A stretch of 36,263 bases of DNA from Candidatus Hebobacteria bacterium (GTDB taxonomy: Bacteria > Armatimonadota > Hebobacteria > Hebobacterales > Hebobacteraceae), in contig JALGTG010000010.1 of the NCBI GenBank assembly GCA_029821495.1, positions 6,083-42,345 of the forward strand, given 5' to 3'. The translations under genes were made by a program, and so were the position numbers. The notes beneath the pieces are model-generated. The model was not told the origin of the DNA, searched no databases, and saw nothing but the letters and a program-made list of their open reading frames with translations. Of this stretch, positions 1-36,263 are shown one piece after another. Each line of letters starts with the position of its first letter. Within the stretch, counting starts at the first letter, position 1.

Positions 1-130
1 GGCCGGACCGCGCTCACGCCCCCAGATCGCCCATCAGAGCCCACAGCGTAGAGCCGCGTGGCCGGGCCCGCGTCCAGCGGCCGCCGCCCGACCTGCCGTC
101 AGCGGGCCGGGGGATCTCAGGCCCTTTCAC

Positions 131-159
131 TTGTAGCGGCACTCGAAATAGGGTATAGA
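131..159 (+). promoter_or_regulatory. Putative sigma70-type promoter for topA (TTGTAG-N17-TATAGA)
   Basis: TTGTAG at 131-136, 17-nt spacer, TATAGA at 154-159, start codon at 177. Motif reading by eye only. Confidence 0.4.
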
Positions 160-176
160 GTCACCGGAAGATAGCC

Positions 177-2306
177 ATGCCCAAGTCCCTCATCATAGTA
201 GAGTCACCCGCGAAGACCCGCACCATTGGCCGGTTCTTGGGAGACAAGTACCACCTCGCGGCTTCCATGGGCCACGTGCGCGACCTCCCCAAGTCGAAGC
301 TCGGAGTGGATGTCGAGCACGACTTCAAGCCCGAGTACGTCAACCTACGCGACCGCGCCCCCGCCCTCAAGAAGCTCCGAGAGGCCGTCGCCAAAGCCGA
401 CGAAGTCTACCTCGCCACCGACCCCGACCGCGAGGGTGAGGCCATTGCCTGGCATCTCGCCGAGGCCCTCAAGGTCAAGGCCCCCAAGCGCATTGAATTC
501 AACGAGATCACACGCTCCGCAGTCACTCACGCGCTCGACCACCCGCGCACCATTGATCCCAACCGCGTCGACGCCCAGCAAGCTCGCCGCATCCTCGACC
601 GCCTCGTGGGCTACAGCCTCAGCCCGCTCCTCCAGCGCAAGATGGGCAAATGGCGGCTCAGCGCCGGCCGCGTCCAGTCCGTCGCCGTTCGCCTCATCTG
701 CGAGCGCGAAAGGGAGATCCAGGCCTTCGTCCCCGAGGAGTTCTGGGATGTCACCGCCGATGTCACCCCCGGCCGCATCGAAGACGCCTTCCGCGTCAAA
801 CTCGTCGAGAAAGACGGCAAGAAGCTCAAGATTGCCGACCATGCCGAGGCCCAGCAGGCCGCTGCCGAGATTTGGGAATCGGCCTTGCGCGTGGCCCACG
901 TCAAGGAGTCGAAGCAGGCCCGCCGGCCGCCCCCGCCCTTCATCACCAGCACCCTCCAGCAGGACGCCGCCAACCGGCTCGGCCTATCCGCCCGGCAAAC
1001 CATGCGCATCGCCCAGCAGCTCTACGAAGGCATCGAGTCCGGCGACGAGGGCCCGGTCGGCCTCATCACCTACATGCGCACCGACTCCCCCCGGGTCGCG
1101 CCGGAGGCCCAGACTGCCGCCCGCAAAGTCATCGCGGCCCAGTTTGGCGAGGACTACCTCCCGAAGAGCCCTCGCCGGTATGCCTCCCGCCGGGGTGCCC
1201 AGGAAGCTCACGAGGCCATTCGCCCGACCTACCCGGAGCGCACGCCAGACCAGGTCGCTCCCTTCCTCGACGACCGGCAGCGGCGCCTCTACGAGCTCAT
1301 CTGGAACCGGTTCATATCCAGCCAGATGGCCGACCTCCGGCTTCTCATCAATGCCGTGGACGTGTCCGCCGGCGCCTACCTCCTCCGCGGGCGCGGCGTC
1401 AAAGTCCTGTTCCCCGGCTTCACCCGCGTCTATCCCACCCGCGACGTCGAGGTCACCGTCCCCGACCTAACGGAGGGTCAGTGGCTCGACGCCGTCAGTC
1501 TGACCGCCCTTCAGCGTTTCACAGAGCCGCCCCCCCGCTACAGCGAGGCCAGCCTCGTGCGCGCCTTGGAGGCCAACGGCATCGGGCGGCCGAGCACCTA
1601 TGCTCCCATCATCGGCACCATCCAGGATCGCGGCTATGTCTACCTTGAGGAGAAGCGGTTTCGCCCGACTGACCTCGGCTTCGTCGTCACCGATCAGCTC
1701 GTCGCCCACTTCCCCGACATCATCAACGTCGAGTTCACCGCCGACATGGAAAGCCAGCTCGACCGGATCGAGGAGGGCAAGGCCGATTGGGTGGGAACGC
1801 TCCGCACCTTCTACGGCCCTTTCTCGCAGTCCGTCGAGCAGGCCGACGAGAAAATGGAGAAGATGACCGTTAAGCCCCAGGAGACCGACGAAGTCTGCGA
1901 GGAGTGCGGCAAGCCGATGCTCCTCCGCGTCGGCCGCCGCGGCCCCTTCCTCGCTTGCTCCGGCTATCCCGACTGCAAACACACTCGGCCCGCGCCCGGC
2001 TCCAAGGAGGAAGAGCGCGCCAACAAACCTCCGCCCGAGCCCACCGACCAGGTCTGCGAGAAATGCGGCAGTCCCATGGTCATCCGCACCGGCCGCCGCG
2101 GCCGCTTCCTCGCCTGCTCCGCCTTCCCCAAGTGCAAGAACACCCGGCCCCTCCCGGAAGAAGAAGCCAGGCTCACCAAGCTCGCCGAAGGCCAGACCTG
2201 CGACCTCTGCGGCAAACCCATGGCCGTCCGTCAAGGCCGCTTCGGCCCCTTCCTCGGCTGCACCGGTTACCCGGACTGCAAAGGCCTAAAGCGGCTGCCT
2301 AAGTAG
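177..2306 (+). CDS. topA: DNA topoisomerase I (type IA) with three C-terminal C4 zinc-ribbon repeats
   Basis: MPKSLIIVESPAKTRTIGRFLG (TOPRIM start), DPDREGEAIAWHL, YMRTDSPRVA active-site Tyr motif, ANGIGRPSTYAPII, and three CxxCGxPM...GRxGxFLxCxxYPxCK zinc motifs. Confidence 0.97.
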   Translation: MPKSLIIVESPAKTRTIGRFLGDKYHLAASMGHVRDLPKSKLGVDVEHDFKPEYVNLRDRAPALKKLREAVAKADEVYLATDPDREGEAIAWHLAEALKVKAPKRIEFNEITRSAVTHALDHPRTIDPNRVDAQQARRILDRLVGYSLSPLLQRKMGKWRLSAGRVQSVAVRLICEREREIQAFVPEEFWDVTADVTPGRIEDAFRVKLVEKDGKKLKIADHAEAQQAAAEIWESALRVAHVKESKQARRPPPPFITSTLQQDAANRLGLSARQTMRIAQQLYEGIESGDEGPVGLITYMRTDSPRVAPEAQTAARKVIAAQFGEDYLPKSPRRYASRRGAQEAHEAIRPTYPERTPDQVAPFLDDRQRRLYELIWNRFISSQMADLRLLINAVDVSAGAYLLRGRGVKVLFPGFTRVYPTRDVEVTVPDLTEGQWLDAVSLTALQRFTEPPPRYSEASLVRALEANGIGRPSTYAPIIGTIQDRGYVYLEEKRFRPTDLGFVVTDQLVAHFPDIINVEFTADMESQLDRIEEGKADWVGTLRTFYGPFSQSVEQADEKMEKMTVKPQETDEVCEECGKPMLLRVGRRGPFLACSGYPDCKHTRPAPGSKEEERANKPPPEPTDQVCEKCGSPMVIRTGRRGRFLACSAFPKCKNTRPLPEEEARLTKLAEGQTCDLCGKPMAVRQGRFGPFLGCTGYPDCKGLKRLPK

Positions 2307-2440
2307 CACAATCGCAACCGGCGGCAGTCGCGCTGCGGCGCCTCCCGTGTCTAGCGCACTCCCCCGGCACAGCCATCCCGCCACCACCTTGTTGAGCAGC
2401 GCGCTGTGGCTCCCTGCGGCTCATCTCAGCGACCTGCAGC

Positions 2441-2470
2441 TTGACACTCGCCGAAGGCCGATGCTATCAT
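2441..2470 (+). promoter_or_regulatory. Putative sigma70-type promoter for asd (TTGACA-N18-TATCAT)
   Basis: Perfect -35 TTGACA at 2441-2446, 18-nt spacer, TATCAT at 2465-2470 preceded by TGC. GTG start at 2505. Confidence 0.65.
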
Positions 2471-2504
2471 CCCCCCGACCTCACTGCGGAGGACTACGCG
2501 AAAC

Positions 2505-3641
2505 GTGGTGGCAACCTCGGAGCGATATCGTGTCGCTGTCGTCGGCGTCCGCGCGGTCGGGCGAGAGATGCTCCGCGTCCTCCGCCAGCGCAACTTCCCC
2601 ATCGAGTCACTCCGTGTCTTCGCCACCCGCGAGCGCGACATCGCCGTGGACGGCGAAAGCTATCACGTCGAAGTGATAAACGAGGACGCCTTCGACGAGA
2701 TCGAGCTCGCCTTCTTCGCGGGCGGCGACAAGCGCGAGGGCCACTTCGGTCCGGTCGCCGCCGAGCGCGGCGCCATCGTCATCGACAACGGTGACGCCTT
2801 CCGCCTCGATCCGGACGTACCCCTCGTCGTCCCGGAAGTCAACCCCGACGCGCTGCGCGGCCACGCCAATCTCATCGCCAACCCGAACTGCTCTACCATC
2901 CAGTTCGTCGTTGCGCTCAAGCCCCTCCACGACGCCGCCGGCCTCAAGCGCGCCGTCGTCGCCACCTACCAATCCGTCTCAGGCCGCGGCACCTCCCCCG
3001 AGGGCAACGACCCCGTGGAGCAGCTTCGGCGCGAGATGGCCGCACTCTGCGAGCGGGTCGCCGGCCCCGCCTCCTCCGGCCTCCCCGAGGAGAGGCTTCA
3101 CGACGTCATCGAGGCCGCCTCCCGAGACTGCCGCAGCGTGGTAACCGACCCCACCCTCTTCCCCCATCCCATTGCCGCCAACCTCATCCCTCACATATCC
3201 GGCTTCCTCGAAGATGGATACTCCAAGGAGGAAGTGAAGCTAGTAAACGAGACCCGCAAGATACTCGCCGCGCCCGACCTGAGAATCACCGCCACAGCGG
3301 TTCGCGTGCCCGTCTTCAACTCCCACGCAGAAGCCGTGAACCTGGAGTTCGACCGGCCCATCTCGGCCGACCAAGCCCGAGGCATCCTCGCACAGGCCCC
3401 CGGCGTTGTCGTGCTGGACGATCCCGCCTCCGCCGAATACCCGGTGCCCCTCGATGCCTCCGGCATGGACGAAGTGTTCGTCGGGCGCATCCGAGAGGAC
3501 CACACAGTGCCTTACGGCCTCAACCTCTGGGTTGTGTCCGACAATCTCCGCAAGGGCGCCGCGCTCAACGCCATCCAGATCGCAGAGAAGATGGTCGAGA
3601 TGAAGCTCCTGCCCGCTACCAATAGGACTGCCGCAGCATGA
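2505..3641 (+). CDS. asd: Aspartate-semialdehyde dehydrogenase
   Basis: RYRVAVVGVRAVGREMLRVLRQRNFP N-terminal NADP-binding region, NPNCSTIQFVVALKPLHDAAGLKRAVVATYQSVSGRG catalytic Cys motif. GTG start. Confidence 0.95.
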   Translation: MVATSERYRVAVVGVRAVGREMLRVLRQRNFPIESLRVFATRERDIAVDGESYHVEVINEDAFDEIELAFFAGGDKREGHFGPVAAERGAIVIDNGDAFRLDPDVPLVVPEVNPDALRGHANLIANPNCSTIQFVVALKPLHDAAGLKRAVVATYQSVSGRGTSPEGNDPVEQLRREMAALCERVAGPASSGLPEERLHDVIEAASRDCRSVVTDPTLFPHPIAANLIPHISGFLEDGYSKEEVKLVNETRKILAAPDLRITATAVRVPVFNSHAEAVNLEFDRPISADQARGILAQAPGVVVLDDPASAEYPVPLDASGMDEVFVGRIREDHTVPYGLNLWVVSDNLRKGAALNAIQIAEKMVEMKLLPATNRTAAA

Positions 3642-4906
3642 AGGTCATCGTCCAGAAATTCGGCGGAACCTGCGTCGAGTCGGAGGACAACCAGCTCCTC
3701 AGCGCGGAGCGCATCATGGAGGCCAAGGACCGCGGCCTCTACCCCGTCGTCGTTGTCTCCGCAATGGGCCGGGAAGGTCAGCCCTACTCCACCGTCGAGT
3801 TGGTCAAGACTGTCAGCCGTGTAGGCAGCTCTCAGCGCCCCATCGAGGCACGAGAGCTCGACCTGCTGATGTCCTGCGGCGAGATTATCTCCACCGTTGC
3901 CATGGCTCATCTCCTTCGCTCGAAGGGATACGAGACCATCGCCTTCAGCGGAGGCCAGGCCGCGCTCATCACCGACCACTACTTCGGCCACGCACACATC
4001 GTCCGCATCGAGCCACACCACCTCCTCGCCGCCCTCCAGGACGGCTACATGGTCTTCGTCGCCGGCTTCCAGGGCGTTACCGAGCGCCACGAGATCACCA
4101 CCCTCGGTGCCGGCGGCAGCGACTACACCGCAGTAGCGCTCAGCCGCGTCATCAGCGAAATCCCTGCTCTTCCCTTCGGCGAGGAACTCGAGCTCGAACC
4201 CCTCCACATGTTCAAAGAAGTGAACGGCATCATGACTGCCAACCCCAGGAGCCTCGACGACAGCGAGGGAGCGCCGCCGCGCACCCTTCCCAGTCTCACC
4301 TACGACGAATGCGTGTCCATGTCCCGGCTCGGCTCCCAAGTGCTCCAGCAGCAGGCGGTCGAAATGGCGCGCAAGTACCGCATCCCCCTCGTCGTGCGCA
4401 ACTTCCGCCAGGCCGACAGCCCCCGTTCCGAAGTCGGCCTCCAGTCCCCCGCGGCCCCCGACGACCGCGCCACCGCCATTGTGGACCAGCCCAGGCTACT
4501 CGTCTTCGACCTAACCGCAGAGGACCCCCGTCTCCCCCAGCAGATGGAGGAGCGCCTGGAGAGGGCCCGCCTGACGCGCTATCAGGTGTCCACCGACGCG
4601 CCCGAAAGCCGCTTCGCCGTACTGCCGACCAAGTACCGCGACGCGAAGACCATCATCGAGCAAGTGCTGGCCTCCCTGGATCTGTCCGCTGACATCAACG
4701 ATGGCGACTTCGCCCTCGTTTCCGTCGTCGGAGAGGCGCTGCGCCAGCGGCTGGACGAATGGGCCGAGCGCGCCCATCAGGTGCTTGCAGACAGCGGCAT
4801 CGAGGTGCACGGCGCCTCCCAGGACGCCATCAGCCTCTCCTATCTCGTCCCCGAGAGCCAGCGCAGGAAGGCCGTAAGAGCCCTCCATCAGGGCCTCGTG
4901 CTCTGA
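3638..4906 (+). CDS. lysC: Aspartate kinase, DapG-like, with C-terminal regulatory (ACT-like) region
   Basis: MKVIVQKFGGTCVES, VVVVSAMGREGQPYST, LLMSCGEIIS, VAGFQGVTERHEITTLGAGGSDYTAVAL. ATGA overlap with the asd stop. Confidence 0.88.
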   Translation: MKVIVQKFGGTCVESEDNQLLSAERIMEAKDRGLYPVVVVSAMGREGQPYSTVELVKTVSRVGSSQRPIEARELDLLMSCGEIISTVAMAHLLRSKGYETIAFSGGQAALITDHYFGHAHIVRIEPHHLLAALQDGYMVFVAGFQGVTERHEITTLGAGGSDYTAVALSRVISEIPALPFGEELELEPLHMFKEVNGIMTANPRSLDDSEGAPPRTLPSLTYDECVSMSRLGSQVLQQQAVEMARKYRIPLVVRNFRQADSPRSEVGLQSPAAPDDRATAIVDQPRLLVFDLTAEDPRLPQQMEERLERARLTRYQVSTDAPESRFAVLPTKYRDAKTIIEQVLASLDLSADINDGDFALVSVVGEALRQRLDEWAERAHQVLADSGIEVHGASQDAISLSYLVPESQRRKAVRALHQGLVL

Positions 4907-4925
4907 CCGTCAGCCCAGCCCGACC

Positions 4926-4934
4926 AGGAGGTGA
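4926..4934 (+). promoter_or_regulatory. Strong Shine-Dalgarno AGGAGGTGA for dapA
   Basis: AGGAGGTGA at 4926-4934, 5 nt before GTG 4940. The ORF-track start at 4931 lies inside this SD, so 4940 is the more likely start. Confidence 0.7.
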
Positions 4935-4939
4935 CAGGC

Positions 4940-5821
4940 GTGCCCATTGACCTCAGAGGCGTCTTTGCCCCCAACATCACGCCTTTCTCTGCACAATCGG
5001 TTGACGAGTCCGCCCTCCGGCGGGTCCTCGACTACCTCATCGACGCGGGCATCAACGGGCTCGTCCCCTGTGGCACAACCGGCGAGTCGGCGACCCTCAC
5101 TCACGAAGAGCACCAGAAGGTCATCGAGATCACGGTTCACCACGCGGCCGGCCGTGTTCCCGTCATCGCCGGGACCGGCTCCAACAGCACCGCCGAAGCC
5201 ATCGAGCTCACCAAGCACGCCGAGAGCGTCGGCGCCGACGCCGCGCTCCTCATCTGCCCCTACTACAACCGCCCCACCCAGGCGGGGCTCATCGCCCACT
5301 TCACAGAGGTCGCCCGCACTACCTCCCTCCCCCTCATCCTGTACAACATCCCCGGCCGAACCGGCGTCAACATGGAAGCCGCCACCACCGCTCAACTCTC
5401 CCGAGCCCCCAACATCATCGGCATAAAGGAAGCCAGCGGCGACCTCAAGCAGGTCGCCGAGATCATCCGCCTTGTGGAACCTGGCTTCGCCCTTCTCAGC
5501 GGCGACGGCAACCTAACTTTCCTCGTCTGCTGCCTGGGCGGAGTCGGCGGCATCCTCGCCGATGCTCACATCCGCCCCGGCGAGTGGCGCCGCATGGTCG
5601 AGTTGATCGCGGCCGGACAGGTTCAGGAGGCACGGGAAATCCACTACCGCCTTCTCCCCATCACCCGCGCCCTGTTCCTCGAAACCAACCCGGCCCCCGT
5701 CAAGGCCGCCCTCGAGCTCATGGGCATCGCATCCGCGGAAACGCGCCTCCCCCTCCTGCCCGCGACCGATGCCTGCCGGGCCGCCCTACGAGAGGAGTTG
5801 GACGAGCTTGGGCTCCTCTGA
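4940..5821 (+). CDS. dapA: 4-hydroxy-tetrahydrodipicolinate synthase
   Basis: GLVPCGTTGESATLTHEEHQKVIE, VPVIAGTGSNSTAEAIELTKHAE, PLILYNIPGRTGVNM, IIGIKEASGDLKQV. Confidence 0.95.
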   Translation: MPIDLRGVFAPNITPFSAQSVDESALRRVLDYLIDAGINGLVPCGTTGESATLTHEEHQKVIEITVHHAAGRVPVIAGTGSNSTAEAIELTKHAESVGADAALLICPYYNRPTQAGLIAHFTEVARTTSLPLILYNIPGRTGVNMEAATTAQLSRAPNIIGIKEASGDLKQVAEIIRLVEPGFALLSGDGNLTFLVCCLGGVGGILADAHIRPGEWRRMVELIAAGQVQEAREIHYRLLPITRALFLETNPAPVKAALELMGIASAETRLPLLPATDACRAALREELDELGLL

Positions 5822-6407
5822 TAGCCTCGACCCCCTGGAGGAACTTCACGCGCAGATCCGGCGGTGCCGTCGCTGCTCTCTGAGCGGCGTCCGCACCAAA
5901 GCCGTGCCCGGTGAGGGAGCCTCCGACGCCTCAGTCATGTTCGTCGGCGAGGCCCCGGGCGGCGACGAGGACAAGCAGGGCCGTCCCTTCGTCGGCCCCG
6001 CCGGTCGCCTCCTCACCAATCTCCTCAAGGGCATTGGCCTCGGCCGCCCCCAGGTCTTCATTACCAACATCGTCAAGTGCCGCCCGCCCCGAAACCGCGA
6101 CCCCAACGCCGACGAGATCGCCGCCTGCAACGAGCACCTGCTCACGCAGATCGCGATTATCACCCCCAAGGTCATATGCACCCTCGGCCGCTTCGCCGGC
6201 CAGACCCTCATAGACAAGGACCTCTCCATCACTCGGGAACACGGACGACCCAGGCGCATCAGCGGCATCCTTTACGTGCCCCTCTATCACCCCGCCGCCG
6301 CCCTCCACCAGGCCAACTTGATCGACGCCATTGAGGCCGACATGCGCCGCCTCGGCGAGATCCTTGCCGAAGAGCTGGCGACTCCGCGCCCCCAGGCGGC
6401 GAGCTGA
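5769..6407 (+). CDS. Uracil-DNA glycosylase, family 4 ([4Fe-4S] type)
   Basis: [76 protein letters not shown]. The true start may be TTG 5808, since AGAGGAG lies at 5791-5797. Confidence 0.93.
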
Positions 6408-6408
6408 C

Positions 6409-7197
6409 ATGCCCGGCCAGGCCGCCCTCAACCTCACCACCCTCGGGTCCGCACCCTTCGAGACCAAGCTCTACGCAGCAGCCACCGCGGGCTTCACAGC
6501 CGTTGGCCTCTCCCGGGAGGAGGCCGAGCGCCTCGACGAGGAAGGCGCACAAGAACTCCGCCTCAGCGACCTCGCTCTCTCCGATATCATGGCCCTCGCC
6601 GACTGGATGTCCTCCGACACCACCTCCCGCACCGTAGGCATGGCCCGCGCGGAATCCACATTCGAGCTCGCCTCCCGCCTCGACTGCTCCATCGTCATCG
6701 CATGGCCGTCGCCGGGGCCCGCCGAGCCGGTCGCCGCGGCCGAGGCCTTCGCAGAGCTGTGCCGGCTCGCACACCCCTTCCACGTGCGCGTCGGCCTCGA
6801 GTTCCTGGGACACTGCGAGTCCGTCTCCGACCTCGCATCCGCTTGGGAGATCGTCGACCTGTCCGAAGCGCCCAATGGCGGCCTCGTCATCGACACCTTC
6901 CACTTCCACCAGGGCCGATCCGCGCTCGAGATGATCGAGCCCGTCGCCCCCGACAAGATTCTCCTCGTCCAGGTCAGCGACGCCGCTGACATACCTCACC
7001 ACCACCTCCGGGATCGCCACCGCGTCTACCCCGGCTCGGGAGCCATCCCCCTCGAGTCGCTCCTCGGCGCCATCCGCGCCAAGGGCTACTCCGGCCACTA
7101 CTCCCTCGAACTCCCCAACGAACGCTACTGGCAGGAAGACCCTGTCCTCGTCGCACGTGAGGGCATGCGGTCCCTCCGCCGCCTCGAGATAACCTAA
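6409..7197 (+). CDS. Sugar phosphate isomerase/epimerase-like TIM barrel (AP endonuclease 2 family)
   Basis: MPGQAALNLTTLGSAPFETKLYAAATAGFTAVGLSREEAE, GLEFLGH, LVIDTFHFHQGRSA, PGSGAIPLESLLGAIRAKGYSGHYSLELPNERYW. Starts 1 nt after the upstream TGA. Confidence 0.85.
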   Translation: MPGQAALNLTTLGSAPFETKLYAAATAGFTAVGLSREEAERLDEEGAQELRLSDLALSDIMALADWMSSDTTSRTVGMARAESTFELASRLDCSIVIAWPSPGPAEPVAAAEAFAELCRLAHPFHVRVGLEFLGHCESVSDLASAWEIVDLSEAPNGGLVIDTFHFHQGRSALEMIEPVAPDKILLVQVSDAADIPHHHLRDRHRVYPGSGAIPLESLLGAIRAKGYSGHYSLELPNERYWQEDPVLVAREGMRSLRRLEIT

Positions 7198-7208
7198 GGA
7201 GAACGCCC

Positions 7209-7904
7209 GTGAAGCCAACCTTACTCCCCGAACTGCAACCCATCTGCGACCGAATCCGCGAGAACTTCGACGCCAAGGACTCCGCACGCGAGAAGGGCCT
7301 CTCCCGCTGCCGCGCGGTCATCCGCAACAGCGCCAATGCCATCCGCGCCATCCATCGCGGTGAGTTCGACGACGCCGAGGTCCTCATGAAAGAGAGCGCC
7401 GACATCCTCCGTGAGGTGGACCGCGTGCTCGAAGACCACCCCGGCGTCCACTACGCCGGCTTCGTCCACGACGCCCACAAGGAGCACGCCGAGGCGCACC
7501 AGACCCTCGCCCTCATCCGCGGCAACCCGCTTCCCGCCCCTGACGATCTGGGAGTCGGCTACCCTGCCTACCTCAACGCCCTCGGCGAAGCCGTCGGCGA
7601 GCTTCGCCGCCACGCTCTCGACCGCATTCGCCACAACGACCGGGACTGGGGCGAGCGCGTCCTCTCTGCCATGGACGAGATCTACTACGCAATGGCCTCC
7701 TTCGACTACCCCCCCGCCGTCTCCGGCGGCCTCAAGCGCACCTGCGACGTCACCCGCTCCCTCATCGAGCGCACCCGCGGCGACGTCACCAATGCCATCC
7801 GCCAGCAGCGCCTCGAAACCTCCCTCACCGAACTCGAGGACCGGCTGAAGAAATCACCCCAGCAGCGACTCGAAATCAAAGGAACGCCCATAGAAGAGGA
7901 GTGA
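7209..7904 (+). CDS. Translin-family (COG2178-like) predicted RNA-binding protein
   Basis: All-helical 231 aa. Core reads DLGVGYPAYLNALGEAVGELRRHALDRI and FDYPPAVSGGLKRTCDVTRSLIERTRGDVTNAIRQQRLETSL, matching the translin pattern of a GELRR helix followed by a C-terminal LKR..D..R..IE..R.D. helix. Confidence 0.75.
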   Translation: MKPTLLPELQPICDRIRENFDAKDSAREKGLSRCRAVIRNSANAIRAIHRGEFDDAEVLMKESADILREVDRVLEDHPGVHYAGFVHDAHKEHAEAHQTLALIRGNPLPAPDDLGVGYPAYLNALGEAVGELRRHALDRIRHNDRDWGERVLSAMDEIYYAMASFDYPPAVSGGLKRTCDVTRSLIERTRGDVTNAIRQQRLETSLTELEDRLKKSPQQRLEIKGTPIEEE

Positions 7905-7922
7905 GCCTGCCGGCGCACCGGT

Positions 7923-7946
7923 GTTTCGGGACTGAAGTCCCGAAAC
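7923..7946. repeat. Perfect 11-bp palindrome GTTTCGGGACT-ga-AGTCCCGAAAC
   Basis: Inverted repeat with 2-nt loop, 19 nt after the translin-gene stop. No T-tract follows. Confidence 0.85.
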
Positions 7947-7963
7947 GAGTCCCGCGCGCCCGA

Positions 7964-7990
7964 GGTGGCGGCCCGAAGGCCTTAGCCACC
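7964..7990. repeat. Hairpin family GTGGCGG...CTTAGCCAC, copy 1
   Basis: GGTGGCGGCCCGAAGGCCTTAGCCACC, inverted repeat with related copies at 16101-16125, 34668-34696 and (inverted) about 34926-34955. Confidence 0.8.
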
Positions 7991-8033
7991 CGTCCCCTGC
8001 GCTCAGCTGTGGCCGGCCGTGTTCCTGCCCTCG

Positions 8034-8062
8034 TTGCGCCTCCCAAACCCCTGTGCTATAAT
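8034..8062 (+). promoter_or_regulatory. Putative sigma70 promoter for trpS (TTGCGC-N17-TATAAT)
   Basis: TTGCGC at 8034-8039, 17-nt spacer, TATAAT at 8057-8062 with TGC extension. Confidence 0.65.
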
Positions 8063-8095
8063 CCCCCTCGCCACCGCCCGAGCACAATAGGGTAG

Positions 8096-8139
8096 GGCAG
8101 GAGCTTGTTTACCCGGGCCTCATCGCAGGGTCTCCTGCC
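8096..8139. repeat. GGCAGGAG...CTCCTGCC bounded palindromic element in the trpS 5' leader
   Basis: GGCAGGAGCTTGTTTACCCGGGCCTCATCGCAGGGTCTCCTGCC. Near-identical core at 35898-35943. Confidence 0.85.
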
Positions 8140-8151
8140 ATCTGAGGAGCC

Positions 8152-9141
8152 ATGTCCCAACCACGCAAGAAAGTCATCTTCAGCGCAATGCAGGCCACCG
8201 GTCGCCTCCACCTCGGCAACCTGGAGGGCGCCCTCCGCAACTGGGTCCGCCTCCAGGACGAGTACGAGCTCTACGCCGGCATCGTTGACCTCCACTCCCT
8301 TACCACCACCTTCGACGACACGGGTGAGGTCCGAGACAACGTCCGCCAGGCTGCCATCGACTACCTCGCCGCCGGCCTCGATCCCGAGAAGACCGCCATC
8401 GTCGTCCAGTCCCTCGTCCCCGCTCACGCCGAACTCCACATACTCCTCTCCATGATCACCCCGGTAAGCTGGCTCGAGCGCGTCCCCACCTACAAGGAGA
8501 AACGCGAGCAGCTCCACATCGCCAGCCCCTCCTACGGCCTCCTCGGCTACCCCGTCCTCATGGCCGCCGACATCCTCGTCTACCGCGCCGACGTGGTCCC
8601 CGTGGGCCGCGACCAGGAGCCCCACCTCGAACTCACCCGCGAAATCGCCCGCCGCTTCAACCACTTCTATGGCAACATCTTCCCTGAGCCCCAGTCCCTG
8701 CTCACGGAGTTCGCCGTGCTCCCCGGGCTCGACGGGCGCAAGATGAGCAAGTCCTACGACAACTGCATCTACCTCGCCGATCCGCCCGACGACCTCCGCA
8801 AGAAGGTCGGCGACATGTTCACCGACCCCGTCAAGATCCGCAAGGACGACCCCGGTCATCCCGACCAGTGCCCCGTCTATGCCTACCACCTCGCCTACTC
8901 CCCCGGCACGGCCGAGGAGGTGCGGGACGAGTGCGAGGCCGGACGCCTGGGCTGCGTCGCCCACAAGCAGCAGCTTGCCGACATACTCATCGAGGCCCTG
9001 ACCCCCTTCTGGGATCGCCGCGCCGCCATCGCCGCCGATTCCGACCGCGTTGACGCCGTCCTTGAAGAGGGCGCCCGCCGCGCCGCCGCCCGCACGGCCG
9101 AGACCATGGACCTCGTCTGGCGGGCCATGAAGCTGCGCTAG
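8152..9141 (+). CDS. trpS: Tryptophanyl-tRNA synthetase
   Basis: FSAMQATGRLHLGNLEGALRNWV, HILLSMITPVSWLERVPTYKEK, YPVLMAADILVYRADVVPVGRDQEPHLELTREIARRFN, GRKMSKSYDN. Confidence 0.97.
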   Translation: MSQPRKKVIFSAMQATGRLHLGNLEGALRNWVRLQDEYELYAGIVDLHSLTTTFDDTGEVRDNVRQAAIDYLAAGLDPEKTAIVVQSLVPAHAELHILLSMITPVSWLERVPTYKEKREQLHIASPSYGLLGYPVLMAADILVYRADVVPVGRDQEPHLELTREIARRFNHFYGNIFPEPQSLLTEFAVLPGLDGRKMSKSYDNCIYLADPPDDLRKKVGDMFTDPVKIRKDDPGHPDQCPVYAYHLAYSPGTAEEVRDECEAGRLGCVAHKQQLADILIEALTPFWDRRAAIAADSDRVDAVLEEGARRAAARTAETMDLVWRAMKLR

Positions 9142-9309
9142 GCTTCTGCACAACGGACAAGCCCACACCTGCCGCCACTCACCTGCCTCCCGCTTACTCC
9201 GTCAAGAGGACTGGACGGCCCACTACAAATGAGGCATACTTACGTACGTCGATCCCGCCGCGCACCGCGGGCACAAAGCAAACGACACAGCACCAATCAC
9301 GGTCCGTCG

Positions 9310-10218
9310 ATGGAAACACACACATCTGAGACTATCGCCCAAGACGAAACACACACATCTGAGACTATCGCCCAAGACGCAGCAGCACACCCGGCTGTAC
9401 CCCCCGACCGTGTCTTCACCGGCCACCCCGTCAAGCTGCCCATCAACGGCGGCGGCTCCGCTGGCAGCCGAGCTTCGGCTGGCAGCCGACCTTCGGCATT
9501 CGAAGGCCCCCTCGACCTGCTGCTCTACCTCATCGAGCGCGAAGAGATAGACATCTTCGACATTCCCATCGAGCACATCACCAACCAATACCTCCAGTAC
9601 CTGAACCAGCTCGAATCCCTCAACATTGAAGTCTGCGGTGAGTTCCTCGTCATGGCCGCGCAGCTCCTCGAGATCAAGTCCCGCATGCTTCTCCCTCAGC
9701 CCGAGCGCCTCGACGAGGAAGAGGACGAGGTCGGCGACCCCCGTGCCGCACTCGTCGCACGTCTCATCGAGTACCGCCGCTACAAGACCGTCGCCGACGA
9801 ACTCCGCGCCCGAGCCGACATCCAGCGCTTCGTCTTCTCCCGGCGCAACCTCGTCAACGGGAACGGCAATGGCAACGGCCATCACGACCATCCCTACCTG
9901 ATGCTCAACCAGGTCTCCACCTTCGACCTCTGGGCCGCATTCCAGTCCGTCCTCAGCCGCGTCGCCGATGCCCGCTCCGACGGCGAACTCGTCCGGCCCC
10001 GCTTCACCGTCGGCCAGAAGGTCGCCGTCATTGTCGCTCGGCTCCGCTGGGCCAAGGAAGGCATCCTCTTCGTTGACCTCTTCGACGAAGACTCCACCCG
10101 GGCCGAGCTGATCGTCACCTTCCTGGCACTGCTGGAGCTCATCCGCCTCCGCCGAATCCGCGTCGCCCAAGAACGTCTATTCGGAGACATCCGCGTCTAC
10201 CCAATGAACGCTGCCTAG
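9310..10218 (+). CDS. scpA: Segregation and condensation protein A, with a repetitive low-complexity N-terminal extension
   Basis: FEGPLDLLLYLIEREEIDIFDIPIEHITNQYLQYL, GEFLVMAAQLLEIKSRMLLP, TFLALLELIRLRRIRVAQERLFGDIRVYP. An alternative upstream start exists at 9229. Confidence 0.92.
   Translation: METHTSETIAQDETHTSETIAQDAAAHPAVPPDRVFTGHPVKLPINGGGSAGSRASAGSRPSAFEGPLDLLLYLIEREEIDIFDIPIEHITNQYLQYLNQLESLNIEVCGEFLVMAAQLLEIKSRMLLPQPERLDEEEDEVGDPRAALVARLIEYRRYKTVADELRARADIQRFVFSRRNLVNGNGNGNGHHDHPYLMLNQVSTFDLWAAFQSVLSRVADARSDGELVRPRFTVGQKVAVIVARLRWAKEGILFVDLFDEDSTRAELIVTFLALLELIRLRRIRVAQERLFGDIRVYPMNAA
9313..9378 (+). repeat. 33-bp tandem duplication (2 copies) in the scpA 5' coding region
   Basis: GAAACACACACATCTGAGACTATCGCCCAAGAC occurs at 9313-9345 and 9346-9378, encoding (ETHTSETIAQD)x2. 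Confidence 0.97.
9460..9495 (+). repeat. 18-bp tandem repeat with embedded palindrome in scpA
   Basis: GCTGGCAGCCGAGCTTCG / GCTGGCAGCCGACCTTCG. Contains CAGCCGA-gct-TCGGCTG. Confidence 0.9.
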
Positions 10219-10224
10219 CCTCAC

Positions 10225-10840
10225 ATGACCGAGCAGGAGCGAGACACAGAACAGAGCTGTCAGCACGAGGATCAGAGCTCCGAGAAGCTCGCCGCCCTCG
10301 AAGCCGTCCTCTTCATGGCGGCCGAACCCATCCCCTCCGCCGAGCTGGCCGAAATCCTCGAGGTCACGCCTGAGCAGGCTGACCTCCTGCTTCGCCAGCT
10401 CGAGGCCGCATGCGAGCGCGGCGGCATTCAGGTCACCCGCGTCGCCGGCGGCTATCAGGTCTGCACCCGCCCCGAGTACGGCCCCTACGTAGCCAAACTC
10501 CACAAGCCCGAGCGCTTTCCGCCCGGAGATAGAAGCCATCCGCGGCGTCAACTCCGACTCCCCCATTGACACTCTCGCCCAGTACGAGCTCATCCGCGAG
10601 GCCGGTCGGAAGGACACCCCGGGGCGACCCGTGCTCTATCGCACAACCGACAACTTCCTCGGACACTTCGGCCTCAACTCCGTCGAGGACCTCCCTCAGC
10701 TCGACTCCATCCCGGTGGACGAGACCGAGGCCGGCGCTGACGCATCACCCCAGGTGGATGCCGACCCGGCCGACCAGCCACAGCCCGACCTGGAGGCCGG
10801 AGGCGACACTGCGGAAGCCGGCGAGCAACCGTCAGAATGA
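10225..10840 (+). pseudogene. scpB: scpB (segregation and condensation protein B), interrupted by a frameshifting internal deletion
   Basis: Frame 1 (10225-10518) encodes LAALEAVLFMAAEPIPSAELAEIL...TRPEYGPYVAKLHKPERF. Frame 2 (from 10520) resumes RPEIEAIRGVNSDSPIDTLAQYELIREAGRKDTPGRPVLYRTTDNFLGHFGLNSVEDLP. The expected ALETLAIIAYRQPIT-type helix between them is absent. Confidence 0.85.
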
Positions 10841-12057
10841 GGTGCATTCCGCCCGCCCGCCCCCTCTCACTGCTCCTCGGAGTCACCGCGCTCCTCGCCT
10901 GCCGCTCTATCCCGGCATTCTCCGCTCCTCCTCCCATTCAGGCCCGCGCCGCTGTCCTCTTGGATGTCGAGACCGGCACCGTCCTCTTCCAGCAGAACAT
11001 GCACCAGTCCCGTCCCTTTGCCAGCACCACGAAGATCATGACCGCTCTGCTGGCACTGGAGAACTGCAGCCTCGACGACCTGGTGTCCATGAGCCCCACT
11101 GCCGCTGCCGTGCAAGGATCCTCTCTCTACCTCGATGCCGGCCAGGTCATGCGACTCGACGATCTCCTTGCCGCCGTCCTCCTCCGCTCCGCCAACGACG
11201 CGGCCATCGCCATCGCCGAGCACATCTCCGGCAGCGTTCCCGCCTTCGCCAGCCTCATGAATGAGCGCGCCCGCCAGCTCGGCGCCACCGATACCCACTT
11301 CGTCAACCCCCACGGCCTGCACGACCGCGACCACCGTTCCTCCGCCTACGATCTCGCCCTCATCACCCGCAGGGCACTCGAACACCCGCGCTTCCGCGAA
11401 CTCGTCGCCGCCGAGAAGCTCGACATTCAAGTCCCCACCGATCCCTCGGGCCTCCGCAGGCTCCACAACCACAATAAGCTCCTCCGGCGGGCCGACTTCG
11501 TGGATGGAGTCAAGACCGGCTACGTCAACGAGTCCGGCCAGTGCCTCGTCGCCTCCGGCACCGAGGACGGCCGGCAGCTTGTCGCCGTCCTCCTCGACAG
11601 TCCCGACATCTACCGCGAGGCCCTCTCACTCCTCCGATACGGCTTCGCGGACTTCGACAAGAAGGTCTTCGCGGAGCCCGGCGACGCCCTCGGCCGCGCC
11701 ACCATTCGCGGCGGTACCGAGCCCTCTGTGTCCGCCGTCTGTCAGGGGACCCTTGTCACAGTCGTTGGCCCCGATCTGGCCGACCAGCCCAGGCTCGAGG
11801 TCACTCTCAACGGCCCCTTGCCGGCCCCGGTCGCCCAGGGCGACCCCGTCGGCCAAGTCCGCCTCGTCGCTGGCAGGACCGTCCTCGCCCGCGCGCCCCT
11901 CGTCGCCGGCCAGGCCATCAGCCGGGCCCTCTTCCCGATTGTCGCTGTCTGGACTCTCCGCTCGCTCGTCGTAGTCGTGATCCTCGCGCTTCTCATCAGA
12001 CAGTATGCAAAGGCTGTCCAAGCTAATCGCAGACGCCGGCTCCGCCTCCCGTCGTAA
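10837..12057 (+). CDS. D-alanyl-D-alanine carboxypeptidase (PBP5/DacF-like, S11)
   Basis: STTKIMTALLALE (SxxK), LRSANDAAIAIAEHISGS (SxN), DGVKTGYVNESGQCLVAS (KTG), N-terminal signal peptide. Confidence 0.95.
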   Translation: MRCIPPARPLSLLLGVTALLACRSIPAFSAPPPIQARAAVLLDVETGTVLFQQNMHQSRPFASTTKIMTALLALENCSLDDLVSMSPTAAAVQGSSLYLDAGQVMRLDDLLAAVLLRSANDAAIAIAEHISGSVPAFASLMNERARQLGATDTHFVNPHGLHDRDHRSSAYDLALITRRALEHPRFRELVAAEKLDIQVPTDPSGLRRLHNHNKLLRRADFVDGVKTGYVNESGQCLVASGTEDGRQLVAVLLDSPDIYREALSLLRYGFADFDKKVFAEPGDALGRATIRGGTEPSVSAVCQGTLVTVVGPDLADQPRLEVTLNGPLPAPVAQGDPVGQVRLVAGRTVLARAPLVAGQAISRALFPIVAVWTLRSLVVVVILALLIRQYAKAVQANRRRRLRLPS

Positions 12058-12769
12058 GGCCGCCGACCTAGTCCGGGCAGGGCGCGTCCGGGTGGATGGC
12101 GAGGTCGTCACCGACCCCGGCATCCAGGTTGACCCAGCCGCCTCCCGGGTCGAGTTGGATCGCCGCCTCCTCCGCGCACAGCCCAAGCGCTACCTCCTGC
12201 TCAACAAGCCCCGCGGCCCCCTCTCCGCAGTCGCGGACCAGCGCGGTCGCACCACCGTCATCGACCTGCTCGGGGATACTCAGGAGCGCCTCTATCCCGC
12301 CGGCCGCCTCGACGCGGACACGGAAGGCATCCTCTTGATCACAAACGACGGGGACCTCACATACCGCCTCACCCATCCCCGCTACGGAGTCGAGAAAGTA
12401 TACCGGGCGGAGGTCAGGGGGCGTCCCTCCCGCGCCGCCATCCGGCGGCTCTCCCAGGGCGTCCTTCTCGATGACGGTCCCTCAGGACCCGCCCGCGTCC
12501 GTTTGCTGAGGGCCGGGCGCGATACATCTCTCGTCGAGCTCACCGTTCACTCCGGACGGAAGCGCATGATCCGCCGCATGCTCAAGGCCGTCGGCCACCC
12601 GGTCCGCGCCTTGCAGCGAACTCGCATCGGCCCTCTGACCCTGGGTGATCTCTACCCTGGGCAGTGGCGCTCGCTCACCGACGACGAAGTGGCGCAGCTC
12701 CGGAGGTGCGTAAACCAGAACGCCGCCCCCCCTGGGGGGACGGCGCCTCGAAATCAGACTCATCGGTGA
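12005..12769 (+). CDS. rluB: 23S rRNA pseudouridine synthase, RluB/RsuA family
   Basis: S4 domain MQRLSKLIADAGSASRRKAADLVRAGRVRVDG, YPAGRLDADTEGILLITNDGDLTYRLTHPRYGVEKVY, GRKRMIRRMLKAVGHPV. Confidence 0.93.
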   Translation: MQRLSKLIADAGSASRRKAADLVRAGRVRVDGEVVTDPGIQVDPAASRVELDRRLLRAQPKRYLLLNKPRGPLSAVADQRGRTTVIDLLGDTQERLYPAGRLDADTEGILLITNDGDLTYRLTHPRYGVEKVYRAEVRGRPSRAAIRRLSQGVLLDDGPSGPARVRLLRAGRDTSLVELTVHSGRKRMIRRMLKAVGHPVRALQRTRIGPLTLGDLYPGQWRSLTDDEVAQLRRCVNQNAAPPGGTAPRNQTHR

Positions 12770-12784
12770 ACCACGCTCAGCAGC

Positions 12785-12976
12785 TCAGGCCGCGCGCGTC
12801 ACCTTCCCGGCCTTCAGGCACTTCGCGCATACTCGCAGCCTCACCGGCTTCCCCTTCTGCACTGCCTTCACTCGCTGCAAGTTCGGAAGCCACCGCCGCT
12901 TCGTCCGCACGTGCGAGTGGCTGACATTGTACCCGGTCTGCGGTCCCTTACCGCATACAGCACATCTTCTGGCCAT
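12785..12976 (-). CDS. rpmB: 50S ribosomal protein L28 (Cys4 zinc-ribbon form)
   Basis: [63 protein letters not shown]. The start is internal to the track ORF 12785..13072. Confidence 0.95.
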
Positions 12977-13012
12977 AAGAAAGCTCCCGTTTGATGTCGA
13001 ACTGGACAACTT

Positions 13013-13042
13013 ATGATAGCATACATGGGCGACCCACAGCAA
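13013..13042 (-). promoter_or_regulatory. Putative sigma70 promoter for rpmB (TTGCTG-N18-TATCAT)
   Basis: Minus strand: TTGCTG (complement 13037-13042), 18 nt, TATCAT (complement 13013-13018) with TGC extension. Confidence 0.55.
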
Positions 13043-13065
13043 CCAGTGCCCGGCCGCCCCCGGCA

Positions 13066-14256
13066 ATGACACTTCGCGACATCCGCAACATCATAACACC
13101 AGCACCGCCCCTCGCGGCCGACGCCACAGTCGCCAAGGCGATCCGCCTGGCGCGCGCTCGCTCCCTGCCGGCCCTGCCGGTCGCAGAGCGCGCCCAGCTC
13201 ATCGGAATCGTCGAGGAGGCCGACCTCATCCGTCTCGCCGCAGAGGCCGCCGACCCCGGCACGGCCGCACGGGAAATCCGAGTGGCCCAGATCATGCGTC
13301 CCATAGAACTCATCGCCTCCGACACCCAGCCTCTCGGCGACATCGCCCGGGCGCTCCATTCCTCCTCCACGGCCGCCGTGCCCGTGGTCGCTCCCGACGG
13401 CCGCTACCTCGGCATGCTGCTGCGCCGCGACCTCCTCGCAGCCATCACCGGCCAGCCTCACACCCCTCCCATCGCCGGCCTCGCCACCCCCTTTGGCGTG
13501 TACCTGACCACTGGCGCCCTTCGCGCCGGAGCCAACGACCTCGCTCTCGCTTCCACCGGCGCGGCCCTCATGGCCCTCAACCTCCTGGCCAGCAGCATCA
13601 TCTACGCTCTCGTCTGGCTCCTCAGCAAGCTCTTCTCGGGCCCCCTCGCGGTTGCCGCGGCCGAACCGTCGCGTGTGGTCGAGGTGGTGGCATCTCTCAC
13701 CTTGTACGGGCTCTGGATGGCCGTATTCCTTGCCCTTCTTCGCCTCTCCCCCCTGACCCGCATCCACGGCGCAGAGCACATGGTCGTTCACGCCATTGAG
13801 GAAGGGGAGGACCTAGTCCCGGAGAAACTGAGGGCCATGCCTCGGGTGCACTCGCGCTGTGGCACGAACCTAATGGCGCTTCTGATTCTGCTTGTCATTG
13901 CGGACCAATTCCTCTCCTCCCTCGCCGGAGGCCTCGGCGAACCCGCTCGTCTCGCCGCGCTCGTCGCCCTGGTGGCCATTGTGTTGCTCACTTGGCGCAG
14001 GCTCGGCGCCGGCCTCCAGCGATGGGTGACGACCCGCCAGCCCTCCGAACGCCAGCTCGCCCGAGCCGGCGGAGTAGGGGAGGACCTTCTCCGGCAGGTC
14101 CGCGCCCATCCCGGCGCGCGCGTCTCCTTCCGCCGCCGCCTCTGGAACAGCGGCTTCCCACAGGTCCTGTCGGGATTTGCCGCGGTGGCCGTTCTAGTCT
14201 ACTATGGGGGTCCTCTACTGAGCACGGCTTGGACCTGGCTCAGAGGACTGTCATAA
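13066..14256 (+). CDS. CBS-domain pair fused to a DUF1385-like membrane protein
   Basis: N-terminus has CBS-like repeats ([27 protein letters not shown] and [26 protein letters not shown]). C-terminus has [38 protein letters not shown] plus TM segments, typical of DUF1385. Confidence 0.8.
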
Positions 14257-14266
14257 CGGAGCAGCA

Positions 14267-15940
14267 ATGCCCAGAGATCTACTCACCCAAGCACTCTCAC
14301 ATGCCCTGACCCAAGCCCAGAACGCGGGCGACCTCCCCAAGTCCGCCGCCGTCGAGGTGGAACTCCAGATCCCGCGCGACCCCCGCCATGGCGACTTCTC
14401 CAGCAGCCTGGCCATGGCGCTGGCCAGCGAGACCGGCCGCCCCGCCCGCGAGATTGCCGAGACCATCGTCCGCCACCTCGATCTCCCCGCTGACATCGCA
14501 AGCAGTGTCGGAATCGCCGGGCCCGGCTTCATCAACTTCCTCCTTTCCCCGGTCTGGCTGCGCGGCGTCGTTCGCACGGCATTGGAGGAGGGCGAAGACT
14601 ACGGCCGCTCCAACACCGGCCAGGGCAAGCGCCTCCTCCTCGAGTTCGTCAGCGCCAACCCCACCGGCCCCGTCGCCGTCGTCCAGGGCCGTGCCGCCGC
14701 CATCGGCGATGCCCTCGCCCGCCTCTTCGAGCGCACCGGCTGGGCGGTCTCCCGCGAATACTACGTCAACGATGCCACCAACAGCACCCAGGTCCAGCGC
14801 TTCGCCGAGACCCTAGAGGCTCGCTACCTCCAGCAGCTCGGCAAAGAAGCTCCCGTCCCTGAGGACGGCTACCAGGGAGACTACGTGGTCGAGATGGCCG
14901 AGCAGCTTGTTGCCGCCGAGGGCGACACCTACCTATCCATGTCTCACGAACAGCGTCTCGCCGCGCTCTCCGAGTACTGCCTCAAGGAGATAGTATCCGG
15001 CCAGCAGCACGACATGGCCGCTTTCGGCATCAACTTCGACACCTGGTTCATGGAGAGTTCACTTCACGAAGACGACCAGGTGAGCAAGGCCGTAGAGACC
15101 CTAAAGTCGGCCGGCCATGCTTACGAGGCCGACGACGCCCTCTGGCTCAAGGCCACCGACTTCGGCGACGACCAGGACCACGTCCTCGTGCGCAGGGACG
15201 GCCGCCCCACCTACCTCGCCGCCGACATCGCCTACCACAAGAACAAGTTCGACCGCGGCTTCGACCGCCTCATTGACATCTGGGGACCCGACCATCAGGG
15301 CCACGTCCGTCGGACCAAGGCGGGCGTACGGGCCCTCGGCTACGACCCCTCCCGCTTCGAGATCCTCATCCACCAGTGGGTCCGGCTCTTCCGCGGGGCC
15401 GAGATGGTCCGCATGTCCAAGCGCGCCGGCGACATCGTTCCCCTCTCCGGCCTCATCGAGGATGTCGGCTCCGACGCGGCTCGCTTCTTCTTCCTCATGC
15501 AGTCCATGGAGAGCCACCTCGACTTCGACCTCGAACTCGCCAAGAAGCAGGCCGCCGACAATCCCGTCTACTACGTCCAGTACGCGCACGCCCGCATCTG
15601 CAGCATCCTGCGCGAGGCCGAGGAGCGAGGCGTGTCACTCCCGAACATTGCCGACGTCAACCTCGACCGCCTCGAACATGCTGACGAACTCACCCTCATC
15701 CGCAAGCTCGCCGATCTGCCCTATGAGGTAAGCCAGGCCGCCTCCCGCTACGAGCCCCACCGCATGACCCGCTACGCGCGCGAGCTTGCCTCCACCTTCC
15801 ACGGCTTCTACACCAACTGCCGCGTCCTCAGCGACGACGCCGACCTGACCGCCGCCCGCCTCGCCCTCGTCCAGGCCGCCCTTACAGCCCTCCGCATCGC
15901 CCTCAACATCATCGGCGTCTCCGCCCCAGAGAAGATGTAG
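14267..15940 (+). CDS. argS: Arginyl-tRNA synthetase
   Basis: GDFSSSLAMALA, GPGFINFLL, LLEFVSANPTGPVAVVQGRAAAIGDALARLFERTGW, EYYVNDATNSTQVQRFAET, MSKRAGDIVPLSGLIEDVGSDAARFFFL, DALR-like C-terminal helical domain. Confidence 0.95.
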   Translation: MPRDLLTQALSHALTQAQNAGDLPKSAAVEVELQIPRDPRHGDFSSSLAMALASETGRPAREIAETIVRHLDLPADIASSVGIAGPGFINFLLSPVWLRGVVRTALEEGEDYGRSNTGQGKRLLLEFVSANPTGPVAVVQGRAAAIGDALARLFERTGWAVSREYYVNDATNSTQVQRFAETLEARYLQQLGKEAPVPEDGYQGDYVVEMAEQLVAAEGDTYLSMSHEQRLAALSEYCLKEIVSGQQHDMAAFGINFDTWFMESSLHEDDQVSKAVETLKSAGHAYEADDALWLKATDFGDDQDHVLVRRDGRPTYLAADIAYHKNKFDRGFDRLIDIWGPDHQGHVRRTKAGVRALGYDPSRFEILIHQWVRLFRGAEMVRMSKRAGDIVPLSGLIEDVGSDAARFFFLMQSMESHLDFDLELAKKQAADNPVYYVQYAHARICSILREAEERGVSLPNIADVNLDRLEHADELTLIRKLADLPYEVSQAASRYEPHRMTRYARELASTFHGFYTNCRVLSDDADLTAARLALVQAALTALRIALNIIGVSAPEKM

Positions 15941-15978
15941 GACACATGTCCGCCAAGGCGGATGCCCGCCGCTACATG

Positions 15979-16004
15979 TCACCCTGAGCGTTAGCGAAGG
16001 GTCC
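15979..16004. repeat. Dispersed TCAYCCTGAGCG...GAAGG-type motif
   Basis: TCACCCTGAGCGTTAGCGAAGGGTCC, variant of the TCATCCTGAGCGAAGTCGAAGGATCT motif at 34597-34622. Confidence 0.5.
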
Positions 16005-16066
16005 CGCCGTCAGCACACAGGACAGGACACATGCTCCTGCCCACGCATCTCGCTCCCCGTCCGTAC

Positions 16067-16137
16067 GGCAGGAGCCCCTAGGCCGCTGAAAGCGGCCGGG
16101 GTGGCGGCCCGAAGGACTTAGCCACGTGTCTCCTGCC
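16067..16137. repeat. Nested palindromic element: GGCAGGAG/CTCCTGCC arms enclosing GGCCGCT-gaa-AGCGGCC and GTGGCGG...CTTAGCCAC hairpins
   Basis: GGCAGGAG 16067-16074, GGCCGCTgaaAGCGGCC 16081-16097, GTGGC...GCCAC 16101-16125, CTCCTGCC 16130-16137. Confidence 0.85.
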
Positions 16138-16213
16138 CATCCATCTCCCTCGCACTCCGCAGGCTTTCCCCCCGCCCTGTCGAACCCAACCGCGGCACCA
16201 AGCCCATCTCGTT

Positions 16214-18970
16214 ATGAACCACACATCGCGTCATACTGAAACCAAGCCCGACGCACCTATTCCTGCGGACACCATCGGAGCCGACCACATCCTTGCACAC
16301 CTCGGTGAGGCCTGGCCCGATTCCCTTCCCCAACGCGACATCGCCAACCTCCCCCGCCCCGTCTTCGACGCCCTCCGCGGCGGGCGCCCAGTGAATGCCC
16401 TCGCGCGGGCCATAGACAACCTTGACCGCACCCTCCCCGGCTGGCCCGAGCTAGCCGCCGCCGCCCTCGCACACCCAGCCTCTCACTCCGTTGGGCAGGA
16501 GCTTGCTCCTGCCACACTTAGCTTCCATCCCAGCCTTCAACGCCTCGCCGCCCTGCTCGCCCGCCGCCCCCTCCGAGACCCCGATCCCCTCCTCCGCGCT
16601 GTCGCCTCAACACCCGACCCAGAGGCACGCCTCTGGGTGCTGACCGCCCTCTCCGGCACTGACACTCCCGCCGTCCGCGCCGCCTGGCTCGACTACCTCC
16701 GCCGGACCGTCCAGGCCCGGGCACCTCGGCCCGACCGCGCCCTCTGGTTCGCCTTCCTCCACGCCTTCCTCCGCGGCTGGCTCACCTACCCCGACTTCCG
16801 GGATTGCCTCACCGCCGCCAACATCCTATCGGCCGCTCACAAGACGGGAGACTACCGCCGCGCCATCTCCCGCCTCGGCCTCTCCTCCCATCCCACATTC
16901 GGCAAGTGGCATCGCCAGGTCGTCTACGAAGTCGCCCACCAACCCGATGTCTCCCTTTCTGTCCGCGCCGGCGGCTGGATCCGCGACTTCCCCGGCGAGG
17001 ACTACCTCCTCGACGCGCTCTCCCGATTGGAGCAGAACCCCGACTCATGGTGGCCCCTTCATGTCCTGCGCTGGACATCCGGCATAGACCCCAACGCCGA
17101 TGACCTTGCCGGCCAGCTCCGTGCCTTCTCCCCCGTCACCCTCTGTCTGCTCTCGCTCATTCGCCCCGATCTCTCTCCCGCCGCTGAGCGCGCGCTCGCC
17201 GCGCCCGGCCACGAGGAGAGCGTTCGCTGGCTGAGGACCACCGGCCCCTCCGCCGCCCTCGACCTAGACTGGATTGAGGCGACCTTCGCTCCCTGGACGG
17301 CCGCTGTGTCCGACTCGATTGTCGTCGCTGTTGGCGCGCTCTGCTCTCTCGATCCCCCGGCCGACTTCACCGGCCCGGCCGATCCCGTCCTGCGCCGCCG
17401 CACCTTCCTGCGCGCGCACATTCTCCCTGACATGGACCGCGTGGTGGACAACCTATGCTACCTCCACGCGCTCCGCAAGCGTCACTTCGACATCATCTCC
17501 CAGCAGGCGGCGAAGGGCCTCCCCGCGGCCATTCGCTCCCTCGCCCTCTGGACCGAGAAAGCTGAGCAGAGCGCTCCCATCCTCTTCCGTCTCGCCCGGA
17601 AGGGCACTACACTCGCCCGTCGAGCCGCACTCGAAACGCTCCACATCTTCAAGGTGCGCAGCGGAATATCCGACCTCCAGCACCTCGAAAGGCGCGTCGA
17701 CCTCGCCTCCGCCTGGGCCGATGCCGGTCTCGAGGGGCGCCCCGCGCGCATCTGGTGGGACCTCGCCGGCTACCGCATCAAGCTCTCTGTCGCCTCCGGC
17801 AGAGTCGCCCTTCGCGCCTACTCCGACTCCCGCCCCCTCGCCGGGCTCCCGAAGGCCGTCACACAGCACCCGGGCTATGCGGAGGTCCGAGACGCTCGCG
17901 CCCACCTCGCCCGCGGCTACCGCTATTTCCGCCGCCGCTTCGAGGAAGCCATGGTGGAGGGTGTCTGCTACTCCGGCCGGGACTTCGCCGTCATCCTTGG
18001 CAATCCAATGGTGCGCTCCCTCGTCTCTCGGCTCATACTCCTCGTGGACGGCGCGCCTCTCCACTGGACTCCCTCCGATCCGCTCGACGACTGCCGCCCT
18101 CCCGGCGACATCGGCCGCGCTGAAAAAGTCGCCATCGCCCATCCCCTCGACCTATCGGGGCCCCGCACCCTCCCCGACTGGCAGCAGCGCGTCATCGAGT
18201 CCCGCATCCCCCAACCCTTCAAGCAGGCTTTTCGCGAGGTCTACCTGCCGGGGGCCGACGAGCGTGCCGCCACTTCCTGCCCCCGCTTCTCGGGGCAACC
18301 TGTTATCGCGCGCCGGGCCTTCGCTCTGCTGCGCACCCGCGGCTATGCGCCCAAGCGCGGCGATGCTCTCAAGGAGTGGCCCGCCCATCGCCTCTGCGCG
18401 CACATCCAATGGGCCGCGCCCCACGAGGACGCCGGCCGCCTCCTCGCCCAGTCCGGCCCAGCGGACCCGGTCACAAGCGGCGCCGTCCGGTTCGAGACCG
18501 ACGGCGGAGAGCCCGTCCCGCTCGCCGATGTGCCCCGCGTTGTCTTCAGCGAAACCCTGCGCGATGCCGATCTTCTCGTCTCCCGCGCCGCCGCGGGCGA
18601 GCTTGGCTTCACATCTCGGGAGACTCGTCGGCTCCGGGCGACTATCATCCGCTATCTGGCACGCGCCCTGGGTCTCACGAACATCTACACCGGCGACAAT
18701 GATCTCCACGTCATCGTCGAGGGCGAGCGCGCCATGTACCGCGTCCACCTCGGCAGCGGGTCCGTCCTCCTCGAGAATTCCCGCCGTCACCTCGACCTGA
18801 GATCAGTCGTCAACAAGCAGCTCGAGGGGTTGGTCGCCGAGAGCATGGACTCGCTCACCGCCCGCATCGTCGGCATCGTTGGCTCTCTGAGCCGCGATGA
18901 CCAGATAGCCGACCTATCCTTCCTCCAGCAGCTCGCGGCCGACGGCGGGCCGACAGAAGAGCCCTCCTGA
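16214..18970 (+). CDS. Large protein with helical/HEAT-like region and DUF4132/DUF7737-like C-terminus, function unknown
   Basis: Single 918-aa ORF. C-terminus SRETRRLRATIIRYLARALGLTNIYTGDNDLHVIVEGERAMYRVHLGSGSVLLENS resembles the RFxxVEG..Y.IHLGSGN.. end of DUF4132 proteins. FKQAFREVYLPGADE is also DUF4132-like. Confidence 0.7.
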   Translation: MNHTSRHTETKPDAPIPADTIGADHILAHLGEAWPDSLPQRDIANLPRPVFDALRGGRPVNALARAIDNLDRTLPGWPELAAAALAHPASHSVGQELAPATLSFHPSLQRLAALLARRPLRDPDPLLRAVASTPDPEARLWVLTALSGTDTPAVRAAWLDYLRRTVQARAPRPDRALWFAFLHAFLRGWLTYPDFRDCLTAANILSAAHKTGDYRRAISRLGLSSHPTFGKWHRQVVYEVAHQPDVSLSVRAGGWIRDFPGEDYLLDALSRLEQNPDSWWPLHVLRWTSGIDPNADDLAGQLRAFSPVTLCLLSLIRPDLSPAAERALAAPGHEESVRWLRTTGPSAALDLDWIEATFAPWTAAVSDSIVVAVGALCSLDPPADFTGPADPVLRRRTFLRAHILPDMDRVVDNLCYLHALRKRHFDIISQQAAKGLPAAIRSLALWTEKAEQSAPILFRLARKGTTLARRAALETLHIFKVRSGISDLQHLERRVDLASAWADAGLEGRPARIWWDLAGYRIKLSVASGRVALRAYSDSRPLAGLPKAVTQHPGYAEVRDARAHLARGYRYFRRRFEEAMVEGVCYSGRDFAVILGNPMVRSLVSRLILLVDGAPLHWTPSDPLDDCRPPGDIGRAEKVAIAHPLDLSGPRTLPDWQQRVIESRIPQPFKQAFREVYLPGADERAATSCPRFSGQPVIARRAFALLRTRGYAPKRGDALKEWPAHRLCAHIQWAAPHEDAGRLLAQSGPADPVTSGAVRFETDGGEPVPLADVPRVVFSETLRDADLLVSRAAAGELGFTSRETRRLRATIIRYLARALGLTNIYTGDNDLHVIVEGERAMYRVHLGSGSVLLENSRRHLDLRSVVNKQLEGLVAESMDSLTARIVGIVGSLSRDDQIADLSFLQQLAADGGPTEEPS
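16494..16513. repeat. Perfect palindrome GGCAGGAGC-tt-GCTCCTGCC inside a CDS
   Basis: Same 20-mer at 34805-34824 (intergenic). Here it is translated in frame as (V)GQELAPAT. Confidence 0.95.
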
Positions 18971-18996
18971 CTTCGCCCTTCCGCCCACCGATATGC

Positions 18997-19002
18997 TATA
19001 AT
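18997..19002 (+). promoter_or_regulatory. Extended -10 (TGCTATAAT) for pyrF, very short or leaderless 5' UTR
   Basis: ATATGCTATAAT ending at 19002, with the likely ATG at 19013. No clear -35. Confidence 0.5.
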
Positions 19003-19012
19003 GCCCGACGCC

Positions 19013-19735
19013 ATGACTGCCCCAGGCGATCGCATCATCATCGCGCTGGACTTCCCTGAACTCGCTCCCGCGCTCGACCTCGCAGAGCGCCTCGCCTCCC
19101 ATACCGGCATGCTCAAGGTCGGCCTCGAGCTCTTCAACTCCGCCGGCCCCGCCGCCATCGAGTCCCTCCGCCTCCAGGGAGCGCGCGTCTTCTACGACGC
19201 CAAGCTCCATGATATCCCCAACACAGTCGCCGGCGCCGCGGCGGCCGCCGGAAGGCTCGGCGTCTCCATGCTCAACGTCCACGCCCTCGGCGGACGCGCC
19301 GTGATGGAGGCCGCCAAGGAGGGCGCGCTCCGCGGCGCTGAGGAATCCGGCCTCCCGCCCCCTCTCGTCATCGGCGTCACCATCCTCACCAGCCTCGGCG
19401 ACCGGGACCTCCGCGACGATCTCGGCCTCGCGGGAACCGCGGGCGACGCGGCCATCCGGCTCGCCTCCCTCGCAAAGCAATCCGGCATGGATGGCGTGGT
19501 CTGCTCAGTCCACGAGGTCAGCGACGTCAAGCAGACCTGCGGCGCTGACTTTCTCGCCGTCACTCCCGGGATACGTCCCGGCTGGGCCGGCTCCGACGAC
19601 CAGACCAGGATCGCCACGCCGAAGCAGGCGGTCGCACAAGGAGCCGACTACCTCGTCATCGGCCGCCCCATCACCCGCGCCGACGATCCGGCCCAAGCGC
19701 TCGCCGACGTCATCCGCGAGATGTCCGAGCCCTAG
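19013..19735 (+). CDS. pyrF: Orotidine 5'-phosphate decarboxylase
   Basis: RIIIALDFPELAPALDLAERL, LKVGLELFNSAGPAAIESLRLQGARVFYDAKLHDIPNTV, LAVTPGIRPGW, YLVIGRPITRADDPAQAL. The track start at 19001 lies inside the -10. Confidence 0.96.
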   Translation: MTAPGDRIIIALDFPELAPALDLAERLASHTGMLKVGLELFNSAGPAAIESLRLQGARVFYDAKLHDIPNTVAGAAAAAGRLGVSMLNVHALGGRAVMEAAKEGALRGAEESGLPPPLVIGVTILTSLGDRDLRDDLGLAGTAGDAAIRLASLAKQSGMDGVVCSVHEVSDVKQTCGADFLAVTPGIRPGWAGSDDQTRIATPKQAVAQGADYLVIGRPITRADDPAQALADVIREMSEP

Positions 19736-19775
19736 CGACAGCGACGGTCCATTCCACACCCCGGCCAGCGCGACC

Positions 19776-20150
19776 ATGGATACCGAGCTCAACATCCTCT
19801 TAGGCAGAGCGATCGATAGCTTAGTCAAGCTGGAAATACTCCTTTACCTGCACGGAAGAAAGGGCGGCGCCCAGACCACTGAGGAGCTCGGCGCCTCCCT
19901 CCGCCGGCCGCTGCCAGAGGTCGCCTCGGCCCTCGACCAACTCGCCCGCGCCGGGTTGATCGAGCGATTCCCCATCGGTAGGGGCAGGCACTCAGTCTAC
20001 GGAACAACGGAGGATGCTCATGTCGAAGCGCTCCTCGAACTCCTCAGCCGGCGCTACCACCAAGGGCCCGACGCGCGCTCCCAGCTCGTCCGGCAGGTCC
20101 TGCGCGCCGACCGCGACGAGGATCCCGACATCGCACCAGACTCCTCCTGA
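19776..20150 (+). CDS. Winged-HTH domain protein (MarR/ArsR-like regulator)
   Basis: MDTELNILLGRAIDSLVKLEILLYLHGRKGGAQTTEELGASLRRPLPEVASALDQLARAGLIERFPIGRGRHSVYG, wHTH pattern. Confidence 0.75.
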   Translation: MDTELNILLGRAIDSLVKLEILLYLHGRKGGAQTTEELGASLRRPLPEVASALDQLARAGLIERFPIGRGRHSVYGTTEDAHVEALLELLSRRYHQGPDARSQLVRQVLRADRDEDPDIAPDSS

Positions 20151-20182
20151 CCCGCCGCCCCGCGGCCCCATCGGCTACCTCC

Positions 20183-22501
20183 ATGACAGGTGAACGCGGC
20201 GACGACACATCCCGGCCCGCCAACGACGAACCCCGCGCGGTCTGTCGTGAGGAGCGCGGCCGCCTCCTCCTCACCAACCCGGCCTTCAGCCTCGCTCTCT
20301 CCACGACAAACGGGAACATCCTGTCCCTCCGCCACTCCCAGACAGACACTGAGTTCATAGACTCGGACGAAGCGGCCGCCGACGGCTTCCTCTGGCGCCT
20401 CGAGATCGCGGCCGAGGGCACTGGCCCTGTCGCACTGACCAATCGCGACTGCGCCGAGTTCACCTACAGCACTGGCTACCACCGACACCACGGCAACCTT
20501 CGCCTCTGGCTTCAGTGGAGTGGTTTCAGGGCTGGAGCGGCGGACATTGAAGGGCGCGTCATTGCTCACCTGACATTCTCGCCCCACAAGCCGACCGTCC
20601 TGTTCGAGGCAGAGATACAGATCCCCAGCCACCTCGACGCGCGCTCTCTCGCATTCCCCTGCGTCTCCGCCCTCCGCGGCCCCGACCTGCTCGCCGAAGA
20701 TTCCCTCTTCTTGCCCATCTCCGGCGGCGCGCTCCTCTCAAACCCATCCTCCGCGCTCCGCCGGCACGCCGGCGCCCGCTGGGAGACCGTCTACCCCGGC
20801 CCCGCCTCCCTGCAGCTCTTCGGCTACTGCTGCGGCCAAACTGCCACCCTTTGGCTGGCCCCTGGCGATACCGCCGGTGCCGTCAAGACCATGGCCGCCT
20901 CCGGCATGCCTCGTTCCGACCGGCTCGCACTCACCACCACTCATCACCCCACCCGCCGCGCCGATGGCACTCTGTCGCTTGGCTACCCCTGCGCCCTAGG
21001 TGTCGTCTTCGGCGACTGGTTCGAGGCCGCGCGCGAGTACAGGGAGTGGGCCTCTGAGCAGCCTTGGTGCTCCCAGGGCAGGGGAGGACAGCGCCGGGTG
21101 CCCGCGGTTACCAGCTCCTACGGGCTCTGGACCTCCCACTGGGGAAACCCGAGCCGCACCGCCGGGGCCGCGCGTGACCTCCAGCGCCTCATGAACGTCC
21201 CCATCAAGCTCGACTGGCGCTGCTGGCATTCCTGCGCCCGCGACGGCCACTACCCCGACTACTTCCCACCCCGCGATGGCGACGACGCCTTCGGCCGTGC
21301 CAGACAGCAGCTCGCCGAGGCCGGCATCCTCGCGCAGTTTGGGATCAATGGCCTCGCCGCCAGTCCGCAATCAGACGCGTGGAAGAGCGACCACGCCGAC
21401 CGCTATGTCCTCCTGCAGTCCCCTGACGACGACGCCCCCCCTCTCCCGGCGCAGTCGGACCTTGCCCCCATGTGCCCATCTACTCCGTACTGGCGCGAGA
21501 AGCTCGCCTCCCTCGCCCGGCTGGCAGTCCAGAGCGGCGCTGACGGACTCCACATCGAGGCGCTCACCGCCTCCCCTCCCATGCTGTGCCGCAGTGCCCA
21601 CCACGACCACGACCCCCCTGTTCCCACCCAGTGGGCCGCCGGCCTCCGCGGCGCCATCGCGGCGGTCCGCAAGGCCATAGGCCGGGACGTCCACCTGGCC
21701 ATAGACGGGCCCGCCGAGCCCTACCTTGACCTCGCAAACGCCTTCGTCTCTCAGCATCCCGCTGCCGAGCGCTACTCCCTCCTGTCCGACACCACAGGCG
21801 CCGACTGGCTGCCCATCCCTCTCTTCTCCTCCGTCTATCACGACTACGCCGCCCTCATCGGCCCGGACGCCTCCCTCGTCAACCAGCGCCCACACGATCC
21901 GCTCTGGCCCACCAGCGCCACTGCCGACCTTCGCAGCCCTCCGGCGCTGATGAGCGCCGACTACCAGGCGCAGTTCTGCCTCGAGGTCGGCCGCGCCGCC
22001 GCCTGGGGCTACCATCCCGTCCTCGCCAACTTCTCCCCCGAGCAATCTCGTGACGAGGCCAACCGCCGCAAGCTCGCCTTCCTCGCCGCCGCCCTCCGCG
22101 CCCAGAACTGGGGGGTCGGCGCGCTCCTTCCCTACTCGGAGTTCATGGGGCCCCTCAGCATCGACTGCGCTGCCCTCGACATGGAGCTGCTCGTCAACCC
22201 GCCCCACTCATCCCCCGCCGACCGTCGCGTCTTGCATCGCCTCGTTCGTCCAGTGCTGGGGTCAGCCTGGCGCACCCCCGGATCCGGCCTCGCCCTCGCC
22301 TTCGTCAACATCGATGCACAGCCGCGGGACTTCGCCACTCGCCTTCTCTCCAGACGCCTCTCGCCTCAGCTCCCCCTCCGCCCCATCGGCCGCACCTTCT
22401 CCGAGGACGGCGACGTGCCGGCGGCAAGCCTCCGCGCCTCGGGAAGCGAGATCAGCGGCCGACTGCCCGGCCGCACCGTCGTCCTCATTTCCCTCGGCTG
22501 A
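20183..22501 (+). CDS. Glycoside hydrolase-like protein (DUF6259-like)
   Basis: N-terminal beta-rich LLLTNPAFSLALSTTNGNILSLRH, then YREWASEQPWCSQG and a TIM-barrel-like region with AQFGINGLAASPQ and GADGLHIEALTASPPMLC. Confidence 0.6.
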   Translation: MTGERGDDTSRPANDEPRAVCREERGRLLLTNPAFSLALSTTNGNILSLRHSQTDTEFIDSDEAAADGFLWRLEIAAEGTGPVALTNRDCAEFTYSTGYHRHHGNLRLWLQWSGFRAGAADIEGRVIAHLTFSPHKPTVLFEAEIQIPSHLDARSLAFPCVSALRGPDLLAEDSLFLPISGGALLSNPSSALRRHAGARWETVYPGPASLQLFGYCCGQTATLWLAPGDTAGAVKTMAASGMPRSDRLALTTTHHPTRRADGTLSLGYPCALGVVFGDWFEAAREYREWASEQPWCSQGRGGQRRVPAVTSSYGLWTSHWGNPSRTAGAARDLQRLMNVPIKLDWRCWHSCARDGHYPDYFPPRDGDDAFGRARQQLAEAGILAQFGINGLAASPQSDAWKSDHADRYVLLQSPDDDAPPLPAQSDLAPMCPSTPYWREKLASLARLAVQSGADGLHIEALTASPPMLCRSAHHDHDPPVPTQWAAGLRGAIAAVRKAIGRDVHLAIDGPAEPYLDLANAFVSQHPAAERYSLLSDTTGADWLPIPLFSSVYHDYAALIGPDASLVNQRPHDPLWPTSATADLRSPPALMSADYQAQFCLEVGRAAAWGYHPVLANFSPEQSRDEANRRKLAFLAAALRAQNWGVGALLPYSEFMGPLSIDCAALDMELLVNPPHSSPADRRVLHRLVRPVLGSAWRTPGSGLALAFVNIDAQPRDFATRLLSRRLSPQLPLRPIGRTFSEDGDVPAASLRASGSEISGRLPGRTVVLISLG

Positions 22502-22598
22502 TCCCACGAAGAAAGAGCCCCAGGCCGCACTTGCCTGGAGCCCGAAGTGCTCGATTGCCCCGCCGCCCACAAGTGGACCTCGAGGCCGCGTCGACGGC

Positions 22599-23024
22599 CT
22601 ACCTGCGGTCCCGGTCGGGCGCAATCGCGGCCCCGGCCGCGGCCGGCGCCATCGCCGCCGCCTGCAGCGCCCGCGCGGGCGGGGCATACGGTCTGGCCAG
22701 GTAGTGCCTAACCAGCCCCGTCATCACCAGCAGGATTGCAGCCACCACCACCAGCGGCCTCAGCAGCCTTGGCTCCGCGATCACCTGCCGGCCCGTTACC
22801 TGCCAGTAGCCCATTGCTCGCAGCACCCGCCGGTCGAAGTCATGGCTGACTTGGACCTCACGCGATACCGCGCGGATCTGATCTGCAATCCCCCCCATCG
22901 CATCCAGCTCCCCACGACAGTGCGGGCACTTACGGAGATGCGCCTCCAACCGCGCCGCACGCGCCGCAGGCAGCTCTCCGTCGAGATAAGATGAAAGCTG
23001 TTTCTCAAACAGTCTGCACGTCAC
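22599..23024 (-). CDS. Anti-sigma factor with zinc-finger (zf-HC2) and one TM helix
   Basis: FEKQLSSYLDGELPAARAARLEAHLRKCPHCRGELD (HxxxCxxC) then LLRPLVVVAAILLVMTGLV. Located directly after the ECF sigma gene. GTG start inferred. Confidence 0.85.
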   Translation of the reverse strand: MTCRLFEKQLSSYLDGELPAARAARLEAHLRKCPHCRGELDAMGGIADQIRAVSREVQVSHDFDRRVLRAMGYWQVTGRQVIAEPRLLRPLVVVAAILLVMTGLVRHYLARPYAPPARALQAAAMAPAAAGAAIAPDRDRR

Positions 23025-23029
23025 TGCTA

Positions 23030-23614
23030 TCAGTCTCCCAGTTCCAAGGCTTGGCTCCAAAGCCGTCGAAATGCCAGCCGCGCCTTGCTCAATCGCGACC
23101 GTACCGTGCCAAGAGGCACGTCCAGCGCATCCGCTATCTCCCGATAGCTCAACCCCTCCTGCTCCCGAAGCAGCAGGATTGCCCGCAGCTCTCCCCGCAT
23201 GCTGCCCAGCACCTGCCGTGTCAACATCTCATCCGCCACCCGTCGCGCCGGACTGTCCGCCGCGCGAGGCTCCCTAACCGAATCCAGGGCCACCGTCGCC
23301 CTGCGCCGCCGTCGGTCGGCAAGGCACAGGTTCGTCACAATCCGGTACAGCCACGTCGAAAACGCCGCCTCCCCCCGGAACCTCGGAATCGCCACAAACA
23401 CCCGTACGAAAGCCTCCTGCGCGATATCCTGCGCATCCTCCACATTCCCCAGCATCTGATAGGCCAGAGACACCGCCGAACGCCGGTACCGCGAAAGCAG
23501 CTCGCGGAATGCCCCTGGCACTCCCTCCGCACATGCCGCCACTAGCTCCGAGTCCGCCGCTGCCGCCAGGTGGCCCTCGAGAGCTAGCGCGTCATCTCGG
23601 ACCGCCTCTTCCAT
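23030..23614 (-). CDS. ECF-subfamily RNA polymerase sigma factor
   Basis: AFRELLSRYRRSAVSLAYQMLGNVEDAQDIAQEAFVRVFVAIPRFRGEAAFSTWLYRIVTNLCLADRRRR and LREQEGLSYREIADALDVPLGTVRSRLSKARLAFRRL. Confidence 0.95.
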   Translation of the reverse strand: MEEAVRDDALALEGHLAAAADSELVAACAEGVPGAFRELLSRYRRSAVSLAYQMLGNVEDAQDIAQEAFVRVFVAIPRFRGEAAFSTWLYRIVTNLCLADRRRRRATVALDSVREPRAADSPARRVADEMLTRQVLGSMRGELRAILLLREQEGLSYREIADALDVPLGTVRSRLSKARLAFRRLWSQALELGD

Positions 23615-23653
23615 CTCGCCCTCCAGGTGCTTAGATCCGACATCGAGCCCAGA

Positions 23654-23667
23654 AGTTCGCCCGAACT
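23654..23667. promoter_or_regulatory. Palindrome AGTTCG-cc-CGAACT upstream of the ECF operon, possible operator
   Basis: Perfect 6-bp arms with 2-nt spacer, about 40 nt upstream of the sigma start in the divergent region. Confidence 0.35.
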
Positions 23668-23760
23668 CCCACTACCTACATTTTACACCCAAGTAGGCTC
23701 CCGCACCACCCCTGCCGAATAATCCCTGTGGGCCTCTGCCTGGCCTCCAGGAGCCGCCGA

Positions 23761-24435
23761 GTGACTCTTTCGGTCATTATTCCCGTCTACAACGCGTGCA
23801 ACACCATCCTCGAGACCATCTCTCGCGTCCGCGGCGCTCCTGTCGACAAGGAGATCGTCGTCGTAGACGATGCCAGCACCGACGGCACCCCCGACCTCCT
23901 CGCACCTCTCGTCGGCCCCGACTTGAAGCTCATCCGACAGCCCACCAACCAGGGCAAGGGCGCCGCCATCCGCCGCGCCCTTTCCGAAGTCTCCGGCGAC
24001 ATCGTCATCATTCAGGATGCTGACCTCGAATACGACCCCTCTGACTATCCGGCCCTCGTCCAGCCCATCCTCACGGGACGGGCCGACGTCGTCTACGGCA
24101 CCCGCGCTCCGGCGTTCCAGGGCATGCGCTGGCCCCATCGCATCTTCAACTGGATCGCCGCTCGCCTCGCCAACCTCCTCTACCGCGCCGGAATCACCGA
24201 TGAGGCCACCTGCTACAAGCTTTTCCGCACCGACACCATACGCGCCATCCCCCTCAACTGCCAGCGCTTCGAGTTCTGCCCGGAGGTCACCGCCAAGATC
24301 CGCAAGCGTGGCATCCCCATCCACGAGGTCCCCGTCAGCTACCATGCCCGCTCCGTCGGCGCCGGCAAGAAGATCCGTTGCTGGGATGGCGTCATCGCCC
24401 TCTGGACCCTCATTAAGTATCGCTTCACCGACTAG
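23761..24435 (+). CDS. Family 2 glycosyltransferase (dolichol-phosphate mannosyltransferase-like)
   Basis: LSVIIPVYNACNTILETISRV, EIVVVDDASTDGTPDLL, NQGKGAAIRRALSEVSGDIVIIQDADLEYDPSDY, VYGTR. GTG start. Confidence 0.93.
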   Translation: MTLSVIIPVYNACNTILETISRVRGAPVDKEIVVVDDASTDGTPDLLAPLVGPDLKLIRQPTNQGKGAAIRRALSEVSGDIVIIQDADLEYDPSDYPALVQPILTGRADVVYGTRAPAFQGMRWPHRIFNWIAARLANLLYRAGITDEATCYKLFRTDTIRAIPLNCQRFEFCPEVTAKIRKRGIPIHEVPVSYHARSVGAGKKIRCWDGVIALWTLIKYRFTD

Positions 24436-24573
24436 CTCAGCCCCGCTCCCCCTTTTCCCAGTCCTTCGTCGTTCCGCCAGCAGGACCGGCTAGGCCCGTA
24501 CAGAACACCACTTGCATTGCAGGGCCGAGTTATCGTTCTCCTTATCCACCTTCACCGATGGGAGGCCGTCGAC

Positions 24574-27500
24574 ATGAGCCCTATGCTCCGCCGGATCATG
24601 CTGCCTGCCGCACTCACCCTCTCGCTCGCCTGCGCCCTTGTCGCCGACGCGGCCGCCTCCCCGAGCGCCACTCCCATTGTGGTGGACTACGACTTTCCAG
24701 CCCCTCGGGTGATCCGCCAGAAGAACGGCGCCGACCGCGTCGAGATGGGCCGTCTCAGGCGTTGGGGCGCGCCCGGCAAGCCGGTATTGCCTTTCCACAC
24801 CGGCTACATCCTGCTGCCCCCCGACACCGACGCATACCGCGTCACCGTCACCGAGGCCGGCTGGGAACAGCTTCCGGGCAGGTACGCTGTGGCGCATGGG
24901 CAGAGGCCCTTCCCACTCAGCAGGAGGGACGACGTCGCGCGCACTCCGCCCGATGCCGCGCTCTACGCATCCACCGACCCCTTCCCGCGTTCTCCCTCCT
25001 CAGACCACTCCGTCCAGCGATGGCGCGGGCATACCGTCCTGATCCTCAATCTCTTCCCCGTTCGCTATCTCCCGGCAAAGGGAGAGTTGCAGTGGTGCCC
25101 TCGCCTCTCGGTCACAGTACACACATCTCCCCGCGCGTCTGCCCTGTCGGCCCAAAGCCTGGCCGTCAGCAGCGCGCCTTCCGATGTCGGCTACCTCTGT
25201 CGCCACGTGGACAATCCCGACGCATACGCCAGCTACCTTGGCTCGCGCGGGACCGCCGCCCAGTCCCCGTCACCCCTCCTCAATCCTAGTCCTGCCTACG
25301 ACTACCTCATCATCACCAGCCAGGCCCTCGCCTCCGCGGGCGGCGCCTACACCCTCCAGGACTTGGTGGACCAGAAGCAGTCCCAGGGCCTCACCGCTGG
25401 CATCTTCACCACCGAATGGATCTACGCCACCTACGCCGGCAACCGGCCCGACGGCGGCACCGACGACCAGACCCGCATCCGCAACTTCATAACCGATGCC
25501 TACAACACCTGGAACACCCACTACGTTCTCCTCGTCGGCGACGCCGACGGCGCGGACGTGGGTGGCGAAAGCGGCGACTCGATCGTCCCCCATCGCGGTT
25601 TCGCCGTCGAAGAGGAGTCCTGGTACTCCGACCCCGACATCCCCTCCGATCTCTACTACGGCTGCCTCGACGGCACTTTCGACTACGACGCAGACGGCCT
25701 CTACGGCGAGCCGGGCGACGGACCGGGCGGCGGTGAAGTGGACCTGCTCGCAGAAATCCATGTCGGTCGCGTTCCCGTTGATTCCGCTCAGGAAATCTCC
25801 AACTTCGTGGCAAAGCAGCTCGCCTATACCGACAGCACCCCGCCCCCGGATGTCTGGATGGTCGGCGAGTTCTTGGGCTTCGGTGACGTTGCGGACTGGG
25901 GCGGCAACTACAAGGACGAGATCAAAGATGGGAGCGAGGCCTACGGATACGCCACGATCGGCTTCCTCGACAGTGTTCTCAGCCCTACTTACACACTGAG
26001 CACCCTCTACGACCGGGATCACGTCACCAACGACTGGCCGGCATCTCAACTGATCGGCATCATCAACTCCGGAGCCCACGTCATCAACCATGACGGCCAT
26101 GCCGATGTCGCCTATGTGATGAAGCTCGTGAACTCCCAGGTCGATGCTCTCGCCAACACTTCGTACTTCGTCGGCTATTCCCAGGGCTGCTACGCTGGCT
26201 CCTTCGATAACCGCAGTGGCTCGCCCGACGACTACTTCTCGGTCGACTGCATCGTCGAACACCTAACCTGCGGTTCCCACGGCGCGGTCGCCTTCATCGC
26301 CAACTCCCGCTACGGATGGGGCATGGGCTACAGCACCGATGGCCCCTCTCAGCACTTCGACCGCGAGTTCTGGGACGCCATCCTCGGGGAAGGCATAGCA
26401 GAGATTGGCGCTGCCAACGATGACTCCAAGTGGGACCAAGTGGGCTACATCGCCCTCGACCCCTACGGCCGCTGGTCCGCCTACGAGTCGAACCTCTTCG
26501 GCGATCCCGCAATGCTGGTCAAGCTCGGCGTCTCCTCCCGCGGCCTCGTTGGCCTTGACGAAGACACCTATCCACTCAGCGCAACCGCGCGGATCTGGGT
26601 GTTCGACACCGACCTCGACGCAGCTCCCGGTGCTCTGGATGTGGTGAACATCGCGGTGTCGAGCACCACCGAGAGCACTCCCGAGACGGTCGCCTGCACC
26701 GAGATCGGCAACAGCTCAGGCATATTCATCGGCTCCATCGACGTCACATCCGGAGCCGCCGCCTCCGACGGACTGCTCCAGGTCTCCCACGGCGACACCA
26801 TCACCGTCACCTACGTTGACGCCGACGACGGCAGTGGCGGCACAAACATCACGCGCACCGACACCGCCTTCGCCGACGGTCAGCCGCCGGCCTTCGCCGG
26901 CCTGGCCTCGGCCATCGCAGCCTCCGGCCGTGTCGTCTTGTCGTGGCCGACCGCCACCGACGATACGACGCCTCTCGTGTACAACGTCTACCGCGCAACC
27001 AGCCCCGGCGGACATGACTTTGGCATCCCTCTCGCCAGCACCTACGAAACTGCCTACTCCGACGAGTCCGTGGGCACTTGGGAGACCTACTACTACGTCG
27101 TACGAGCCGAAGACGCCGTCGGAAACGAAGACACTAACACCGTCCAGAGACTGGTCACCGCCCGTGGTATGGACCAAATGTACAGCTTCTCCCTCGATAC
27201 AGACCCCGGATGGACTTGCGAGGGAGGCTGGGCCTTCGGTCAGCCCACCGGCGGCGGCTCGGAGTGCGGCGACCCCCTCAGCGGCCGCACTGGAAACAAT
27301 GTCTACGGCTACGGGCTCCACGGCGACTACGCCAACGACCTCGGAGCGATGTGCCTCATCACCACCCCTCTCGACTGCTCGCACACCAGTGCGGTTACCC
27401 TCCGCTTCTGGCGCTGGCTCGGCATTGAGTACTCCTACTTCGATGAAGCCGCCGTCGAGGTCTCGACCAACGGCGTCTCCTGGGTCCCCGTCTGGGAGCA

Positions 27501-29379
27501 CTTCGGGGAGACGATATGCGATGGCGAGTGGGTCCAGTGCGTCTACGACATCAGCGCGGTTGCCGCCGGCCAGCCCACCGTCTACATCCGTTGGCGACTG
27601 GGCCCCACGGACTTCATGGTCACCTACCCCGGCTGGAACATTGACGATATCGAGATCTGGGCCCTCAGCCAACTCGGCTCCGTTGGCGCTGTCTGCATCG
27701 AGGACATCGCCTATCCCACAGACGCGCAGCCACTGATCGCTGTCACCGACACCGACCTCAACCAGAACCCCGGCGCGCCCGACACTGTCACGGTCTCTGT
27801 TGCGAGCAGCACCGAGACCACTCCGGAAGTGATCGTCTGTACCGAAACCGCCAACGACACCTCGGTATTCACCGCCCTCATCTCCCTCGCCACCGGCCAG
27901 CCCGCCGCCGACGGCCACCTCCAGGTCTCCCATGGCGACACCGTTACTGCCACCTACCTTGACGCCGACGACGGTGGGGGCGGCACCAACATCCCGCGCA
28001 CAGACACCGCCTGGATGGACGGTCGCGGCCCCTCCTTCTCAGGCATCGCCGGCGCCTCGCCGGGCGACGGCTACGTCGCCCTGTTCTGGTCTCCCGCCTC
28101 CGACGACACACTCCCCATCCACTACACCATCTATCGCTCCCAGGTCGCCGGCGCGCAGGACTTCAACTCCCCCTACGCCACGACAGAGGGAACGAGCTAC
28201 CGCGACGGCATAGTAATGGACCTCGAGACCTACTACTACGTCGTGCGTGCGGCGGACGGCGTCGGCAACCAAGACCAGAACATCGTGCAGCGCTCCGCCA
28301 TCCCCGGAACGCTCGAACTCGCCCACAGCTTCCCGCTCGACACTGATCCCGGCTGGACCTGTCAAGGGGGCTGGGAATTCGGCCAGCCTACCGGTGGCGG
28401 CTCCAGTTGCGGCGACCCTACCGGCGGATACACCGGCGCGAATGTCTTAGGTTACAACCTCACCGGCGACTATGCCGACGCCATGCGCCCCTTCTTCCTC
28501 GTCTCCCGCCCCATAGACTGCTCCACCCTCTCCTCCGCCTCCCTCCACTTCTGGCGATGGCTCGGCGTCGAGGACGCGATGTGGGATAGCGCCGCGCTCC
28601 TCGCCTCGAACGACGGCATCCAGTGGATCCCCGTCTGGGAGCACCTGGGCACCACCATCTGCGACGCTGGCTGGGTCCACTGCGTCTACGACATCTCGGC
28701 AACAGCCGCACGCCAGCCGCAGCTCTGGCTCTGTTGGCAAATGGGTCCATCGGACTGGATGGTCACGTATCCCGGCTGGAACATAGACGACATTGCAATC
28801 TGGGGCGCCCCAATCACTGTCCTCTTCGACGACGTGGGACCCACCCATTGGGCATTCGACGAGGTCCAGGCCTGCTACCGCGCAGGCATCGTCTCCGGAT
28901 ACACGGACGTGCTCTACTGCCCCGACTGGACCGTCTCTCGCGCCCAGATGGCGGTCTTCATCTCTCGCGCCCTCGCCGGCGGCGATGGCAGCGTCCCCGC
29001 CGGCCCGCCCCAGGCCACCTTCAACGACGTTCCCACCGACCACTGGGCTTACAAGTACGTCGAGTACTGTGTCGCCAACGGCGTCGTCCAGGGCTTCGAT
29101 CCAGTCACCTATGGCCCCACTGCCCACGTTTCCCGCGACGCCATGACCGTCTTCATCTCCCGAGCCGTGTCGGGCGGCGACGGCAACGTTCCAGCCGGCC
29201 CTCCCCAGGCCACCTTCAACGATGTCCCCACCAACCATTGGGCCTACAAGTATGTCGAGTACTGCGTCGCCAAGGGCATTGTTCGCGGCTACGACCCCGT
29301 GACCTATGGTCCCACCGTCATCGTCTCCCGCGGGCAAATGGCAGTCTACATCACCCGCGCCTTCGGCGTGCCCATGTAG
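24574..29379 (+). CDS. Secreted C25 (gingipain-like) cysteine peptidase with two long duplicated modules and three C-terminal SLH domains
   Basis: Signal peptide MSPMLRRIMLPAALTLSLACALVADAAA. YDYLIITSQALA and GIFTTEWIYATYAG. Catalytic His region VINHDGHADVAYVMKL and Cys region FVGYSQGCYAGSFDN. SLH repeats ending DHWAYKYVEYCVANGVVQGFDP. Confidence 0.85.
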   Translation: MSPMLRRIMLPAALTLSLACALVADAAASPSATPIVVDYDFPAPRVIRQKNGADRVEMGRLRRWGAPGKPVLPFHTGYILLPPDTDAYRVTVTEAGWEQLPGRYAVAHGQRPFPLSRRDDVARTPPDAALYASTDPFPRSPSSDHSVQRWRGHTVLILNLFPVRYLPAKGELQWCPRLSVTVHTSPRASALSAQSLAVSSAPSDVGYLCRHVDNPDAYASYLGSRGTAAQSPSPLLNPSPAYDYLIITSQALASAGGAYTLQDLVDQKQSQGLTAGIFTTEWIYATYAGNRPDGGTDDQTRIRNFITDAYNTWNTHYVLLVGDADGADVGGESGDSIVPHRGFAVEEESWYSDPDIPSDLYYGCLDGTFDYDADGLYGEPGDGPGGGEVDLLAEIHVGRVPVDSAQEISNFVAKQLAYTDSTPPPDVWMVGEFLGFGDVADWGGNYKDEIKDGSEAYGYATIGFLDSVLSPTYTLSTLYDRDHVTNDWPASQLIGIINSGAHVINHDGHADVAYVMKLVNSQVDALANTSYFVGYSQGCYAGSFDNRSGSPDDYFSVDCIVEHLTCGSHGAVAFIANSRYGWGMGYSTDGPSQHFDREFWDAILGEGIAEIGAANDDSKWDQVGYIALDPYGRWSAYESNLFGDPAMLVKLGVSSRGLVGLDEDTYPLSATARIWVFDTDLDAAPGALDVVNIAVSSTTESTPETVACTEIGNSSGIFIGSIDVTSGAAASDGLLQVSHGDTITVTYVDADDGSGGTNITRTDTAFADGQPPAFAGLASAIAASGRVVLSWPTATDDTTPLVYNVYRATSPGGHDFGIPLASTYETAYSDESVGTWETYYYVVRAEDAVGNEDTNTVQRLVTARGMDQMYSFSLDTDPGWTCEGGWAFGQPTGGGSECGDPLSGRTGNNVYGYGLHGDYANDLGAMCLITTPLDCSHTSAVTLRFWRWLGIEYSYFDEAAVEVSTNGVSWVPVWEHFGETICDGEWVQCVYDISAVAAGQPTVYIRWRLGPTDFMVTYPGWNIDDIEIWALSQLGSVGAVCIEDIAYPTDAQPLIAVTDTDLNQNPGAPDTVTVSVASSTETTPEVIVCTETANDTSVFTALISLATGQPAADGHLQVSHGDTVTATYLDADDGGGGTNIPRTDTAWMDGRGPSFSGIAGASPGDGYVALFWSPASDDTLPIHYTIYRSQVAGAQDFNSPYATTEGTSYRDGIVMDLETYYYVVRAADGVGNQDQNIVQRSAIPGTLELAHSFPLDTDPGWTCQGGWEFGQPTGGGSSCGDPTGGYTGANVLGYNLTGDYADAMRPFFLVSRPIDCSTLSSASLHFWRWLGVEDAMWDSAALLASNDGIQWIPVWEHLGTTICDAGWVHCVYDISATAARQPQLWLCWQMGPSDWMVTYPGWNIDDIAIWGAPITVLFDDVGPTHWAFDEVQACYRAGIVSGYTDVLYCPDWTVSRAQMAVFISRALAGGDGSVPAGPPQATFNDVPTDHWAYKYVEYCVANGVVQGFDPVTYGPTAHVSRDAMTVFISRAVSGGDGNVPAGPPQATFNDVPTNHWAYKYVEYCVAKGIVRGYDPVTYGPTVIVSRGQMAVYITRAFGVPM
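26541..27663 (+). repeat. Long internal module, copy 1 (Ig-like + FN3-like + jellyroll-like) within the C25 protease
   Basis: VGLDEDTYPLSATARIWVFDTDLD...SHGDTITVTYVDADDGSGGTNITRTDTAF...YNVYRATSPGGHDF...DTDPGWTCEGGWAFGQPTGGGSECGDP...YPGWNIDDIEIW. Confidence 0.85.
27684..28806 (+). repeat. Long internal module, copy 2, same order about 1143 nt downstream
   Basis: VGAVCIEDIAYPTDAQPLIAVTDTDLN...SHGDTVTATYLDADDGGGGTNIPRTDTAW...YTIYRSQVAGAQDF...DTDPGWTCQGGWEFGQPTGGGSSCGDP...YPGWNIDDIAIW. Confidence 0.85.
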
Positions 29380-29729
29380 CCCCTCACGACGACCAGGCCA
29401 GGCTGGTGCGCCTCCAGGGCGACCTCTCCGCCCTGCCGATCCTCCGCTTCCGACCCCTGGGATCCCCGGAATCCTCCGCCGTCAGGCGCAGTCTGACCCC
29501 TGGAATGTGGAATACCTGTTCTGGGTGTCCTACGCTGAGCACAGCAGGCCCCGCAACACGATACAGACCTATGGCTAGAGTGCTACCGCCGCCCGGATGC
29601 GTGCCCCCAATCGTGCACGCTCCCTGCGCGGCTGAGGCAATACCGATTAAGCAGGCGCTATCTCGATGCGTCTCAGGCGCATGGCCGCCGTCCTCGCCAT
29701 AGCCAGGCACGCAAGGGAGACGAGGGACA

Positions 29730-30296
29730 ATGAGTCAGAGCACCACTGAGAATCAGAGCGCCGACAAAGCTCGGGCGATATCGCGGCCCGGCCTTGCCTG
29801 GTTGCTCGTCACCTGGGGCCGCTTGGTCATCGGCCTCGCGCTGGCGGGCGAGGGCGGCGTCCTCTACGCACACGCGCGCACGGAGGCCGGTGCCGGCCCA
29901 TCCTGGGTCGGACTAACCGCTATCGTCGTCGGCGCGCTCCTCAGCCTCTCCGGCCTCTACGCCATCTACGCCCGCACCCGCCCATGCGAGGTGATCGTTC
30001 CCGACTCCGTCCCTGCCCGGGCCGAGCCCGCCATGCCCATGTTGGGTGCTTTGCTCGTCTACAAGTACGGAGCCCTCACCGAGGAGCAGCTCGAGCAGGC
30101 CCTCGAGCAGCAGCGCAGCGAGGGTGTGAACAGACGCCGCATCGGTGAGATCCTTCTCGATATGGGCTTCATTGGCGCGGCCGACCTTCAGAAGGCACTG
30201 GAGCATCAGCGCGCCCAGGCCCGCAAAGAGCAGGAAGCAGCCGCCGAGGGCGACCGTCAGGAGCAGCCCGAGCTGGACCGCGAGCCCGTCGCCTAA
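29730..30296 (+). CDS. Two-TM protein with a GspE-N/T2SSE-N-like C-terminal domain
   Basis: TM helices around LLVTWGRLVIGLALAGEGGVLY and AIVVGALLSLSGLYAIY, then LGALLVYKYGALTEEQLEQALEQQRSEGVNRRRIGEILLDMGFIGAADLQKALEHQ. Confidence 0.75.
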   Translation: MSQSTTENQSADKARAISRPGLAWLLVTWGRLVIGLALAGEGGVLYAHARTEAGAGPSWVGLTAIVVGALLSLSGLYAIYARTRPCEVIVPDSVPARAEPAMPMLGALLVYKYGALTEEQLEQALEQQRSEGVNRRRIGEILLDMGFIGAADLQKALEHQRAQARKEQEAAAEGDRQEQPELDREPVA

Positions 30297-30552
30297 CCTC
30301 CGTCGTCAGCGCCTGCCATTCGCCTGCCGAACCGCGGGAAGCGCCACTCTCTTCCGGCGCGGCCGCATGTACCGAGCTGCCCATTCACTGCTGCATCCCA
30401 CACGCGCGACCTCGACTACGCCCGCCGCTCTCCGCCCTTGACGCCGACAGGAACACCCCCTGCCCCCGCCGAACTGTGCCTCCCACGCAACTCTGGAAGT
30501 CGCACACCGCGCGCGCGGGCGACGCGCTTCCCAATCGAGCGAGGCAAGCATC

Positions 30553-31773
30553 ATGGCAGAGCTGATAGGAAACGCCATTGTGGGCCAGTCCGGCGGTCCC
30601 ACCGCCGTCATCAACCGCACCCTGGTCGGGCTCGTCGAGGCCGCCGCCGACCGCCCTCAGATCGAAGCCGTCCTGGGCGCCCGTTTCGGCATGGAGGGGA
30701 TTCTCAACGAGGACTTCATCCGCCTCTCCGACGAGTCCGCGGCCGCACTGAAGCGGGTCGCCGACACCCCCGGCGCCGCCCTTGGCTCCACCCGCAGAAA
30801 GCCAAACGAGGAGTTGTGCCTCCAGATGTTCGAGGTTATGCGCAAAAACAACGTGCGCTACTTCTTCTACATCGGCGGTAACGACACCGCCGAAGCCGCC
30901 CAGATCATCAACCAGAAATCCCAGGCCGCCGGCTACGAGCTGCGCTGCTTCCACGTCCCCAAGACCATTGACAACGACCTTCGCGTCACCGACCACTGCC
31001 CCGGCTACGGCAGCGCCGCCAAGTTCGTCGCCTCCGCTTTCATGGGCGATAACCTCGACAATCGCTCCCTCCGCGGCATCAAGATCAACATCGTCATGGG
31101 CAGAAATGCCGGCTTCCTCACCGCCGCATCCTCGCTCGGAAGAACGCGCGACGACGACGGCCCCCACCTCATCTACCTCCCCGAGCGACCCATCACCCGC
31201 GAGCAGTTCCGTGACGACGTCGCCGCCGTGTATGACCGATTCGGTCGATGCGTCGTGGCAGTCTCCGAGGGCATCGTGGACGCCGCCACTCCCGACAAGA
31301 AGACCTTCGCCGAGATCATCAAGGATGCGCTGGAAGAATCCGAGTACGGAGACAAGCAGCTCTCGGGCAGCGGCGCCCTCGGCGATTGGCTCGCCAACTA
31401 CCTCAAAGAGGAACTGCCCAAAGGCACCCGCGTCCGTGCCGACACCTTCGGCTACATGCAGCGCTCCTTCCCGGGCGTGGTGAGCCAGGTAGACGCTCGG
31501 GAGGCGCGCGAGGTGGCCCACAAGGCGGTCGAGTTCGCGACCGCCGCCAACGTGGACGGAAGCGTCGTCATCAAGCGCGTTTCCACCGGAGCCGCCTACG
31601 CGGTCGAGTACGACCGCACCGACCTCGCCAACGTAGCGCGCGACACCAAGTGCCTGCCGGACGAGTTCATCGCCGAGGATGGAAACGACGTCACCGACGC
31701 CTTCCGCGACTACGCCCTTCCACTCGTCGGCGATCTCCCGCACATCGGCTACCTCGAGGGAATGAGGAAGTGA
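30553..31773 (+). CDS. Phosphofructokinase, PPi-dependent type predicted
   Basis: IVGQSGGPTAVINRTLVG, FYIGGNDTAEAAQIIN (Asp where ATP-type has Gly), PKTIDNDLRVTDHCPGYGSAAKF (Lys typical of PPi-type), AGFLTAASSL. Confidence 0.92.
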   Translation: MAELIGNAIVGQSGGPTAVINRTLVGLVEAAADRPQIEAVLGARFGMEGILNEDFIRLSDESAAALKRVADTPGAALGSTRRKPNEELCLQMFEVMRKNNVRYFFYIGGNDTAEAAQIINQKSQAAGYELRCFHVPKTIDNDLRVTDHCPGYGSAAKFVASAFMGDNLDNRSLRGIKINIVMGRNAGFLTAASSLGRTRDDDGPHLIYLPERPITREQFRDDVAAVYDRFGRCVVAVSEGIVDAATPDKKTFAEIIKDALEESEYGDKQLSGSGALGDWLANYLKEELPKGTRVRADTFGYMQRSFPGVVSQVDAREAREVAHKAVEFATAANVDGSVVIKRVSTGAAYAVEYDRTDLANVARDTKCLPDEFIAEDGNDVTDAFRDYALPLVGDLPHIGYLEGMRK

Positions 31774-33674
31774 CGTCGCGCGTCCGGTTTCCCATCCGCC
31801 GTAAGCTCCTGGCAGCCTTGATGGCGGCAACCCTGCTTCCTCTCCTCGTTGTCGCCGTCTATGTGCGCGTATGGACAGAGAGATCGCTCACTGCCCGCGT
31901 CCTCGATGATATCGAAGTTGACTGTCGCGAGGCGGCGAACGCTCTTGAGAACGCTCTGTCGGGCGCACGTGACGATGTGCTTGTCCTCAGCCGCTCGCCG
32001 GAGGTCGCCGACCTCGCCCGCTTGCTCTCCGCAGAAACCGACTCCCGACTCCCCGTCCCTGACATCACCGCGTCACGCCGCAGAGTCGAGGCCCTCTTCC
32101 TCGGATTCTCAGACACCAAGCGCAGCTACGACCAAGTCCGCTTCCTCGATCCCGATGGTCGCGAAATCGTCCGCATCAACTTCGACGGAGACCGATCCTT
32201 CGCTGTACCCGAGGACCAGCTCCAGGACAAGAGTCAGCGTTACTACTTCGAGCAGGCGAACTCCCTCCCCGCCGGACAAGTCTACGTCTCTCGCCTCGAC
32301 CTCAATCGCGAGCAGGGCGCTATCGAGCGCCCCCTCAAACCCGTCTTGCGCTACGCCACACCCGTATTCACGAACGGCCGCCGCAGCGGCGTTCTGGTCA
32401 CGAACATGCTGGCAAAACCTTTCCTCGACAACATCAGGGCCCTGCGAACCGAGGAGCACGGCCATCGCATGCTGGTCGACCAAGATGGATTCTACCTTGC
32501 CCATCGCTCGCGGAGCAAGGAATGGGGAGCACCCCACGACCTCAACACCGGCCAGAGCTTCAGCACCGACTACCGCGACGCGGCAGACACGATTCTGCCC
32601 GCCCGCAGGGGAACCGCTGACCTGGCAGACAGTATCGCCTCCTATCGCCGCATCAGTCCCTGTCCCTGGGATCAAGACTGCTACTGGATGCTCATCCAGG
32701 AAGTCCCCAAGTCCGCCGCGCTGGCGCCCGTCTGGCGGTTCCGGCTCGCGCTCGGCGCTGTCTTCGCCGTCAGCCTCCTCGGCGCTCTCTCCCTCAGCCT
32801 CTACCTGAGTCGCCGTCTCAGCAATCCCCTCCGTGAAGTAGAGCGGGGCGCCCGCCTGCTGGGCGACGGCAGACTCGACCACCGCGTCTCCGTGCAGACC
32901 GGAGACGAGGTCGAAGTGCTCGCCGACGCCTTCAACCAGATGGCGCACCGCCTCGCCGAGGCGCGGGACCAGGAGCGCCTCGCCTTCGTCGGCCGCACGG
33001 CCGCCGGCATCGTCCACGACATCAAGAATCCCCTCACCTCGATAAAGGGCTTTGCCGACCTGCTGACAACCGCCGAGAGCCCCGAGGAACGACAGGAGTT
33101 CAGCCGGATAATAGGCGAGGACGCGGACCGCATCCTCTCCATGGTTCAGGAGCTGCTCGACTTCTCCCGCGGCACCCCCGCCGACCTGGAACTCGAACCG
33201 ACCTCAGCCAAGGATATCGCCGCGGATCTCGCACGCGCCGTCGGCAGGGACATGGAGCGCGCGGGCGTCGCGCTCGACATAACCACTCGGGACGACGCTT
33301 TCGTGCGAGTGGACAAGGATCGCATCCTTCGCGTCCTCACCAACCTCGCCTCCAATGCTCGTGAGGCCATGCAAGAGACGGGCGGCACGCTCTCCGTCGA
33401 GATCGGGAGGTTCGACGACACGGTGCGGATTGTGCTTCAGGACACGGGGCCCGGCGTCCCGGACGAGATCGCGAACACTGTGTTCGAGCCCTTCGTCACG
33501 CACGGAAAGCAGCGTGGCACCGGCCTCGGCCTCGCCATCTGCAAGCAGATCGTCGCCGCCCACGGCGGCGCCATCACCCTCGACCCATCGTCTGAGCGCG
33601 GCGCTCGATTCGTCATCGAACTCCCCGCGCACGAACCCGAAGCCCAGACCGAAGACTCTGATACGGGGCAGTAA
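31770..33674 (+). CDS. Membrane sensor histidine kinase (extracytoplasmic cache-like sensor, HAMP, HisKA, HATPase)
   Basis: LLAALMAATLLPLLVVAVYV TM, long sensor, second TM LALGAVFAVSLLGALSLSLYL, HAMP, HDIKNPLTSIKGFADLL H-box, LTNLASNAREAM N-box, GTGLGLAICKQIVAAHGG. GTG start overlaps the pfk stop. Confidence 0.92.
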   Translation: MTSRVRFPIRRKLLAALMAATLLPLLVVAVYVRVWTERSLTARVLDDIEVDCREAANALENALSGARDDVLVLSRSPEVADLARLLSAETDSRLPVPDITASRRRVEALFLGFSDTKRSYDQVRFLDPDGREIVRINFDGDRSFAVPEDQLQDKSQRYYFEQANSLPAGQVYVSRLDLNREQGAIERPLKPVLRYATPVFTNGRRSGVLVTNMLAKPFLDNIRALRTEEHGHRMLVDQDGFYLAHRSRSKEWGAPHDLNTGQSFSTDYRDAADTILPARRGTADLADSIASYRRISPCPWDQDCYWMLIQEVPKSAALAPVWRFRLALGAVFAVSLLGALSLSLYLSRRLSNPLREVERGARLLGDGRLDHRVSVQTGDEVEVLADAFNQMAHRLAEARDQERLAFVGRTAAGIVHDIKNPLTSIKGFADLLTTAESPEERQEFSRIIGEDADRILSMVQELLDFSRGTPADLELEPTSAKDIAADLARAVGRDMERAGVALDITTRDDAFVRVDKDRILRVLTNLASNAREAMQETGGTLSVEIGRFDDTVRIVLQDTGPGVPDEIANTVFEPFVTHGKQRGTGLGLAICKQIVAAHGGAITLDPSSERGARFVIELPAHEPEAQTEDSDTGQ

Positions 33675-33750
33675 CCAGCGCATTACCGGCCTGTACGGCC
33701 TCAAGCCAACCGCCCCTCCCGCCGAACTACACATGGGAGGGGTTCCCACT

Positions 33751-34518
33751 GTGATTCGCGGCCTCTATTCGTCTGCCAACGGTCTGCTCGTGCAGTCCGC
33801 GCGCACCGACGTCATCTCTTCCAACCTCGCCGGCCTCAGCGTTCCCGGCTTCCGCCGCGACGTTCCCGTCGTCACCGCCTTCCCCCGCGCCCTGCAGTAC
33901 GCGGCCCGCGGCCGCGCCGCCGCGGGAGCGCCCGGCTCCAGCTCCATCGTCCTCGCCCCCGAGACTAGCGTCGACCTCCAGCCCGGCGCCCTCCGCTCAA
34001 CCGGCGCGCCGTTCGATCTCGCCTTAGACGGGCCGGGCTACTTCTCCGTCCAGACCCCCGCCGGCGAGGCCTACACCCGCTCCGGCGCCTTCCGCCTCGA
34101 CGCAGCCGGCCGGCAGGCCGGCCTCGCCGCGCTCGTCACCCAGTCCGGCCATCCCGTCCTCGGCCAGACCGGCCCCATCCGCATCAGCGGCGCTGAGTTC
34201 GAGGTATTGGACAACGGCGACATCCTCGTGGACGGTGCCCGCGTGGACCGCCTCAAGCTCGCCGACTTCCCGACAGGAACCCAAATGCAGAAGCTCGGCG
34301 ACGGCCTCCTCCGCCCACTGCGGCCCGTAGCGCCCCTGCCCGCCGCCGGCATCTCAGCCACTGTCCGCCAGGGCTACCTCGAGGAGGCCAACGTCAACGC
34401 AGTCTCCGAGCTCGCCGCCATGATCTCCGCCCTCCGTTCCTTCGAGGCCAGCCAGCGCGCCCTTCACGCCGCCGACCAGACCCTCGACAAAGTCATCAAC
34501 GAAATCGGCCGCACATAA
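33751..34518 (+). CDS. flgF: Flagellar basal-body rod protein, FlgF/FlgG family
   Basis: VIRGLYSSANGLLVQSARTDVISSNLAGLSVPGFRRD, DLALDGPGYFSVQTPAGEAYTRSGAFRLDAAGRQ, GYLEEANVNAVSELAAMISALRSFEASQRALHAADQTLDKVINEIGR. GTG start. Confidence 0.85.
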   Translation: MIRGLYSSANGLLVQSARTDVISSNLAGLSVPGFRRDVPVVTAFPRALQYAARGRAAAGAPGSSSIVLAPETSVDLQPGALRSTGAPFDLALDGPGYFSVQTPAGEAYTRSGAFRLDAAGRQAGLAALVTQSGHPVLGQTGPIRISGAEFEVLDNGDILVDGARVDRLKLADFPTGTQMQKLGDGLLRPLRPVAPLPAAGISATVRQGYLEEANVNAVSELAAMISALRSFEASQRALHAADQTLDKVINEIGRT

Positions 34519-34596
34519 TGCCCATGCTCCCGTCTACGACATCGTTCCCGTTTGCCTATGCCCGCTCGCGGCACTTCTCGCCCGCCGCACAATCTG

Positions 34597-34622
34597 TCAT
34601 CCTGAGCGAAGTCGAAGGATCT
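34597..34622. repeat. Dispersed TCATCCTGAGCGAAGTCGAAGGATCT motif
   Basis: Exact string read from the sequence. Recognised as a common intergenic motif in many environmental bacterial genomes. Confidence 0.7.
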
Positions 34623-34667
34623 CGTGAGCGGAGCGAACGGTTCCTGCACGAACCGCGGCGGGCCGGG

Positions 34668-34708
34668 GTGGCGGTCGCCTAAGGCGACTTAGCCACGTGT
34701 CTCCTGCC
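34668..34708. repeat. Hairpin family GTGGCGG...CTTAGCCAC plus CTCCTGCC arm
   Basis: GTGGCGGTCGCCTAAGGCGACTTAGCCAC (GTGGC/GCCAC and GTCGCC/GGCGAC stems), then GTGTCTCCTGCC as at 16126-16137. Confidence 0.85.
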
Positions 34709-34717
34709 TCACTGTGC

Positions 34718-34742
34718 CATTCCGAGCGAAGCGAGGAATCCA
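34718..34742. repeat. CATTCCGAGCGAAGCGAGGAATCC-type motif
   Basis: Palindrome-like (GATTCC-type arms), also a motif commonly seen in environmental genomes. Confidence 0.55.
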
Positions 34743-34804
34743 TTCCAACTCCATGCGCATCCTGTGCCCCCGTCCAGCGGCCTGGTGTGCTTCTGTACCT
34801 GTTC

Positions 34805-34824
34805 GGCAGGAGCTTGCTCCTGCC
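34805..34824. repeat. Perfect palindrome GGCAGGAGC-tt-GCTCCTGCC, intergenic copy
   Basis: Identical to 16494-16513, followed by TGCCCGA-ctc-TCGGGCA at 34828-34844. Confidence 0.95.
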
Positions 34825-34893
34825 ACATGCCCGACTCTCGGGCAGGCGTGCCAACGCCCATCAGACTGAGACGCGAACGGAGAACGACACCCA

Positions 34894-34929
34894 ATGATGC
34901 GATCCCTCTGGTCTGCCGCCACCGGCATG
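34894..34929 (+). repeat. 36-nt exact upstream duplicate of the flgG start (12 codons)
   Basis: ATGATGCGATCCCTCTGGTCTGCCGCCACCGGCATG at 34894-34929 and 35018-35053. The upstream copy continues into a short ORF ending at TAG 34981. Confidence 0.97.
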
Positions 34930-35017
34930 TGGCTAGGCCGCCCAAGGCGGCCGCCATCCCGGTCCGCCCCTGGGCGGACTTAGGGAACCGCCCCCAGCAC
35001 CCAAAGGAGAGCACACC

Positions 35018-35806
35018 ATGATGCGATCCCTCTGGTCTGCCGCCACCGGCATGACCGCCCAGCAGACCAACATTGACGTCATCGCCAACAACCTCGCCAA
35101 CGTCAACACCGTCGGCTTCAAAGCCAGCCGCGTCGACTTCCAGGACCTGATGTACCAGACCATCAGCCAGCCCGGCGCCGCCGCCACCGAGGCCACCCAA
35201 GTCCCCACCGGCATCCAGATCGGCCTCGGCGCGCGCTACGCCGCCGTCCAGCGCCTCTTCTCACCCGGCGAGCTTCGCCAGACTGGCAACAGCCTCGACG
35301 TCGCCATCGAGGGCGACGGCTTCTTCGAGATCATGCTCCCCGACGGCAGCGCCGCCTACACCCGCGACGGCGCCTTCAAGCTCGACGGCCAGGGCCGCCT
35401 CGTCAACTCCGACGGCCACCCCCTCCAGCCCGACATCACCATCCCCGCCGACGCCACCCAAATCAGCATCGGCACCGACGGCACCGTCAGCGTCAACATC
35501 GCCGGCCAGACAGAATCCCAGCAGCTCGGCCAGATCACCCTTTCCAAGTTCCTCAACCCAGCCGGCCTCAGCAGCATGGGGCGCAACCTACTCCTCCCCA
35601 CCGCCGCCTCCGGCGACGCCCTTGCCTCCACCCCTGGCACCGACGGCCTCGGCACCCTCGGCCAGGGCTTCATCGAGCTCTCCAACGTCAGCATCATCGA
35701 AGAGATGGTGAGCATGATCGTCGCCCAGCGCGCCTACGAAGTCAACTCCAAATCCATCCAAGTCGCCGACGAAATGCTCTCCATGGCCAACTCCCTCCAC
35801 CGCTAA
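35018..35806 (+). CDS. flgG: Flagellar basal-body rod protein FlgG
   Basis: [127 protein letters not shown]. Confidence 0.95.
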
Positions 35807-35814
35807 GCCCGTTG

Positions 35815-35834
35815 GGCAGGGGCTTGCCCCTGCC
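35815..35834. repeat. Palindrome GGCAGGGGC-tt-GCCCCTGCC just after flgG
   Basis: Compensated variant (A-to-G on one arm, T-to-C on the other) of the GGCAGGAGC-tt-GCTCCTGCC element, 8 nt after the flgG stop. Confidence 0.9.
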
Positions 35835-35841
35835 ACTGCAG

Positions 35842-35863
35842 GGCGGGGTCTCCGCACCCCGCC
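35842..35863. repeat. Hairpin GGCGGGGT-ctccgc-ACCCCGCC
   Basis: Perfect 8-bp arms. A related one is at 36168-36189. Confidence 0.85.
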
Positions 35864-35906
35864 ACCTCCCCGTCGGGCAGGAGGCCACCTCCCCGTCGGG
35901 CAGGAG
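35861..35906 (+). repeat. 23-bp tandem duplication GCCACCTCCCCGTCGGGCAGGAG (x2)
   Basis: 35861-35883 and 35884-35906 identical. Confidence 0.92.
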
Positions 35907-35943
35907 GTTGTTTACCCGGGCCTTGCCGCAGGGCCTCCTGCCC
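35898..35943. repeat. GGGCAGGAGG...CCTCCTGCCC element with TTGTTTACCCGGGCCT core
   Basis: Core matches the trpS-leader element (8096-8139). 10-bp perfect arms. Confidence 0.88.
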
Positions 35944-35948
35944 CTCTG

Positions 35949-36062
35949 GGTAGCGCAGAGCCTGCCCTGAGCCTGCCGAATGGGTTCTCAACGTGCACCC
36001 CAATCGGTAGCGCAGAGCCTGCCCTGAGCCTGCCGAATGGGTTTCCAACGTGCGCCGTAATC
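35949..36062 (+). repeat. 57-bp tandem repeat (2 copies plus partial third)
   Basis: GGTAGCGCAGAGCCTGCCCTGAGCCTGCCGAATGGGTT... at 35949-36005 and 36006-36062. A third start GGTAGCGCAG is at 36063. Confidence 0.92.
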
Positions 36063-36068
36063 GGTAGC

Positions 36069-36121
36069 GCAGGTTTTCAACCTGCATGCCCGCCGCAGGC
36101 GGGTCCCGTAGGGCGGGCATG
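36069..36121. repeat. Two adjacent overlapping hairpins
   Basis: GCAGGTT-ttc-AACCTGC at 36069-36085. CATGCCCGCC...GGCGGGCATG with arms 36085-36094 and 36112-36121. Confidence 0.8.
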
Positions 36122-36167
36122 TTCCGCCGAGTGCGGACAGGCCCGCCGGCCGTTTGGCGTTCTGTAG

Positions 36168-36189
36168 GGCGGGGTCTCCAGACCCCGCC
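36168..36189. repeat. Perfect hairpin GGCGGGGTCT-cc-AGACCCCGCC
   Basis: 10-bp arms, 2-nt loop. Confidence 0.88.
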
Positions 36190-36263
36190 GCCGCGCCTCC
36201 CCTGCCTGTAGCCTACTCCTGCGAACGCAGTCGGGTAGGGCAGGAGCTTCGCCTCCTGCCCCG

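Follow-up and report, generated by a model that had tools for sequence, protein, structure and literature searches.

The palindromic segment at positions 16067-16137 of the window (the whole 36,263-nucleotide stretch of DNA that was analysed) has inverted arms that recur elsewhere in the window around different interiors, which raises the question of what these hairpins are and how one palindrome came to lie inside another. The first-pass annotation proposed REP/BIME-like mobile hairpins that nest into each other, and this is supported by copy number, covariation of the arms, non-orthologous insertions and the nesting itself. Sequence comparison makes it very probable that the arms belong to tagged REPs linked to RAYTs, and that the composite is a REP that was later invaded at its loop by a second, GC-targeting element, here called M.

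Within the window there are 17 occurrences of the arm GGCAGGAG, as against 3.80 +/- 1.87 in shuffled sequences (largest shuffle 8). The arm pair GGCAGGAGN{0,30}CTCCTGCC occurs 113 times in the 3.02-Mb genome and the reversed control once, so that its genome-wide copy number is far above chance. Every copy listed earlier is present, with one start corrected from 35898 to 35899. Unpaired arms are found at 3606 and 5753, where they are single, and at 16034, 34701 and 35876, where they are remnants or partial duplicates. The paired copies outside the composite are:

8092-8139, forward strand: REP with TTGTTTACCCGGGCC core and GTAG tag (hairpin 8096-8139), between the TATAAT and ATG of trpS
16490-16513, forward strand: minimal REP with GTTG tag (hairpin 16494-16513), in frame in the open reading frame 16214-18970 (DUF4132/DUF7737 protein)
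34801-34824, forward strand: minimal REP with GTTC tag (hairpin 34805-34824)
35811-35834, forward strand: GGCAGGGG REP with GTTG tag (GGCAGGGGCTTGCCCCTGCC at 35815-35834); the same hairpin flanks the RAYT gene L022
35895-35942, forward strand: REP with TTGTTTACCCGGGCC core and GTCG tag (hairpin 35899-35942); partial duplicate of the left arm at 35876
36235-36260, forward strand: REP with CTTCGC loop and GTAG tag (hairpin 36239-36260)

The GGCAGGAG hairpin family is a GTAG-type REP. In a sample of 62 elements, drawn from 466 kb of genome sequence and a small number of loci, GT stands at -4/-3 on one side of all 62, chiefly as GTAG, GTTG or GTTC, with canonical GTAG a minority of the tags. The tag also orients the loop, which in these 62 copies is always CTTG/CTTGC/CGTGT-like and never the complement. 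By a crude gene caller, some 29 of the 40 copies that could be classified are extragenic, compared to about 14% of random positions; 84% of random positions fall inside predicted genes. The family therefore has the properties of GTAG-type REPs, namely an unpaired GT tag at the foot of the stem, high copy number, mostly extragenic placement and RAYT genes that it flanks. Genomes of the window's family, together with a single genome from its order, have 29-113 copies of the arm pair, except those of genus g4, with one copy each; across the remaining class and phylum genomes sampled, the pair is scarce (0-9).

The window itself contains no RAYT, as noted at first pass, and seven were found elsewhere in the same genome. 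All seven proteins match PF01797 and pass NF047646 (REP-associated tyrosine transposase) with 99.6-129.4 bits, the curated cut-off being 80, and all have the HUH-type motif (MPDHYH/MPEHYH/MPHHYH or MPDHVH). The only solved relative found is 4er8, a TnpA-REP, and the nearest named matches are from Ca. Hebobacteria and Ca. Hebobacterum abditum (Armatimonadota). All seven genes have hairpins on both flanks in inverted orientation, an arrangement shared by the RAYTs of relatives. The flanking hairpins are:

L017, L019 and L021: GGCAGGAG
L018: GGCAGGAG plus GGCAGGAC
L022: GGCAGGGG
L016: GGCGGCATC
L020: GGCGGGYATTC

RAYTs of relatives are flanked by other arms, such as GGCAGGACC in L079 and GGCGGGCG in L081. 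G005 and G007, which belong to the family of the window's genome, appear to be the Ca. Hebobacteria and Ca. Hebobacterum abditum assemblies, since hairpin arrays are common to L074/L031 and to L076/L032. GGCAGG-type RAYTs separate from GGCGG-type RAYTs in a tree with moderate support, and RAYT lineages appear to track the arm type. This bears on the arm changes that had been described as compensatory. Covariation between arms was indeed found, but for the most part the variants represent distinct subfamilies that have RAYTs of their own. An example is the GGCAGGGG form at 35815, since GGCAGGGG hairpins flank the L022 RAYT.

Two further observations concern these genes. G001, a genome of 3,149,515 bases in one contig, has 75 GGCAGGAG arm pairs and zero RAYT matches, and therefore the copies there either persist without the enzyme or were recently left behind. 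The RAYTs at L016 and at loci L075 and L093 of G010 are flanked by paired hairpins of wholly different sequence, including CGCGGGGTT hairpin clusters, which suggests additional REP families in the class.

RAYTs (TnpA-REP, HUH/Y1) encoded elsewhere in the genome most likely copy the REPs as single-stranded DNA. According to published work (PMC8266576), TnpA-REP cleaves single-stranded REPs close to the hairpin, at CT or CA. The published guide model, in which the last bases of the tag set the cleavage dinucleotide, was considered and rejected, as no flank position on either side tracks GTAG/GTTG/GTTC in the way that it predicts.

Comparison of empty and filled sites, as the first-pass annotation had recommended, reveals insertion polymorphism at three places. 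In G002, G003, G004 and G005, trpS has a TATAAT about 6-12 bases before its ATG and no element, while in the window the REP at 8092-8139 separates the two. The REP at 16494-16513 is an 11-residue in-frame insertion in the DUF4132 protein and is missing from the orthologues in G001, G002 and G005. Finally, the spacer that holds the 16067-16137 composite has orthologous spacers without the element in G001, G002, G003 and G005. With regard to trpS, the short TATAAT-ATG gap in the four relatives (L113-L116) suggests a leaderless mRNA; in the window (8060-8154), the REP would supply a leader in which GAGG may serve as a ribosome site.

The composite is a CGTGT-loop REP whose loop holds a second repeat, M. 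Its parts are:

16063-16066, forward strand: REP tag GTAC, a variant of GTAG/GTTG/GTTC
16067-16074, forward strand: left REP arm GGCAGGAG
16075, forward strand: first REP loop base, C; with the preceding G it forms the GC that precedes M
16076-16125, forward strand: module M, a double hairpin in the REP loop, CCCTAGG...TAGCCAC
16075-16101, forward strand: hairpin A of M, CCCC-TA-GGCCGCT-gaa-AGCGGCC-GGGG
16101-16125, forward strand: hairpin B of M, GTGGC-GG-CCC-gaa-GGA-CT-TA-GCCAC
16126-16129, forward strand: remaining REP loop GTGT (CGTGT loops are known without M)
16130-16137, forward strand: right REP arm CTCCTGCC

Two partial copies also lie in the window:

7965-7989, forward strand: M-type element, hairpin B half
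34668-34708, forward strand: degenerate composite of REP and M (hairpin B of M, GTGT, right arm)

M is a non-coding element of about 50 bp that consists of two bulged hairpins (with TA bulges) in inverted orientation, with the consensus CCCTA-RG-stem-CY-GGGGTGGC-GG-stem-CY-TAGCCAC. The inner stems are highly variable, the 45 copies having 34 distinct sequences for the A stem and 29 for the B stem, and yet they pair with their own partners (at 93% of the variable positions for A and 90% for B, versus 64% and 59% for swapped arms; 0 of 20,000 permutations reach the observed values). A pattern of the conserved parts finds 10 copies in the window's genome; G002 has 15 and G010 has 17, and the controls were near zero. 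M occurs in nine of 291 phylum genomes, all of the same class.

Such covarying stems, the stable fold (z-scores of -3.57 as DNA and -2.74 as RNA) and the mostly extragenic placement of the copies might also be expected if M and the REPs were structured RNA (an attenuator, terminator or regulatory RNA) rather than mobile DNA. This is very unlikely, and it is given the least weight of the explanations considered here: Rfam gave no match at the gathering score (only weak, chance-level matches at the composite), the positions are non-orthologous, copies lie within other repeats and one is in frame within a gene, and the REPs are associated with RAYTs. M and the REPs may secondarily act as terminators.

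Although the left edge of M was not part of the pattern used to retrieve its copies, all 45 of 45 lie directly after GC (background 10.7%), and the same is true of 47 of 47 once further loci are included. This GC is part of the target and not of M, because uninterrupted copies of four unrelated host repeats match exactly (GGGCAGGAGC^GTGTCTCCTGC, GCTTCGGCAGC^ACGCTACCGAA, AGATTCTTCGC^TTCGCTCAGAA and CTTCGACAGGC^TCAGGGCAGGC). The junctions are exact, with no host bases lost and no visible target duplication. Only exact or near-exact matches were used for these conclusions; when up to 3 mismatches in 22 were allowed, 16 of 120 random junctions also matched. In viral contigs, 23 sequences match the M pattern exactly and look like chance matches; the 10 with a definable left boundary lacked the GC and varied in length, and they served as a negative control. 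Insertion after a short fixed target is characteristic of IS200/IS605 relatives, and M shares this feature, inserting 3' of its target without duplication. The seven Y1 genes of the genome all lie beside hairpins other than M.

Most of the hosts are themselves palindromes. By inspection, at least 36 of the 47 copies are in palindromic repeats of unrelated sequence, and when the flanks of M are joined, 19 of 45 give a stem score of at least 7, compared to 1.3% of random GC positions. The hosts include at least five unrelated repeats (GGCAGGAG, TTTCGGGAG (L266), GCTTCGGCAG, GATTCTTCGC and TTCGRCAGGC) as well as non-palindromic sites. The TTTCGGGAG palindrome came to light when one M site was compared between G005 and G007, of the same genus; the flanks there are too diverged for an uninterrupted site to be visible. 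The GGCAGGAG REPs contain several GCs, on both strands, and M is found at the one that borders the loop; in a single case (L258) it lies on the opposite strand. REPs that differ in tag and loop remainder (TTGC, GTGT, GCGT) carry nearly identical copies of M, which points to repeated, independent insertion.

One might instead suppose that the composite is ancestral, and that REPs with complex loops lost their interiors by precise deletion to give the simple hairpins. Slippage deletion is common at hairpins, and composite and simple forms do coexist. However, this order of events does not account for M in at least five unrelated repeats and in non-palindromic sites, always after GC, nor for near-identical M within REPs of different loop remainders, nor for the confinement of M to so few genomes of the phylum, and it is therefore quite improbable. 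Insertion of M into preexisting REPs remains the preferred order.

A shorter module, core1 (CTTGGNCGCCTCCGGCGNC), is found at the insertion point of M in both GGCAGGAG and TTTCGGGAG hairpins, and is probably another loop-inserted element. The TTGTTTACC core is found only within GGCAGGAG arms. The first-pass annotation had described these interiors as swappable cores. The differing interiors are real, but M, and probably core1, are inserted at one fixed loop point and not freely swapped. A related possibility is that loop modules move between hairpins by recombination or template switching, without transposition. Fold-back template switching could correct both arms together, and the CTTG/CTTGC loops and core1 are common to GGCAGGAG and TTTCGGGAG arms. 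The hosts of M nevertheless share nothing beyond the terminal GC, and some are not palindromic at all, while the junctions are exact and the host bases intact. Exchange of this kind is thus unlikely as the source of the composite, and insertion of M at the GC is again preferred.

Other hairpins are found near flgG. Ahead of flgG lies a duplicate of its first 36 bases (34894-34929, within the region 34894-35053), and this first copy is broken at GGCATG^ACCGCC by a variant double hairpin, giving adjacent filled and empty sites with no target duplication:

34930-34986, reverse strand: variant double hairpin of 57 bp with TGGC/TCCC outer stems, in the duplicated flgG 5' end

Hairpins of other families (GGCGGGGTCTCC, GCAGGTTTTCAACCTGC and tandem CCTGCCCTGAGCCTGCCGAA) cluster downstream of flgG, at 35841-36190, and some of them carry GTAG tags.

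Several parts of this picture were already known, including REP/RAYT systems, REPs within palindromes and the targeting of REPs by insertion sequences. The REPs resemble the GTAG REPs and REPtrons of Di Nocera et al. 2013 (PMC3733652) in their 5' GT-type tag, short stem-loop, many mostly extragenic copies and repeat-flanked RAYTs. They differ in their Armatimonadota host (a phylum name absent from that text), in the frequent GTTC and GTTG tags besides GTAG, and in having several RAYT/hairpin subfamilies within one genome. The same paper mentions in passing REPs within palindromes in A. variabilis (REP dimers), T. roseum and H. neapolitanus. The main text of the paper on the Hebobacteria class (PMC10290634) has no words starting with "repeat", "transpos" or "palindrom".

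What appears to be new is M, as a double hairpin that is specific for GC and prefers loops; a limited literature search found no earlier description of a double hairpin of about 50 bp that combines a strict GC target with a preference for the loops of many unrelated palindromes. M has the two inverted, bulged hairpins and REP-doublet layout of REPINs and BIMEs (Bertels and Rainey 2011, PMC3116915), but differs from them in its GC target and hypervariable inner stems, and no GTAG tag or cognate RAYT was found for it. Assignment of M as a REPIN was rejected: its CCCCTA end has no tag, and none of the RAYT loci examined is flanked by M-type bulged hairpins. Insertion at a fixed point of the REP hairpin is shared with IS1397, IS621 and ISPpu9 (PMC1525189). 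They, however, are complete insertion sequences, and a direct duplication is made by one or more of them, whereas M is short and non-coding and makes no visible duplication. The mitochondrial hairpin and double-hairpin elements (PMC2800124) are also small repeated double hairpins in spacers and genes; they are organellar, the likeness noted is one of architecture, and loop or GC targeting is not described in the part of that account consulted.

In the proposed sequence of events, the CGTGT-loop REP would form first and M would later enter its loop. M inserts directly 3' of a GC, usually where the stem of another hairpin repeat meets the loop. M may move by a single-strand reaction similar to that of the REPs, with the exposed hairpin loop presumably serving its enzyme as the landing site. 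A more tentative proposal is that M could be a non-autonomous single-stranded DNA element whose enzyme recognizes an extruded hairpin, so that M homes, 3' of GC, to the loops of other mobile palindromes and stays out of genes by residing inside repeats. RAYTs might act on M in trans.

The trpS and in-frame cases indicate that REPs alter both leaders and proteins. The several RAYT/REP pairs in this genome family, with their natural differences in tag and arm, provide a test set for how RAYTs read hairpins. M indicates that nested palindromes can arise via insertion at a fixed point in a hairpin loop, and its insertion pattern suggests that hairpins are extruded in living cells. M also offers a model for how tiny mobile DNA may find refuge.
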